Assembly (NCBI GenBank): GCA_022447555.1
Contig: JAKVBF010000012.1
Span: 18,497 to 76,906 of the forward strand
Direction: 5' to 3'
Source of the DNA: Mariniblastus sp.
Lineage (GTDB): Bacteria; Planctomycetota; Planctomycetia; Pirellulales; Pirellulaceae
Length of the DNA: 58,410 bases
Position numbers and translations under genes: made by a program. The notes beneath the pieces are model-generated. The model was not told the origin of the DNA. It made no database searches and worked only from the letters and a program-made list of their open reading frames with translations. Of this stretch, positions 1 through 58,410 are shown piece by piece (positions within the stretch are counted from its first letter, which is position 1; every line of letters begins with the position of its first letter).

Positions 1-933
1 ATTCATCGGCGTAATAGTTACGCGTCAAGCACCCCCGTGGTCGATCAAGATCACGTATATGTTACTTATGCCAACCCAGACCATACGTTTTTGGTGGCGT
101 TGAACCACGAAGGTCGAGAGATTTGGCGGCGAGATTTTGGGCGCTGGGTGTCGATGCATGGATTTGGAATTTCACCGATGATACATCAAGACAAGGTTGT
201 TTTAATTAACTCGCAACAATCCGATCGCCTGCCACCAGGGGTGATGCCCGGCAATAGTCGAGTGATTGCGGTTAACCGGAAGACCGGACAAGATATCTGG
301 GTTACTGAGCTGGGAACCACTATCTCCAACTATTCGGTACCCTGCGTTTTTTCACTCGATGGCCAGGATCAGTTAATCGCTTGCAGTACAGCGGAGGGTT
401 TTTTCAGTCTGAACCCAAAGACCGGCGAGTTCAATTGGAAAACGCCGGCGTTTCGAATGCGGACGGTCGCGTCGCCAGTCCTCGAGGGCAATGTCGTGTT
501 TGGTAGTACAGGGTCCGGCGGCGGCGGTAATTATCTGGTGGCTGCCCGTATCGGGAGTGGGGGTGCCGAGAAATTGTATGAAGTCAATCAGGCGGCCAAC
601 TACGTCCCCAGTCCGATTGTTCACAATGGCCTGGCCTTTCTTTTTTCTGACAAAGGGATCGCCTCTGGCGTGGACGTGAACACCGGTAAGGTGTTGTGGA
701 AAAAACGGATTGCCAAAGGTTTCTCGGGTTCTCCTGTTGCCTCCGCAAGTCATATTTACGTGATGGACGAAGCTGGAAACGTCATCGTGCTGCCGGCTTC
801 AAAAGAGTTTGTAGAACCCACTGTCAATCCGCTGGGTGAGGCGACGCGATCCACGCCGGCAATTGCCAAAGGCTGTTTGTTTTTTAGAACCGAAACACAG
901 TTGTTCTGCCTCAGCAGTTCGACGACGAAATGA
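1..933 (+). CDS. PQQ-like beta-propeller repeat protein (5' end missing)
   Basis: The reading frame is open from base 1, so the gene starts upstream of the window; only about 310 C-terminal residues are present. They contain repeated beta-propeller blades of the PQQ/YncE type: segments such as VALNHEGREIWRRDFG, VNRKTGQDIWVTELG, LNPKTGEFNWKT and VNTGKVLWKKRI each carry the G-x-x-x-W blade signature. Planctomycetes encode many secreted or periplasmic proteins of this type, and no dehydrogenase-specific active site is visible. The stop lies 6 bases before the oxoprolinase start, so the two are probably co-transcribed. Whether PQQ is bound cannot be judged from this fragment. The family call is secure, the function is not. 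Confidence 0.85.
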   Translation: MHRRNSYASSTPVVDQDHVYVTYANPDHTFLVALNHEGREIWRRDFGRWVSMHGFGISPMIHQDKVVLINSQQSDRLPPGVMPGNSRVIAVNRKTGQDIWVTELGTTISNYSVPCVFSLDGQDQLIACSTAEGFFSLNPKTGEFNWKTPAFRMRTVASPVLEGNVVFGSTGSGGGGNYLVAARIGSGGAEKLYEVNQAANYVPSPIVHNGLAFLFSDKGIASGVDVNTGKVLWKKRIAKGFSGSPVASASHIYVMDEAGNVIVLPASKEFVEPTVNPLGEATRSTPAIAKGCLFFRTETQLFCLSSSTTK

Positions 934-939
934 CGATTT

Positions 940-3900
940 ATGACGGATCGAAAATATTCAAATGCCGCCCCGCGTTGGGCGTTTTGGGTGGACGTAGGGG
1001 GGACCTTTACGGATTGCCTAGCGGAATCGCCAGATGGAAATCAACGCTTTATCAAAGTTCTCAGCTCGGCGACGATGAAAGGTGTGTTGGCTGAACCGAC
1101 CGGACGTGATCGATTTCAAGACGCAGATCATCAAAATCGACGTGTCGGTTTCTGGAATGGTGTCGGAGTTCGTTTTTTAGACGCGTCGGGCGAGCTGGTC
1201 GGCCAGTCAGAGATCACTCATTTTGAGGAGGGCGAATTCACTTATGACGCGCGCAATGTCCCGTCGCTCGCAGCCGGAACCAGGTACGAATTACGGCCTA
1301 AGATCAGTGCTCCCCTGCTGGCGATGCATTGCTTGATGAATCTGCCGTTGAACGCTGCCTTGCCCGACTGCGATTTACATCTTGGCACGACTCGCGGGAC
1401 CAACGCGCTGCTCACCCGAAGTGGGGCGCGAACCGCCCTGATTACGACCTGCGGATTTAAAGACCTTTTGGTGATTGGCGATCAGGCTCGGCCTCGACTG
1501 TTCGAGCTAGATATTGACAAGCCTGAACCTCTGTTTGAGAAAGTGATTGAAATAGACGAACGGGTGCTGGCAGACGGCACTGTGGAGCGCGCACCGGATC
1601 GAGTTGCGGTGAAACGACAATTGCAAACACTTCGTGAATCGGGCATTGAATCAGTAGCGATCTGTTTTATGCACAGCTATCGTTGGCCCGCGCATGAAAA
1701 TCAGGTGGCTCAAATTGCAGCCGATTTGGGTTTTGAATCGGTTCGAGTGAGCAGCGAAGTGGCGCCGTCGATCAAGATCGTTCCCAGGGCTGAAACGAGT
1801 GTTTTGGACGCTTACCTAAATCCGGTGATTGTCAGCTATCTGGAAGAGATTCGAAGTCGCCTGACACACCAGAGCCGGCTGCGGCTGATGACTTCTGCGG
1901 GTGGACTGGTTTCACCTAAGCGGTTTTCAGGGAAAGACAGTGTTTTGTCCGGCCCAGCTGGAGGGGTGGTCGGGGCTGCTCGAATCGCAGGACAGTTGGG
2001 ATACAGCAGGGCAATCGGTTTTGATATGGGCGGCACGAGCACGGATGTGTCTCGGTATGACGGTTGTTTTGAACATGAGTACCAGTCTCGCAAAGCGGGC
2101 GTACGGATTGTGTCTCCGATGTTGGGGGTCGAAACGGTGGCTGCTGGTGGCGGTTCTATTTGTTGGTTTGATGGCAAGCGGATGCAGGTGGGGCCGGCAA
2201 GTGCTGGGGCTGACCCCGGCCCAGCTTGTTACGGCGGTGGCGGCCCGTTGACGATCACCGATATCAACCTATATCTAAAAAGAATCGCGCATTTTGATTT
2301 TCCGCTTCCGCTTGATTTCGCCGCTGTGCAAGTGCGGTTAGAAGAAATCCGTGGCAAGGTGGTCGGTGCAGGTTTTAAACTCACCTTGCAGGAGTTGGCC
2401 GAAGGCTTTTTGGATATCGCCAATAATAATATGGCCTCGGCGATTCGCAGTATTTCGGTTTCGAAAGGTTACGACCCATCCGACTATCTGCTGGTTTCTT
2501 TTGGCGGCGCGGGTTCTCAACATTGCTGCGCGGTGGCCGATAAATTAAATATCCATCGCATTTTGGATCACCCCCAGTCGAGTGTGCTTAGTGCGGTGGG
2601 GATTCAACTAGCTGACCAAACGGCCTTTGCCAGTGAATCGGTTCTGAAGCCGCTAAGAAAGATTAACGTATTGCCGTTTGGGAATCTACGAGAATTGGTG
2701 ATTCAAAAGCTGGTTGGTGATGGCAATCCCCGAGATTCAATCGTTTGTAAAAACCAACTTGATTTACGCTATCGAGGAACAGACCCCTGCCTGACGATCG
2801 ATCAGCCGGAAGACGGAGATTTTCTAGCATGCTTTGAGTTGGCCCATCAGCGATTGTATGGCTACCTCCGGGATGAATCCGTGGAAATCGTAACCGCTCG
2901 AGTCGAAGGGGTGACCCTTGGTGAGCGTCCCGCGGAAGTGTCCCCCCTGCCTCGAAGGCGAGCTCTCGAACCTGCCCCTGGATCCGAAAGAGTGATCCCC
3001 TTTAGCGATATTTCTCCCGGCGATTTGATTGAGGGGCCAGTCATGATCGTGGATCAATTTAAAACCACGCTTATCGATCCGGGTTGGTGTGCAGTTGCAC
3101 AAGCCAACGGAAGTTTGCTTCTCGAGCGGACCGAGGTGGCTGCGCCTCGGACGCAGCCGATAGTGCGGGCTTCAGAGATGCCAGTGAACCCCATTCAACT
3201 CGAGATTTTCAGCAGTCATTTTGCAGCGATTGCAAAACAGATGGGAATTGTGCTGCAGAAGACATCGACGAGTGTCAATGTGAAAGAGCGACTGGATTTC
3301 AGTTGCGCCGTGTTCACTCGGCAAGGTGATTTGGTCGTTAATGCCCCCCATATTCCAGTCCACCTAGGGGCCATGAGTGAAACGGTCCGATCCATTATCA
3401 GGATGAACCCCGAAGTGAAATCCGGCGATGTGTTTTTAACCAACGATCCTTACGCAGGGGGTTCACATCTTCCGGATGTAACGACGGTGACCCCCGTCTT
3501 TGAGCCGTCTAATAAGGAACTGGTTTTTTGGGTAGCCAGTCGATCGCATCATGCCGAAATCGGCGGGAAAGCACCGGGCTCCATGCCCGCCGACGCCACT
3601 CGCCTAGGCGAAGAAGGCGTTCTAATTCAAAATTTCAAATTAATCGATGCGGGACAAGAGCGGTTTGATATCCTGCGGCAGCACCTTACACGATCGCCCT
3701 ACCCGTCTCGTTCCCCAGAAGAAAACATCGGTGACATCACAGCTCAAGTTGCCGCCAATCGTCGAGGACAAACAGACTTGTTGGATCTGGTTGATCGATA
3801 CTCTCGGGTTCAAGTCGAGCGATACATGCGCTTCATGCAGGAGGCCGCGGCCGTCAAGGTTCAGACAGCCTTGGCTTCACAGTTCACGCCAGGAACCTAT

Positions 3901-4803
3901 CAATTTCAGGATGCGATGGATAGCGGGGCTAAAATCCAAGTAACGATACAATGGAACGCTGGGCGCTTAGCTATCGATTTTGAAGGGACCGATCCAGTCT
4001 GCTGTGATAACTTGAATGCCAATCGAGCGATCGTTACGGCCGCTGTAATGTACGTAATGCGATGCCTGATTGACGAAGATATCCCGCTAAACGAAGGTGT
4101 TATGAGCCCAGTGGATCTTCGTTTGCCGGTCTGTTTTTTAAATCCTAGACCCGCCGCAGACCCCTCTCAAAGTCCAGCGGTCGTAGGCGGTAATGTGGAG
4201 ACCTCCCAACGTATCGTGGACGTCTTGCTGGGGGCGTTGGGGATCGCTGCGGCGAGTCAGGGAACTATGAATAACTGGCTGATGGGTGATGATTCGTTTG
4301 GTTATTATGAAACCGTGTGTGGCGGCTCTGGAGCCACCGGTCAAGCGGATGGAGCTGATGGCGTGCACACGCACATGACGAACACCCGATTGACGGACCC
4401 TGAGGTTTTGGAATCACGCTATCCCGCCGTTCTAAGAGATTTTTCAATCCGCCTCAACAGTGGGGGCAACGGGCGTTATCGGGGCGGCTGCGGTATCCGT
4501 CGAGAGATAGAATTTAGGCAACCGCTCACACTGTCACTCTTAACCAGCCGCCGGAATACCAGGCCGTTCGGTCTTTGCGGCGGGTCAGCGGGCGAACCAG
4601 GCGTCAACCAATTCTCATCTACTGCCGGCGAACGCCGTGATTTGCCCAGTCAGTGTGAGGTCAAAGTCACGAAGGGTGATCGTCTGGTCTTGTTAACCCC
4701 GGGCGGGGGGGGGTTTGGCGATGCGAAATCCGGAGTCAAGCATCCTGACCATTCTGATCGTCCTGAAAACGACCAATTTCCGGGCGAATCGCTTGAGCGT
4801 TAA
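940..4803 (+). CDS. Fused hydantoinase A/B, 5-oxoprolinase type (ATP-dependent)
   Basis: The protein has 1287 residues, matching eukaryotic-type 5-oxoprolinases in which HyuA and HyuB are fused. The N-terminal hydantoinase A/oxoprolinase half begins with the phosphate-binding VDVGGTFTD (about residue 17). It continues with LGTTRGTNALL (about 148) and the second nucleotide motif FDMGGTSTD (about 361). The hydantoinase B half starts near residue 750 and holds TNDPYAGGSHLPDV (about 834). Family members hydrolyse 5-oxoproline to glutamate, or open hydantoin-like rings, at the cost of ATP in the cytoplasm. Substrate choice between oxoproline, hydantoin and related lactams cannot be read from the sequence. 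The last 68 bases overlap the 3' end of the convergent glucuronokinase-like gene. Confidence 0.9.
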   Translation: MTDRKYSNAAPRWAFWVDVGGTFTDCLAESPDGNQRFIKVLSSATMKGVLAEPTGRDRFQDADHQNRRVGFWNGVGVRFLDASGELVGQSEITHFEEGEFTYDARNVPSLAAGTRYELRPKISAPLLAMHCLMNLPLNAALPDCDLHLGTTRGTNALLTRSGARTALITTCGFKDLLVIGDQARPRLFELDIDKPEPLFEKVIEIDERVLADGTVERAPDRVAVKRQLQTLRESGIESVAICFMHSYRWPAHENQVAQIAADLGFESVRVSSEVAPSIKIVPRAETSVLDAYLNPVIVSYLEEIRSRLTHQSRLRLMTSAGGLVSPKRFSGKDSVLSGPAGGVVGAARIAGQLGYSRAIGFDMGGTSTDVSRYDGCFEHEYQSRKAGVRIVSPMLGVETVAAGGGSICWFDGKRMQVGPASAGADPGPACYGGGGPLTITDINLYLKRIAHFDFPLPLDFAAVQVRLEEIRGKVVGAGFKLTLQELAEGFLDIANNNMASAIRSISVSKGYDPSDYLLVSFGGAGSQHCCAVADKLNIHRILDHPQSSVLSAVGIQLADQTAFASESVLKPLRKINVLPFGNLRELVIQKLVGDGNPRDSIVCKNQLDLRYRGTDPCLTIDQPEDGDFLACFELAHQRLYGYLRDESVEIVTARVEGVTLGERPAEVSPLPRRRALEPAPGSERVIPFSDISPGDLIEGPVMIVDQFKTTLIDPGWCAVAQANGSLLLERTEVAAPRTQPIVRASEMPVNPIQLEIFSSHFAAIAKQMGIVLQKTSTSVNVKERLDFSCAVFTRQGDLVVNAPHIPVHLGAMSETVRSIIRMNPEVKSGDVFLTNDPYAGGSHLPDVTTVTPVFEPSNKELVFWVASRSHHAEIGGKAPGSMPADATRLGEEGVLIQNFKLIDAGQERFDILRQHLTRSPYPSRSPEENIGDITAQVAANRRGQTDLLDLVDRYSRVQVERYMRFMQEAAAVKVQTALASQFTPGTYQFQDAMDSGAKIQVTIQWNAGRLAIDFEGTDPVCCDNLNANRAIVTAAVMYVMRCLIDEDIPLNEGVMSPVDLRLPVCFLNPRPAADPSQSPAVVGGNVETSQRIVDVLLGALGIAAASQGTMNNWLMGDDSFGYYETVCGGSGATGQADGADGVHTHMTNTRLTDPEVLESRYPAVLRDFSIRLNSGGNGRYRGGCGIRREIEFRQPLTLSLLTSRRNTRPFGLCGGSAGEPGVNQFSSTAGERRDLPSQCEVKVTKGDRLVLLTPGGGGFGDAKSGVKHPDHSDRPENDQFPGESLER

Positions 4804-5770
4804 TGTCTCTCAATCGCTTTTGCAACAGAGGCCACATCTCAGGATCGGGATAAGTGCCAATGATCGCGCCGCCGCTACCGCAATACTTGGCACTGGCGCC
4901 GACTGATCGAGCCGTCTCCACCAGGTGTACATGGGCGGGATGAAGTTGGCAGATTTGATGACGTAAGTCAAAGTTCTCATTGATCAATGAAGCCAGTCGC
5001 AGGTGGTCTTGTTCCAATAGCGCGGCGCGTCCTTGTTTGGCGTACTCTGCGAACTGTTGCATGGCGTCGACGACGGTCGGATCACCTGCGTCGAACCGCT
5101 GTTTCAAGTCGTTGTGCAGGACCTCCGTAGGCTCACCCGCATCGTCGGCGAAAGCAATGTACAGACTTGGCAATAAGGCAGGGTCGAGCCGTTCGTAGAG
5201 CCCATACGGCAAGCCGCGGTCCACCTGCATTTGTGAATGCCCAAAATCCATATAAACCAAGCCCTCGTAGGCTTGGATGACGCGATCCTGCAGGCCCGCA
5301 GGAATTCCCAAGTCAGCTTCGACGCTCAGGGTGAGCGAGGCCAATGAATGGGGTGCCAGCGTCAGGCCGTACCAGTCAGCCAGTCCCCGTAGCGCAGCTG
5401 TGATGATGGCGCTAGAGCCTGCCAAACCGACCTGGCGAGGGATGTTGCTGTGGTATTGAATGCGAAAGTTATCAGCGGGGACACCGCCATCGGCAAAGTA
5501 AAATTCACAAAATCGCTTCATGGTCGCTTTTAATAAACGAACCCCACCGTAGTAGCCGTCTTTTTGAACGCGTCTCGTCAATTGTTCGAGGGAATCAAAT
5601 TCTAGACCCTCATGAGGACTGGGTTGGATGGTGATTTTCTTGGCCGAAAAAAGATCCACTTGAGCCGAAAAGTCACCTACGATTACGGAGATAGTTTTAC
5701 CGTGGTAACCGTCCGAAGGGTTTCCTAGTAAACCAGCTCGGGCATACGCTCGACGACTAACGTGTTTCAC
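4736..5770 (-). CDS. GHMP kinase, glucuronokinase-like
   Basis: The protein has 344 residues and a GTG start that overlaps the end of the galU-like gene by 14 bases, so the two are translationally coupled. The GHMP ATP-binding loop GLAGSS lies at residues 115-120, after the family NIPRQ segment, and a C-terminal CGSGGA motif is present. The N-terminus (AYARAGLLGNPSDGYHGKTIS), GYYGGVRLL (72-80) and GLQDR (159-163) match closely what I recall of plant glucuronokinases, which phosphorylate D-glucuronate at C1. Family membership is clear and the plant-like substrate is inferred from these segments. With the GalU neighbour it would make UDP-glucuronate by salvage. Alternatives are a heptose kinase or another C1 sugar kinase. 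The 3' end overlaps the convergent oxoprolinase gene. Confidence 0.82.
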   Translation of the reverse strand: MKHVSRRAYARAGLLGNPSDGYHGKTISVIVGDFSAQVDLFSAKKITIQPSPHEGLEFDSLEQLTRRVQKDGYYGGVRLLKATMKRFCEFYFADGGVPADNFRIQYHSNIPRQVGLAGSSAIITAALRGLADWYGLTLAPHSLASLTLSVEADLGIPAGLQDRVIQAYEGLVYMDFGHSQMQVDRGLPYGLYERLDPALLPSLYIAFADDAGEPTEVLHNDLKQRFDAGDPTVVDAMQQFAEYAKQGRAALLEQDHLRLASLINENFDLRHQICQLHPAHVHLVETARSVGASAKYCGSGGAIIGTYPDPEMWPLLQKRLRDINAQAIRPEIGRFQDDQNGQDA

Positions 5771-6656
5771 GTGCGTTCCCTTTTCGCTCGACAGCTTGAA
5801 TTACGCGCTCCCGCAACTGGGGATCGGCCAAAGCAAAATGGATGAAAGATTCCGTGTAGGAATGAAGGTTGCCGACGTCAAACCGACGCTCCCCGGGGTT
5901 CAATTGAATCCCGATTGCTTTTGCCCCAGATTGTATCATTTGCCGAATGGCGTCGGTCAACTGTATTTCATTTCCTTTGCCGCGCGGTGTTTCACGCAAC
6001 GCTTGAAATATTTCAGCGCTGAAGACATACCTGGCCGCGACAGCCAGATGACTTGGCGCTTCTTCAATGCTTGGTTTCTCGATCAGGTCGTCCAGTTCAA
6101 AAATAGGCCCTTGGGTTCTAGGTTTTGCGATTCCAAAACGGCTTACCTTCTCGGGCGGGACCTGCTCAAACGTGATCACAATATCTGCTTGATGTTTCTC
6201 AACGGCCTCAATCATACGTTGGATAACATTGTTGTCGTCGGTCGTTTCAAGAACGCAGTCACCTAGTGATACCACCACCGGCTGTTCACCGACCATAGGT
6301 TCCGCCACAGCAACGGCGTGCCCCAAACCATGCTGCTCCGTTTGAATCACCGTTTCCAATTGCATAGCTGCAGCGGGGGAATGGGACCATAGCTGTTGAG
6401 CCAACTCAGGCTTACCGCTTGCCAACAAACGCTGTTCGAGTTCGGGTGCGGGGTGAAAGCTTTCTGCAATCCGCGATTTTTCGGGAGAGGTGACCAGGAT
6501 GGTTCGACGGATGCCAGCGTCCCAAAGTTCTTCGATCACATAATGTAACGTCGGTTTGCCACCCAAAGGAAGCAGCTCTTTGGGAACGGCTCGAGTGATG
6601 GGCAGCAGGCGGGTGCCCAGTCCTGCCACGGGTACAATTGCCGTATCGATCGTCAT
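5757..6656 (-). CDS. galU: UTP-sugar-1-phosphate uridylyltransferase, GalU family
   Basis: The protein has 299 residues, normal for GalU. It opens with the nucleotidyltransferase signature VPVAGLGTRLLP followed by PKELLPL. GLGHAVAVAEP (about 129), the GDCVLE metal-binding region and a late GKGNEIQLTDAI follow in the usual order. The canonical reaction is UTP plus glucose-1-phosphate to UDP-glucose in the cytosol. Its 14-base overlap with the glucuronokinase-like gene suggests that glucuronate-1-phosphate may be its substrate here, the role UDP-sugar pyrophosphorylase plays in plants. That is inference from context. It lies at the 3' end of the polysaccharide locus, and the ATG start gives the usual short N-terminus. 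Confidence 0.88.
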   Translation of the reverse strand: MTIDTAIVPVAGLGTRLLPITRAVPKELLPLGGKPTLHYVIEELWDAGIRRTILVTSPEKSRIAESFHPAPELEQRLLASGKPELAQQLWSHSPAAAMQLETVIQTEQHGLGHAVAVAEPMVGEQPVVVSLGDCVLETTDDNNVIQRMIEAVEKHQADIVITFEQVPPEKVSRFGIAKPRTQGPIFELDDLIEKPSIEEAPSHLAVAARYVFSAEIFQALRETPRGKGNEIQLTDAIRQMIQSGAKAIGIQLNPGERRFDVGNLHSYTESFIHFALADPQLRERVIQAVERKGNARETR

Positions 6657-6757
6657 TGGAAACCTAACGGTTCAGGCCTTGATAGCCAAAACCTTATCTT
6701 ATGTAAAAACAGAAAGTAAAGAAGTGGCAGGCAAAGCTTCAGAGCAGATCTTCGACT

Positions 6758-8332
6758 TTATTCGAGAATCGCGAGCCTGAGCTGCTCTAGCTGGGCCCTC
6801 ATGTGTTCGAATTGTTCCGGATTAGGTGGTTGAAAGTATTGCGCGAACATCGTCAGATAAGTGCGATTCGTAAGAAACATTTCGGATGCAGCAGGAGAAC
6901 CCCAGGTTGGAAAGTGCCCCAGTGAATCAGAAGTCAAACCTTGATGACCGCCTAGCTCTTGAATCACTAACAACCCTCTTTCACCACTCTCCTTTTCAAA
7001 CTCCACTGTCTTTTCGCCGGCACGCGAAGTGATTTTTGAAATCGTCCAATTTCGCTTCATTTGCTCCGCCGCGGGATGTGCCCATCGACCGTTCAGCTGC
7101 GAAGCCGAATAGAGGCACTGCACACCATCGAGATAGGTATACCAACGATGCTGGCGGGCTCCTTGATCACTGGTTGAGTTACGCTCGCGGAATTCATATC
7201 TCAATAATTCAGAAGCCTCTTTCAGAGCCAAGGTGTCAATATCAACGGCTGAAGAAAGCTGGACTGAGTCAAATTTTTCTATATTTAAGAAGCGAAGGAA
7301 GCCCAGGCCGCCCAAAAGAATGGTGGCCGCAACCGTTACGAGGACATAGTTGTTTGGTACGGTCGTTCGGCGGGTTCTTGAGCGCGTCGGCTTCCGTACC
7401 GAACGGGTCGCCAGCCAGCGATTCCATGATTCTCCAGTTAAATTCACTAGGTCGGAGGTGGATTCCAAACTCTCTTCGGTAACGGGACCGAGCCAGAAAG
7501 CCAGAAATTGATCGGTAGAAACGATCAGGCCGACGGTTAACACAGAAACCATCATGACGATGAAGGACTGGAGTTCAGGGGAAATATCGATCAGTACTAG
7601 CTGAAAGCAGGCGCCTAACATCACCAAATAAGTCGCCTGAGCAAAAACCGCCCAAAACCCAATGGCGGCTATTAAAAGTGACGAGTGAAACAAACGTCGA
7701 GAGTTTAGACCAATCAAGGTCAGCCCTACGGCTGCCAAGAATGGAACACCAAAAGCGGGTAGGGTAGAAAAATCAAGAGGTAGCAATCTCAATTCGTTGT
7801 TAAACCGAAAAGGGATTTCCTCATTGGCGATCAGGATACCGGGGACTCTTAAAATCTGCTCGGCACAATAATGGCTTGTCTGTCCGATCCAGTCATTGGT
7901 GATCGTGTCTAGCGAAAACAGTGGCAACAGTAATGCTGCCAAAGGCAAGGCTGCACCGGCCAGCAATCGCCGGTCTTCGGAATTGCGGATGGAAAAATCC
8001 AGCGACATGAGAAGCATCAGAAATGCTGCCGCTAGCAACCAGGGATCAGCAAGGATCACCAGCGAAGCGTTACAAAGAAATGCCAGTGAGAGACATATGA
8101 TGCCGGAGATGCAAAGGTTGCACCGGATGTTTGATTTTACGGATTGAATGAGGCGGACGGCTAAAACTAAGCCGCACCCAGCGATAATCCACCACAGAGT
8201 TTCATAACCCGCTCGTGTGCAAATCAACTGCCAGTAGACCGACGCGAAAAGTCCTTGTACAAGAACGGCGGCACCTAGCACTTTCAGTAGAGAACGATTT
8301 TCAGGCGACTTGATATTGGACGGGGCTGACAT
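6758..8332 (-). CDS. Exosortase-like membrane protein lacking catalytic residues (inactive paralogue)
   Basis: The protein has about 524 residues (ATG at 8332; a TTG one codon earlier is possible). About eight or nine hydrophobic segments fill residues 15-285, and a soluble domain fills about 330-524. It runs parallel to the upstream exosortase. The helix before the catalytic loop, a shared WAVF helix (228-231), an identical STDQ (273-276) and a C-terminal ESGERGLLV segment answering ETGEHGFLL all line up. The positions that should hold the catalytic Cys, Arg and His fall on a PLDFSTL stretch, on AQATY and on ISPELQ, so none is conserved. It therefore cannot be a working protease/transpeptidase of this class. 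It may be a partner or chaperone of the exosortase. The function is unproven. Confidence 0.7.
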   Translation of the reverse strand: MSAPSNIKSPENRSLLKVLGAAVLVQGLFASVYWQLICTRAGYETLWWIIAGCGLVLAVRLIQSVKSNIRCNLCISGIICLSLAFLCNASLVILADPWLLAAAFLMLLMSLDFSIRNSEDRRLLAGAALPLAALLLPLFSLDTITNDWIGQTSHYCAEQILRVPGILIANEEIPFRFNNELRLLPLDFSTLPAFGVPFLAAVGLTLIGLNSRRLFHSSLLIAAIGFWAVFAQATYLVMLGACFQLVLIDISPELQSFIVMMVSVLTVGLIVSTDQFLAFWLGPVTEESLESTSDLVNLTGESWNRWLATRSVRKPTRSRTRRTTVPNNYVLVTVAATILLGGLGFLRFLNIEKFDSVQLSSAVDIDTLALKEASELLRYEFRERNSTSDQGARQHRWYTYLDGVQCLYSASQLNGRWAHPAAEQMKRNWTISKITSRAGEKTVEFEKESGERGLLVIQELGGHQGLTSDSLGHFPTWGSPAASEMFLTNRTYLTMFAQYFQPPNPEQFEHMRAQLEQLRLAILE

Positions 8333-8394
8333 CAACGCGTTTCATTTGCAGGCAAAAGCAATGGGTTAATTACGTAGAACAATCCGATAAACTT

Positions 8395-10182
8395 CTAAAG
8401 GGAGGCGGCGTCGGTGGGGTTGTCGACTTTGGAGTCCGGCGGTGTGCCGATTCTTTTTTCCAGAAATTCTTCGCGTAGCAATTCTCTAGTTGTCAAATAG
8501 TGGTTCCGAATCTCATCCAGAGCTGCTGGATCAAATTCACCGTATTGAGATACAAACGCTTGTGACTGATAAGCCTCCCCCTGAAACAAACTCCCTCGGA
8601 TGCGATGCGACAGGCGATTTTGAGCACGGGTGACGAGCGCGTTCAAGGTGCCCCAGCTGCGCGGCGCCCAGATGGGTTCGCCGAACGCGTCAAACAGGCT
8701 AAATAAAAGGAAGCCGTGTTCACCTGTCTCTTTTTGGAATTTCGCTTCAATGTATGGCCATTCAACGGTTTCACCATTGATTTCAATGGGTCTATGAAGC
8801 AGCTTCCGGTTGGTTAGTTTCCAGCCCGTGTTGCGATAACAAGTGGTCAGTTCGTGCCAACCAGGAAAGGTTTGATCCATCGAGATGGTCGTTCGCAGTC
8901 GGCGGTTTGGCGTTTCATAAACCCAAGTGTCAGAGCGCAGCCCCAGATCGCTACCTCGGGCCCGATTTTGAGCACGATAGTTGATTTGAGTCCATTCCAA
9001 ATCGTCTTGGGTGTTTATGATTGAAGGCAGGTCGCCCTCCGAAAATGGCTCGGTCACGTCAGTGGAAAAAAACCGAACGCTCAATGTCGGACTATTGTAC
9101 GAGCGAATAACGTCTACAAACTGAAACAGGCCGGCAAACACAACCGCCGCAGCGGCCATCCAAATCGCGCGCATTCCCATTTTTGAAATCGGTCGACGAT
9201 TGTCTTTTTTCCGTTTTCGCCTTTCGTTTTCAGAACTTGGAACAATTAAGTTGCCCCATAGAGCTCCAAACATCCGGGAGAGCAGTGATTTCTTTTGTTC
9301 CACCGATATCCCAGTGCCAAATAGGAATAGCAAAACCTGATCGGTGCTTAGCAATAATAAAATCCCAAGCGTCAGAGTGGCATAACCTAGCAACTCGTGG
9401 GGGAAGCCGCTCGATAGATCCAAGTCCCACCAGCGATCGGCAACCGGAATCATGATGATTCGGATCGAATTCATGAAGACAGCCCAAACCACTGCCGCGG
9501 CGATCAATGCTAGGCTACGGAACCAAGGACGTCGTTCCCAGATGACGAATACCGTTGCGACAAATAATAAGGTGAAAAAAGATTGAACGCCGCTGCATGC
9601 GTTTTCAATGTTGTAGAGCTTGCTTCCGGGGATTTCGATGACCGTTCCGGACAAGTTATGGGTTAAGTGGAACATGTCTAAGATCGCGCTGGTGACCGAG
9701 GCACTGATACGTTGCAGCCAATTGATCAACTGGTAATCCCCTCCATTGGGAATGACCAGAGCAACGTACAACGGAACGGAGGCGATCGCCAGGCCACGGT
9801 CTGTTTCAGAATCGACGGTGCGAGCCAGCAGACTCGATGTGAGCAACATAACACTTAGCGCAGAAAACCAAGGGGTTAAGAACGCGTATCCGGCAAAACA
9901 GCAGGCGATTCCAAATAGAAATAACAGCACGCTCCAAGCGCTCTTGAAGTGCTTACGCGCTTTGTTTCTAGGCCAACGCGTGTAGGCGATCAGGCAGGTC
10001 GCCAAAACCGCAAACGGAGCAAATTGGTAGTGGGGTCGGCCCCATAAATCGCGAGCGTATAAAAAAAGCATTGGCATCTGGGCCAAGACGGTGACGGCGT
10101 AAGGCAACCAAATACGGCCAAGATATCCTTCAGGTACCTGGGTGGTGAAATTATCGTGCTTGGGAATGGATGCAGAAGACAT
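8395..10182 (-). CDS. Exosortase, large planctomycete type with C-terminal EpsI-like domain
   Basis: The protein has 595 residues. The exosortase core (about 25-290) is polytopic and carries all three catalytic residues: Cys196 in the ENACSG motif, Arg241 in MNSIR and His262 in PHELLGY. A C-terminal domain of about 230 residues resembles the exosortase-associated EpsI domain. Exosortases cleave C-terminal sorting signals (PEP-CTERM and related) at the inner membrane and usually accompany exopolysaccharide genes, as here. It probably corresponds to the class called exosortase U, a label I give from memory. No protein in this window ends in a recognisable sorting signal, so substrates must lie elsewhere. 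A 62-base gap separates it from the inactive paralogue downstream. Confidence 0.85.
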   Translation of the reverse strand: MSSASIPKHDNFTTQVPEGYLGRIWLPYAVTVLAQMPMLFLYARDLWGRPHYQFAPFAVLATCLIAYTRWPRNKARKHFKSAWSVLLFLFGIACCFAGYAFLTPWFSALSVMLLTSSLLARTVDSETDRGLAIASVPLYVALVIPNGGDYQLINWLQRISASVTSAILDMFHLTHNLSGTVIEIPGSKLYNIENACSGVQSFFTLLFVATVFVIWERRPWFRSLALIAAAVVWAVFMNSIRIIMIPVADRWWDLDLSSGFPHELLGYATLTLGILLLLSTDQVLLFLFGTGISVEQKKSLLSRMFGALWGNLIVPSSENERRKRKKDNRRPISKMGMRAIWMAAAAVVFAGLFQFVDVIRSYNSPTLSVRFFSTDVTEPFSEGDLPSIINTQDDLEWTQINYRAQNRARGSDLGLRSDTWVYETPNRRLRTTISMDQTFPGWHELTTCYRNTGWKLTNRKLLHRPIEINGETVEWPYIEAKFQKETGEHGFLLFSLFDAFGEPIWAPRSWGTLNALVTRAQNRLSHRIRGSLFQGEAYQSQAFVSQYGEFDPAALDEIRNHYLTTRELLREEFLEKRIGTPPDSKVDNPTDAASL

Positions 10183-10262
10183 GTTCGATTAGACGTTCTT
10201 CAATTCGTATTTTAAGGCCGGGAATAGGAGGCAAGCGTTTTAAGGTCGTTTGCCGTTTTAAC

Positions 10263-10295
10263 AAAAAGGATGAATCCTCGAGCGGTTGACCGCTC
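10263..10295 (-). terminator. Candidate terminator downstream of the UDP-glucuronate epimerase
   Basis: Read on the - strand, a perfect 7-base-arm hairpin (GAGCGGT/ACCGCTC, two-base loop) is followed directly by a short AGGAT/ATCCT hairpin ending in a run of five T residues. The order hairpin then T-run fits intrinsic termination. The second stem is short, so strength is doubtful. Confidence 0.35.
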
Positions 10296-10367
10296 TTCTA
10301 TTATGTCCACTGATTTGAGAATGTGAAACCAAAATAAGAACGAGCCCGTTTTTTAAAAGTTGGTTTC

Positions 10368-10384
10368 TCGCTTCGCCGAAGCGA
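10368..10384. repeat. Perfect 8-base inverted repeat
   Basis: TCGCTTCG and CGAAGCGA flank a single C. As RNA it would form a stem with a small loop; as DNA it could be a protein-binding palindrome upstream of the exosortase gene. No T-run follows directly on either strand. Confidence 0.4.
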
Positions 10385-10585
10385 CGGTTGTTGTTTTGCG
10401 GAATATGCTGGTTGTAGGTTGCCTGGTGTTAGGCTTTCTTGTTCGCTTGGTTTTGTAATGTGACGGAGGTTACTTTGGTTGGGGCGTGTTATCGTCGCGT
10501 CGCGGGTGATCTGTTTCTCGTTGAGCTGGCAGCTGGCCAGCCAGTCGCTTCACAGAATACAAGCGCCAATCAAGGACACTTGGGA

Positions 10586-11575
10586 TTAGATGCAGGGCGT
10601 TTCGATGCGAATCCTACCCGACCATGGTAGATTGTCTCGATACCATCGAACGCATTGCTCAAGCCCTTCATCAAGTCCTGTGTGTGGCTCCCACTCCAGT
10701 TGCTGCTTGGCTTTGGAAATATCAGCCCAAGTCGAATCAATATCGGCTTTGTGAAACGGCTGGTTCATGATCCGGGCTTTTTTACCTAATAGCGTTTCCA
10801 GCTTTTCAATAATCGTATTGAGACTAATCGGCTGATTACCACCTCCCAAATTGAACACCTCGTAACCAACTGGCTTGAGCGCCGCGATCGTGCCTCGAGC
10901 GATGTCGTCGACAAACGTGAAGTCTCTCGACTGAGTTCCGTCGCCAAACAGCTCGATTGGCTTCTCCTGATCGATCCATTTGATAAATCGAAAGATACAC
11001 ATGTCGGGGCGTCCCGCAGGTCCGTATACCGTGAAGTAGCGACATATTGAAACATCGATGCCGTATAGAAAGTGGTGGGAATAGGCCATCATTTCGGCGG
11101 ACTTTTTGGAAGCGGCATAAGACGAAATCGGAGTGTTAACCTCTAAATCTTCCGTGAACGGCATCGTTTGGCCGGCATACAGGGAAGAAGTTGATGCCAA
11201 CATATACTTACTGATTTCATGCTTACGGATCTCCTCTAGTAGATTTAGGCTCCCCAGAGCGTTGGTGGTCATGTAGACACGAGGGTTTTCCATGCTGTAA
11301 CGCACACCGGCTCGGGCTGCCAGGTTGATGACGGATTCGAACGAGAATGCTTCGAATAACTGCTGGATGGCATCACCGTTTTCAAGATCGATTTGACGGA
11401 AATCAAACCCCGAAAGTCTCTCGAGCTGGTGCAAACGATGCTGCTTGAGCGACACATCGTAATAGTTGTTCATGTTGTCGATGCCGACGACATGATGGCC
11501 TTGCTTAACGAGAAGTGCGGCGACTCGCGAGCCAATAAAACCTGCGCTACCGGTAACGAGGATTGATTTATCCAT
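10586..11575 (-). CDS. NAD-dependent UDP-glucuronate 4-epimerase
   Basis: The protein has 329 residues in the extended short-chain dehydrogenase fold. The NAD-binding loop VTGSAGFIGS is at residues 6-15. The NYYDVSLKQHRL segment (about 37-48) is typical of UDP-glucuronate 4-epimerases, with the Ser-Ser and Tyr-x-x-x-Lys (YAASK) catalytic residues further on. The predicted reaction is UDP-glucuronate to UDP-galacturonate in the cytoplasm. A glucuronokinase/GalU pair at the end of the same locus could supply UDP-glucuronate, and no UDP-glucose 6-dehydrogenase is seen. An intergenic hairpin region follows it. The epimerase fold is certain and the uronate specificity likely. Confidence 0.85.
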   Translation of the reverse strand: MDKSILVTGSAGFIGSRVAALLVKQGHHVVGIDNMNNYYDVSLKQHRLHQLERLSGFDFRQIDLENGDAIQQLFEAFSFESVINLAARAGVRYSMENPRVYMTTNALGSLNLLEEIRKHEISKYMLASTSSLYAGQTMPFTEDLEVNTPISSYAASKKSAEMMAYSHHFLYGIDVSICRYFTVYGPAGRPDMCIFRFIKWIDQEKPIELFGDGTQSRDFTFVDDIARGTIAALKPVGYEVFNLGGGNQPISLNTIIEKLETLLGKKARIMNQPFHKADIDSTWADISKAKQQLEWEPHTGLDEGLEQCVRWYRDNLPWSGRIRIETPCI

Positions 11576-11653
11576 TGATGAGATTTTCTAAAAAGGTCTT
11601 CAAGATTAACAATAGCAAAACAAGCGTTCCTACGAGGAAAGGCTGACCGGTCA

Positions 11654-12412
11654 TCAAGAGAGAGGTCGTCGCCAGTACTGCGGTAACTTTGATAAAGGCT
11701 TCGTGAATCGCAGTCCCAATGGCGGCTTTAAGTCGTTCTCCACCCACGCTTGGCGGTCTGCCCGGTTGGCGGCCATTCGATTTTTAAACGAAGCGTTGCT
11801 CGTTCCGCCGACTCGCATCTTCACGAGAATTTCAGGAATGTACCCCACCTTGATTTCGTGCTTGACGAGCAGGCGTATTAAGCACTCGTAATCAGCCCCA
11901 GAACCGATGTTGATACGATACATACCTAAACGTTCGTAGATTGTTTTTTTGACGTAGACCGTTGGGTGAGGTGGCATCCAGCCTCTGCGAAATTTGGAAC
12001 GTTGATAGTTTCCAGCCTTCCAGTAGCGAACGATTCGATTAGGGTCTTCCGCGTCGACATATGCCAGATCAGCATAGACAGCGTCAAAATTGCCAGATTG
12101 GAATTTGTCGGCAACCCAGCTGAGCGCCTTGGGGCTGGCCAGTAGATCGTCGGCGTGCAGAAAGCCGATGATATCACCTGTTGCAGCTCGAATCCCTTTG
12201 TTCAGCGCGTCATAAATACCCTGATCGGGCTCCCTGATCAGATTCGCGAGATCATTTTTATTTTGCTCTAGGATCGCACCAGTACCATCGTCAGACATCC
12301 CATCGATCACGACATGCTCTATGGGGCTTTGGTTTTGATTGCGCACACTATCGATCGCACTTTGGATCGTATCGATACTGTTGTGAACGGCAGTGATGAC
12401 GGAGATTTTCAC
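11654..12412 (-). CDS. Family 2 glycosyltransferase
   Basis: The protein has 252 residues and a GTG start. The GT-A fold shows SVITAVHNS at the N-terminus, HVVIDGMSDDGT (about 34), REPDQGIYDALNKGI and the metal-binding FLHADD (about 90). This arrangement is common in colanic-acid-type GT2 enzymes (WcaA/WcaE-like). It would add one sugar to the lipid-linked repeat unit at the cytoplasmic face. Donor and acceptor cannot be told from the sequence. It lies between the WbpP-like and UDP-glucuronate epimerase genes. Confidence 0.85.
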   Translation of the reverse strand: MKISVITAVHNSIDTIQSAIDSVRNQNQSPIEHVVIDGMSDDGTGAILEQNKNDLANLIREPDQGIYDALNKGIRAATGDIIGFLHADDLLASPKALSWVADKFQSGNFDAVYADLAYVDAEDPNRIVRYWKAGNYQRSKFRRGWMPPHPTVYVKKTIYERLGMYRINIGSGADYECLIRLLVKHEIKVGYIPEILVKMRVGGTSNASFKNRMAANRADRQAWVENDLKPPLGLRFTKPLSKLPQYWRRPLS

Positions 12413-12534
12413 GGGGAGCCTATACTAACGTCTAACGGGGGCGAACCAATTTGCATGAGTCGCGGAGAGACTGTGGGCACTCGTGGCTCAGTTGTCGCGA
12501 CGCATCGAGGTTTTTGTGTTGTGACCACAGCCCG

Positions 12535-13530
12535 CTATCCATATCGCTTTTTGAACCAAGCTAATGTGACATCCAGACCATCCTCAAACGAGGTGGTGGG
12601 TTGATAGTCGAGAAATTCTTTCGCTCGTGAGATGTCGGCCAGAGAGTGTTGAACATCACCCGCTCGAGGTTCACGGTACTCGGGATCGGTTGTTGCGCCT
12701 GTCAACCGCTTGAGTGTTTGAAACAGCTGATTGACTGTCGCGCGCTCGCCAAAGGCAACGTTATAAGCTTTGCTACTTGCTTCGGAATGGGTGGTGAGCA
12801 TTCCACGAATGTTTGCCTGAACCGCATTGGCAACAAACGTAAAGTCGCGAGATTGTTCACCATCCCCATTGATAAAAGGGGCTTGGTTTTTCAAAAGTGC
12901 GTCCATGAACAATGGTATCACGGCGGCGTAGGGACCGTCGGGTTTTTGTCGCGGGCCAAATACATTGAAATACCTCAAGCCAACGGTCTCCAGCCCGTAG
13001 CACTGTCCGAAAACGCTGGCGTATATTTCATTGGTGTACTTAGTGGCCGCATAGGGTGAAAGCAAGCTGCCGATTTGAGATTCGACTTTGGGCATCACAG
13101 GACTGTCGCCATAGACCGACGAACTACTCGCGTAAACAAACCGCTTTGCACCAGCATCCTTTGCGGCTGTGATCACGTTTAAAAAACCTGTGACATTGGC
13201 GGCGTGTGTCACCAGTGGTACTTCAATGGATCGAGGAACTGATCCCAGCGCAGCTTGGTGGGTGACATAGTCGATGTTTTCACAAGCCGCTTTGCAGTCC
13301 GACTCGTTTGTAATGTCAAGCTCCATAAAACGGACGTTTGGCAGATCCACGAAATTGGCAATGTTTTCAAATTTCCCTTCGCATAGGTTGTCCATGATGC
13401 GCACTTCTCCGGCACCATGGTGCACCAAATACTCAACGATGTTGGAGCCAATGAAACCGGCGCCGCCGGTGACTAGGAAAGAGTCATTTGAGATGTCCGT
13501 TTGGTGAAAATTTTGTTCGTAGAGAGACAT
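12535..13530 (-). CDS. wbpP: UDP-N-acetylglucosamine 4-epimerase, WbpP/TviC type
   Basis: The protein has 331 residues. The Rossmann loop VTGGAGFIGSN lies near residue 20, HQAALGSVPRSI near 93 (the SVPRSI segment is characteristic of WbpP-type epimerases), and SSSSVYG and SPYAATK supply the catalytic Ser and Tyr-x-x-x-Lys. These enzymes interconvert UDP-GlcNAc and UDP-GalNAc or their uronates. It follows the nucleotide-sugar dehydrogenase by 46 bases, the pairing known from WbpA/WbpP-like systems and the Vi antigen genes. The pair therefore predicts a HexNAc-uronate residue in the polymer. Family assignment is strong; exact substrate is inferred. Confidence 0.85.
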   Translation of the reverse strand: MSLYEQNFHQTDISNDSFLVTGGAGFIGSNIVEYLVHHGAGEVRIMDNLCEGKFENIANFVDLPNVRFMELDITNESDCKAACENIDYVTHQAALGSVPRSIEVPLVTHAANVTGFLNVITAAKDAGAKRFVYASSSSVYGDSPVMPKVESQIGSLLSPYAATKYTNEIYASVFGQCYGLETVGLRYFNVFGPRQKPDGPYAAVIPLFMDALLKNQAPFINGDGEQSRDFTFVANAVQANIRGMLTTHSEASSKAYNVAFGERATVNQLFQTLKRLTGATTDPEYREPRAGDVQHSLADISRAKEFLDYQPTTSFEDGLDVTLAWFKKRYG

Positions 13531-13576
13531 GGATTTCCGTAAATCGTTGGTTGGATTTTAAGGTGCGTCTGTTTCC

Positions 13577-14905
13577 TTAGGCTTTCCAGATTTTGGATCG
13601 TCCTTCTCGAACGTGCTGAGTTGCGTTACGCGTATCCACGATCAGCTGACTGTGTTGGACGAGGAATTCATAATCAAAAGCGCTATGGTCGGTAGCGATC
13701 AAAGCGCAATCGAGGCCTGCCAGGTACTCAGCCGTCATTTCACTGCTCTCCATTTCCGGCACGTCAAAACTTCGCATGCGGGGCAATCGTGGGATGTGAG
13801 GGTCGCAGTAAGTCAGGTTGGCTCCTCTCTCGGCCAATAACTCGATCAACTTAAACGAGGGGCTTTCTCGTGGGTCATCAACATTTTTTTTGTAGGCGAC
13901 GCCGAGAATTCCTATGCGGCTGTCCCGAACAGGTTTACCTAACGAGTTTAAAGCCTCAGCCACTTTGTGCACTACGTATAGCGGCATGCTGGTATTTATT
14001 TCACCCGCCAACTCAATGAATTTAGTCGGGATTTCATGTTTTCGGGCAACCCAGCTCAGGTAAAACGGGTCGATTGGAATGCAGTGGCCTCCTAGGCCAG
14101 GACCGGGATAAAACGCTTGAAAACCAAAGGGTTTTGTTTTGGCGGCATCGATGACTTCCCAGATATCAATTCCAATTTTATCAAACAAAACCTTTAGCTC
14201 GTTGGCCATGGCAATGTTCACACTACGGTAAGTGTTTTCCAGAATCTTGCAGGCCTCGGCCACCTCGCAGGAATTGACCGGCACGGTTTTGGTCACAGCC
14301 TTGGAATAGATGGCGTTGGCGATATCGCGACTGGACTCATCATAGCCTCCCACGACTTTGGGGATGGTAGCCGCCACAAATTTTTCATTGCCGGGATCTT
14401 CTCGCTCGGGGCTGTAGGCTACAAATAGATCGTTGCCGATCGTTAGGCCCGATTGCTCAAGAATGGGAACCATTACGTCGCGGGTTGTGCCGGGATAGGT
14501 GGTGCTTTCCAACACGATCAGCTGACCCGATCGCGCGACGCTGGCGATGGCTTGGGTCGTTTGGACCACGTATTTCAAATCGGGATCCCGACTTTCACTC
14601 AGCGGTGTTGGAACACAGATGAGAATAGCATCTGGTTCATTCAAACGCTTCATGTCAGAGGTGGCCTCGAGCTTGTTCGCGTCCACCCATTGCTTAACTA
14701 TATCGTTACTAATGTGGGCGATATAGCTTTGGCCAGCATTGAGGGCGTCGATTTTTTTGGGATCAACATCAAAACCGAGGCACTTAAATCCAGCCTTATA
14801 GAAGGCGTCAATCAGAGGAAGGCCAACGTAGCCCAGACCGACCACCCCTATCAAGGCGTTTCGGCTTTCTATTTTTTTATTGAGAATTTCAAAGGGCGAA
14901 GGCAT
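13577..14905 (-). CDS. wbpA: UDP-N-acetylhexosamine 6-dehydrogenase, WbpA type
   Basis: The protein has 442 residues with the three-domain layout of UDP-sugar dehydrogenases. The NAD loop GVVGLGYVGLP is at about residues 20-30, STTYPGTT near 154, SPEREDPGN near 186 and PKVVGG near 205. The catalytic cysteine sits in GLGGHCIPIDP (about 275). The SPEREDPGN and PKVVGG forms point to UDP-GlcNAc rather than UDP-glucose dehydrogenase. The reaction is the NAD-dependent double oxidation of UDP-GlcNAc (or UDP-GalNAc) to the uronate. It is the only nucleotide-sugar dehydrogenase in the locus. It starts 2 bases after the end of the preceding glycosyltransferase gene. Confidence 0.87.
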   Translation of the reverse strand: MPSPFEILNKKIESRNALIGVVGLGYVGLPLIDAFYKAGFKCLGFDVDPKKIDALNAGQSYIAHISNDIVKQWVDANKLEATSDMKRLNEPDAILICVPTPLSESRDPDLKYVVQTTQAIASVARSGQLIVLESTTYPGTTRDVMVPILEQSGLTIGNDLFVAYSPEREDPGNEKFVAATIPKVVGGYDESSRDIANAIYSKAVTKTVPVNSCEVAEACKILENTYRSVNIAMANELKVLFDKIGIDIWEVIDAAKTKPFGFQAFYPGPGLGGHCIPIDPFYLSWVARKHEIPTKFIELAGEINTSMPLYVVHKVAEALNSLGKPVRDSRIGILGVAYKKNVDDPRESPSFKLIELLAERGANLTYCDPHIPRLPRMRSFDVPEMESSEMTAEYLAGLDCALIATDHSAFDYEFLVQHSQLIVDTRNATQHVREGRSKIWKA

Positions 14906-14907
14906 CT

Positions 14908-16080
14908 TTAACTCGGAGTGGCATAGTTAAGGTTGTTGATGGTAGAACGTAGAACATCCCGATACAGAATCATTTGATTTTTAGTACTAGGGAAAGTTGC
15001 CAGCTGTTGGACTCCCCGTTCCGTCAGTTCTAGACATCGGTCCGGACTGTTGGCTGTGTTTAGAATTTTTTTTGCGGCATCGTTCATGTTAATCGGGTCA
15101 AAGTAAACAGCCGCATCACCACACGTTTCCCTCGCAAAATCAAGATCGCATGCAACAATGGGAGTCCTGGTCGCCATGCCCTCTAGATAGGTGGCTGAAA
15201 AAGTCTCCAAAATCGAAGGGACAAAACATATGTGAGCGCCTTGATAGACACTCAGTCCGTCGGATACCGGAATGCGCCCCAAATTGACAATGCGATTTGA
15301 AACGCCAAGTTGCTCGGCTGACTTAGCAACCTGATGAGCAATAAGACTTTTGGGATCAATTGTAATTGCGATTTCGAAATTCTGCTCGCCCAATTCCTCA
15401 ATGGCTTTGCAAATTGCGGGTAAACAGAGGTGGCGCTTGTGAGAGTAAGGTGCGGCAAAATAGATGATTCGTAACAGTTCTTCCGGTTTGCGAAGCGTCG
15501 CGGGCTCGTTGCATTGATACCAAGGAGCCAGGGCATTTGGGATGACATGAATGGGCGCCCCCGAGCGGTTTGTGAGACGCGACAGCCCTCGTTGCGCCGT
15601 CGTGGTTTGTACAATGAAATGCTGTGCTTTTCGAAACCAGCGAAGTTTATATTGGGCCGCCAAATACAAACCCCAACGGTTACGCCAGCCCGGTACGCTA
15701 CGATAGGCCTCTCGTGTGCCGTGAGTCACCCACGGCTCGGTGACTCCCATGAGCTCAGGGAAGGTAAGTTGAAGATACGACGGCCCACCAAAAGTAAACA
15801 CGAGGTCGGGCGATACCTTGTTGATTGCTTGAATCACCTTTTTACGAACAGCTGGATTTCGGGCCGGTGACTTTTTAAACACTTGCTTGGGGGCAGTGGT
15901 GGGAATATTTCTTTGATCCAGCTCTTGTTGCACCTTCTCAGAAATCAGCAAGTGCCAGTCGAATTCGTTCGATAGAGAGGGCATGTTTTCAATAAAGGAA
16001 ACGGCGCGCTGCATGATGCCACCTTGATTCAAGGTGGTCATGTTTAAAGCGATAAGAGGTTTTTTAGGAGTCAAAATCAA
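14908..16080 (-). CDS. Family 4 glycosyltransferase
   Basis: The protein has 390 residues with a GT-B fold. The N-terminal acceptor domain begins near MTTLNQGGIMQRAVSF. The C-terminal donor domain has PNALAPW, a PYSHKRHL segment and the retaining-GT motif PSILETFSATYLEGMA (about 300), whose two glutamates contact the nucleotide sugar. It would transfer one sugar of the repeat unit. Donor specificity is unknown. It ends 2 bases before the dehydrogenase gene begins, so the two are co-translated or at least co-transcribed. Confidence 0.85.
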   Translation of the reverse strand: MILTPKKPLIALNMTTLNQGGIMQRAVSFIENMPSLSNEFDWHLLISEKVQQELDQRNIPTTAPKQVFKKSPARNPAVRKKVIQAINKVSPDLVFTFGGPSYLQLTFPELMGVTEPWVTHGTREAYRSVPGWRNRWGLYLAAQYKLRWFRKAQHFIVQTTTAQRGLSRLTNRSGAPIHVIPNALAPWYQCNEPATLRKPEELLRIIYFAAPYSHKRHLCLPAICKAIEELGEQNFEIAITIDPKSLIAHQVAKSAEQLGVSNRIVNLGRIPVSDGLSVYQGAHICFVPSILETFSATYLEGMATRTPIVACDLDFARETCGDAAVYFDPINMNDAAKKILNTANSPDRCLELTERGVQQLATFPSTKNQMILYRDVLRSTINNLNYATPS

Positions 16081-16365
16081 AGGAGGTTTTAAGATTGGGT
16101 GTGTTCGTCTGCCCAGCTGTTGTTGTGCTCGTATTCAAGCCTAATTAAAGTCTCGCCTTCGTGCTCACAAAAGATGCGCCGGGCCTCTAGATTGAATAGA
16201 TTTCACCAGTCACCGACAATCCCCTTTCGTTCAAATGGGTGGTTGTCATGCTGGTCTGGACTACGACTTTTCCCTGAACGACTCTTGGTGCGGTTGGCAA
16301 AAGATTTTTTTCGACTGCTCGCTCGGGGGTGACGGCTGTCCCTGAAATTTTTCAAATATTGAGGC

Positions 16366-17520
16366 TCAAAATACTGTTTCGTCGTGTTGAGAGGACGGGG
16401 CAAACCCTCGCAGTGCATCTTCGTACGCATGTTCGAGTTGATTTATCGCTTGTCGAAGGTCAAATTTTGCCACAGCCTCTTGGTAGGCGGCGGCACTCAT
16501 TTTTTCAACCAGTCGTGGATTTTCCGACACAAATTGAATTCCGGCTGCCAATGCCGAGACATCCCGCACCGGTACAATGGTTGCAGAGCGTTCCGAGTCA
16601 ACAATCTCAAGCACCGGTTTAATATCACTTGCGACAATCGGTAGTTTACATAAAGCCGCTTCAATTACGGCGTTGGGAAGGCCCTCAGATTCCGAGGGAA
16701 AGGCGAACACATCGGATGCCCGTAATAGAGCGACGACATCGTCGCGTGTTCCTAAAAAATGCACCCGTGACGCCAGTCCTAGTCCGGTTGCCTGCTGATG
16801 AAGCGCTTCTTGGAGGGGGCCATCGCCTGCGATTAAGATTTGAAAATTCAGCTGGCTGGCCTTTAATTTCGCGCATGCGTTTAAAAGGTCAGCATGTCGT
16901 TTGGTTTCAATCAGTCGACCAACCGTGATGATCGCAAAATCGGTGTCGCCCAACCCAAGCTTCTCGCGATACTTGTTTCGATCAAATGTTGCAGTGAATT
17001 GGCTGATGTCGTGTCCGTTGTGAATCAGCTTTAAACGTGATTCATCGATTTTCATGTCTCTCCAGAAATCCATCACACGGCGACTGTTGCAGACAATCGG
17101 GTAGCAATAACGGCCCAGTCCGTATTTCATCATAAACCCCTGCAGTGGCAGCAAAAGCTGCACGCCGCCGCAGGAATAGATGGCAGGGATTTTTGAGCGA
17201 AAAAGAAATCGACTGACGACCGCATAGTAACCGACCGTGGGTAAGAAAATATGTAACAAATCGACGCCCGAATGCTTTAATTCCTTGGCAATTTTCAACA
17301 GGTAGCGTGGCTGAAACTTTTTCGGAGCGTTGAGGCAACGAGTTGAAACCCCCGCTTCTTGCAACACTGTTTTCAAGGGGCTCTCGGTTTCGTGCAAATA
17401 CCACACCTCTGGAATGAATCGTGATCGATTCATGGCCTTACAGTATTGCACCAGGTTACGCTCGGTTCCGCCTCGGCTGAGCGTGGTGATTAAACAGATG
17501 ATTTTTTTAGGGGATTTCAA
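16366..17520 (-). CDS. Family 4 glycosyltransferase
   Basis: The protein has 384 residues with a GT-B fold. CLITTLSRGGTERNL opens the acceptor domain. The donor domain has VGRLIETKRHADLL (about 195), ILIAGDGPL (about 226) and SESEGLPNAVIEA (about 275), the family E-x7-E region. It matches the general capsule/exopolysaccharide GT4 type. Sugar specificity is unknown. The 285 bases downstream, before the next glycosyltransferase gene, hold nothing I recognise. Confidence 0.87.
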   Translation of the reverse strand: MKSPKKIICLITTLSRGGTERNLVQYCKAMNRSRFIPEVWYLHETESPLKTVLQEAGVSTRCLNAPKKFQPRYLLKIAKELKHSGVDLLHIFLPTVGYYAVVSRFLFRSKIPAIYSCGGVQLLLPLQGFMMKYGLGRYCYPIVCNSRRVMDFWRDMKIDESRLKLIHNGHDISQFTATFDRNKYREKLGLGDTDFAIITVGRLIETKRHADLLNACAKLKASQLNFQILIAGDGPLQEALHQQATGLGLASRVHFLGTRDDVVALLRASDVFAFPSESEGLPNAVIEAALCKLPIVASDIKPVLEIVDSERSATIVPVRDVSALAAGIQFVSENPRLVEKMSAAAYQEAVAKFDLRQAINQLEHAYEDALRGFAPSSQHDETVF

Positions 17521-17548
17521 AGTTGATACTTGACCAGCCGATGCAAGG

Positions 17549-19051
17549 CTATGCCTGGCGTGGGGGTTCTTGAGGGTACGGGATGGAATAGTTTGGGGTG
17601 TTTGAGATGCGATAGCGGAAGGGAATAGATAGCACGTAACAAAAGAATGAAACGTAAAGACCGGAATACAGGACGAACCGTATCAGTCCTTCGGAGAACG
17701 TATATCGACTGCAAACGGCCAAGAATGTGACCAGGGTGACCAGCAGCACTTGCCAGACAATCGAGGTCGATGTCCGGGCTTTATTCTCGATTATTTTTGC
17801 CAGCGAGCCGACCAGTAGAAAGACCAAGCAAGCGCCGTAAAAACCAAAATCGAAATACAGATCAGCGAATACGGAAGTTCCGGTACCTGAGACTCCTTTA
17901 CCAATCTTCCCCTGAATGAGCAAGGTAAGCAGCAAGCTGCTACTATTGTCTATGCTGTCGCGCACCCCAAACAGCCGCCGGCCGAATGGAATGATTCCCA
18001 ATAACTGTCGAACTTGCATTTTCCCGTAGCTGTACTCGTCTTTGGTGTAATCCACGGCCACAAAGCCGCAGACGGCACTGGTTCCCAAATTGTTCAAGGC
18101 TGAATTGATATTGGTGGCGGGGTCAAAATCATATGATTCTGTCTTGGCTGACCGAAAAGCTAGAATGAAACCTAGAAAAAAAACGAATACGATACTGGTG
18201 ATCGCCAAGGTTTTTAATTTCAATGGCTTTACAAATTCAGAATAGGCAATGATAAATGCGCCGGAAACCGTTACCAGTGTGGAGCGATCTCCGTGCACCC
18301 CAATCGCGACCACAGTTGTGGCAATCAATAGCATGTCGAGATAACCAACGCCGAAAGCACCACGACGTTTTTTTCGTGTCTTCTTAAAAATTCGCCCGCG
18401 GGAAGCCATTGCGATCGTCATACCGGCCATCAGAAAGACGGTTCCCAGCTGAAAGAAAATATTGGCTACGAAGCTAATGTTATTGGTCCCTGAATAAACG
18501 CCGAAAAACCGAGCTGGACCGACGATCATGACAAAAGCTAAAAAGCCCATGAAGCCCAGCCGAATCACAAGCCGACCTAATCGCTGCCATGCCCTCTCAA
18601 CAGCCTGGGGCGGTTTTTGACTGTTAATAATCGGGAAGAATCGCTTGGTCTTAATAAAATAAAAACCGAATAGAAAAGCATTCACGGCAGTCAGGTACAT
18701 TGCCAACGAAATACAGACCGTATGGGGGCAGTTCGCGTTCCGGATGTACCAAATTTCACCCATGTCTTCATTCAGATCAAATGTCCAATAAATAAAATAA
18801 GCATAGTGAATCACACAGAACGACAGCGTGAAGAGAACATCCGCTGTCAACCAGTTGACCGGCTTTGGTTCGAGGCTTTTGGCTAGGAATAGCAGGCCGA
18901 TCGTCGCGCCAACAAAAAACAGGCAGATCGAAACGAACAGCTTGTCGGGTGACGTTGGCGCAATGGTGGTCAGGCCAATCCCCACCAGGGCAATCAGCAG
19001 GAAGCCAAAGGCAAAGATAATTTCGTGACTACGAGTTTGATTGTTCATCAA
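17549..19051 (-). CDS. Wzy-type oligosaccharide repeat-unit polymerase
   Basis: The protein has 500 residues and is strongly hydrophobic, with about 11-12 predicted membrane segments and a large polar loop at about 290-380. The late GTGTSVFADLYFDFGFYG segment is typical of O-antigen/repeat-unit polymerases (Wzy), as are the position in the locus and the presence of a flippase. Wzy proteins join lipid-linked repeats at the outer face of the inner membrane. Sequence conservation in the family is low, so topology and context carry much of the call. Its ATG overlaps the stop of the upstream GT2 gene by 4 bases. Confidence 0.8.
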   Translation of the reverse strand: MMNNQTRSHEIIFAFGFLLIALVGIGLTTIAPTSPDKLFVSICLFFVGATIGLLFLAKSLEPKPVNWLTADVLFTLSFCVIHYAYFIYWTFDLNEDMGEIWYIRNANCPHTVCISLAMYLTAVNAFLFGFYFIKTKRFFPIINSQKPPQAVERAWQRLGRLVIRLGFMGFLAFVMIVGPARFFGVYSGTNNISFVANIFFQLGTVFLMAGMTIAMASRGRIFKKTRKKRRGAFGVGYLDMLLIATTVVAIGVHGDRSTLVTVSGAFIIAYSEFVKPLKLKTLAITSIVFVFFLGFILAFRSAKTESYDFDPATNINSALNNLGTSAVCGFVAVDYTKDEYSYGKMQVRQLLGIIPFGRRLFGVRDSIDNSSSLLLTLLIQGKIGKGVSGTGTSVFADLYFDFGFYGACLVFLLVGSLAKIIENKARTSTSIVWQVLLVTLVTFLAVCSRYTFSEGLIRFVLYSGLYVSFFCYVLSIPFRYRISNTPNYSIPYPQEPPRQA

Positions 19052-20040
19052 GTTTTTTGTTGGTTAGGTTGCTTCAACTTTTTTAAAAAGCTTCTAGCAG
19101 TCAGAAACAGCCATTGCATCGAACGAATCACGTTGGTTGGCAGAAGTGCCAACAATTGGTATCGCCGCGCGATGCCAGCGATATGAAGTTGTCGGTACTC
19201 TCTCAGCAGCCATCTGGCATGGGCGGTATTACCGTACCTGATGGTGTTGCGTAGCTTCTGGTTCGATTTGAATCGGACGAACTGATTAACAAGTTGTCGG
19301 TCTTTAGGCTCCAGTGTTTCGGCCATCTTTAAAAAGCGTTGGATCGATAAAATCCAGGACTCATCATTTCCGTAAGCTGCCAGTCCAGTCAGGCTATTAG
19401 TGTTGCCAACGTTGTATTTGGCTACCGGTTGGCTCGCAAACCCTATCTGGCGGTGAGCCAACGCCAATCGGAACCAAAGGTCGGTATCGTGGCTCGTCTT
19501 TTGCCGTTCATCAAAACCACCCACTTCTTTCAAAAAGGATCTTCGCACCACCACCGCTCCGGTCCAGATAGAACATTTCGTTGCGAGCAAATTTAGTGGA
19601 TCGAAAATGGTCGCGTGTTGTTTCTCGGTGGCGAGACATCCTAATGATGACAATCGCACTCGTTGTCCATTTTTTTCAATTTCGTAGCGACCAAACGCCC
19701 AGTGGAGCTCGGGATGATTCAGCAACAGGTCGCGGAAATGTTCATTGTGACAAGGAAGCCAAGCGTCATCGCTATCTAGGAATGCAACCCAATCGTATTG
19801 GCATTTTGAGATGCCAAAATTACGAGCGGAGCTGGAACCCCCATTTTCTTTGCGGAAAAAATTCACGGACTCCCCAAAGCTTTCCGCTACTTTAGCGGTT
19901 CCGTCGGTGGAGCCGTCATCGACGACGATGATTTCATTGGCGGGACAGGTCTGCGAAAGCACCGAATTGAGGGCGCGACCGAGGGTCGATTCAGCATTGT
20001 AGGCGGGTATAACAACAGACAAGGGAAAAGATTGATTCAT
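19048..20040 (-). CDS. Family 2 glycosyltransferase
   Basis: The protein has 330 residues. The GT-A core shows LSVVIPAYNAESTLGRAL (7-24), VVDDGSTDGT (39-48), the GGSSSARNFG loop and the FLDSDDAW metal site (about 88). The C-terminal 100 residues are basic with a hydrophobic stretch and may contact the membrane. It would act in repeat-unit assembly. It overlaps the polymerase gene by 4 bases, indicating translational coupling. Sugar specificity is not evident. Confidence 0.88.
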   Translation of the reverse strand: MNQSFPLSVVIPAYNAESTLGRALNSVLSQTCPANEIIVVDDGSTDGTAKVAESFGESVNFFRKENGGSSSARNFGISKCQYDWVAFLDSDDAWLPCHNEHFRDLLLNHPELHWAFGRYEIEKNGQRVRLSSLGCLATEKQHATIFDPLNLLATKCSIWTGAVVVRRSFLKEVGGFDERQKTSHDTDLWFRLALAHRQIGFASQPVAKYNVGNTNSLTGLAAYGNDESWILSIQRFLKMAETLEPKDRQLVNQFVRFKSNQKLRNTIRYGNTAHARWLLREYRQLHIAGIARRYQLLALLPTNVIRSMQWLFLTARSFLKKLKQPNQQKT

Positions 20041-20063
20041 TTAGGATAGCTTAACTTCTCGTT

Positions 20064-21002
20064 TCAGTGCTGGATCCCATTAAGTGGCTCGTGTGTTGGA
20101 AATGCTGAAGATTGATACTCAAAAATACAACCTTTCCATTTTTCTAGCGTCCAGGTTTCTTCAAATCGCTGTTCGAGCGGCTGGTGTATGCCTGGCAGGG
20201 ACTTGATTTTTGCCAATCCATACCGCATCCAAATAGGCCATGGTACACGTGCTATTTTCATTCGGCTTGTCTGAATTGCCCGGGCCATTCCTCTGCCGGC
20301 TCGAAATGCGCGGCCCAGAATCCATTGTTCTGTGACTTGGTCTTCGCGGATCATGTGCTTAACCTGCGCGGTTGGCACGTAGACAAACGGCTGGCCTTGC
20401 TCTCGCTGCATACGGTTCAGGAACTCGGTTTCACTTCCCATCGCATATTGATTACCGGCAGGTCCAATCGTTTCGTCAAATGCTGCGAGGTCAAACAAAC
20501 TGCGGCGGACCAGCATGTTTGGGCCTACTGGAGGCTTGGCGACGACGCCTTCCTCGTCAGCTGGAGTGTATTCCGAAAACAAAACCGTGCGTTGGCCTTT
20601 GATGTTCTTTATCCATTTCGGCGTGTTGGTAGGGAACAGTGGATCGATACGGCCACCAAACAGGGCGTGATCGGGCCATCGTCGGGTTGCGGCTGAAAAT
20701 TCTTGCAGCCAGGATGGGTTGGCTTGAACGTCGTCGTCGGTGAAAACGAGCAGTGTGCCGGTTGATTTTCGAACAGCCTGATTCAAGCAGATGTTTTTGC
20801 CCGGTGTAGAGCAATGCCAAAAGTTAAGCGGTAATTGATTGCTCCATCGTTTCAGCACGTCTTCAGTACTATCTTGACTTCCATTGTCCACCACCAAAAA
20901 CTCTACGGTCAAACCCGATGTATCCAGTTTGGAAAAACTAGCCAGCGTCTGGTCCAATAGGGCGGCTCGGTTGCGGGTTGATAGGATGATGGAAATACTC
21001 AT
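20064..21002 (-). CDS. Family 2 glycosyltransferase
   Basis: The protein has 312 residues. It begins with SIILSTRNRAALLDQTL, followed by LVVDNGSQDST (about 35) and the FTDDDVQANPSWL metal-binding region (about 91). A mid-protein GPNMLVRRSLF and GSETEFLNR match the galactosyl/glucosyl-type GT2 branch with conserved ED-like acceptor residues. It is part of the glycosyltransferase run of the locus, 23 bases upstream of the next GT2 gene. Donor sugar is unknown. Confidence 0.87.
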   Translation of the reverse strand: MSISIILSTRNRAALLDQTLASFSKLDTSGLTVEFLVVDNGSQDSTEDVLKRWSNQLPLNFWHCSTPGKNICLNQAVRKSTGTLLVFTDDDVQANPSWLQEFSAATRRWPDHALFGGRIDPLFPTNTPKWIKNIKGQRTVLFSEYTPADEEGVVAKPPVGPNMLVRRSLFDLAAFDETIGPAGNQYAMGSETEFLNRMQREQGQPFVYVPTAQVKHMIREDQVTEQWILGRAFRAGRGMARAIQTSRMKIARVPWPIWMRYGLAKIKSLPGIHQPLEQRFEETWTLEKWKGCIFEYQSSAFPTHEPLNGIQH

Positions 21003-21111
21003 TAACGGAACTGTTGAATGCTTGTTTTTGAAAAGATGATTTTACTTTTATCTGCTACAGTGAGATTTAAATCTTGTTTAGGTGTCATTTTCAAGACTGA
21101 TCACGGATCCG

Positions 21112-22293
21112 CTATTTTTCATCATGAATGGTTGAAAGCAGAACTTGCTGGAGCGATTGTATTTGGTTGTGGCTATCCCATTTCGAGATGTGCTTTTTAG
21201 CCATAGCTCCCATGGCCGTTCGATTTTCACGATTTCGGGCAAGCTGAGACATGTACTCTGCCATACCCTCCCAGTCAGTTTCTTCAACTAGAAAACCGGT
21301 CTCACCGTGAATCACTTGCTCCGGTATGCTGGCATGCCGAGTGCTAACGATAGGCAGGCTACTAGCCGCTGCTTCAGCGATGGCCACAGGCCAGCCTTCT
21401 CGATCACCCGATTCTGGGGTGACCGAGTGCTGCACAAAAACATCCGCGGTCGCTAGCTCACGCTGAACTGTGCTACTGGGTTGGGCGCCGAGAAAAGTTA
21501 CCACGGATGTGAGGTTGAGCTGGGTGACCAGCTGTTGGCACTCTTTCTTCAGCAACCCATCGCCAACGATTCGCAATCGGGTTTGCGGGTGTTGTTGATG
21601 GCACTTGCCAAACGCACGAATGGTAGCCTGAGGTGATTTTTTGTGAGTTAATCTGCCTACCATGAGAAAACGACACTCTTGTTCAGTCTTGGGTTCAGCC
21701 TCGAATTGTTCTGTAGGAACGCCGTAAGGTAGGTATACTATTTTACTCGAATCAATCCCTTGGTTAATTAACCAATCTCGCATGTAGTTGGCGACGACGA
21801 TCAAACGCGATGCGGCTATGAGGCCGGGCTTAAGGTTTCGAACATAGTCGGGGTCAAGTACTTTCTGTGAAAGGTCGAAGCCGTTGAAATGAATCACGTA
21901 GGGAATCTCGGAATCAATCAGTCGCTTTGTGAACTTAGTGGCCATGGTTCCATAGTGAACGAGGCAGGCGTCGAAGTTGTTCGCGGTAAGTTGTTCCCAT
22001 TTTGATGCACCAAATTCCCGGCTTTCAGTGGTAGCCGATAAACTTAACCACTTGCGAATAACTCGCCTGCATTTTCGATAACCGCGAGACAGTTTACTCA
22101 TTGAAGGTTGCATTTCGGTGACGGCACAATTTGACGCCGGATAGTCAACCTGATTTTGGTGGTTGTAGCAAAGGACGTGCACGTCAAAATGGTCAATCAC
22201 CGTTGCTTGTCGGTATAACCATACTTCACTGCGGATGCCCAGAGCGGGGGTAATGAGTAATAGCTTTGGTTTCTTATTTCGTTTTTCGTGCAT
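21112..22293 (-). CDS. Family 4 glycosyltransferase
   Basis: The protein has 393 residues with a GT-B fold. The N-terminus LLLITPALGIRSEVWLYRQA is typical of the sucrose-synthase-like GT4 group. YGVPTEQF, VGRLTHKKSPQATI (about 225) and ESGDREGWPVAIAEAAAS (about 310) form the donor site, and HGETGFLVEE lies near the end. It is expected to build the repeat unit together with its neighbours. Gaps of about 110 bases on both sides hold no recognisable gene. Confidence 0.87.
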   Translation of the reverse strand: MHEKRNKKPKLLLITPALGIRSEVWLYRQATVIDHFDVHVLCYNHQNQVDYPASNCAVTEMQPSMSKLSRGYRKCRRVIRKWLSLSATTESREFGASKWEQLTANNFDACLVHYGTMATKFTKRLIDSEIPYVIHFNGFDLSQKVLDPDYVRNLKPGLIAASRLIVVANYMRDWLINQGIDSSKIVYLPYGVPTEQFEAEPKTEQECRFLMVGRLTHKKSPQATIRAFGKCHQQHPQTRLRIVGDGLLKKECQQLVTQLNLTSVVTFLGAQPSSTVQRELATADVFVQHSVTPESGDREGWPVAIAEAAASSLPIVSTRHASIPEQVIHGETGFLVEETDWEGMAEYMSQLARNRENRTAMGAMAKKHISKWDSHNQIQSLQQVLLSTIHDEK

Positions 22294-22400
22294 CAGATTG
22301 GGTTTAAAATTTGTCCAGTTAAAGATTTTTTATCAAAGCGATTGGCAACGCGGGCCTTGTGTTGATGGTAGTTCTGAAATTGATTTAGGACACATATGAT

Positions 22401-23918
22401 TTAGGAAGGTCCGATAGACGGCGATATTTGATTGGAGGGTCGATTCACCAGAAAGGTTTTTATTTCGGCGACCGATTTTCGATCAAACACAAGGACCAGC
22501 CCGGCATATACGATAACGCCTATAGGGACGCCCGTTAGCAGCATAACGATGTGGCTGACTTCGGTACCGACCAACGTGATGAATGAATAAACCGTAAGCC
22601 CCATGAGGCAAGATAATAACAAGGGTTTACAGCACGCCTTCCAAACATCCCGGAGTCTGACGGGAATGACACGACCGAGAATCATTAAATTTGGAATCGC
22701 GATGATAGCCGAAGCGATGGTGTAGGCGAGGGCAATGCCGAGGGTGCCGTATGGCAAGCCAACAACGATTGCAGCAATGACGAAAAGTTTAAACAAGAGG
22801 CCCCATTTGAATTGAATCATGGTGGCGCCTTGGGATTGGTAAATAGACCCGTTCAATGCCACAATCGACTGGCTCACACCGAGCAGGGAGAGGACTCGTA
22901 ATATTTCAACGCTCCCCTCCCACTGCGTGCCATAAAGACCGAGGATGATGGGTTCGGCCATAACAAACGCACCAATGGATGTGGGGAATGCGAGCAGGCT
23001 AACCATCCGAACGACACGCAGGTACCCTTTTTTGACAAGTTGCTTGTCGTCCTTGATTTTTGCTAATGAGGGGAACATGACCTTGGCAATCACGTAGGTG
23101 ATATTAGCCAAAGGAAACAGCATTAAAGAGTATGGCTTGTTGTAATAGCCCAATGCTTGGTCGCCGAGAAATTTTCCTATCAGTAATTTGTCAAAGTTTC
23201 GGGCCCAGTAATTCAAGCTGTTCGTGCCCATCAAGGGCAACCCATATGCAGCAGCGCTTTGCAGGGCAGCCGTTTCAAAAATCAACTTTGGTCGCCAAGG
23301 GTTAAACGACCACAGCAAAACGACAGCGAAAAAAGTACGAAACATGATTTGTCCGACGAGCGACCAGACCCCACAACCACTTAGCGCCATGCCGACGGCA
23401 ATTAAACCGGCCAGCGAGATTGAAATCGCATCGACAAAAAACAAAGACCGAAAGCGAAGTTCTTTTTCAAACAACGTACGATGTATAGTACAAAGTGAGT
23501 TCAAGATGAAGTTGAGGGCAATGACGAGCACTAAGGCAGCGAGCTGGGGTTGTCCGTAAAATGAGGCAATGGAGGACGCCGACGCCGCCAGCAGGCCCGC
23601 CAAGAGCCAGCCGATCACAAAGTTTGACCAGAATACGGTCGATAAATCCGCGAGTGAAATGTTTTGTTTATGAATCAAGGAACGACTGAGTCCAGAGCCG
23701 GAAAATAAACTTCCGAACCGTGAAAATACCATCACCATTGCAAGCAACCCAAACTCTTCCGGTGCCAGCAGTCTCGAAAGCACGACGCCAAGGGCAAAGG
23801 CAACCAATTGATAATAGGCTTGTTGTCCTAGGTTCCATTTCGTGCCAGAAATGGTCGCATGTTTGAGTTCGTCTGTTTTCAAAATCGGATTTATTGATGA
23901 ATGCTGCGGTGTAACCAA
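22401..23918 (-). CDS. Wzx-type lipopolysaccharide/exopolysaccharide flippase
   Basis: The protein has 505 residues with about 12-14 hydrophobic segments spread over its whole length, matching the MOP-superfamily polysaccharide transporters of the WzxC/Polysacc_synt_3 kind. The N-terminal GTKWNLGQQAYYQ, VLSRLLAPEEFGLLAM (about 48) and GLSRSLIHKQ segments are characteristic. It would flip undecaprenyl-linked repeat units to the outer face of the inner membrane for the Wzy polymerase. It sits between rmlA and the glycosyltransferases. The substrate cannot be predicted. Confidence 0.88.
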   Translation of the reverse strand: MVTPQHSSINPILKTDELKHATISGTKWNLGQQAYYQLVAFALGVVLSRLLAPEEFGLLAMVMVFSRFGSLFSGSGLSRSLIHKQNISLADLSTVFWSNFVIGWLLAGLLAASASSIASFYGQPQLAALVLVIALNFILNSLCTIHRTLFEKELRFRSLFFVDAISISLAGLIAVGMALSGCGVWSLVGQIMFRTFFAVVLLWSFNPWRPKLIFETAALQSAAAYGLPLMGTNSLNYWARNFDKLLIGKFLGDQALGYYNKPYSLMLFPLANITYVIAKVMFPSLAKIKDDKQLVKKGYLRVVRMVSLLAFPTSIGAFVMAEPIILGLYGTQWEGSVEILRVLSLLGVSQSIVALNGSIYQSQGATMIQFKWGLLFKLFVIAAIVVGLPYGTLGIALAYTIASAIIAIPNLMILGRVIPVRLRDVWKACCKPLLLSCLMGLTVYSFITLVGTEVSHIVMLLTGVPIGVIVYAGLVLVFDRKSVAEIKTFLVNRPSNQISPSIGPS

Positions 23919-24192
23919 TTACGGTAAAACGACTCGGGCGTAGCCAATGTCATTAGCGACCGGCCAGCATTAACGAGTGATTGTCTGTAGATTATCAGGG
24001 CTAAAAAAATCAACGGGTGCCCAATAGACATCTTGCCCTTTCTTTTGGCCGATTGCCTTCGCCGTGGATATAGCGATTGAGGTTGCGCCACTCTTTTGGT
24101 TGCCCAGAGCGGGTGAGGGTTGAATGGACGCCATCCACCCGAGAAGACTAAATTTCCCGGCTGCGCAACGACTTCTGATGGGATTGGGTAGT

Positions 24193-25077
24193 TTAAAACG
24201 CATTTTCGATCCGAGGCCACTCCGACACCTCACGTAAGTACTTGCCGTAACCGCTTTTTGGATACGCTTCAGCCAGTTGCAGGAGTTGTGTCTGGCTGAT
24301 GAAGCCCATGTAATAGGCGACTTCCTCAATGCAACCGATCTTAGTCCCTTGACGTTCTTCAATCACCCGAACGAAGGTGGATGCTTCCTCGAGCGACTGG
24401 AATGTCCCCGTATCAAGCCAAGCGATACCGCGATTGAAAACGGTCACTTCCAATTTACCCCGGCCTAGGTACACATTGTTGATTGCAGTGATCTCACGTT
24501 CCCCGCGATGGGATGGTTGAACCTGTTTGGCGATGGAAACCACATCGTTGTCATACAAATAGAGCCCGGGGATGGCATAGTTCGATTGCGGATTCTCCGG
24601 TTTTTCTTCAATAGAGATTGCCTTGCCCGACTTGTCGAATTGCACCACACCATAGGGAGCGGGATCCCGTACATAGGCGGCAAAGACAACTGCTCCATCT
24701 GGGTCCGTGTGGCTACGAATCAGTTCGCCAAAACCAGATCCGTAAAAAATGTTGTCACCGAGGATTAAAGCGACTTTGTCATTGCCGATGAAATTTTCAC
24801 CAATGGTGAACGCCTCGGCCAAGCCCTTGGGATCGTCTTGTGTTGCGTAGCTGAAGGAACAGCCAATTGTTTGACCGTCGCCAAGGAGCCGCTGGAAATG
24901 CGGCAAATCAACGGAGGTTGAAATGATTAAGATCTCTCGAATGCCGGCGAGCATCAGCACGGACAAGGGGTAGTAGATCATCGGTTTGTCATAAACCGGA
25001 ATCATCTGTTTCGAAATGGCGAGGGTGATGGGATGCAACCGCGTACCCGTTCCTCCCGCAAGGATGATGCCTTTCAT
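24193..25077 (-). CDS. rmlA: Glucose-1-phosphate thymidylyltransferase
   Basis: The protein has 294 residues, full length for RmlA/RfbA. KGIILAGGTGTRLHPIT at the N-terminus is the dTTP-binding signature; SKQMIPVYDKPMIYYPLS, LGDNIFYG (about 107) and NRGIAWLDTGT (about 216) follow. It makes dTDP-glucose from dTTP and glucose-1-phosphate. Its ATG overlaps the rmlB stop by 4 bases, so the two are coupled. No rmlC or rmlD is present in the window, so the final dTDP-sugar need not be rhamnose. A 274-base gap downstream separates it from the flippase gene and holds no gene I can support. Confidence 0.95.
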   Translation of the reverse strand: MKGIILAGGTGTRLHPITLAISKQMIPVYDKPMIYYPLSVLMLAGIREILIISTSVDLPHFQRLLGDGQTIGCSFSYATQDDPKGLAEAFTIGENFIGNDKVALILGDNIFYGSGFGELIRSHTDPDGAVVFAAYVRDPAPYGVVQFDKSGKAISIEEKPENPQSNYAIPGLYLYDNDVVSIAKQVQPSHRGEREITAINNVYLGRGKLEVTVFNRGIAWLDTGTFQSLEEASTFVRVIEERQGTKIGCIEEVAYYMGFISQTQLLQLAEAYPKSGYGKYLREVSEWPRIENAF

Positions 25078-26210
25078 GAGGTTGCCCTTCCCGGGCCTGC
25101 TTGGTGTCGGTCGGGTTCCAAAAACAGGGCATCACCGGGTGTCGCGTCGTTGGATGTATCTGCCATAACGGCTCGGCACCAATCCGGGTGGTTTAAATAC
25201 CACTGAACCGTTTTCCGCAGGCCATCGGCCAGCGTCTCTTGCGGTCGCCACTTCAGCTGTTGCTTTATCTTTGAGGAGTCAATGGCGTATCTAAGGTCAT
25301 GTCCCGCTCGATCGGTAACAAAAGAGATCAGTTCGCTGTAGCTCTGAATTCCTTTTGCCGAAAGGTTTTGATCGTGGGCGACTGGTCGTGTCTGATCCAA
25401 TATCTCACAAATGTTCCGAACCAAAGCGAGATTGCTGAGTTCACAATTGCCGCCGATATTATACGTTTCACCCACGCTCCCTTTTGACATCACCGCGTGT
25501 AACGCCCGAGCGTGATCCTCCACGTGCAGCCAGTCGCGAATATTTTCGCCGTTACCATAGACGGGTATGGTCTCCCCCGCCAACGCCCTCAGGATGACGA
25601 CAGGAACGAATTTTTCGGGGTGCTGAAAAGGTCCGTAGTTGTTGGAGCAGTGGGTAACGAATACTGGCAGTCCAAACGTTGCATGCCAAGACCGTACCAG
25701 ATGATCCGAGGATGCTTTACTGGCAGAATAGGGCGATCTTGGGTCGTATGGCGTTTTCTCATGAAAGGGCGTCGCATCCATGGAGAGCGATCCGTACACT
25801 TCGTCGGTCGAGACGTGAAGGAAGCGAAATGCATCCTGCTGATCTAGGCTTAGTTGGTTGAAGTGATTGAGGGCGTGATGCAAAAGATGGTAGGTTCCAA
25901 CAATATTGGTTTGAATGAACTCGCCAGGCCCGTCGATCGAGCGGTCGACATGTGATTCGGCAGCTAAGTGAAAGACCCATTCGGGCCGGTATTGTTGAAA
26001 TAGCCGGGCGACTTCGGTCCCGTTGACGATGTCCACCTGTTCCAATTGGTACCGAGGGTTGGAGGCAACGTCGATGAGAGACTGTGTGCTACCCGCGTAG
26101 GTTAACTTATCAGCGTTGATCACCGAATGATCGGTTTCTTTTAACAAACGCCGTACGAGGTGAGATCCAATAAATCCCGCCCCACCTGTCAGCAATATGG
26201 TTTTTGACAT
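25074..26210 (-). CDS. rmlB: dTDP-glucose 4,6-dehydratase
   Basis: The protein has 378 residues, slightly longer than usual because of a polar C-terminal tail. LLTGGAGFIGSHLVRR binds NAD; STDEVYG (about 134) supplies the catalytic Asp-Glu and SPYSASK the Tyr-x-x-x-Lys. HVDRSIDGP and NIRDWLHVEDH are RmlB hallmarks. It converts dTDP-glucose to dTDP-4-keto-6-deoxyglucose, the branch point for rhamnose and other 6-deoxy sugars. It is coupled to rmlA by an ATGA overlap and starts 2 bases after the secreted hypothetical gene. Confidence 0.95.
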   Translation of the reverse strand: MSKTILLTGGAGFIGSHLVRRLLKETDHSVINADKLTYAGSTQSLIDVASNPRYQLEQVDIVNGTEVARLFQQYRPEWVFHLAAESHVDRSIDGPGEFIQTNIVGTYHLLHHALNHFNQLSLDQQDAFRFLHVSTDEVYGSLSMDATPFHEKTPYDPRSPYSASKASSDHLVRSWHATFGLPVFVTHCSNNYGPFQHPEKFVPVVILRALAGETIPVYGNGENIRDWLHVEDHARALHAVMSKGSVGETYNIGGNCELSNLALVRNICEILDQTRPVAHDQNLSAKGIQSYSELISFVTDRAGHDLRYAIDSSKIKQQLKWRPQETLADGLRKTVQWYLNHPDWCRAVMADTSNDATPGDALFLEPDRHQAGPGRATS

Positions 26211-26212
26211 CG

Positions 26213-27523
26213 TTATTTGTCGACACGAATACCCTTCACCCGCTCAATAAATTGAGTGGGCGAGTATTTTTCACCGACCAGATCCCTTTGATCGCCTAAG
26301 CCTAGCTTAAAGATATAATAACGTTCTGCGTTGGGGCGCACCAAAATACCATTAGCCGTCATCTGCCAGGGGACCGTTTTTGAAAGCTGGGTTCCATTGA
26401 TGGTGTAGATAACCTTTCCATCTTTTCGAAATCGGACTCCGACCCAATCGTTTGACTGCCATCGAAATTCCCAAACGCCGCTGAAAAATTCATCCTGAAT
26501 CGGGCCTTGGCTATTGATTCGTTTTTGCACGCGGACTTTATCAATTCCTGCGAGCTGGTTCGTCATCCTGGAATAAAGGAGAATGGCATGGTTTTTCAAA
26601 CGGTCTTGAGCTGTTGGATCGTTAAGCTCTTTGGCTAGTTCCCACCAGTCATCAGCCGTTGCTAGTTTGTTCTTTACTGTAGCTTCGGGAGATCTGTCTT
26701 GGAGCTCCCGTTTTGCCAAGGTTGCGAGTTGTGAGTGATGGCTCTTGGCTAGCAGCGGAAGCCCTTTATCGGAATTTTTTTTATCAAAAAAATAATACCA
26801 CCCTAATTTGCCATTTGCCCCGGGGTCATTTGGATTGGCTTTAAGAGTAGCTCGGTAGGGTTGTAATTCGGCATAGCGTTTCGCCAGCATCTGGAGATTT
26901 TTTTCGGAATTGGCCCACTCTCGAGCAAGAGGTTTATTACCCGAACGCTTGGCGATGGATTCAATGGATTGGGTTAGTTTCATTGCCGAAGCGAAGCGAT
27001 CTTGGACTACGAGCAAGTTAATGCTTGGTTGAACCATAAACGCTAACTGATACGCAGCTTCGGGATCTCGATTTTTCTTTCCAATATCTTTGAGCAGATC
27101 GACCCGAATTTTCAATTCGTCTACTTCAAAATGCTGACTGACTTTGTCGATAGCTTGCCAGGCGTTTTGGTAATCTCCCAGTTCGCGGGATATTCGTAAG
27201 GATTCAGAAAAAAGCACATATTTTACCGTTGGATGCTTATCTTCTTCGCCCACGACCAGTAAGGTTTTAGCAAATTTCTGACGCGCCTGAGGTGCGCGGT
27301 TGCGGTATTGGTCGGCGTAAAGTCCTTCAATCGTTTTTAGCGTCGTGCGAATATCAGACTTGGTGGGGACGGGGAGAAGACGTGATTGCTTTTTGCTGCT
27401 TTGACCGATTGCTGAGGTTGGAGCTATCCAGGCGAAGGCGACGAATAAACAACCACTCAAAAAAACGAGCTGATTCGGGTGCCGGAATTCGGAGCGATAA
27501 TGATCGGTGGTTCTTGAGTTCAT
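26213..27523 (-). CDS. Secreted planctomycete protein with helical repeat and C-terminal beta domain, unknown function
   Basis: The protein has 436 residues. A polar N-terminal region leads into one hydrophobic stretch (about 19-38) that reads as a signal peptide, so export is expected. Residues about 50-320 are helical and TPR-like, and contain WYYFFDKKNSDKGLPLLAK (about 243), a segment I associate with planctomycete repeat proteins. Residues about 345-430 look like a beta-rich, lipocalin-like domain (WEFRWQSNDWVGVRFRKDGK). No catalytic motif is recognised. It sits inside the nucleotide-sugar block, 2 bases before rmlB, so it is co-transcribed with polysaccharide genes, which is odd for an extracytoplasmic protein. 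A role in polymer handling is possible but unproven. Confidence 0.7.
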   Translation of the reverse strand: MNSRTTDHYRSEFRHPNQLVFLSGCLFVAFAWIAPTSAIGQSSKKQSRLLPVPTKSDIRTTLKTIEGLYADQYRNRAPQARQKFAKTLLVVGEEDKHPTVKYVLFSESLRISRELGDYQNAWQAIDKVSQHFEVDELKIRVDLLKDIGKKNRDPEAAYQLAFMVQPSINLLVVQDRFASAMKLTQSIESIAKRSGNKPLAREWANSEKNLQMLAKRYAELQPYRATLKANPNDPGANGKLGWYYFFDKKNSDKGLPLLAKSHHSQLATLAKRELQDRSPEATVKNKLATADDWWELAKELNDPTAQDRLKNHAILLYSRMTNQLAGIDKVRVQKRINSQGPIQDEFFSGVWEFRWQSNDWVGVRFRKDGKVIYTINGTQLSKTVPWQMTANGILVRPNAERYYIFKLGLGDQRDLVGEKYSPTQFIERVKGIRVDK

Positions 27524-27568
27524 GCTGGTTGGATATGTTTTTAAGCCTTGCGAGTGGGCAACTGCGGC

Positions 27569-28582
27569 TTACTGAATACCGGCTTTTGCTGCCTCGGCGC
27601 GTGCTAAGTCCATGTCGTAATCCACCATGATTTGCGCCAGTTCGCGGCAGGTGGTTTTGGCCTCCCAGCCTAGTTTTTCTTTGGCTTTGGTGGCGTCACC
27701 AAGCAGGAGGTTGACCTCGGTCGGCCGAAAATATCGTGGGTCGATCTCAACATGCTTGGACCAATCAAGGTCCAAGTGTTCAAAGCTGTAATCCAGAAAT
27801 TCACGGATCGTATGGGTTTCAGAGGTGGCCAATACAAAATCGTCTGGCTCGTCATGCTGCAGCATCATCCACATGCCCTCCACATAATCTTTTGCATAGC
27901 CCCAATCGCGTTTAGCGTCGAGATTACCGAGATACAGCTTATCCTGAGTTCCTAGCTTGATGCGCGTCGCGGCCCTTGTGATTTTACGAGTCACGAATGT
28001 TTCGCCGCGTCGCGGCGATTCATGGTTGAAGAGTATGCCGTTGGTCGCGAACATGTCGTAGGCGTGACGATAATTGACCGTTTGGTGAAACGCATAGACC
28101 TTGGCACAGGCATAAGGGCTTTGAGGTTGAAACGGCGTTGATTCAGACTGAGGTGTTTCTAACACATCTCCATACATTTCCGAGGAGGATGCCTGATAGA
28201 CGCGCACCTCTTTGTGTTTGTTTAACTGGCGAGCGGCCTCTAGCACGTTCAATGCGCCCGCACCAACGACTTGCAGCGTGTAGGCGGGTGAATCAAACGA
28301 GACGCGAACATGGCTTTGCGCACCGAGGTTGTAGATTTCATCGGGTTCGACATCGAGCACTAGATTGGTGAGGTTCTGGCCATCCGTCAAATCGCCGTAA
28401 TGGAGAAACAGACGATTATCTGATTCGTGGGGATCGCGGTAGATATGATCGATGCGGTTGGTATTGAATGTACTGCAGCGACGAACAATACCGTGAACTT
28501 CATAGTCTTTGTCCAGTAGTAATTCGGCCAGATACGATCCGTCCTGACCGGTGATTCCTGTAATGAGCGCCTTTTTGGTCAT
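27569..28582 (-). CDS. gmd: GDP-mannose 4,6-dehydratase
   Basis: The protein has 337 residues. The NADP loop [15 protein letters not shown] is at residues 8-22, [15 protein letters not shown] near 85, SSSEMYG and SPYACAK carry the catalytic residues, and [15 protein letters not shown] (about 188) is diagnostic. It converts GDP-mannose to GDP-4-keto-6-deoxymannose. It starts 6 bases after the fcl stop, and the two enzymes make GDP-L-fucose. Confidence 0.95.
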
Positions 28583-28588
28583 ATGGCT

Positions 28589-29545
28589 TTAAACCTCGCG
28601 GAGTAGATTCGATTTTGTTTCGTCTAAAAAATCACGATACGTCTGCTCGACCCCCTCGACCAATCCAATGGTTGGTTCCCAGCCGGTCGATCGAATGAGA
28701 CTGATGTCGGTCCGTTTGACTGGGGTGCCATCTGGCTTCGACAAATCGTGAGAGATGTTGCCTGTAAAGCCTACGGTTTCGGCGACTAACTCGGCTAATT
28801 CTCTGATGGTGACGTCCGTTCCAGTCCCTACGTTAACTAAGTTTGGAGGGTCTTCCAAGGCGACCAGGTGTAAAAGGGCGCGGGACAAATCGTCTACATG
28901 CAGGAACTCGCGTCGGGGGCGGCCGGAGCCCCAGATCACCACATCAGATTGATTCGCTTGTTTGGCTTCATGAAACCGCCGAATCATTGCAGGTAGAACA
29001 TGAGAATGGTCTGGGTGATAGTTATCACCGGGACCGTACAGATTGGTTGGCATGGCCGAATGGCATACGACGCCATATTGCCGGCGGTAAAATTCACACA
29101 TTTTTAGTCCGGCAATTTTAGCCAAAGCATAGGCTTCGTTTGTGCTTTCCAAAGGCCCAGATAACAACGAAGATTCGGGCATCGGTTGGGGGGCCATTCG
29201 CGGGTAGATGCAGGTGCTGCCAAGGAATAGAAAACGGGAGACGCCGTTGAGGTAGGCAGCGTGAATAGCACTGGTTGCCATCATGAGATTTTCATAAATG
29301 AACTCAGCCGGGTAGGATTGATTGGCGTGAATACCGCCTACTTTTGCCGCAGCAAAGATAACACAATCCGGTTTTTTATCGGCGAAGAAATCAGCCACCG
29401 CCGCCTGGTTGCAGAGGTCTAGGTTTTTACGATTCTGCAAAATCAGTTCCACATCCGGATCGGACTGGAGTGATCGGACCAGCGCCGAACCGACCATGCC
29501 TCGGTGGCCGGCAATGTAAATTCGTTTTGGTTGGAAAGTACTCAT
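28589..29545 (-). CDS. fcl: GDP-L-fucose synthase
   Basis: The ATG at 29545 gives 318 residues beginning [19 protein letters not shown]; a frame open to 29653 would add 36 residues without family resemblance. [13 protein letters not shown] is the NADP-binding loop typical of [12 protein letters not shown] and YALAKIAGL supply the active-site Ser, Tyr and Lys, and [22 protein letters not shown] is a family hallmark. It epimerises and reduces GDP-4-keto-6-deoxymannose to GDP-L-fucose. It is the first enzyme gene of the polysaccharide run, 468 bases downstream of the NusG-like gene. Confidence 0.93.
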
Positions 29546-29660
29546 TTTAATATTCAGAGAAGTCGATTGAGGTCGGAAGTATCGTTTGCGCGGACTCCGT
29601 CCCTTTGGGTGACCAATCACCTTTCGAGGGCTGTGAGGGAGCGAAGGAATCAATGGTTGG

Positions 29661-29678
29661 AGTCAATGGCATTTGACT
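29661..29678. repeat. Inverted repeat AGTCAA-N6-TTGACT in the leader
   Basis: Perfect 6-base arms with a 6-base loop, 12 bases from the neighbouring 7-base repeat. The two together suggest a structured leader RNA ahead of fcl. It is short enough to arise by chance. Confidence 0.3.
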
Positions 29679-29690
29679 CGCTTGACCACC

Positions 29691-29707
29691 GTCTTAGGAT
29701 CTAAGAC
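29691..29707. repeat. Perfect 7-base inverted repeat in the leader
   Basis: GTCTTAG and CTAAGAC are separated by GAT. The repeat lies about 150 bases upstream of the fcl start. It could form a small hairpin in the leader RNA or be a protein-binding site; no T-run follows on the - strand. Confidence 0.4.
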
Positions 29708-30013
29708 TATAGATTCAAACTAACAACAAGGGAGTTCTTATCCTATGGTGAACGAGTCGGTCTTAACTCAATTAACATGATTCGTGACAATCAAGCCAAA
29801 TGATCGGGTATTTCCGAAAATTAGGGTTCTGTAACACACACAACAGACATGGAGACTGCTTGCAAGGCTCGCTGCCTGAGTTGGTTTCAACCGGTCAAAC
29901 CCATCGGTTGGTTGCGACTCGTTTGTGCCCGGGTCTTCCTGTACCGTGTCTTTGGTCGTTTGCTGATCGGGTGAATTAATTACAAATTCAGCGTGGTGAT
30001 CTAACGCTATGTT

Positions 30014-30574
30014 TTAGACCGGCTCCAGCAGCCCTTCGTCCATCGCCATGGAGACACCTTGCTCCAAAAATCGAATTGAAAGCAAAAATCGTGTTTTGCC
30101 TTCGCGGCGAACCACCATGCCTTCGTAGCCGGCAAATGGACCAGTACGCACTCGCACCTGATTTCCAGCTTCCAGCCGGGACTCGGGAGTCAAAGCAATG
30201 CCCGCCGACACGACGCTGGAGATCTGTTTTAAATCGGCCACTAGTTGGTCGCTGTCAACGACCTCGTCGTATCGAGAAATACAGTTCGAGGTCATGGCCT
30301 GCGATCGCTCCGGCTCCGAGCCAAACATAAAAATATAATTGGGAAACATGGGAACGTACGAGGTCCTCATGCGACCATTGGGAGAACGGTAGCGTTTGGG
30401 AATGACGGGGCCGTAAAAAGGGATTTTCATCGAAGCCAATCGGCGCATTAAATCCTTTTCGCGCCGCGACATTGTGTAAATACACCACCAGATCCGATCG
30501 GGATCACCCAGAATCACTGGATTTCCCAAGAGGTTTTCCGGGTAGGTGTCTTGCTCTCGCTTCAGAATGGGCAT
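30014..30574 (-). CDS. NusG-like transcription antitermination factor (RfaH/UpxY/LoaP class)
   Basis: The protein has 186 residues. The NGN domain covers about 27-125: WWCIYTMSRREKDLMRRL, then YVPMFPNYIFM, the stretch that in NusG-family proteins contacts RNA polymerase. A C-terminal KOW domain follows (about 133-165, EAGNQVRVRTGPFAGYEGMV). It heads a 26 kb same-strand polysaccharide locus, the position where specialised NusG paralogues act to let polymerase read through long operons. The housekeeping nusG is expected next to ribosomal protein genes instead. The assignment to a specialised paralogue rests on context and on the 20-residue N-terminal extension. Confidence 0.88.
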   Translation of the reverse strand: MPILKREQDTYPENLLGNPVILGDPDRIWWCIYTMSRREKDLMRRLASMKIPFYGPVIPKRYRSPNGRMRTSYVPMFPNYIFMFGSEPERSQAMTSNCISRYDEVVDSDQLVADLKQISSVVSAGIALTPESRLEAGNQVRVRTGPFAGYEGMVVRREGKTRFLLSIRFLEQGVSMAMDEGLLEPV

Positions 30575-30622
30575 GCGTTTGAGTGATTGGTTCGACGTTC
30601 ATAAAAGGTTTGCTGACTCCCT

Positions 30623-30650
30623 ATCCTATTGGCAAATTGTCACAGAACAA
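30623..30650 (-). promoter_or_regulatory. Candidate sigma70-type promoter of the NusG-like gene
   Basis: Read on the - strand, TTGTTC and TAGGAT are separated by 16 bases and lie about 50 bases before the ATG. Each hexamer matches the consensus at four of six positions. No other good pair was seen in the gap. This would be the entry promoter of the polysaccharide locus. Confidence 0.35.
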
Positions 30651-30660
30651 AGGCCTTGAA

Positions 30661-30685
30661 AGCGAACCTTAAAATCTCGTTCGCT
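30661..30685. repeat. Inverted repeat AGCGAAC-N11-GTTCGCT upstream of the NusG-like gene
   Basis: Perfect 7-base arms flank an A/T-rich 11-base centre just upstream of the candidate -35. The layout suggests an operator for a dimeric regulator. It could also be a weak terminator of the upstream Fe-S gene, but no T-run follows. Confidence 0.4.
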
Positions 30686-30801
30686 CAACCATGATTTCAA
30701 CGCATCTCTGGTTGGTCGGCAGTTACGAAATTAAAAATGGAATCTTGTCTGGTGAGGAGTCCCAGTTTGTGCAACTTGTCTGAACCGCCTCGGCATCGCA
30801 T

Positions 30802-31941
30802 TTAATGATGGCGTTCAGTTGTGTCTGATTTTAGAGCGCGACGTAGAATTTCCACGGGGTGGAGCGCCACTCGCTGGGTTCCGTCTAGAATCTGATGCCG
30901 GCAGCTGGTACCCGGCGCGGCAATCCATGTGGCCTCCGGCTCTTGGCGAATAGCTGGGAAAAGAACCAGCTCGCCAATTTGCATCGAGAGCTCGTACTTA
31001 TCTTGTTCATAGCCAAACGAGCCAGCCATTCCACAGCAACCCGACGGAATCAGCCGAACCTTAAAATTCAAAGGGAGTTGCAAAGCCTCTGTGGTGGTTG
31101 CCAGCTGGGCGAGCGCTTTTTGATGACAGTGTCCGTGGAGCCGAATGGCTTGGGTGCGGTCTGAAAACGCATCCCGCTTGAACTCACCACGGGCAAAGCG
31201 TTGCATTAAAAATTCTTCAATGGTGAAAACGTGATGCGCTAAACGTTGAGATGTCGCTCGCCAGGAAGGACCCACCAAATCTGGGTATTCATCACGAAAA
31301 GAGAGGATCGCTGAGGGTTCGACCCCAATTAAAGGTTTTTCTGCGGTAACACACTCAGACAGCTGCCTCACGTTGGACTGAGCCAGTTGCCTTGCCTTTC
31401 TTAGCAGTCCCATAGAAATCGCAGCACGTCCGCTGGCCTCGTGAGATGGCAGCTCCACGGCGTAACCCAATTGTTCGAGCAACTCCACACACGCTTGACC
31501 GACGTGGGCATCGAGGTAATTGGTAAACTCGTCGACGAACAACCAGACGCTTCCCTGTCGTCCGGCATTTGTGTGCGGGTCGCGTTGGCGAAACCAGTCT
31601 CGGAAAGTGGGATGAGAGATGCGGGGTAGAGATCGTTTTGGATGAAAGCCGGCGAGCCGTTTGGTCAAACGTGATACAGGCTCGCTTTGCGTCAACCAGT
31701 GATAGAACCACGGTATTTTACTGGCCCAATGGCTGACTCTGTGGCTGGCGGCAATCAGTCGCGTTCTCCAAGGTGTGCCGTTCCGATCATAGTAACCTTG
31801 TAGAAATTCGGCCTTCAATTTAGCCATGTCGACATTGGAAGGGCATTCCCGTTTACAGCCTTTGCAGGATAGACAGAGCTCTAAAATTTCTTTCACATCG
31901 ATCTGATTGAATGGTGCGTCTGGATCGTGACTGCCGGTCAT
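30802..31941 (-). CDS. Fe-S/CCG-domain part of a dehydrogenase split by an in-frame stop
   Basis: The frame from an ATG at 31941 gives 379 residues. CLSCKGCKRECPSNVD (about 23-38) is the second 4Fe-4S motif of an FAD plus Fe-S dehydrogenase. The C-terminal CCG-type domain carries SGCCGMAGSFGYEQDKYE (about 310). The frame is continuous with the FAD part upstream, broken only by one TAA at 31984-31986; the 14 codons between the stop and this ATG still read like family sequence (TRARANLLRQS). The N-terminal part of the ferredoxin fold lies in the other polypeptide. It is either the 3' half of a disrupted gene or a separate subunit made by reinitiation. No Shine-Dalgarno is evident before the ATG. 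Confidence 0.75.
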   Translation of the reverse strand: MTGSHDPDAPFNQIDVKEILELCLSCKGCKRECPSNVDMAKLKAEFLQGYYDRNGTPWRTRLIAASHRVSHWASKIPWFYHWLTQSEPVSRLTKRLAGFHPKRSLPRISHPTFRDWFRQRDPHTNAGRQGSVWLFVDEFTNYLDAHVGQACVELLEQLGYAVELPSHEASGRAAISMGLLRKARQLAQSNVRQLSECVTAEKPLIGVEPSAILSFRDEYPDLVGPSWRATSQRLAHHVFTIEEFLMQRFARGEFKRDAFSDRTQAIRLHGHCHQKALAQLATTTEALQLPLNFKVRLIPSGCCGMAGSFGYEQDKYELSMQIGELVLFPAIRQEPEATWIAAPGTSCRHQILDGTQRVALHPVEILRRALKSDTTERHH

Positions 31942-31983
31942 CGATTGTCTCAGTAGATTGGCTCTAGCCCGAGTCGTGTCTAA

Positions 31984-33768
31984 TTAGTTGCGAGTGGCCA
32001 TGTAGCTGGGACACATCGTGCCTCCCATCAATGCCGATTTGCGACAATCGCCCGAGCCACTGCAAAGTTCAGCGGCCCCCAGCATTCCGCGGGTTGACTG
32101 AAAATCAAACAGCGTGGATGGCTGGCTTTGGATTGGATCGGCTTCGAATCGCAGCTGTTCATCCATTGGCGGAGGGTCCACAATCCGTTTGGGATTGAGC
32201 AGATGATTCGGATCCCAAAGAGATTTGATCTGGCGCATAACGTTGTAATTCCTCGGACCCACCATTCGCTCGATGAATTCGGAGCGTAGTCGACCGTCGC
32301 CGTGCTCGCCGCTAAGGGACCCTTTATACCGTTGAACGAGCTCGGCCATGTCGGTGGCAATCTGACGAAAGGAACGGCGCCCCTCTCGGCTTTTTAAATT
32401 CAATACGGGTCTTAAATGCAATTCACCACTGCCGGCGTGAGCGTAATGAACGCATGAGATTTGATGTCGTTTTTGAATATCCCGACCGAACTCAGCAATG
32501 TAAGCAGGGAGGTCAGCGAGGTCGACCGCGGTGTCTTCGATTACCGCGACGGGTTTATAATCACCGGGGAGGTTGGAAACAACACCCAGCCCAGCTTTTC
32601 TCAGACTCCAAACTCGCCGGGCCTCGTCTCCGAACAAGACCGGGTAGGCGGTGCCGAGGCTCGCGTCCCGCAGTTCCTTTTCTAGCGAATCGAACTGCTG
32701 GCGAATTTCTGCGTCGGTTTCGCCTCGCAGTTCGGTTGCCAGAATCGCGGCAGGATCTCCTTGAATAAACTGCAGGTTTTCAGACTGTTCTAGGTTGCGT
32801 CGCGCTCCTTCGACGAGCAGTCGGTCGATTAATTCGCAGGCATAGGGTTGATAACGCATCGCAAGACGGGTCGCTTGAAGCGCTTGATCAAGAGAGTCAA
32901 AATGCACGCATTGCACGGCGGATTGAGAAGGGGGTAGTGGGTGACACCGAAGCTTGATCTCGGTGATCAGCAACAGGGTCCCTTCTGAACCCGCGATTAA
33001 TTGGCAGGGGTTGAACGGGGGGCCTTCTTCGCCATAAGCGTTGCAGTCGATCAATCGGTCTAACGCGTAGCCAGTGTTACGACGATGAATGCTGGGTTTC
33101 GGAAACTCCCGAATGATCTCTTGACGTATTTCCGGGTCATTCAACAAGGCGTACATGCCTACAAGGATCTGGTCTGCCAGTAGAGGAGAATTTGCTTCAC
33201 CAAGCTGCTGCAGTTCCTCCGGTTCTAAGGGTCCGAATTCAGCTAGGCTGCCGTCTGAAAGGACCCCTCGAACCGACATCGTCTGTTCGCGAGTTGAGCC
33301 ATAGACAATCGAGTTTGATCCGCAGGAATTATTACCCACCATCCCTCCGATCATGGCTCGATTGGAAGTCGAGGTTTCCGGGCCAAACATCAATCCATGA
33401 TCGGCCAGCACAAGATTCAATTCGTCCCGGACCACTCCGGGTTCGACACGCACCCATTGTTCTGCCGGGTTGATCTCGATAATGTTGGTGAAATAGCGGG
33501 AAACATCCACGATCACTCCCGACCCAACGACCTGGCCGGCTAATGATGTGCCGGCGGTGCGTGGGATAAGGCCCACTCCTGTTTGTTGTGACAAGCCTAC
33601 CAGTCGCTGCAGGTCTTCTACTGTTTTTGGTATGGCGACCGCAGCAGGCACCTGTTGATAGACGGAGGCGTCCGTTGCATAGACTTGCCGCATCTTGGCG
33701 TCGACGTGAAGTTCTCCCTCAAACGTCGGAGCCAATTGTCGGACCGCATTGGCAAAATCGGTTTTCAT
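31984..33768 (-). CDS. FAD-linked oxidase, 5' part of a GlcD/YdiJ-type dehydrogenase, ends at a premature TAA
   Basis: Starting at ATG 33768 gives 594 residues; an in-frame ATG at 33837 would overlap pgl by 29 bases. The FAD-binding PCMH domain (about 40-230) shows IPRTAGTSLAGQ and GGMVGNNSCGSNS. The FAD-oxidase C domain follows, with HYAHAGSGELHLRP (about 440) and SGEHGDGRLRSEF (about 490). It ends with the first Fe-S motif (CSGSGDCRKSALMGGTMCPSY), then TAA. In relatives of about 1000 residues the chain continues through this point into a second Fe-S motif and a CCG domain, which here is the next frame. The family oxidises D-lactate, glycolate or similar 2-hydroxyacids, feeding electrons to the membrane. 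The split form may be non-functional. Confidence 0.8.
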   Translation of the reverse strand: MKTDFANAVRQLAPTFEGELHVDAKMRQVYATDASVYQQVPAAVAIPKTVEDLQRLVGLSQQTGVGLIPRTAGTSLAGQVVGSGVIVDVSRYFTNIIEINPAEQWVRVEPGVVRDELNLVLADHGLMFGPETSTSNRAMIGGMVGNNSCGSNSIVYGSTREQTMSVRGVLSDGSLAEFGPLEPEELQQLGEANSPLLADQILVGMYALLNDPEIRQEIIREFPKPSIHRRNTGYALDRLIDCNAYGEEGPPFNPCQLIAGSEGTLLLITEIKLRCHPLPPSQSAVQCVHFDSLDQALQATRLAMRYQPYACELIDRLLVEGARRNLEQSENLQFIQGDPAAILATELRGETDAEIRQQFDSLEKELRDASLGTAYPVLFGDEARRVWSLRKAGLGVVSNLPGDYKPVAVIEDTAVDLADLPAYIAEFGRDIQKRHQISCVHYAHAGSGELHLRPVLNLKSREGRRSFRQIATDMAELVQRYKGSLSGEHGDGRLRSEFIERMVGPRNYNVMRQIKSLWDPNHLLNPKRIVDPPPMDEQLRFEADPIQSQPSTLFDFQSTRGMLGAAELCSGSGDCRKSALMGGTMCPSYMATRN

Positions 33769-33808
33769 TCGCGGATAAAGCAATGGGTTGATTGGGAGTC
33801 CCGGCGGC

Positions 33809-34510
33809 TCAAGGATTGGGATTGGCAGGCGCGTCAATCAACAGAGTTGCGTTGGGACAAATAGCGCTGGAGGCTGGGATGGACGGGTCACCCGCCAGTA
33901 GTTTTTCGGCAGCCGCCTGTTTTTGTTCACCTGAAACCAACCACATCTGCTCTTTGGCTCGAAGGAGTAGAGGGGTCGTGAATGTCATTCGGCGACGGCC
34001 TTGATACGTCTCGGTAACCGCTACATCCCGATCTTGAATTTCTAACACCGGGTCACCTGGCACCAACGAGGCTGTGTGTCCGTCATCCCCTAGACCCAAT
34101 TGAATTAGATCCAGTTCAACGGGCACGCCGACAATGTGTCCCATCTGAGTGGCGTAGTCAATAGCGGCCGTTTCAAGACTGTCGGTTTCGACCGGCATGT
34201 TCCAGAAACCGGCCAGTCGAAATCGGCGTCGGAACGTCTGAGTGAATAACGACTGACCTACCATCGTTGCATTTCGGTCCGGATCGCCAACGGGGGCAAT
34301 CCGTTCGTCGACCTGAAACACATGGACCTGCTCCCAAGGAATGTCATCACTTTCACTGAGAATTTCCAACATCCTTCGTGGAGTAGATCCGCCGCTGATC
34401 GCCAGAAAGAAAAGATCTTTTTCGTCGATACACCGATTGGCCACGTCAATTAAAAACTGAGCAGCGCGATGAGCGAGGAGTTCGGGGTTCGCGAGGGATT
34501 CAATATTCAT
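33809..34510 (-). CDS. pgl: 6-phosphogluconolactonase
   Basis: The ATG at 34510 gives 233 residues; a GTG two codons earlier is possible. The NagB/PGL fold shows FFLAISGGSTPRRMLEIL (about 34-51), VFQVDERIAPVGDPDRN (about 64) and LGLGDDGHTASLVPG (about 139), all hallmarks of DevB-type lactonases. It hydrolyses 6-phosphogluconolactone in the pentose phosphate pathway. It lies about 120 bases downstream of the glucosamine-6-phosphate deaminase fusion, which shares the fold. Its 3' end may overlap the FAD oxidase if that gene starts at 33837. Confidence 0.92.
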   Translation of the reverse strand: MNIESLANPELLAHRAAQFLIDVANRCIDEKDLFFLAISGGSTPRRMLEILSESDDIPWEQVHVFQVDERIAPVGDPDRNATMVGQSLFTQTFRRRFRLAGFWNMPVETDSLETAAIDYATQMGHIVGVPVELDLIQLGLGDDGHTASLVPGDPVLEIQDRDVAVTETYQGRRRMTFTTPLLLRAKEQMWLVSGEQKQAAAEKLLAGDPSIPASSAICPNATLLIDAPANPNP

Positions 34511-34628
34511 GAGCACCTGTCTGGAGGGTCTGTAGGGAAGTACTTCTCGGCGGCAATCGGACCCCGGCTACCCGCGGGATAGGGAGTCACGTAACGCGTG
34601 GGTTTCAATATTGGTTGGATAGGTCCTT

Positions 34629-36599
34629 TTACAGGAATGACTGATCGCCGCTCCAAGTGACAAATCCTTCGATCGCTTCATATTCGGCGAGACCCAGAGC
34701 GTCATAAATCCTCGCAGTTCTCGCGTTCCGGTCTTCCGCCCGTTGCCAAAATTCTCGAGCGTCGTGTCCAGGGAAGACCGCTCGATCTTTTTGTGATTCG
34801 TGCTTAAAGATAGCGTTTCGTTTGAGGACCACTTCATTGGGGCTGAGTGGAACGGCCATCTCAATTTCATGGGGTTCCCATTCATGCCAGGCCCCGCGAT
34901 AAAGGTAGACGGTACAGTCTTGATACCATGCTTCATCACGGCAGCGTTCACAGGCCTGCAAGACGGCACTCAAACAGGTTCGGTGAGTTCCATGCGGATC
35001 ACGCAAGTCCCCTGCCGCATAGATTTGATGCGGCTTAACTCGTTGGTAAAGCTCCACAATTATTTGAATATCTTTTTCCGAAAGCGGCTTCTTTTTGATC
35101 TCTCCCGTTTCGTAAAAAGGCAGATTCAAAAAATGCAAATTTTCCCCGGGAACCCCACAGAGGCGCGTCGCAGCCTTGGCCTCCCCTTGTCGGATAAGAC
35201 CTTTTATTTGTTGCACCTCAGGGCCATCAACCTGACCAGGCTGCTTGTTTTTTAAGCATTGCTCCAGATTCTTTTCTAGTTGAAGGGTGTGTTCCGTCGA
35301 AAGGTTAAACGCCTGATGATAGTCTGTCATGAATTCACAAAAGCGAATGGCGTCATCATCAAAAACGGCGATATTACCCGATGTTTGGTAAGCGACGTGA
35401 ACTTCGTGCTCCTGGTCGACCAAGCGGATTAGGGTGCCACCCATTGAAATCACATCATCGTCAGGGTGAGGCGAGAAAATCAGCACACGTTTAGGAAAAA
35501 CTTCGTCTCGTTTGGTACGGATATCGCCGGGGCGGTAAAGTTTTGCAGGCTTACCTCCAGGCCAGCCGGTGATCGTGGATTGCAACTGCCGGAACACACG
35601 AATGTTAATATCATAGGCGGGTCCGTGGTCGGCCAGTAGATCCTGTAGCCCTTCTTCGTTGTAATCTTCGTCGGTCAATTTGAGGATCGGCTTGTCGAGG
35701 CGTTGGGCTAACCAGATGACGGCCTTCCGGGTTAGCGACTTGGTCCAGCTGATCGAGTCGGTTAGCCAAGGGCATCGATAGCGGGTGAGCGACTGCGCTG
35801 CCGATAAATCCATAATGAATTTGGAGCGAGGGTGTTCCTGTAAAAAGCTTGCTGAGATGGATGGCGTGACTTCTCCTTCAATAGCTCGGGATACGATATC
35901 TGCTTTGTGTTCACCGTAGGCGATGATTAAAATTTCGTTGGCGCTCAAAATCGAGCCGACACCCATGGTAATTGCCCGACGGGGTACGTTCTCTTCTCCG
36001 TAAAAATCACTTGACGCATCCGACCGGGTGATTTTGTCCAGAGTGATCAAACGTGTCGAACTCGTTTTGCTTGAACCAGGTTCGTTGAAGCCAATGTGCC
36101 CGGTACGGCCGATCCCTAAGATTTGAATGTCGATACCGCCTAGCAATTCAATCTTCGTTTCGTATTGTGAACAGTAGTCAGCTACAGCTTCCTTCGGCAA
36201 GGTCCCGTCCGGGATGTTGATGTTTTCCCCCGGTATATTGATGTGATCAAACAGCTGTTCGTGCATGAAGCGAACATAGCTTTGAAGTTCGTTGGGCTGC
36301 ATGGGGAAGTATTCATCGAGATTGAATGTCACTACGTTCTCGAAGGACAACCCCTCTTCGAGGTGGAGGCGTACCAGTTCCTGATAAATGCCTACCGGCG
36401 TGCTGCCGGTTGCCAGACCCAGAACGCACAAGCGGTTCTCGCTTGCACGCTCACGAATTAGCGCCGCGATGTGGTTCGCGACAGCAACCGAAGCCTCGGT
36501 GGCATGGTCAAACACCTTTAGAGGTATTTTCTCCTGCGTGTTACGAGACGTCTGGATGCCTCGTTGTTGTTTGTTATCGAAGGTTGTTTCCAAATTCAT
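34629..36599 (-). CDS. nagB: Glucosamine-6-phosphate deaminase fused to a PIG-L/LmbE deacetylase domain
   Basis: The ATG at 36599 gives 656 residues and has GAAGGT about 12 bases upstream. A further 41-residue extension to 36722 looks non-coding. The NagB domain (about 20-285) has LGLATGSTPVGIYQ, FNLDEYFP, GIGRTGHIGFNEPGSS and a late SKFIMD. After a linker of about 80 residues, a PIG-L domain (about 370-560) begins with VLIFSPHPDDDVISMGG, whose HPDD residues bind zinc, and contains DPHGTHRTC. NagB converts glucosamine-6-phosphate to fructose-6-phosphate and ammonia. PIG-L enzymes remove N-acetyl groups. One chain could therefore deacetylate and deaminate an amino sugar. Similar fusions are known in some bacteria. 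Confidence 0.88.
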   Translation of the reverse strand: MNLETTFDNKQQRGIQTSRNTQEKIPLKVFDHATEASVAVANHIAALIRERASENRLCVLGLATGSTPVGIYQELVRLHLEEGLSFENVVTFNLDEYFPMQPNELQSYVRFMHEQLFDHINIPGENINIPDGTLPKEAVADYCSQYETKIELLGGIDIQILGIGRTGHIGFNEPGSSKTSSTRLITLDKITRSDASSDFYGEENVPRRAITMGVGSILSANEILIIAYGEHKADIVSRAIEGEVTPSISASFLQEHPRSKFIMDLSAAQSLTRYRCPWLTDSISWTKSLTRKAVIWLAQRLDKPILKLTDEDYNEEGLQDLLADHGPAYDINIRVFRQLQSTITGWPGGKPAKLYRPGDIRTKRDEVFPKRVLIFSPHPDDDVISMGGTLIRLVDQEHEVHVAYQTSGNIAVFDDDAIRFCEFMTDYHQAFNLSTEHTLQLEKNLEQCLKNKQPGQVDGPEVQQIKGLIRQGEAKAATRLCGVPGENLHFLNLPFYETGEIKKKPLSEKDIQIIVELYQRVKPHQIYAAGDLRDPHGTHRTCLSAVLQACERCRDEAWYQDCTVYLYRGAWHEWEPHEIEMAVPLSPNEVVLKRNAIFKHESQKDRAVFPGHDAREFWQRAEDRNARTARIYDALGLAEYEAIEGFVTWSGDQSFL

Positions 36600-36877
36600 T
36601 TTTAAGTTTCTACCTTCTCTCGCGGTTCTTAATTGCAATCCAGCCTCTTTAGTTTCGACAAAGGGGGATGCGCTGGAAACCCCCTTAAAGAAATTCTTGC
36701 GGGGTGTCCGGCCTCGCTGCACCGTTGGGGTTAATCAAAGCAGTAATGCGGTTGAACCAAACGGAGGGCTTCTATGGCCGCAGCAAATTGAAGCGATTTT
36801 ATGACCCAATGCGCCCTCAAGCATTGTTTCGCGATCTTCGACGACTCATGCCAGATGTCGGTGTGCCAACACCACTG

Positions 36878-36894
36878 CCGCACAAAGCGTGCGG
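36878..36894. terminator. Candidate hairpin between ornithine cyclodeaminase-like and nagB-like genes
   Basis: CCGCAC and GTGCGG flank a 5-base loop, 39 bases after the stop of the cyclodeaminase-like gene. The stem is GC-rich, but no T-run follows on the - strand, so intrinsic termination is uncertain. The rest of the gap is featureless. Confidence 0.3.
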
Positions 36895-36932
36895 TTGACT
36901 CGATTTTCGGTTGCCGCGGTAGGCTACAAACT

Positions 36933-37883
36933 TCAGGAAACGATGTTTTTCAAGCAGAGTTCGGCGGCTGCGAGATCCTCCACCGATGCCCCTACCGATT
37001 TAAATACGGTGACTTGTTGCGGTTGACGGTTGATCTCGAACCCCTGGGTCAGTTCTGCTAAATCCGCCACAATTTTGGAACGGGAGAAGACTTGATCCGC
37101 TAGAGGCTGAATCAAATCCCCCCCTTCGGCGAGGGCTCCAGCGCGAGTGTCCACGTAAATTGCAGTCGCGCGTTTCATGACCTCATCGTCCGATTCTCTC
37201 ATGTCGGGGCGATAGGCTCCGACCAAATCTAGGTGGCAGCCGGGTTGAAGCCACTGCCCGAGAATCAAAGGTTCCGTTGAAAGCGTGGCGGTTGAAATCA
37301 AGTCTGCCCGAGCAACGGCATCCGGTAGGTTTTCGCTGGCCTCAATCGTGAAACCGTCCTCTCGAAGTTCGTCAACGACCTGTTGCGCTCGTCTTCGGTT
37401 GCGACCCCACACCAGCACTTGATTGATGTCTCGGACGCAGCGATGAGCTCTGATTAATTCGCGCGATAACCGCCCCGTGCCCACCATTAGCATGACCCGC
37501 GTATCGTGACGGGAAATGTATCGCGAGGCAAGAGCTGAGGCAGCGGCCGTTCGTCGTGCGGTCAATTCCGCACCATCGGCAAGAGCGAGTAACTGACCTG
37601 TGGTGCTGTCAAAAAGAAGGTAGACCCCCTGAACAGCCGGCAATCCAGCACGATGATTGTCTGGAAAAACGTTCACCACTTTGACACCTAAGGCTCCCGG
37701 CGATCGCCAAGCAGGCATGATCAACATTGTGGCATTTTGTCCTTCGGCTTGTGGGATTTCGTAGTGCTCCCGCGGTGGAGCCGTGGTAGCGCTTCGGAAT
37801 ATCTCGTCGAGGGCGTTGATCAGCTGAGGGTAAGGGGTGCGAGATCGAATCTCCTGAGGTGACAAAAAAGGAACCGATTTCAT
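36933..37883 (-). CDS. Ornithine cyclodeaminase / mu-crystallin family protein
   Basis: The protein has 316 residues; the ATG at 37883 has GGAG about 6 bases upstream. The NAD(P)-binding Rossmann segment is MLMVGTGRLSRELIRAHR (about 130), and the N-terminal substrate domain carries GVKVVNVFPDN and ADGAELTARRTAAASALAS (about 103). The family includes ornithine cyclodeaminase, pyrroline-2-carboxylate or ketimine reductases and alanine dehydrogenases. These cannot be separated here; a reductase of cyclic imines is at least as likely as lysis of ornithine. It is divergent from the SRPBCC gene across a 288-base gap in which I see nothing else. Confidence 0.85.
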   Translation of the reverse strand: MKSVPFLSPQEIRSRTPYPQLINALDEIFRSATTAPPREHYEIPQAEGQNATMLIMPAWRSPGALGVKVVNVFPDNHRAGLPAVQGVYLLFDSTTGQLLALADGAELTARRTAAASALASRYISRHDTRVMLMVGTGRLSRELIRAHRCVRDINQVLVWGRNRRRAQQVVDELREDGFTIEASENLPDAVARADLISTATLSTEPLILGQWLQPGCHLDLVGAYRPDMRESDDEVMKRATAIYVDTRAGALAEGGDLIQPLADQVFSRSKIVADLAELTQGFEINRQPQQVTVFKSVGASVEDLAAAELCLKNIVS

Positions 37884-38171
37884 CAAATCTCCAACAATTT
37901 AAGCAGCGGACGCGCATTTATTTTAATGTGCAGTTTTTAGAATGCGAGGCACCCGAGTAGGTGCGAGATGTTCTTGAAGTGGACGGCAATCGATACCTAC
38001 CGGCTCGGAAAGCGCATCCCTGATTTTGAGTTATCCACGTGTTGGAGGTTCTAGATTCAGGGTAGGTTGAGTGATTCTGGAAGAGTTGAAAACGGTTAGG
38101 GTTCAGGTAGGATAGCAGGCGGAATCAACATAAAATCAATCCAACCAATCGATCGCAACCGATAGATTTTC

Positions 38172-38810
38172 ATGAACGGTATTTTAAAATTCTTATTGTT
38201 CTTCCTGATCGCTTCCGGAATAACCGCTGGTTGTTTGTGGTTTTTGGGCGGCAAGAAACGAGAATACTCAACCGCCGTCACGATCGATGCGCCCCCGGAA
38301 AAAGTTTTCCCATATTTAGCACAAGCAAAATTCGTCCCGGCGTGGATGGATTGCGTCGTGGATATTAACCCGCTATCCGAGGGTGCCGTGGCGTTAGGCA
38401 CGAAGTTTGCCATCACCAAGAGAGTTCGAGGTGTCGACGAATCCTTCACCCAAGAAGTGATTCGCTTTCAGCCGAGCCAAATCTTTGCCTTGCGAGCTCG
38501 TGATTCAACCGGCATCACCAGTTCGATTTTCACACTCGAGTCGGTGTCAGAAAAAACGGCTTTGAGTTACAAGATCAAGGCGACGACAAAAGGGTTTGCG
38601 CGGTTGCTTGTCCCTTTTCAGGACGCAAAAAAAAGACAATTAGAAATGGTTGAGGACGCGCTGGCTTTAAAAAAATTGGTGGAATCCAATTTAACCGACG
38701 GAGCGACCACCGACCTCAAAGAGGGCAACGCTCGAGGGTCTGATTCCGTTAGCGGAGTTTTAGCAGGCGATTCAAAAGCCGATCAAACCGCGACGGTTGA
38801 CAGTAAATAA
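38172..38810 (+). CDS. SRPBCC-family (polyketide cyclase/START-like) membrane-anchored protein
   Basis: The protein has 212 residues. A hydrophobic N-terminal segment (4-25) is a membrane anchor or signal. The START-like fold follows from about 34 to 165 (VTIDAPPEKVFPYLAQAKFVPAWMD), with alternating strands and a C-terminal helix. The last 40 residues are low-complexity and polar (Ala/Asp/Ser/Thr-rich). Such folds bind small hydrophobic ligands, but no active site is recognisable. It is followed by folD after 52 bases and may share its transcript. Function unknown. Confidence 0.75.
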   Translation: MNGILKFLLFFLIASGITAGCLWFLGGKKREYSTAVTIDAPPEKVFPYLAQAKFVPAWMDCVVDINPLSEGAVALGTKFAITKRVRGVDESFTQEVIRFQPSQIFALRARDSTGITSSIFTLESVSEKTALSYKIKATTKGFARLLVPFQDAKKRQLEMVEDALALKKLVESNLTDGATTDLKEGNARGSDSVSGVLAGDSKADQTATVDSK

Positions 38811-38862
38811 TGCGTTGGCCGGGCCGTTCCAGGCACGCCTTGAAAGGGAAGTTAGGACGATT

Positions 38863-39753
38863 ATGTCAGCGGAAGTACTCGACGGAAAAAAGATTTCGAA
38901 AGAAATTCAGGCCGAAATCAAGGAGCGGGTCGCAGCTTTTGTGGCAACCTTCGATCACACCCCGACATTAGCGGCAGTATTGGTAGGAGAGGATCCTGCC
39001 AGTCAGGTTTATGTTCGTAATAAGGAGCGAGCGTGTGAGCGAGCTGGCATTCATAGCCAGCTGTTTCGCATGTCAGCCCAATCAACAACCGAAGACGTTC
39101 TTGAGCTCGTTCAACAACTCAACGAAGATCCAGCCGTGAACGGGATCTTGGTTCAACTGCCACTGCCACCTAGTGTAGATTCTCAGGTCGTATTGGACGC
39201 GGTGCATCCCATTAAAGACGTTGACGCGTTTCATCCGACGAACGTGGGCTTGATATCCCAGGGTCGTCCACAGTTTTTACCGTGCACTCCACATGGTATT
39301 ATCCAAATGCTTAAGCGATACGGGATTCAGGCCAATGGCAAAAATGTTGTAATCGTTGGCCGTAGTGATATTGTCGGTAAGCCGATGGCGTTGATGCTGG
39401 CCAATCGTGATATTGGCCTGGGCCCCGAAATGGCGAATGCCACGGTCACCCTCTGTCACAGCCGAACGAGCGATCTCAAGGCGATGACACGGATGGGCGA
39501 TATTTTGATTGCAGCGATGGGTCAACCTGAGTTTATCACCGGGGATATGGTGAAACCGGGTGCTGTGGTGGTGGATGTTGGAATCAACCGGACCGATGCT
39601 GGGCTTGTTGGTGATGTTGATTACGAAGGCGTCTTACCTGTGGCATCTTATCTAACCCCTGTTCCGGGTGGAGTTGGGCCATTGACGGTCACGATGTTGC
39701 TGGAAAACACCTTGACCGCAACAGGTTTGCAGCGGGCGGCGATTTCTAGTTGA
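38863..39753 (+). CDS. folD: Bifunctional methylenetetrahydrofolate dehydrogenase/cyclohydrolase
   Basis: The ATG at 38863, with a purine-rich GGGAAGTTAGGA just upstream, gives 296 residues, the family norm; the frame open to 38797 overlaps the preceding gene and is rejected. SQVYVRNKERACERAGI (about 47) holds the catalytic Tyr and Lys. VQLPLPPSV, the DVDAFHP segment, PCTPHGIIQMLKRYGI and VIVGRSDIVGKPMALML (about 161) follow. It interconverts 5,10-methylene-, methenyl- and 10-formyl-tetrahydrofolate in the cytoplasm. Confidence 0.96.
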   Translation: MSAEVLDGKKISKEIQAEIKERVAAFVATFDHTPTLAAVLVGEDPASQVYVRNKERACERAGIHSQLFRMSAQSTTEDVLELVQQLNEDPAVNGILVQLPLPPSVDSQVVLDAVHPIKDVDAFHPTNVGLISQGRPQFLPCTPHGIIQMLKRYGIQANGKNVVIVGRSDIVGKPMALMLANRDIGLGPEMANATVTLCHSRTSDLKAMTRMGDILIAAMGQPEFITGDMVKPGAVVVDVGINRTDAGLVGDVDYEGVLPVASYLTPVPGGVGPLTVTMLLENTLTATGLQRAAISS

Positions 39754-39768
39754 TCCGCGGTTGGCTAT

Positions 39769-39784
39769 CTCGCCTGTCGGCGAG
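39769..39784. terminator. Hairpin downstream of folD
   Basis: CTCGCC and GGCGAG flank a TGTC loop, 16 bases after the folD stop. The position suits a terminator, but only a mixed sequence follows rather than a T-run. Confidence 0.35.
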
Positions 39785-39905
39785 TAAGCATCTTGAAAAA
39801 CGGATGGAATCGCGAATCCCTTTATCGCCCAATCCAGTCGAAGGGTATAGAATCGTTGGGGTGTCAACCGTCCAGCCCTTCCAAGCGCTTTGACCGGTTT
39901 TAAAG

Positions 39906-42767
39906 ATGAAAATCATGCGTGAAACGACAACCCGCGAAGTGATCTCAAGTCGAACTTGTCAGCTTGTCATAGCGGCCTCACTGAGCAGCTTCATTCTGTT
40001 GGTTGCCGGTTGTGGGGGATGTGCTGAAGAGGATCCTCAAACGGCCAGCCAGTCTGAGACCGATAAAGAAAAAGGAAAAGAAAATTACGATCACAAACCG
40101 CCGGTCGTTTTCCCTGGAAACTACAAAGATGAGATACGAACCAATCGTACAAAATTAGGTCATTGGGTCACGGCGGACGTTCGTGTGATCGCGAATAATT
40201 TTAACGCTCAGGGAGAGTTGATAGCTCAGCCGTACAACGGACGGCTCGACCGACCCTCCCGCGTGCCGCGAACTAATTACTTTGAGCGCACCATCCGGCC
40301 GGCCTCGCTACCTCAGGGAGAGTGGCGCAACCTAGAGATGAGTTTTTATCTACCTAAAAATAAAAGTTTAAAAAATACGACAGTTGATTTTGAGTTCCGT
40401 AAAGATGCCAACAGCTTCGGAGCTTACGCCATGCGTTTCACGCGTATGACGATGCAGAGTTTTCAACAGCATATGGTTATCTTAACCAATCGTCCCGACG
40501 CCTATCTCTTTGTCGAATCGCTGGATAGTGTGGTGATACCAGAGGTCACCCCTGCTGGAGAGCGTTACCCTCCCTTTTATTACGTGGTCAGGACGCGGCC
40601 CAGTGAAAGCCCTGTTCCGTTACCTCGCGAAGCACTGAACTGGACGACCATCGCCTACTTGGTGTGGGATGACTTTGAAGCCGACCAACTGGATCGGGAG
40701 CAACAGCGAGCATTAATGGATTGGTTGCATTTTGGGGGGCAATTGATTTTAAGTGGTCCCGACTGTCTGGATAAATTGCAGTCGAGCTTTCTCGCGGAAT
40801 ATTTGCCGGCAAAGTTTAAGGGGACACGGAATCTTACAGAAAAAGATCTCTCGGAGCTCAATCAGCATTGGGCGGTACCGGTCAAAAACAAACCAGCGAT
40901 GAAGCACGTGCTCAAGCTGGATGCCGATAGCCCATTGATTGGCGTGGAGTTTGACCCTCACCCCAAGGCTGCTTTTGTAAACCAGACAGGGCAAATGGCG
41001 ATTGAGCGCTCGGTCGGTCGGGGTCGAATCGTGATGACTGCTTTTTCGATCGATGAATCACCTGTGGTTGCTTGGCCGAGTTACCCTAGTTTTTTTAACG
41101 GTTGTTTGTTGAGGCGGCCCGCTCGAAGATTTATTAAAAACAAATACGATGGGGTTTCCTATGTATTTTCCGGGTATGCATCGCCGATCTTAGATCCGAT
41201 GCTGGCGTCCACTTTGCGATATACCAGCAGAGACCTTTCCATTGGCGGAACGCCTCAGAAAATATCAACCGGTTCGCTAGAAAGCGGGGGTGATTTAGGG
41301 GCTATTGGGCCTTCGACAGTAGTTTCCAACGTTCCTGTTTCATCTGAGGCAGGGCTTTCAGGCGGGAGTCCATCGGGTGCCGTGGGTTCGCGTCAACTCG
41401 ACGACCATTGGCACTACGGCGGTTACCAGCATGATGATCAAACAGGGACCGCAGGATGGAATGATAACAGCGGGATATCCAACGCCGCGCGAAAGACACT
41501 GAAAGAAGCCGCCGGAATCACCCCCCCCTCCAGTCGGTTTGTGTTGCAGATGCTCGCGGTTTATTTGATTGTCTTGGTTCCTCTGAATTGGGGTGTTTTC
41601 AAACTACTTGGTCGTGTTGAATGGGCTTGGATTGCAGCGCCCATTATTGCCATCGCGGGCGCGGTGATCGTGGCCAAAATGGCCGCCTTGGACATTGGTT
41701 TTGTTCGAAGCAATTCTCAAGTGGCTTTATTGGAGGTTTACGGCGAACACGATCGTGGCCACCTGGCCCAATATTCAGCTCTGTATACTTCGCTTTCGAC
41801 AGGATACGATTTGACGATGGATAATATTTCGGCCCAATCGTTGCCATTTGGCGGCCCCCAGTCAACTCTCTTTCAGCCAGCCGAGTCGATGTTGCCGGTT
41901 GAATTGCGCACGACGGTGACGAATCGGTTAGAAAATTTCCAAATAAAATCCAACACCACGGGGATGCTCCATACGGAGATGATGTTAGGACTGGGGGGCG
42001 TTTTCCAGTTTGACGATCGCGGTGAGGTTGTGAAGCTGAAAAATGAGACGGACATTGGTTTGCAGTCCACGGCGATCCTTCGCCGTTTGGGTGATGGTTC
42101 TTTAGAGATCGCTTGGATTGGCGAGCTGAAACCCAAGTCGCAACAAGAGGGCTTTTCGTTTCAGCGGGTCGCCCCGGCAGCTGAAGCGGATGGTGTTCGG
42201 CAAATTTGGCTGGACCGAGATGATTCTTTTAGCAATGCGGAATACGGCGCCCGAAAAATATGGGAGGGACTCTCGGGTGCCGATGAAGTTGACAGCCGAC
42301 CACTCACGGACTTTCGGGGAGTGCCAGAAATCGAGACTCAATGGAGTGCGTTTTTACAAATCATTCGCCGCGTGACCGGGGCAGACGTTGGGCTGAAGGA
42401 AATACAAGCCCAGTCGATTAGCTATTTGGAATTCTCGACAGCTTATAGCCAACTCAAACCATCGGCTCAAATTAATGTCAGTCGTTTGTTCGATGCAATG
42501 ATTGAAAATCTGGAGATCGCCCCAGGTGAAACCCGATTACTGGGTGTAACACGTCAGTCTCTGGGCAGTAATCGATTTGAACCGTTGTCGACGCAGACGG
42601 ATCAAGAAACACTTGTTTTGGTACACTTAAAAAGGCCACCGCTGCCGATGGCTCGAAGGGATCTGAATCTCATGTCAGATATGAGTGGCGGCCGAACGAG
42701 CCTTGACTGGCAAAATGAAGTTGAGGAACTGGACGACTTGTTGCGAGATCGCGGTCAGCACCCCTGA
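39906..42767 (+). CDS. Large lipoprotein-like membrane protein linked to an ABC ATPase, unknown function
   Basis: The protein has 953 residues (the ATG at 39915 is also possible). A signal peptide ends in a VAGC lipobox with Cys36. The next 500 residues are predicted to lie outside the cytoplasm; about 250-300 (YLVWDDFEADQL, then LHFGGQLILSGPD) resembles the glutamine-amidotransferase-like fold seen in ABC-associated proteins. Two closely spaced hydrophobic segments lie at about 545-595, followed by a C-terminal domain of 350 residues. It lies 67 bases upstream of the ABC ATPase. Large proteins of this kind accompany Gld-like ABC transporters, from which I infer a transporter-associated role. 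Two internal membrane spans plus a lipobox is an unusual combination. Confidence 0.65.
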   Translation: MKIMRETTTREVISSRTCQLVIAASLSSFILLVAGCGGCAEEDPQTASQSETDKEKGKENYDHKPPVVFPGNYKDEIRTNRTKLGHWVTADVRVIANNFNAQGELIAQPYNGRLDRPSRVPRTNYFERTIRPASLPQGEWRNLEMSFYLPKNKSLKNTTVDFEFRKDANSFGAYAMRFTRMTMQSFQQHMVILTNRPDAYLFVESLDSVVIPEVTPAGERYPPFYYVVRTRPSESPVPLPREALNWTTIAYLVWDDFEADQLDREQQRALMDWLHFGGQLILSGPDCLDKLQSSFLAEYLPAKFKGTRNLTEKDLSELNQHWAVPVKNKPAMKHVLKLDADSPLIGVEFDPHPKAAFVNQTGQMAIERSVGRGRIVMTAFSIDESPVVAWPSYPSFFNGCLLRRPARRFIKNKYDGVSYVFSGYASPILDPMLASTLRYTSRDLSIGGTPQKISTGSLESGGDLGAIGPSTVVSNVPVSSEAGLSGGSPSGAVGSRQLDDHWHYGGYQHDDQTGTAGWNDNSGISNAARKTLKEAAGITPPSSRFVLQMLAVYLIVLVPLNWGVFKLLGRVEWAWIAAPIIAIAGAVIVAKMAALDIGFVRSNSQVALLEVYGEHDRGHLAQYSALYTSLSTGYDLTMDNISAQSLPFGGPQSTLFQPAESMLPVELRTTVTNRLENFQIKSNTTGMLHTEMMLGLGGVFQFDDRGEVVKLKNETDIGLQSTAILRRLGDGSLEIAWIGELKPKSQQEGFSFQRVAPAAEADGVRQIWLDRDDSFSNAEYGARKIWEGLSGADEVDSRPLTDFRGVPEIETQWSAFLQIIRRVTGADVGLKEIQAQSISYLEFSTAYSQLKPSAQINVSRLFDAMIENLEIAPGETRLLGVTRQSLGSNRFEPLSTQTDQETLVLVHLKRPPLPMARRDLNLMSDMSGGRTSLDWQNEVEELDDLLRDRGQHP

Positions 42768-42834
42768 TTGCGCGTGATCTGTTAGTGATCACCTCGGCGG
42801 TAACCAACGCGATAACTTACTTTGACACCATACC

Positions 42835-43761
42835 ATGATTGAATTGAAACAATTCGGCAAAGACTACGGCGAGTTTACCGCTGTAGAATCGCTGGATTTA
42901 AAAATAGCTGAAGGCGAGATGTTTGGTTTCATCGGTCCTAATGGGGCTGGTAAAAGTACCAGCATCCGTTTTCTAGCGACTTTGTTGCGGGCCACTCGCG
43001 GAGATGGTTCCGTGAACGGCTACAGCGTCTCAAGTGACCCGATGAATGTCCGCAGAAGCGTCGGCTACATGCCAGACAGTTTCGGCGTCTACGACGGGAT
43101 GAAAGTGTGGGAGTTCCTCGATTTCTTTGCAGTGGCCTATCAGATTGGATACACCAAACGAAAACAGGTGATTCGAGATGTTTTGGAATTGTTAGATCTG
43201 ACTTACAAGCGAGATGACTTTGTGAATGGGTTGTCACGGGGTATGAAGCAACGGCTCTGTCTCGCTAAAACACTCGTTCACGATCCTCCCGTTTTGATTC
43301 TTGACGAACCAGCAAGCGGACTTGACCCGCGCGCGCGTATCGAAGTCAAAGCGCTATTAAAAGAGCTACGCCGGATGGGAAAGACTATCTTGATCTCCAG
43401 CCATATTCTTACGGAGCTTGCAGATTGTTGCACGTCGATCGGGATTATTGAGCGAGGGCAGCTTTTGATGCATGGCCCGATCGAGGATGTTTACCGGCGG
43501 ATTCGGGGTAATCCGACCGTTGTGGCTCGATTAGGCGAGCCGTTCCAGACGGGACTTTCGATCATAAGATCCGACCCGAATGTTTTGGATGTTCAAGTTG
43601 ACGGGGAAAGGGTAAAAATCGAATTCGGACAAGATGCTGGCGGTGCAGCGAGCTTGTTAACCACGCTGGTTAATAACCAGGTCGAGGTGAAGAGTTTTGC
43701 CGAAGAAGAGCCGACTTTAGAGGACGTTTTCATGATGGTTACCAAAGGACTGGTTTCCTAA
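42835..43761 (+). CDS. ABC transporter ATP-binding protein
   Basis: The protein has 308 residues. Walker A GPNGAGKST (about 34-42), the Q-loop region near YMPDSFGVYDGMKVWEF, signature LSRGMKQRL (about 134), Walker B LILDEPASGLDP (about 155) and the switch SSHILTEL (about 188) are all intact. A C-terminal domain of about 90 residues is typical of exporters of the DrrA/CcmA/NatA group. No permease gene adjoins it: the next gene is convergent, and the upstream lipoprotein has only two internal hydrophobic segments. The partner must be encoded elsewhere or be the upstream protein. Substrate unknown. Confidence 0.92.
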   Translation: MIELKQFGKDYGEFTAVESLDLKIAEGEMFGFIGPNGAGKSTSIRFLATLLRATRGDGSVNGYSVSSDPMNVRRSVGYMPDSFGVYDGMKVWEFLDFFAVAYQIGYTKRKQVIRDVLELLDLTYKRDDFVNGLSRGMKQRLCLAKTLVHDPPVLILDEPASGLDPRARIEVKALLKELRRMGKTILISSHILTELADCCTSIGIIERGQLLMHGPIEDVYRRIRGNPTVVARLGEPFQTGLSIIRSDPNVLDVQVDGERVKIEFGQDAGGAASLLTTLVNNQVEVKSFAEEEPTLEDVFMMVTKGLVS

Positions 43762-43776
43762 GCCGGCGAACCGGCT
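43761..43776. terminator. Bidirectional hairpin between the convergent ABC ATPase and hypothetical gene
   Basis: AGCCGG and CCGGCT flank a CGAA tetraloop. The hairpin starts at the last base of the ATPase stop and ends inside the stop of the opposite gene, so it could end both transcripts. T-runs are weak on both sides. Confidence 0.45.
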
Positions 43777-44323
43777 AGTTCAAAAGGATCGTTCCGGTAG
43801 CAGAATCAGAGTCCCCCCCTTCTTCCCATTGCCTGCGGATTTCACGAAGTCCGTAACAGCAAAGATCAAACTGCTCGCTAAGCCGCTCTAGGACCACTGG
43901 CTCGGGATCACTGCTTTGAGTGGGGTCGAGGCAGCTGGCAATTCGGTAAGCTCGTCGACCATGGGTGCAGTAGCTCTCAAATTGGTCATAGCGAGCGTCT
44001 TGGGACTCACTAGGTCGCCGCAACGCTTCCGGGTAAACGCCAGCCCAAAACAACGTGAAGTCCCCAATGTGTTGGTGGATCTTACGTTTCGCGTCACCCA
44101 GTCTTTCGGCAGCCTCTGATACCATTTCGGAAACACTGAGCAGGGGCTGTCCGTTGACAGAACGAACCGAATGGATCGTGTCGTTGCGAGCGAATCGTAT
44201 TAACAGGTCGCTCAGATAGTCGATCATGCGCGGATCGACTACGCCTAGTTGCGTTTGAAAAGTTGCCTCGGCGAGCCCGGCAAAATAGCGATGCATCGCC
44301 GACCTTTCAGGCCGTGCGGTCAC
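43775..44323 (-). CDS. Conserved hypothetical protein
   Basis: The protein has 182 residues. The GTG start at 44323 is supported by GGAGG seven bases upstream; an ATG nine codons later is the alternative. It is soluble and mainly helical, with no signal peptide or membrane segment. Features are an HRYFAGLAEATFQTQLGVVDPRMIDYLSDLL segment near the start, RFARNDTIHSVRS in the middle and CYGLREIRRQWE near the end. I recognise no enzyme family. It is probably a planctomycete-conserved protein, judged from its ordinary codon use and good start signal. Confidence 0.65.
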   Translation of the reverse strand: MTARPERSAMHRYFAGLAEATFQTQLGVVDPRMIDYLSDLLIRFARNDTIHSVRSVNGQPLLSVSEMVSEAAERLGDAKRKIHQHIGDFTLFWAGVYPEALRRPSESQDARYDQFESYCTHGRRAYRIASCLDPTQSSDPEPVVLERLSEQFDLCCYGLREIRRQWEEGGDSDSATGTILLN

Positions 44324-44533
44324 GTTTCTACCTCCGAAATGAAACTGCCTCTGTGTTTCAACTCTAGTTCCAACGTTTTGGATGAGTCAAGCCGTTTTGA
44401 AGCTTGCTACCATCCGGCGACCTAGAATAGCCCTTAAAAGTCGGATATTTAACGCAGGAGCAGAAACACGTCATCAGCATGGAATCGGTCAGGCATGGTT
44501 TTTCCCGTTTTTTAGTGATTGTTTTTTTGTATC

Positions 44534-45346
44534 TCACGCCTCAGGTTTTTTTAAGCCGGAGAGCATTTCTTTTGAGAAATCGACGACACTTTGGATGGCC
44601 GAGTCCCGATGACTGAGTGCCAATTCACCAATTCGCCGTACGATTGCCGAACCGACGATCACCCCGTCGGCAACCTCGGTCAGCATGGCGGCTTGTTTGG
44701 GGTGGCTAATCCCAAAGCCGACGCAAATCGGCGTTTCGGTTTGACGCCGAAGCTCACGTAGGTTGTCGGCCAATTCGGCTGGCAGCTCGCTTCGCTCTCC
44801 TGTGATTCCGGCGATCGATACGTAATAAATGAATCCTCTCGCGGTCTCTAAAATATGGGCCACCCGATCGGGAGCAGTGGTGGGTGTTATTAAAGGCACC
44901 AAACTTAGATCTCGTTGATCGCATAGGTCTCGCAATACTTCCGACTCGTCGCTTGGTAAATCAGGCACAATCAGCCCTGAGATACCAGACGCCTTCGATT
45001 GGTCAAGAAACGACTCGATACCGTGCCGGAAAATAATGGCATAGCTAACCATAGCAACTAATGGAAGACTGAGGGACGGCGAGACGCGCTGGACCATCTC
45101 AAGAATCTCATGGACCCGAACATGGTTTTTTAGCGCTCGCGTGTAGGACTCTTGAATCACAGGTCCGTCGGCGATTGGGTCGCTGTACGGGAACCCCAGT
45201 TCCACCAGATGGCATCCGGCTGAATCCAGTGCCGTCAGCAAATCCGCTGTGAATTCAAGGTTCGGGTCACCCGCTGTGACAAACGGCATGAACGCAACAC
45301 GTTGCTCTTTATTCAGTTTACGGAACAGTTCGTCGATTGCCGACAT
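44534..45346 (-). CDS. trpA: Tryptophan synthase alpha chain
   Basis: The protein has 270 residues. LVELGFPYSDPIADGPVIQ (about 49-67) carries the catalytic Glu and Asp; GLIVPDLPSDE, YYVSIAGITGER and CVGFGISHP follow in TIM-barrel order. The enzyme splits indole-3-glycerol phosphate and passes indole to TrpB. It starts 39 bases after the trpB stop, in a trpBA operon without other trp genes nearby. The 210 bases downstream of it hold nothing evident. Confidence 0.97.
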   Translation of the reverse strand: MSAIDELFRKLNKEQRVAFMPFVTAGDPNLEFTADLLTALDSAGCHLVELGFPYSDPIADGPVIQESYTRALKNHVRVHEILEMVQRVSPSLSLPLVAMVSYAIIFRHGIESFLDQSKASGISGLIVPDLPSDESEVLRDLCDQRDLSLVPLITPTTAPDRVAHILETARGFIYYVSIAGITGERSELPAELADNLRELRRQTETPICVGFGISHPKQAAMLTEVADGVIVGSAIVRRIGELALSHRDSAIQSVVDFSKEMLSGLKKPEA

Positions 45347-45385
45347 TGATGGCTCTATAAAGGGTGGTGTTTTAAAGGGTGTTGT

Positions 45386-46621
45386 TTACTTGGAATCAAT
45401 CAGACGTTGAATTTCTGCCGCATCTTTGTCGCCCCGCCCTGAGAGGCAGATAACGATCACGTCTTCTGGGTTGCGCTGGGCCGCTAGTTTCATGGTTGCG
45501 GCAATCGCATGGGACGTTTCCAGTGCAGGCAGAATACCCTCGGTTTTACACATCACATCAAAAGCGGCCAGCGCCTCATGATCCGTCACACTGTCGTACG
45601 AGACTCGCCCAGCAGCTTTCCAGTGGCTATGTTCCGGCCCGACACCTGGATAATCTAGCCCCGCTGACGCAGAGTGTACGTCTTCTGTCTGGCCATCAAT
45701 ATCTTGAAGGACGTAGCTGAAACTGCCGTGTAGGACGCCCGGTTCGCCGTGGCTTAAACTGGCCGCATGATTCCCGGGCTGTTCATTTCGCCCGCCGGCC
45801 TCAATCCCAATGAGTTCGACATCGGTAGTGGCCACGAACGGGTAAAACATTCCGGCGGCGTTGCTCCCGCCACCGACACAGGCCACTACGGTGTCTGGAA
45901 GGCGACCAATTGCGGTTTCAGATTGAGCGATCGTCTCACGCCCGATAACTGCTTGGAAGTCTCTAACAATTAAAGGAAACGGGTGAGGCCCGACCACGCT
46001 ACCGAGAATGTAATGCGTGTCGTCGACCGTAGACATCCAGTCTCGCATTGCCTGATTTACGGCATCCCGCAAAGTTCGCGAACCGCTGGTAACAGGGCAG
46101 ATTTCTGCTCCCATGAATCGCATGGCCCGAACGTTAGGCGCTTGGCGACGAACATCTTCTTCACCCATGTAGACGACACAGGGGATTCCGAAATGTGCAC
46201 AGGCCGTGGCTGTAGCGACGCCGTGTTGCCCAGCGCCCGTTTCGGCGATCACGCGTGTTTTTCCCATTCGACGGGTCAGCAGTGCTTGGCCTAATGTGTT
46301 GTTGATCTTGTGCGCGCCGGTGTGATTCAGATCTTCTCGTTTCAACCAGATTTGAGCGCCACCGCAATGTTCTGTCAGACGGCGGGCATAATAGAGTGGT
46401 GAAGGGCGACCCACAAAATTGTGCAACAAGTGGTCGAGTTCTTGTTGAAAAGCGGGGTCGCTGCAAGCCTTGGAATACGCATCGTTCAATTGGTCGAGCG
46501 CGGCAATTAAGGTTTCCGGCACGTAACGCCCCCCAAATTCACCAAATCGCCCTTCGGGGCTGGGCAGCTTGGCGTCAGGGTTTGGCTCTGGCAAATACGA
46601 ATGCGTCATGATTCTGTTCAT
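45386..46621 (-). CDS. trpB: Tryptophan synthase beta chain
   Basis: The protein has 411 residues (an ATG at codon 5 is an alternative start). [34 protein letters not shown] with the PLP lysine (about 102), [13 protein letters not shown] (about 125), [10 protein letters not shown] and the terminal CLSGRGDKD are all TrpB1-type. It condenses indole and serine to tryptophan with PLP. It is transcribed ahead of trpA, and the gap to mutM is divergent. Confidence 0.97.
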
Positions 46622-46642
46622 CTGGGGAGCAGGAAGAATCGA

Positions 46643-46670
46643 TTGTTAGAGTCGGTTAGGTTGCTGTCAA
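46643..46670 (-). promoter_or_regulatory. Candidate promoter of trpBA
   Basis: Read on the - strand, an exact TTGACA is followed after 16 bases by TAACAA, and the trpB ATG lies about 22 bases beyond. The -10 is poor, so support comes mainly from the perfect -35 and the position. Confidence 0.35.
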
Positions 46671-46829
46671 TATAGCCCGTTGCGAGGGGCAATCGATAAC
46701 TCATCCTAGTGTTGTTAATTAAAGCTTTTATCGGTTGTTAGGGTAGGTCAAATGTAATCACTACTGCGAGCGAGCGCCAATCGTTAGAATTCGGCTAATG
46801 AGTCCCCTGTCCCGTCTACCTTATTGACC

Positions 46830-47666
46830 ATGCCAGAATTACCCGAAGTGGAAACAATGCGCCGTGGAATCCTTGCGATTCAAGGCTCTATGATTGAGTC
46901 GGCTCAACGAACTCCGTGCGAAAAGCGGCCGATCTCAATTAAGCCTAGAATCGATCGTTTGCAACGTCGTGTTGTCGGAAAACGAATTCGATCGATTGAT
47001 CGGTTGGGAAAGCGGGTCGTGTTGCGTCTTGAGACGGATGACCGATTGATTTTCGAACCTCGGATGACGGGATTGGTGCTGATCGAAGATCCACCCAACC
47101 GAGAGCACTTGCGATTTGCCTTAGGGCTCGTCGATGGCCCAGTTGATACAGTGTTGTTTTGGGATCGCCGTGGACTTGGATGCATTACTTTGCTAACCGC
47201 GAAGCAATACCAAGGGAAGTTAACCGACGGAAGTCTTGGCCCCGACGCTCTGGAAATCACGCTCGACGAAATGCAACAACGTTTTCAGCAAAGCCGAGTC
47301 CCCGTTAAGGTCGCATTTTTGGATCAATCACGGGTTGCCGGCGTTGGGAACTTGTATGCCTCCGAGATCCTTCACTTGGCCAAAGTGCATCCAGGAACTC
47401 CTTGTAATAAGATTCGCAAGATTCAGTGGCGGCGGATTCATCGGTACATGAATGAGGTATTGCAGCTAGCGATCGAACACGAGGGCTCGACGCTATCAGA
47501 CGGAACTTACCGGAACGCGTTGAATGATCCAGGGGGATATCAAAATCAGCACCGCGTTTACGACCGCGAAGGCCAGCTTTGTCCGAACTGTCAAGGCGGC
47601 AAAATCCAGCGTATGGTTCAGGCGCAGCGAGCAACATTCTATTGCAAACGCTGTCAAAAAACTTGA
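46830..47666 (+). CDS. mutM: Formamidopyrimidine-DNA glycosylase
   Basis: The ATG at 46830 gives 278 residues beginning MPELPEVE. Processed Pro1 is the catalytic nucleophile, so the TTG two codons earlier is rejected. The conserved Lys near GKRIRSIDRLGKRVV, the helix-two-turn-helix and the C-terminal zinc finger (CPNCQGGKIQ...CKRC) are intact. It excises 8-oxoguanine and formamidopyrimidines in base-excision repair. The stop abuts the stop of the convergent histidine kinase gene exactly. Confidence 0.96.
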   Translation: MPELPEVETMRRGILAIQGSMIESAQRTPCEKRPISIKPRIDRLQRRVVGKRIRSIDRLGKRVVLRLETDDRLIFEPRMTGLVLIEDPPNREHLRFALGLVDGPVDTVLFWDRRGLGCITLLTAKQYQGKLTDGSLGPDALEITLDEMQQRFQQSRVPVKVAFLDQSRVAGVGNLYASEILHLAKVHPGTPCNKIRKIQWRRIHRYMNEVLQLAIEHEGSTLSDGTYRNALNDPGGYQNQHRVYDREGQLCPNCQGGKIQRMVQAQRATFYCKRCQKT

Positions 47667-48491
47667 TCAGCTCGTAGCGTTGGCATTCATTTGGTTGACG
47701 GCCCCCGATAATCCCCGGGCGTCGATCAAAGGTGATTGCTGTTTTTGGCTCACAGGGAGCTTGAGCGTAAAACAGGTTCCCCGGCCTACCGTGCTTTCGA
47801 CCCGAATTTTTCCGCCGTGAGCTTCGATGATGTTCTTACAAGAAGCAAGTCCTAGGCCTGTACCACCTTTACCTGAAGCGTCAGGACCATCTTTAGTGGA
47901 GAAGTAAGGCTGGAAAATCTTTCGGAGCTTGTCGGTCGGAATACCCGTCCCAAAATCTCTGACGGCGAGATTGACGTAGTTTCCCTCGGCATAGAGTCTG
48001 ACGATCAGCTGACCACCTTCCTGCATTGCCTGTCGTGCGTTGATAAGCAGGTTCAGCAAAACTTGCTGCAATTGATTGCCGACCGCTTGAATCTTGGGGA
48101 CCTCTTCAATTTGCATTTCTACTGAAATACGGTACTTGTTCAGCTCTCGCTCGAGTAACACCATGGTCTCTTCAATCAACTTGACCATATCAGTGGTTTC
48201 AAATTGATTGCTCCGGTTTCTTGCCATCCCCAAAACAGAATTGGTGATTTTATTGGCTCGCTCAGCTGCGTTGTAGATCTTGTCCAGTGCTTTGTCTCGA
48301 GTGGCGTCATCGCGATGACGCATCCCCATTTTGGCATAGTTGATGATGGTCATCAGCACGTTGTTGAATTCGTGGGTTGTCGTGCTGACCAGTTCACCCA
48401 GCGCCGTCAGGCGCTGCATCTGATCAATCCGTTGCTTTAGCAGGTTGTTTTCGTCGACAAGTTGCTCGAGTTGGGTTTGCTGGCTGTCCAT
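47667..48491 (-). CDS. Sensor histidine kinase, NtrB-like, no membrane domain
   Basis: The ATG at 48491 gives 274 residues (GTG one codon earlier possible). A short N-terminal coiled coil (about 5-27) leads to the HisKA H-box TTTHEFNNVLMTI (about 37-49) with the phosphoacceptor His. The ATPase domain has N-box NLLINARQAM (about 147), G1 VRDFGTGIPTDKL and G2 GKGGTGLGLASCKNIIEAHGG. There is no transmembrane segment or input domain, so the signal must arrive through the coiled coil or a partner protein. No response regulator gene is adjacent, so it is an orphan kinase. Confidence 0.9.
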   Translation of the reverse strand: MDSQQTQLEQLVDENNLLKQRIDQMQRLTALGELVSTTTHEFNNVLMTIINYAKMGMRHRDDATRDKALDKIYNAAERANKITNSVLGMARNRSNQFETTDMVKLIEETMVLLERELNKYRISVEMQIEEVPKIQAVGNQLQQVLLNLLINARQAMQEGGQLIVRLYAEGNYVNLAVRDFGTGIPTDKLRKIFQPYFSTKDGPDASGKGGTGLGLASCKNIIEAHGGKIRVESTVGRGTCFTLKLPVSQKQQSPLIDARGLSGAVNQMNANATS

Positions 48492-48700
48492 CACGGGCTG
48501 TCAATCCTTTCGCGGCCGTTAAATCTTTGGTAGTCCGACAACTTTACCTGACCGAATTGTCTTAAAGTGTTGTTGGTTAACGATTTAGAACACTAATGAT
48601 ATCGACCGATTCGTATGGGTTTCTAAAACCGAACTCGGTATAATCTGGCGACGACACAAGTTCTAACCCTCAAACCATTTGTTGCGGCATGGAGGCGGCA

Positions 48701-48979
48701 ATGACAACGTTAAATAGAAAAAACTCCGTAGAGCAGTTGGAAGTTTTGCTTGAGTTGGCAAAAGATATGGGTTACGAAGTTCGCTACGAGTCGCTTGGCG
48801 GTATTGGTGGAGGCACCTGCGAATATGCGGGTCGGAAATGCCTGTTTGTCGATCTTACCTTGGGGATTTTAGAACAGTTGGACTTCGTCAGCCGCTCACT
48901 GGGTAACGACCCGCAAGTGGCCCTCTATGAGATGACTCGAGACCAAGAATCAGCCTTACAAGTACGCAAAGCGGCTTGA
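48701..48979 (+). CDS. Small conserved hypothetical protein
   Basis: The ATG at 48701 gives 92 residues and has GGAGG five bases upstream. A start four codons earlier would place its own ATG in contact with that GGAGG, so it is unlikely. The short alpha/beta protein contains LELAKDMGYEVRYESLGGIGGGTCEYAGRK, then FVDLTLGILEQLDFVSRSL. No signal or known enzyme motif was found. The glycine-rich GGIGGG followed by Cys could be a ligand site. It is divergent from the NtrB-like kinase. Function unknown. Confidence 0.75.
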   Translation: MTTLNRKNSVEQLEVLLELAKDMGYEVRYESLGGIGGGTCEYAGRKCLFVDLTLGILEQLDFVSRSLGNDPQVALYEMTRDQESALQVRKAA

Positions 48980-49298
48980 TGGATCCCGCACGAAGCGATG
49001 GCGTTTAGAAATCTTGAATTTGGTACCAGCATCTAAGAAATTGATGCCAGCGACTAACAAAATCAGCACTGGTGCCAGTTGATGCATCGTTAAATCCTTG
49101 CTCCCATTTGCTTCAGATATTGGGTAGCACGACAGTTTCGAGATTGACTCATTTTACCGTGTTTGAGGCCAGCCATTGATTGGCGGCAATCACCGCCCCG
49201 TCAAATGTTTTGTATTCTCCTTCGACAAAAAACACCCGGAGTGGCAATTTGGATAGGGACAAAATCCTTGTATTTCAAGACATGTCGGCCACCTCTGA
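48980..49298. other. Gap of about 320 bases between hypothetical gene and nadD
   Basis: Apart from a possible 32-codon frame on the - strand at 49149-49247, I see no gene, RNA or clear hairpin here. It is the shared 3' region of two convergent genes. Confidence 0.5.
49149..49247 (-). CDS. Possible small peptide or gene remnant downstream of nadD
   Basis: A 32-codon frame with a TTG start and TGA stop encodes LPLRVFFVEGEYKTF followed by DGAVIAANQWLASNTVK. The composition looks coding, with alternating strand and amphipathic helix and a Trp, unlike random intergenic sequence. A stop lies about nine codons upstream in frame and there is no ATG. It may be a very small protein, the tail of a decayed gene or chance. 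No Shine-Dalgarno is visible before the TTG. Confidence 0.25.
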   Translation of the reverse strand: MPLRVFFVEGEYKTFDGAVIAANQWLASNTVK

Positions 49299-49907
49299 TT
49301 AACTCCGGTAAAGTTTCTTAGTCTCGATGTATTTTTCTACAGCCCGCGGCATTAAGTAACGAATACTTTTTGATTCGCCGGTTCTCGCTCGAATCTCGGT
49401 GCCACTGATATCAATCTGTCGCGTTGTAAGTTCGTGGTCGCGTATCTGCTGCATGCATTCTGGGCTGGTAAAAGGCTCCAAACAGGTTAAATCGACTGGC
49501 CCTGACCCAGGGCGGTTGACAATCAGTGGTGTCGCCAGTGAGCAGATGGTTGTCGGGTCTTTCCAATTCGGAAAGCCGGCTAACGTATCGGCCCCCATAA
49601 GAAGCAGAAATTCATCTTCTGGCGACCCCTCCGTGAGCGTTAAAAGTGTGTCGACCGTGTAGCTCACTCCGCCACGATCAATTTCTAACATAGAGATTTC
49701 AAAGGCTTCGTGACCCGCCAGTGCCAAAGAGAGCATCGCGATCCGGTCCTTATCCTTAGCCACGGGTCCCTGCTCCTTAAAAGGCCCAATGGCGCTGGGT
49801 AGGAACAGCACCCGATCGAGATTCGCCTGCTCGCGGCATTGTTCAGCTGCCAATAAGTGGCCATAGTGAACAGGGTCAAACGAACCACCAAAAACACCAA
49901 CACGCAC
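49299..49907 (-). CDS. nadD: Nicotinate-nucleotide adenylyltransferase
   Basis: The GTG at 49907, with AAGGAA about seven bases upstream, gives 202 residues starting just before GVFGGSFDPVHYGHLLAAE. The frame remains open to 50345 but the extra part overlaps priA on the other strand and has no family resemblance. The nucleotidyltransferase signature GGSFDPVHYGH, VLFLPSAIGPFK, LLMGADTLAGFPNWKDP and ISGTEIRARTGESKSIRYLMP are all NadD. It adenylates nicotinate mononucleotide to deamido-NAD. It is divergent from priA. Confidence 0.94.
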   Translation of the reverse strand: MRVGVFGGSFDPVHYGHLLAAEQCREQANLDRVLFLPSAIGPFKEQGPVAKDKDRIAMLSLALAGHEAFEISMLEIDRGGVSYTVDTLLTLTEGSPEDEFLLLMGADTLAGFPNWKDPTTICSLATPLIVNRPGSGPVDLTCLEPFTSPECMQQIRDHELTTRQIDISGTEIRARTGESKSIRYLMPRAVEKYIETKKLYRS

Positions 49908-50045
49908 AGCGATATTCCTTGATTGAAAAACATGTTTTTCCGAGCGTAGCAAAATGAACCTGCAAAAGCTACCGACGATTCTCGTTCTCGGTGAGGTTGA
50001 GGCTTGAGAGCCCCGTCGGCGGACGTTTTCTGGTATGTTGAGCAA

Positions 50046-50067
50046 ATCACGATGTGATGTCATCACA
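50046..50067. promoter_or_regulatory. Overlapping palindromic half-sites in the nadD-priA divergent region
   Basis: ATCAC, GTGAT and ATCAC follow one another with 3-base spacers, making two overlapping perfect inverted repeats. The longer one is TGTGATG-T-CATCACA. It lies 23 bases before the priA start, suiting an operator. It resembles a CRP/FNR-type site but its spacer is one base short. Confidence 0.4.
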
Positions 50068-50089
50068 GGGCGCCCCGTAACTGACAACG

Positions 50090-52396
50090 TTGATTGTGAC
50101 GAAGCAAAACCAACTTTTCGATACCACACCGGAACCGTGGAGGCTAGACGATCAAGACGATTGGCTGGCTGCGCGCGTCGTTTTTTCACAGGCGCCTTAC
50201 GGCCCTTACGATTACCAGGTTCCATCCAATCTAGAGCAACAAGTTCGCGCGGGTGTCCGGCTAACTGTTCCGCTGGGGCGCGGTAATCGTGCGCGGCAAG
50301 CCTACTGCATTGACGTGATTGGCCCGTTTCATCCGCTGGCTTCAACGGTGAACCCCCAGCGACTCAAGCCGCTGACCAGCGTTTTGGATGAGCAGCCCAT
50401 TCTTGATGAATCATTGCTCGAGCTGGCGAAATGGATTAGTGATTACTACGTCTGCCCTTTAGGGAATGTGATCGAAACAGTGGTTCCAACAGGTATTCGC
50501 GAAGGGAGTGGAACCCGTGAAATGCTGTTCCTTGCCTTAGCCGATGGGCTCGCTGAGCAATTAGCGGATTTAAAACTCTCACCCAAACAAAGAGCGATCT
50601 TAGAGACGCTTGCCGCGGGTGGCTCTGATTGGACGCCACGTGAGCTTGCGGACACTGTCGGTTGCACCCAAGGTCCGATTACAGCCCTGCGAAAAAAAGG
50701 GTGGATTACGAGTTCATCTAGGAGGGTACGTCAGCTTTCGCACGAAATACCAAAAGAGAAAAAAGAACAGGATCTGGATCTCAACAAAGATCAGCAGCAA
50801 GCGTTGGATTCGATCGAGGCCGTCATAGAGCAAAGTGAGTATCGAAGCTTCCTGATGCACGGCATCACTGGAAGTGGAAAAACGGAAGTTTATATTCGAG
50901 CGATTCAGAAGATCGTGGAGTACGGTCGACAGGCGATTGTTCTGGTGCCTGAAATCAGCTTGACGCCCCAAACACGACAGCGGTTTCGAGCCAGATTTGA
51001 GCGAGTGGCCGTTTTGCATAGTCATTTAACCGCAGCCCAACGAGCGTGGCACTGGAATGAGATTGCCAATGGAAACGTTCAAGTAATTATTGGCGCACGA
51101 AGCGCTATTTTCGCCCCGACTCCTAATTTAGGGCTCATCGTATTAGATGAGGAACATGACGGCTCTTTTAAACAAGATAAGGCGCCTCGTTACCACGCCC
51201 GTGAGGTGGCTGTCTGGAGGGCGAAGCGAGCTAAGATTCCGATGATTCTAGGGTCGGCGACACCAGCCCTCGAGAGTTGGAATCGGGCATCGACAGGAGA
51301 ATTCGATCTTTTAAGCCTGCCTCGGCGGGTGCTTGATTTACCCTTACCGGACGTGGCAACGATCGATCTACGCGTGGATTTTGGTAATCGAAAATCACGA
51401 GGTGCGATCAGTCAGAAGCTTCGTCAAGAAATTAGGAGCTCACTCAATCAGGGCGGGCAAGTGATTTTGTTACTCAATCGGCGAGGGTTCGCGACGCGCA
51501 TTCAATGCCCTGCGTGCGGGCACGTCGAGTACTGCCCGGATTGTTCTATCCCGATGACCCACCATCGCGATGGGAGTAAGGCTGTTTGTCACTATTGCGA
51601 TTACCAGATTTCAGAGCCTCAGTTTTGTACCGAATGTGGGTACGCGGCGATTCGGCTTGCTGGTATGGGGACCCAAAAACTAGAGCAGGAAGTACAAGCG
51701 ATCTTTCCTGATGTTCCCTGCATGAGAATGGATACCGACACGATGCGAAAGCCCGGGAGCCATGAACTGGCTCTATCCGAGTTCCGGGAGGGTAAAATCA
51801 AAATACTGCTGGGCACTCAGATGATTGCCAAGGGACTGGATTTCCCCAACGTGACCTTAGTCGGCGTTATCAACGCCGATACGGCTTTGCATTTTCCCGA
51901 CTTTCGCGCCAGTGAACGTACGTTTGGTTTGGTCACTCAAGTTGCCGGTCGAAGTGGACGAGGGCCTAAAGGAGGGCGCGTGTTGGTCCAAACCTTTAGT
52001 CCCGATAATCCAGCAATTATGGCGGCGACGAAACACGATTACCTAGGGTTTGCAGCCGGGGAAATTCCCAATCGAGAAGCGTTTGGCTACCCTCCCTTTG
52101 GGCTGCTGGCTAGAGTGGTAATTAGGAGTGAGTCTCAGGAGCGAGCCAAGCAGATGGGTGAACACATTACGGCGGCCATTCAGCAGGCGGCTGACGAGCT
52201 ACAGACAGAAATTGTGGTTCTTGGTCCCGCGCCGGCGCCGGTGGAGAAATTGCGCGGTAAGCACCGTTTTCATATCTTGATTCGCTCAGCAATCGATTCC
52301 CCGTTACAGCCTGTGATTCGTCGCGCGTCGGCGATGGTGCAAGCAGCTGACGAGGTTCAGTGGATCGTTGATGTTGACCCGATCGATATGCTTTAA
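50090..52396 (+). CDS. priA: Primosomal replication restart helicase PriA
   Basis: The protein has 768 residues from TTG at 50090 (GTG at 50096 is an alternative; no ATG is available near the domain start). The N-terminal DNA-binding domain contains VFSQAPYGPYDYQVP. Walker A is HGITGSGKTEVY (about 258), the DEEH box is LDEEHDGSFKQDKAPRY (about 354), and the zinc-binding cysteines run CPACGHVEYCPDC...CHYC...CTEC (about 473-517). Helicase motifs QMIAKGLDFPNV and QVAGRSGRG follow. It reloads the replisome at stalled forks. Confidence 0.95.
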   Translation: MIVTKQNQLFDTTPEPWRLDDQDDWLAARVVFSQAPYGPYDYQVPSNLEQQVRAGVRLTVPLGRGNRARQAYCIDVIGPFHPLASTVNPQRLKPLTSVLDEQPILDESLLELAKWISDYYVCPLGNVIETVVPTGIREGSGTREMLFLALADGLAEQLADLKLSPKQRAILETLAAGGSDWTPRELADTVGCTQGPITALRKKGWITSSSRRVRQLSHEIPKEKKEQDLDLNKDQQQALDSIEAVIEQSEYRSFLMHGITGSGKTEVYIRAIQKIVEYGRQAIVLVPEISLTPQTRQRFRARFERVAVLHSHLTAAQRAWHWNEIANGNVQVIIGARSAIFAPTPNLGLIVLDEEHDGSFKQDKAPRYHAREVAVWRAKRAKIPMILGSATPALESWNRASTGEFDLLSLPRRVLDLPLPDVATIDLRVDFGNRKSRGAISQKLRQEIRSSLNQGGQVILLLNRRGFATRIQCPACGHVEYCPDCSIPMTHHRDGSKAVCHYCDYQISEPQFCTECGYAAIRLAGMGTQKLEQEVQAIFPDVPCMRMDTDTMRKPGSHELALSEFREGKIKILLGTQMIAKGLDFPNVTLVGVINADTALHFPDFRASERTFGLVTQVAGRSGRGPKGGRVLVQTFSPDNPAIMAATKHDYLGFAAGEIPNREAFGYPPFGLLARVVIRSESQERAKQMGEHITAAIQQAADELQTEIVVLGPAPAPVEKLRGKHRFHILIRSAIDSPLQPVIRRASAMVQAADEVQWIVDVDPIDML

Positions 52397-52613
52397 CAGA
52401 TTTTCCCAACTGTCTAGGGTGAAAAAACGCCAGCATTGCCGGGGTGCGCTCGGGTCTCTGCGGTTTTCCCCGCGTAAATCAGCGTAAATGAACCTAGAAC
52501 GACAGCGTTCATTTGAGCAGCGGTTTAACTGATCTAGTGAGCCATCTTCAGTGGTTCTACAATACAGGGATAGAACCCCCCCATATCCAGTTCACCCGAT
52601 TCGAACTTCTGCA

Positions 52614-54551
52614 ATGTCCTATCGTTCCATCAAACGCGTGCTTGGCGAATCCAGTCTGGAGCGAAAGATCCGGATCTTGTTTGGCGTGTGTCTGTTGATT
52701 TTGATTGGCGCTGCTTTCTTCTGGGTGAGTCGAATCACTGAAGAACAGATACTCAGTAGTTTGGTAGATAAATCTCGAAGTTTGACGACCGTTTACCTGC
52801 TCGAAGAGCACATGATCAATCAGGCCCGTGATCGCACGGACAAGATTTATGGCAATCGAGCCGTTTTTGAAGGGCTTTCGGATCATGTTCAAACGAACGA
52901 ATTTCAAGCCAGCATGGTTGCGCTGTCTCAGGATTCAGTGCGTCAGGATACGAATCCAGAAGAAGTGGATGCTCAAGACAGAAGTAATCTAGAGCGGATG
53001 ATCCCATTGGCCGCGCAGTTGCAACACATCGAGAATCAAAAACTCATCAACTTGGAGAAAACACTCACGTCAGAGGAGGCGGCTCGCTACAGGGAACTGA
53101 TCAAGCAAGTGAACAAGGAGTCCCATTATCGTTTTGCGGCGGACGAAAAGTATATTTACTATACACCCATGATTTTCAATTCAACGTGCATGCTTTGTCA
53201 TCTGAGTGATCAAGGTTCGTTAGAGTTGGCCGGCGAGGCGGCCGTTGAACAATTGGACGAGACACCGATAGCTTTTTTTCGGATTGAACTGCCTCAGGCT
53301 GAGGCCAAAAATGCGATCACTCAGGCTAGGGCTATTTTGATGACGGTCGCCATCGTCACGGTTTTTATTTCAATGATGGCACTCTATTTAATTGTCCGGT
53401 ACGTCATTGTCAAACCTTTACGGCATTTACGGGATGTGACGGAAGAGGTCGGGCATGGCCGCATGGATGTCCGGGCAGAATTAAACACAGCCGATGAATT
53501 TGAAGAACTCGCGCGTTCATTGAATCGGATGCTTCGTCACTTGCTCGATTCCCAAATGGCGTTACAGAGCGCGAACGACGATCTGGACCGCAAAGTGGAT
53601 GAGCAGGCTCAGCTGAATTTAAAGCTTTATGAAACCAACCAGGTGAAAAGTGAGTTCTTAGCTAATATGAGTCATGAGCTGAGAACGCCCCTAAATAGCA
53701 TCATTGGCTTTTCGGAGATTCTTGAGGATACCGATACACTGACCGATCGCCAAAAGCGCTACGCATCCAATATTCGCAAGTCAGGTCGCTTGCTGCTGGA
53801 TTTGATTAACAACATTTTGGATCTCGCAAAACTGGAAGCGGGTAAAATGGAGGCAATTCCGGTTGAATTCAAAATCGAGCAACTAGCGTCGAACTTATGC
53901 GATATGGTGAGGGCTTTAGCTGAAAAGAAAAATATCCAGCTGGTTTTATGTACCGAGGATGGATTGCCCGGTGCGTTTCAGGATCAGATCAAGATACGTC
54001 AAATTTTGACGAACTTGCTTTCCAATGCCATCAAGTTCACGCCAGAAGGTGGCCGCATCAACGTCACCGTGGATCAGAACGAGGGCCAGCAGATGGTGAT
54101 CAAGGTGACCGACACCGGAGTGGGAATTGCTGAGGATGACCAAGAAATTGTCTTCGAGAAATTTCGCCAAGGACCTTCGGCCATTGGCTCGGACGCACTG
54201 ACCCGGGAATTCTCAGGGACTGGCCTCGGGCTCTCGATCGTCAAAGAGCTTTGCAAACTCTTGGGCGGTTCCATTAGTTTGGATAGCGAGCTTGGCAAGG
54301 GCTCTACATTCACGGTAACCTTGCCTTGGAGTTTGCAGCTTTCTCCCCGGATCAATTCCGAGATCACTCAAACGATCAACGAGATTACAAAGAGTCAACG
54401 AGTTGATTTTGCTCGCACCACCCTGATGGAGCAGCCGTCCCAAACGGATCGCAGTGATTCGGAATCGATTCCTGTCGAGCCTCCTCCGGCGCCTGGCGAA
54501 TCGGAGTCGACAACAGCTCCCCTGACCAGTCCACCTGTAGAAAATAGTTAA
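52614..54551 (+). CDS. Membrane sensor histidine kinase with CxxCH haem-type sensor domain (Tll0287/DUF3365-like)
   Basis: The ATG at 52614 gives 645 residues; an upstream frame to 52551 adds no signal. Membrane segments lie at about 19-40 and 240-265. Between them is a sensor of about 200 residues ending in CMLCH (Cys192, Cys195, His196), a c-type haem attachment motif in the place typical of Tll0287-like domains. HAMP (about 266-320), HisKA SHELRTPLNSIIGF (about 353-366) and an HATPase with NLLSNAIKF, DTGVGI and GTGLGLSIVKEL follow. The C-terminal 60 residues are Pro/Ser/Glu-rich and unstructured. It probably senses redox state or a gas through haem in the periplasm. No response regulator adjoins it. 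Confidence 0.88.
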   Translation: MSYRSIKRVLGESSLERKIRILFGVCLLILIGAAFFWVSRITEEQILSSLVDKSRSLTTVYLLEEHMINQARDRTDKIYGNRAVFEGLSDHVQTNEFQASMVALSQDSVRQDTNPEEVDAQDRSNLERMIPLAAQLQHIENQKLINLEKTLTSEEAARYRELIKQVNKESHYRFAADEKYIYYTPMIFNSTCMLCHLSDQGSLELAGEAAVEQLDETPIAFFRIELPQAEAKNAITQARAILMTVAIVTVFISMMALYLIVRYVIVKPLRHLRDVTEEVGHGRMDVRAELNTADEFEELARSLNRMLRHLLDSQMALQSANDDLDRKVDEQAQLNLKLYETNQVKSEFLANMSHELRTPLNSIIGFSEILEDTDTLTDRQKRYASNIRKSGRLLLDLINNILDLAKLEAGKMEAIPVEFKIEQLASNLCDMVRALAEKKNIQLVLCTEDGLPGAFQDQIKIRQILTNLLSNAIKFTPEGGRINVTVDQNEGQQMVIKVTDTGVGIAEDDQEIVFEKFRQGPSAIGSDALTREFSGTGLGLSIVKELCKLLGGSISLDSELGKGSTFTVTLPWSLQLSPRINSEITQTINEITKSQRVDFARTTLMEQPSQTDRSDSESIPVEPPPAPGESESTTAPLTSPPVENS

Positions 54552-54570
54552 CGAACTGCCGGTTTTCACC

Positions 54571-55044
54571 ATGTCCCAGCACAACCCAGTTTTTGAAGTC
54601 AGTCTCTTTACCGACGGAGCCTGCAGCGGCAACCCAGGTCCTGGGGGATGGGCCTTTGTATTGCGTCACTTGCCGACCGGTCATGAATCAGAGGAATCGG
54701 GTGGCGTGCCCGAAACAACCAATAATCGGATGGAGCTTGAAGCGGTGGTGCAGGGGCTGCAGCGGCTGAAACGACCTTGCCGAGTGGAGTTGTTTACCGA
54801 CAGCGTTTACGTTGGAAAAGGGATGACCGAGTGGATGCCGAATTGGAAGAAAAATGGCTGGAAGCGAAAAGAGAAAAGCAAGCTCGTCCCGGTTAAGAAC
54901 GAAGAGCTCTGGCGTAAGCTCGATACCCTCATTTCAAAACACTCTGTGAAATACACCCGGGTCGCTGGGCACAGCGGCCATCCTGAAAATGATCGTTGTG
55001 ATGAATTGGCGGTAGAAGCCTATCAAAAGTATCTTAATTCGTAA
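54571..55044 (+). CDS. rnhA: Ribonuclease HI
   Basis: The protein has 157 residues. The catalytic acids are in FTDGACSGNPGPGGWAF (Asp11), NNRMELEAVV (Glu), FTDSVYV (Asp) and HPENDRCDELA (Asp), all intact. The basic loop WKKNGWKRKEKSK binds the hybrid. It cleaves RNA in RNA-DNA hybrids. It starts 19 bases after the histidine kinase stop, probably on the same transcript. The 135 bases that follow hold nothing evident. Confidence 0.96.
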   Translation: MSQHNPVFEVSLFTDGACSGNPGPGGWAFVLRHLPTGHESEESGGVPETTNNRMELEAVVQGLQRLKRPCRVELFTDSVYVGKGMTEWMPNWKKNGWKRKEKSKLVPVKNEELWRKLDTLISKHSVKYTRVAGHSGHPENDRCDELAVEAYQKYLNS

Positions 55045-55179
55045 TCCTTGGCAGCGGCTTTTTCTTGCGACGATTCCTTACACGGATTCGTTGCATGATC
55101 CAGTTGGCTTTGATGTGAGCGGTATGGTTGAGCAGATGAGACCGTTTGCCTAGGTCGATTCTAAGAATCGGCATTCAGA

Positions 55180-56670
55180 TTATCTGGGTTTGGTCGCGAC
55201 GCTCTCGTAATCGGGATTATGGCTGACGGTGAAGTTGTAGACCTGGTAAACCGGATCCAAGGGGCCTTGAGCTTCCGCTCGAAGAAAATCACTGGCGGAG
55301 GTCACCTCGATTTTCGGAGCTCCGCATGAAGCCAGAAATTGACCCGGTCGATCGCTTCCAAAAACGAAAGATTCTCCAAGATCGTCCATCCGCATCAGAA
55401 ATTCAGTAATTTCAGGGACATCGGTTCCGCCTTCTACCGACTCTCGTGTGACGAAATCGACCCAAAGTCGAGAGTGTGGATTTTTCATCATTGATAGTAA
55501 GTCTTGAATGATCTGACGGTTGACGGATTCTTCGAAATACATCGAACAACCTTCATAAACCAGAACCGTTGGTTGGCTGGGGTCAAACTGAGGGCAGGAC
55601 TTCAAGACATCTGCCAAATTGTCTTTGAGAAAGTCAGTCTCTAAGCGAACGCGATTTAATGAACCCTGTGGATCGATTTCTTGGATGACACGATCGCGCT
55701 CATCCAGCATTTCAGGCAGGTCCATTTCAAAACAGGTCATATCGGGTCGCCGAATGGCGTGTCGAAAAGCTCGCATATCCAATCCTGCACCAATCAGCAC
55801 CAATTGACGCATTCCGGGAGTATTGCGGATTGTGTTATCAATGTGCTGGGTTCGAGCGACGACCATTTCAGTTAATTGAGGTAGGGCTTTTCGAAGTCGG
55901 GCAGCCAGTAGCTGTCCGTGGGGTCCTGCGGCAATGACCGCGTGGGGGCAGTCGACGCGCAGTCGCTGTCCCGATTCAGAGCTTCGATTCCAATTGAGAT
56001 CCCGACCCGCTCGAATGCCAGCAATCATTCTCGCCGAGGCTTTGATCTTTTGACGGAACAGCAGCGATCGATTGCTCGAGCTATCGAGAAGTTGGATAGT
56101 GGGTTGGGCGAAGTATTTTAAAACACCCTCGGCAACCAATTCACCATTTGATTCAAAGGTGATACCGAGGGAGGCGAGTACTCGCTTCCCCTGCGAGTAT
56201 CGGTGCACAATGGTTGTGGCTGTTTTGTCGTCAATGTGACAGCAACCCGTCAGGTGTCCTGTGCTGGGACGGATGTACTTTACATCCATCGCGGCTAGCC
56301 AGAGGGATGCAGAATCTGTCGGCTTGCATTGGTGGACACCTGCCATCGGGACGCCGTTAAGGAGGCTGGCTAAGGCAGTGCCGCCGGTGTAATCAGCCGA
56401 CAACGAGATGAGGGCTGCCTGATGGGTTCCATGTTGGTTGGTCGTCGCTTGATTGAGTGGCAAAATGGATTTAACGAGTCCATAGTTGACCTCTGACAGC
56501 CTCCAGTCACACGCCTCAAGGACCGGTACTGACTTTCGCAGTAGACGCGTCACCAGTTGTGGGTTCATGCGATCCCGGTAGTCCGCTTCCCAAGAGGTGG
56601 TGTTAGGCTCTTGAACAATCATTAAGTAGATGCTCCGTCGAGGTGATGCTGGATGATAATCCGCTAACAT
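55180..56670 (-). CDS. Fusion of hotdog (DUF4442-like) domain and leucine-carboxyl-methyltransferase-type SAM methyltransferase
   Basis: The ATG at 56670 gives 496 residues; GGGGTGA lies just upstream, and in-frame ATGs at codons 17 and 35 are alternatives. Residues about 35-195 resemble a hotdog-fold thioesterase of the DUF4442/YiiD kind (LSADYTGGTALASLLNG, AMDVKYIRPSTGHL, VAEGVLKYF). Residues about 215-490 are a class I methyltransferase of the PPM1/LCM family: ARTQHIDNTI, motif I LIGAGLDMRAFRH, FEMDLPEML and VYEGCSMYF. LCM-type enzymes methylate carboxylates. The pairing suggests action on an acyl or polyketide-like acid, but the substrate is unknown. Confidence 0.8.
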   Translation of the reverse strand: MLADYHPASPRRSIYLMIVQEPNTTSWEADYRDRMNPQLVTRLLRKSVPVLEACDWRLSEVNYGLVKSILPLNQATTNQHGTHQAALISLSADYTGGTALASLLNGVPMAGVHQCKPTDSASLWLAAMDVKYIRPSTGHLTGCCHIDDKTATTIVHRYSQGKRVLASLGITFESNGELVAEGVLKYFAQPTIQLLDSSSNRSLLFRQKIKASARMIAGIRAGRDLNWNRSSESGQRLRVDCPHAVIAAGPHGQLLAARLRKALPQLTEMVVARTQHIDNTIRNTPGMRQLVLIGAGLDMRAFRHAIRRPDMTCFEMDLPEMLDERDRVIQEIDPQGSLNRVRLETDFLKDNLADVLKSCPQFDPSQPTVLVYEGCSMYFEESVNRQIIQDLLSMMKNPHSRLWVDFVTRESVEGGTDVPEITEFLMRMDDLGESFVFGSDRPGQFLASCGAPKIEVTSASDFLRAEAQGPLDPVYQVYNFTVSHNPDYESVATKPR

Positions 56671-56984
56671 GATTCACCCCAGATAAGTCAATTCAAGGAG
56701 ATTCCGCCGAATGTGACCCCAACCAACAGAAACAGGATACAGATTTAATGGTCCGGTAATTTAGAAAAACCTATGTTTGGGGAGAACTACCGAAGTGAAC
56801 GCGAAAAGTCAGCCTGCTTTTTCTGCAATGTAAACGTCGCACATTCCGTTTTATCCACAATTCCCGTACCCATTTGCGAGCCACTTTACATAGCGGCCAA
56901 AGACGGGTGAGGGAGATTAAACCCGCAAAACAATGGGGATCGGTCATTGGCCCCACGTCGGGTAAGGATTTTTTGTACCGAATC
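56671..56984. other. Divergent intergenic region, about 310 bases
   Basis: The region lies between the methyltransferase fusion (- strand) and the pseudokinase regulator (+ strand). A 71-codon - strand frame is present but has no start signal or family features. No inverted repeat or promoter stands out. Confidence 0.5.
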
Positions 56985-58410
56985 ATGAATCACCCCTTAC
57001 TGAACAAACCGAGCCGCCTGTTGGGCCATTACGAGGTCATTAGCGACGTCGCCCTAGAGAGTGGTAGGCCCCAGAGTTGTAGAGAAATTGGTTTGGTTTG
57101 TGACACTAGTGACGATCGTAAGGTGCTGCTTCGCTATCTCCCGGAAAAGTTTTTTTCAACCAATGATATTTTCCGATTCCAAAACGAGATGCGTCAGCTG
57201 GCCAAAATTCAGACGCCTGCTTTTTCTAGGCCTCTTGATTTTGGCCAAAAAGAAGGAGTGATTTTTTGCACCCAAGAGGCGTTGCCGCATCCCTTGCTTA
57301 CGGAATATTTTTCAAACTCAGAACGTTCGTCATTGAATTTGGATCAAGTGTTAGACTTGGCTCATAATCTATTACGAGTGCTTGAGCAGATTCATCAAAA
57401 AGGATGCGTGTTTGGGACATTGCAAGCATCCTCGATATTTTACGACGGCCACCGAGCGGTGCTTAGCTGTCCGGGTCCTCAAGATTTCCTACAACAACCT
57501 GCTGGAGACGAACCCGCCCTGTCGTTTGCCGAATACGCCTCTCCCGAATTGGCGGGCTCAATCGATCAGGATGTTGGACCCTCCTCGGATTTGTATTCCT
57601 TTGGAGTTTTGTTGTATCGAGTTTTGACTGGGTGCGTGCCGTATCAAGGGAATAGTGTTGGTGACATCATTCTTCAACATTTGACGACTCAGCCACATTT
57701 CGACTGGAATGATCTTGAAATCCCGACAGTTTTGAGGCAGATCATTGCCCGACTTTTAAAGAAGGAACCCCGAGACCGTTATCAATCTGCCAGTGCCGTG
57801 CTGAATGATATTGAATTCTTGATTCAAGCAAGGCATCAGGGAAAAGTCTTGGATGATTTTGTCGTTGGTAGAGCGGATTCACGAACCTCAATTATTGAGC
57901 CAGCCTTGGTGGGACGGTCGGCGGAGTTGGGCCGCCTGAAAGACGCTCTCGAGGCGGTTCGGAGCGGCATTAGTCAGGTCGCTTCCGTCACCAGCCCTAG
58001 CGGTATGGGAAAATCTCGCCTCATCCACGAACTGCTGCGAGACGCGACCTCACAAGGCTTTAGGATCTACCGCGGCATGGCGACCAATCAAGCAGGCCAA
58101 TTGCCGATGGCTCCGCTTCTGAACATCGCGCGTCAATTTGCGCTGTACGTCGCCGCGAATCAGGGACAAAAGCCGCGGCTACACCGAGAGTTAGCAGACT
58201 TTCGGGAAGAAATTTCGACGATCCTTCCTGAATTTGCAAGAGAGCTCGGTTGGAGTACCAAACAATTGGTTGGTCCGGATGAGCTAGGAGCCAATCGAGT
58301 CAATCGCGCCGTGGCCAATGTATTATTCCGAGTGGGTACAGAGCAGGCTCCTGCACTGATCTGGCTGGATGATTGCCAATGGCTCGATTCAAGGTCTCTG
58401 GATATTCTTC
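56985..58410 (+). CDS. Pseudokinase-AAA ATPase regulator, PknK-like (3' end missing)
   Basis: From ATG 56985, 475 codons are open to the window end with no stop, so the gene continues outside. Residues about 15-280 align with a bacterial Ser/Thr kinase, keeping the structural YASPELA and SDLYSFGVLLYRVLTGCVPY segments. The VAIK lysine is Arg50, the HRDLKPSN loop reads FGTLQASS (143-150) and the DFG site reads CPG (162-164), so it should be inactive. Residues from about 308 form an AAA-type ATPase with P-loop SPSGMGKS (337-344) and Walker B ALIWLDDCQW (457-466), as in PknK and other large signalling ATPases. The missing C-terminus probably holds helical repeats or an output domain. Confidence 0.8.
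   Translation, partial: MNHPLLNKPSRLLGHYEVISDVALESGRPQSCREIGLVCDTSDDRKVLLRYLPEKFFSTNDIFRFQNEMRQLAKIQTPAFSRPLDFGQKEGVIFCTQEALPHPLLTEYFSNSERSSLNLDQVLDLAHNLLRVLEQIHQKGCVFGTLQASSIFYDGHRAVLSCPGPQDFLQQPAGDEPALSFAEYASPELAGSIDQDVGPSSDLYSFGVLLYRVLTGCVPYQGNSVGDIILQHLTTQPHFDWNDLEIPTVLRQIIARLLKKEPRDRYQSASAVLNDIEFLIQARHQGKVLDDFVVGRADSRTSIIEPALVGRSAELGRLKDALEAVRSGISQVASVTSPSGMGKSRLIHELLRDATSQGFRIYRGMATNQAGQLPMAPLLNIARQFALYVAANQGQKPRLHRELADFREEISTILPEFARELGWSTKQLVGPDELGANRVNRAVANVLFRVGTEQAPALIWLDDCQWLDSRSLDIL

Follow-up and report, generated by a model that had tools for sequence, protein, structure and literature searches.

Bacterial UDP-glucuronate is usually attributed to UDP-glucose dehydrogenase. A pathway from glucuronate to UDP-glucuronate, the same as that predicted for the gene pair analyzed here, has been proposed for GKUP of zebrafish and Xenopus, a fusion of a putative uridylyltransferase with glucuronokinase and the closest known system (Gangl et al. 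2014, PMC3938481). That study reports measured kinase activity for the fish protein and a transferase domain that was almost inactive, had no working transferase homologue at hand, and describes the transferase's relatives in bacteria and archaea as single-domain proteins. It also names a broad-range UDP-sugar pyrophosphorylase as the partner in plants. A described bacterial glucuronokinase-uridylyltransferase pair did not appear among the matches listed in our literature search. We analyzed a 58,410-nucleotide stretch of a Mariniblastus sp. contig (the window), in which the gene for a GHMP kinase overlaps that for a GalU-like nucleotidyltransferase (Table 1). The original prediction had assigned these genes to the salvage branch known from plants; it did not mention the nearest precedent, the fish fusion, which has the same two domains in the same order (PMC3938481).

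Gene pair and its recurrence across genomes

The pair closes a minus-strand run of polysaccharide and exosortase genes, in agreement with its predicted position at the end of a polysaccharide locus, and the kinase GTG was confirmed to lie exactly 14 bases inside the preceding galU-like gene. A purine-rich stretch stands 5 nt upstream of this GTG, and the same methionine starts the kinase in most of 14 aligned relatives. In the window, the two are separate genes in two frames rather than a single protein of the fish GKUP type. Matches of the kinase to PF00288 (1.7e-13) and of the transferase to PF00483 (4.4e-31) indicate that these open reading frames are not due to chance.

Table 1. Features of the locus, in window coordinates
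Feature	Coordinates	Strand	Details or basis
GHMP kinase, predicted glucuronokinase	4736..5770	minus	344 aa, GTG start, stop included
GalU-like nucleotidyltransferase, predicted glucuronate-1-phosphate uridylyltransferase	5757..6656	minus	299 aa, ATG start
Overlap of transferase gene end with kinase start (14 nt)	5757..5770	minus	Read from sequence
Possible Shine-Dalgarno stretch, AAAAGGGAA	5776..5784	minus	Read from sequence; putative role
UDP-glucuronate 4-epimerase-like gene (329 aa), predicted UDP-glucuronate consumer	10586..11575	minus	PDB matches

The kinase-transferase pair is a recurrent module. Among 60 related genomes, 16 carry both genes and 44 neither, barring one weak match (5e-16); at E<1e-60, the transferase was present in 16/16 kinase genomes versus 0/44 others (Fisher 7e-15, kinship uncorrected). 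Across a phylum sample of 393 genomes, it was found in 23 of 25 strong-kinase genomes versus 6 of 368 others with cut-offs chosen after the lists were seen, and in 25/51 versus 11/342 at the searches' own limits. The two genes adjoin in 52 of 80 GTDB loci, which span nine named phyla. The expected co-occurrence in other genomes was thus confirmed among both the relatives and the GTDB loci. With starts set by alignment to the window protein, the transferase lies upstream of the kinase in 43 of the 80 loci, overlapping it in 24 and standing 0-30 nt away in 9 more. It is not adjacent in 22 loci despite 1.1-kb flanks. Of 28 genomes with non-adjacent or edge-cut loci, 23 carry it elsewhere in the genome, and in 5 it was absent at 1e-15.

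Candidate transferase-kinase fusions in three loci (L035, L036, and L102) were rejected, since the second gene sits in another frame; one locus of the divergent kinase group (L144) has a fused frame with the kinase first. No relatives were found in viral contigs in one scan, and two plasmid records match the kinase, one of them across 95% of its length. In a single annotated plasmid example, the pair is named merely "GHMP kinase" and "GalU."

Affinities of the transferase and the kinase

The best-scoring curated models for the transferase are galU models, but its TIGR01099 score of 241.9 bits falls short of the 326.8 cut-off; we therefore call the protein GalU-like and not GalU. A tree built from 55 transferase rows (L008, L031, L042, L073, and L167 removed) placed it in a clade of 36 rows (100/100, branch 1.22) separate from seven comparison rows. 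Of these seven, four are annotated as GalU or UTP-glucose-1-phosphate uridylyltransferase, two are matches that carry no annotation, and an RfbA served as root. The earlier description as a GalU-type transferase holds at the level of family, while the lineage stands apart from classical GalU. Elsewhere, the kinase has two further kinds of partner, one a second GalU-like lineage and the other a short type of NTP-transferase.

Because the transferase is the sole GalU-like protein in its genome and scores highest on galU models, it may alternatively be the cell's UDP-glucose pyrophosphorylase, with the kinase as a co-transcribed passenger. Within the genus, a UDPGP-domain protein of ~1100-1200 aa occurs in 22 genomes that lack the pair and in none of the 4 that have it; the transferase could thus take the place of that protein. 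Furthermore, G036, a relative with the pair, lacks any match to the UDPGP family, and the majority of such matches are only partial and might represent UDP-N-acetylhexosamine enzymes. However, 44 of the 60 relatives do without the transferase, and 59 have some UDPGP-family gene. The transferase also tracks the kinase even when the two are unlinked, its clade is separate from classical GalU, and a passenger kinase would leave the repeated pairing unexplained. We consider this explanation unlikely.

The kinase was compared with a provisional Arabidopsis glucuronokinase (GlcAK) sequence that did not come from a database, and was 42% identical to it over 327 aa (E 1e-84). The GNPSD..KTIS, GYYGGVRLL, GLAGSSAI, and GLQDR segments on which the predicted resemblance to the plant enzyme was based were all found in the translation. 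A profile of the main bacterial kinases gave 360 bits for the provisional plant sequence, 195-247 for divergent homologues, 52-78 for the heptose kinase HddA, and 13 for a galactokinase-like protein of the same genome, and the resemblance is accordingly upheld. Identity to the provisional GlcAK was 39-49% for 94 bacterial rows, made up of the window and 93 rows from loci (91 of them distinct), 30-37% for 8 divergent homologues, and 21-26% for HddA chains; rows L013, L064, and L072 were dropped because of stops in the aligned translation. R11, N17-D20, Y22, R163, Q166, N266, R270, R288, and S299 are invariant across the main group, the provisional plant sequence, and all 8 divergent rows; HddA deviates at the last six of these. 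By sequence, then, the kinase appears closer to the provisional GlcAK than to other GHMP kinases.

The kinase also failed the curated models for HddA (NF049969; 41.9 bits, cut-off 600), galactokinase (NF003006; 20.3, cut-off 443), and mevalonate kinase (TIGR00549; 49.0, cut-off 163.05). Three trees were built from subsets of 109 rows. The first (57 rows) had a topology distorted by long outgroup branches. In the second (45 rows, GHMP kinases of the window's own genome excluded), the heptose kinase chains formed their own group (100/100), although a tree constrained to keep HddA with the window kinase surpassed the free search by 4.8 log units (p 0.656). With HddA excluded as well (42 rows), the provisional plant sequence fell among the main-group rows, weakly supported (71/12), and the divergent group was separated (100/100); placing the plant with the divergent group was not rejected (p 0.347). 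The failed models, the separate HddA group, and the profile scores speak against a place of the kinase inside the heptose or galactose kinase clades, a grouping that would have contradicted the original prediction. The predicted structure (pLDDT 90.3) has the GHMP sugar-kinase fold. Galactokinases, a heptokinase, and Lin0012 tied in fold comparison, which does not discriminate the sugar, and no entry named glucuronokinase was among the matches listed.

Alternatively, the kinase might act on another sugar (a heptose-7-phosphate or an unknown hexose), with the transferase making the matching UDP-sugar for exopolysaccharide; we regard this as quite improbable. The bacterial profile separates HddA from the provisional plant enzyme by score, HddA is without R163, R270, and further residues that the plant and bacterial rows share throughout, and the partner here is GalU-like, in contrast to the guanylyltransferase paired with HddA in heptose pathways.

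Genomic neighborhood

The window's epimerase-like protein had best PDB matches to 5u4q (257 bits) and 6zl6 (203 bits); the identity of the latter entry and the numbering of Thr126-Ser-Ser and Thr178 in the Bacillus cereus enzyme are provisional. The protein keeps B. cereus Thr126-Ser-Ser, Thr178, Arg185, Gln211, and Thr280, with Ala in place of Pro85. Roles in the B. cereus enzyme are given for Arg185, Pro85, Gln211, and Thr280 in PMC12338863, with Pro85 as a specificity position. Epimerase homologues lie by the pair in only five other genomes among 106 loci records, whose flanks are unequal in length: L025 (86%), where the gene is in the same cluster as the pair; L140 (73%); and L088, L102, and L104 (40-41%), where it is downstream of the kinase and transferase. 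In G027, an epimerase-like gene lies 25 nt upstream of the transferase. These neighboring genes support UDP-glucuronate as the product.

Since this type of epimerase interconverts both UDP-uronates, it does not indicate which uronate enters. The pair might accordingly activate D-galacturonate, as galacturonokinase and UDP-galacturonate pyrophosphorylase, with the epimerase running from UDP-galacturonate to UDP-glucuronate, and both acids may plausibly arise from algal or plant polymer breakdown; this is very unlikely, however, given the 39-49% identity of the bacterial kinases to the provisional GlcAK and the gene for myo-inositol oxygenase (MIOX), which yields glucuronate, adjoining one divergent homologue. 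Plant galacturonokinase is, moreover, very different in sequence, according to PMC3938481.

The MIOX gene in question (genome G081) stands head-to-head with a divergent kinase-transferase operon; none was found in the window's own genome. MIOX occurs in 7/16 pair genomes and 7/44 others among the 60 relatives (p 0.038), and in 2/25 versus 29/368 in the phylum sample (p 1.0). MIOX as a general partner was rejected, as the association in the relatives vanishes in the 393 phylum genomes. Within the window's genus (28 members, kinship uncorrected), the pair occurs in 4, UxaC (glucuronate isomerase) in 22, and both in none, a pattern of apparent competition that fits glucuronate as the substrate. 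Clustering of 697 ORFs from 80 loci found no widely shared third partner, which argues that the polysaccharide setting is not general; neighbor clusters of 9 and 7 ORFs look like antisense frames. Two kinases (L028 and L045) have a glucosamine-isomerase/PIG-L protein alongside, and sulfatases lie near L028 and L052.

Proposed pathway and relation to known systems

We propose, with a probability of about 0.7, that the two genes together form a module for UDP-glucuronate salvage. The kinase would use ATP to phosphorylate the C1 hydroxyl of free D-glucuronate, and the coupled transferase would convert the resulting glucuronate-1-phosphate and UTP to UDP-glucuronate and pyrophosphate. UDP-glucuronate, or UDP-galacturonate formed by the nearby 4-epimerase, may then enter the polysaccharide of the adjoining locus. 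The gene overlap would keep both enzymes in step, so that sugar phosphate would not build up. The gene layout, the repeated pairing, the family placement (relative to the provisional plant sequence), the fold, and the epimerase linkage are observed; substrate, product, direction, coupling, and destination are predictions. Several observations count against the proposal: the Ala at Pro85 of the linked epimerase and the small number of genomes with that gene nearby, the loci without an adjacent transferase, the other neighbors of L028, L045, and L052, the weak or missing association with MIOX, and the near-inactivity of the fish transferase domain. The genome also carries a TuaD-like dehydrogenase, so the cell probably has another way to make UDP-glucuronate.

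In our judgment, the pair represents a known pathway in a new and widespread form. If this is true, many phyla have a salvage route of plants and animals in the shape of a two-gene operon, and a large family would have to be reannotated. The bacterial transferases are ready candidates for testing the activity that the fish fusion barely showed and, if active, would offer a simple enzymatic means of producing UDP-uronic acids. More tentatively, and at somewhat less than even odds, the pair may belong to a widespread bacterial glucuronate-activation system in which one glucuronokinase family has acquired distinct nucleotidyltransferase partners on three or more occasions: a dedicated lineage derived from GalU, another GalU-like lineage, and a short NTP-transferase type, in one case with MIOX beside it. 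Such a system would be the bacterial counterpart of the animal fusion and of the plant inositol route, and might have given rise to them; in its transferase it would hold the functional UDP-glucuronate pyrophosphorylase that the fish work was unable to demonstrate.

Among known systems, classical GalU UDP-glucose pyrophosphorylase belongs to the same protein family as the transferase, which differs in its separate long-branch clade, its score below the galU cut-off, and its presence in relatives only alongside the kinase. Bacterial FKP (fucokinase/GDP-fucose pyrophosphorylase) and HddA/HddC likewise combine a GHMP sugar kinase with a nucleotidyltransferase, and FKP and the heptose kinases share the fold of the window kinase; they act on different sugars with guanylyl partners, and HddA lacks the GlcAK-type residues. 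The plant GlcAK/UDP-sugar pyrophosphorylase (USP) route (Arabidopsis, myo-inositol oxygenation pathway) has the kinase family and motifs in common with the pair (42% identity to the provisional sequence). The plant pyrophosphorylase is larger and from another family, whereas here a short GalU-like partner lies in an operon and the genome has no detected MIOX. Finally, GKUP is set apart by being one fused eukaryotic protein rather than the product of two overlapping genes, and shares with the pair the same kinds of domain in the same order, transferase first and kinase second (PMC3938481).

Kinase family and plant glucuronokinase

Both genes of the pair were read directly, and the GTG start of the kinase lies inside the preceding galU-like gene, as originally predicted, with an overlap of 14 nt. 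The assembly holding the window comprises 4.19 Mb (G000:C4:18497-76906 being the window), and the closest named relative is a Mariniblastus MAG (locus L025; 74% identity in the kinase), so the source is probably a planctomycete close to Mariniblastus. The kinase reached no listed NCBIfam cut-off, those of the mevalonate, heptose, and galactose kinase models included, while the transferase scored best with the galU model yet stayed under its cut-off. A tail-to-tail overlap of 68 nt (4736-4803) joins the kinase gene and a hydantoinase A/B-like gene, and long opposite-strand frames occupy the matching position in L025 and in locus L140.

Features of the window around the kinase-transferase pair
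Feature	Position	Strand	Remarks
Hydantoinase A/B-like gene	940-4803	plus	1287 aa
GHMP kinase	4736-5770	minus	344 aa; GTG start; 3' of nucleotidyltransferase
Nucleotidyltransferase	5757-6656	minus	299 aa; first of the two genes
Second large gene	6758-8335	minus	
Exosortase U	8395-10182	minus	
UDP-glucuronate 4-epimerase-like gene	10586-11575	minus	best PDB matches 5u4q (257 bits) and 6zl6 (203 bits)
Nucleotide-sugar dehydrogenase beside TviC-like epimerase	12535-14905	minus	dehydrogenase nearest UDP-ManNAc dehydrogenases

The proposed resemblance to plant glucuronokinase (GlcAK) was supported. By BLASTP, the window kinase aligned over 327 residues, at 42% identity (E = 1e-84), with a provisional Arabidopsis GlcAK sequence that should be taken as a lead, not as a reference. 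The provisional sequence was closer to the bacterial kinases of L096 and L039 (47-48%) than to that of the window, an indication that the window kinase did not serve as its template. Identity to provisional GlcAK was 39-49% (mean, 43.8%) in the main group of bacterial kinases close to the window's (94 rows, namely the window and 93 locus rows, 91 of these distinct), 30-37% in eight divergent homologues, and 21-26% in three heptose-kinase chains. A profile of the 91 distinct main-group kinases scored the provisional plant protein at 359.7 bits, the divergent rows at 195-247, the heptose kinases at 52-78, and the galactokinase-like protein of the window's own genome at 13.

Phylogeny set the heptose kinases apart as a group, but the deep order did not hold across trees, which agree on groups only. 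When heptose-7-phosphate kinase (HddA) was included, the main group and the plant sequence formed one clade (98/100) and the heptose kinases separated at 100/100; however, constraining HddA and the window kinase to group together improved on the unconstrained search by 4.8 log units (p = 0.656). When HddA was left out, the provisional plant row nested weakly within the main group, and its union with the divergent group was not rejected (p = 0.347). The main group, the plant sequence, and all eight divergent homologues share the invariant residues R11, N17-P18-S19-D20, Y22, R163, Q166, N266, R270, R288, and S299. HddA differs at the last six of these, and its chains do not span the N-terminal motif; R163 and R270 are candidates for holding the carboxylate. 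The predicted structure is that of a GHMP sugar kinase (pLDDT, 90.3), a fold whose comparison does not discriminate among sugars.

Recurrence of the pair and the UDP-glucose alternative

The kinase and transferase form a recurrent module, and the expectation that the pair would be found in other genomes was confirmed. Kinase genes were present in 16 of 60 genomes (the window's own counted), with a transferase within 1.5 kb in 15 and on another contig in the sixteenth, G044. The 44 kinase-free genomes held no transferase, one weak match (5e-16) aside (Fisher p = 7e-15, with genomes counted as independent and kinship ignored). In a phylum sample of 393 genomes, with cut-offs chosen after the match lists were known, 23 genomes carried both a strong kinase (n = 25; 23 at E ≤ 2e-77, together with G038 and G331, where the gene match is split in two) and a strong transferase (n = 29; E ≤ 4.4e-48). 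Two genomes (G223 and G343) had a strong kinase without a strong transferase, and six had the transferase and no strong kinase; among these six, G067 has a weak kinase next to the transferase. At the searches' own limits, a transferase match occurred in 25 of 51 kinase genomes versus 11 of 342 others, and the kinases lacking one were mostly divergent.

A GTDB scan returned at least 572 relatives in 585 matched stretches. The 80 loci kept for analysis spanned, by record title, nine named phyla (44 Planctomycetota, 10 Verrucomicrobiota, 8 Chloroflexota, 7 Acidobacteriota, and 11 others), and a transferase adjoined the kinase in 52, directly upstream in 43 (with gene overlap in 24) and downstream in 9. 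In 22 loci it was absent from the 1.1-kb flanks, and in 6 a contig end may conceal it; in these 28 genomes, a transferase lay elsewhere in 23, and none was found at 1e-15 in 5. The pair is also present on a Rufibacter tibetensis plasmid (L189), annotated as GHMP kinase and GalU.

In the transferase tree, the window protein grouped with 28 upstream-type rows, 6 of 9 unlinked rows, and 1 downstream-type row in a clade outside classical GalU (100/100; branch, 1.22). A second clade (99/96), near a Bacillus GalU, held 9 of 10 downstream-type rows and the 3 remaining unlinked rows. Of 8 divergent-kinase loci examined, 7 showed a short NTP-transferase adjacent or fused to the kinase, 2 of them through weak matches alone. 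The remaining locus, L170, stops at a contig end next to the kinase. This kinase family therefore has three kinds of transferase partner, as a sugar-1-phosphate intermediate would predict.

Alternatively, the transferase might be the cell's UDP-glucose pyrophosphorylase, with the kinase a co-transcribed passenger. We regard this as improbable, given that 59 of 60 genomes hold a UDPGP-family match, but retain it because incomplete matches make up the majority and may represent UDP-N-acetylhexosamine enzymes, because G036 has the pair and no UDPGP-family match, and because in the window's genus a larger UDPGP-domain protein is confined to genomes that lack the pair (22, against none of the 4 that carry it). 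Outside the genus, G034 has both. A protein of ~1115-1145 aa whose C-terminal part carries a UDPGP domain adjoins a divergent NTP-transferase (L134:1463-5672; also L135, L137, and L136 from G034). Separately, L148:2372-4321 encodes a 650-aa fusion of an other-type GHMP kinase (GEHSDW motif) and an NTP-transferase domain, and in G335 and G350 weak transferase matches fall within open frames of comparable size.

Glucuronate context

Among the best PDB matches of the epimerase-like gene is 6zl6, which we take to be the Bacillus cereus UDP-glucuronate 4-epimerase. Homologues occur in L025 (86% identity), in G027 (73%; ending 25 nt before the transferase) and, at 40-41% identity, downstream of the kinase-transferase genes in three loci, immediately so in L088 and L102 and after ~0.4 kb in L104. 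Two of these, when searched, gave the same best PDB matches; no comparable homologue lay in the flanks of any other genome among 106 locus records. The window protein keeps Thr126-Ser127-Ser128, Thr178, Arg185, Gln211, and Thr280 of the B. cereus enzyme and has Ala in place of Pro85; of these residues, Arg185, Gln211, Thr280, and Pro85 are described in one study (PMC12338863). Exosortase U and the second large gene separate the epimerase-like gene from the pair, an order conserved in L025. The dehydrogenase and TviC-like epimerase suggest that this locus also has a branch for UDP-GlcNAc-uronic acid.

Myo-inositol oxygenase (MIOX) makes glucuronate, and in G081 a divergent kinase-transferase operon stands head-to-head with MIOX, near a Gfo/Idh/MocA oxidoreductase (L169:1464-5201), possibly a bacterial inositol-to-UDP-glucuronate locus. 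Among 28 genomes of the window's genus, glucuronate isomerase (UxaC) occurred in 22, the pair in 4, and both in none, two incomplete genomes having neither (p = 7e-4, with genomes counted as independent and kinship ignored); outside the genus, G038 and G052 carry both. Three observations count against a glucuronate-salvage role of the pair. MIOX showed no association with the pair across the phylum sample. The window's own genome encodes a TuaD-like dehydrogenase (L126; 449 bits, missing the model cut-off of 700 and exceeding that of the general family), which probably makes UDP-glucuronate regardless of the pair. Finally, unlinked kinases neighbor a glucosamine-isomerase/PIG-L protein (L028 and L045) or sulfatases (L028 and L052).

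Comparison with known systems

Glucuronokinase labels appear in two microbiome function lists (PMC8571626; PMC10687571, as KEGG K16190), so automated annotation already applies this name to microbial genes. In keeping with the original statement that no described bacterial two-gene version was known, none was found among the literature matches listed, a set with most subscription journals outside its scope. The nearest known system is a zebrafish transferase-kinase fusion, like the pair in domain kinds and domain order; according to its description, its kinase is glucuronate specific (Km, 31 µM), its transferase is barely active, and bacterial and archaeal relatives of the fish transferase comprise that domain alone (PMC3938481).
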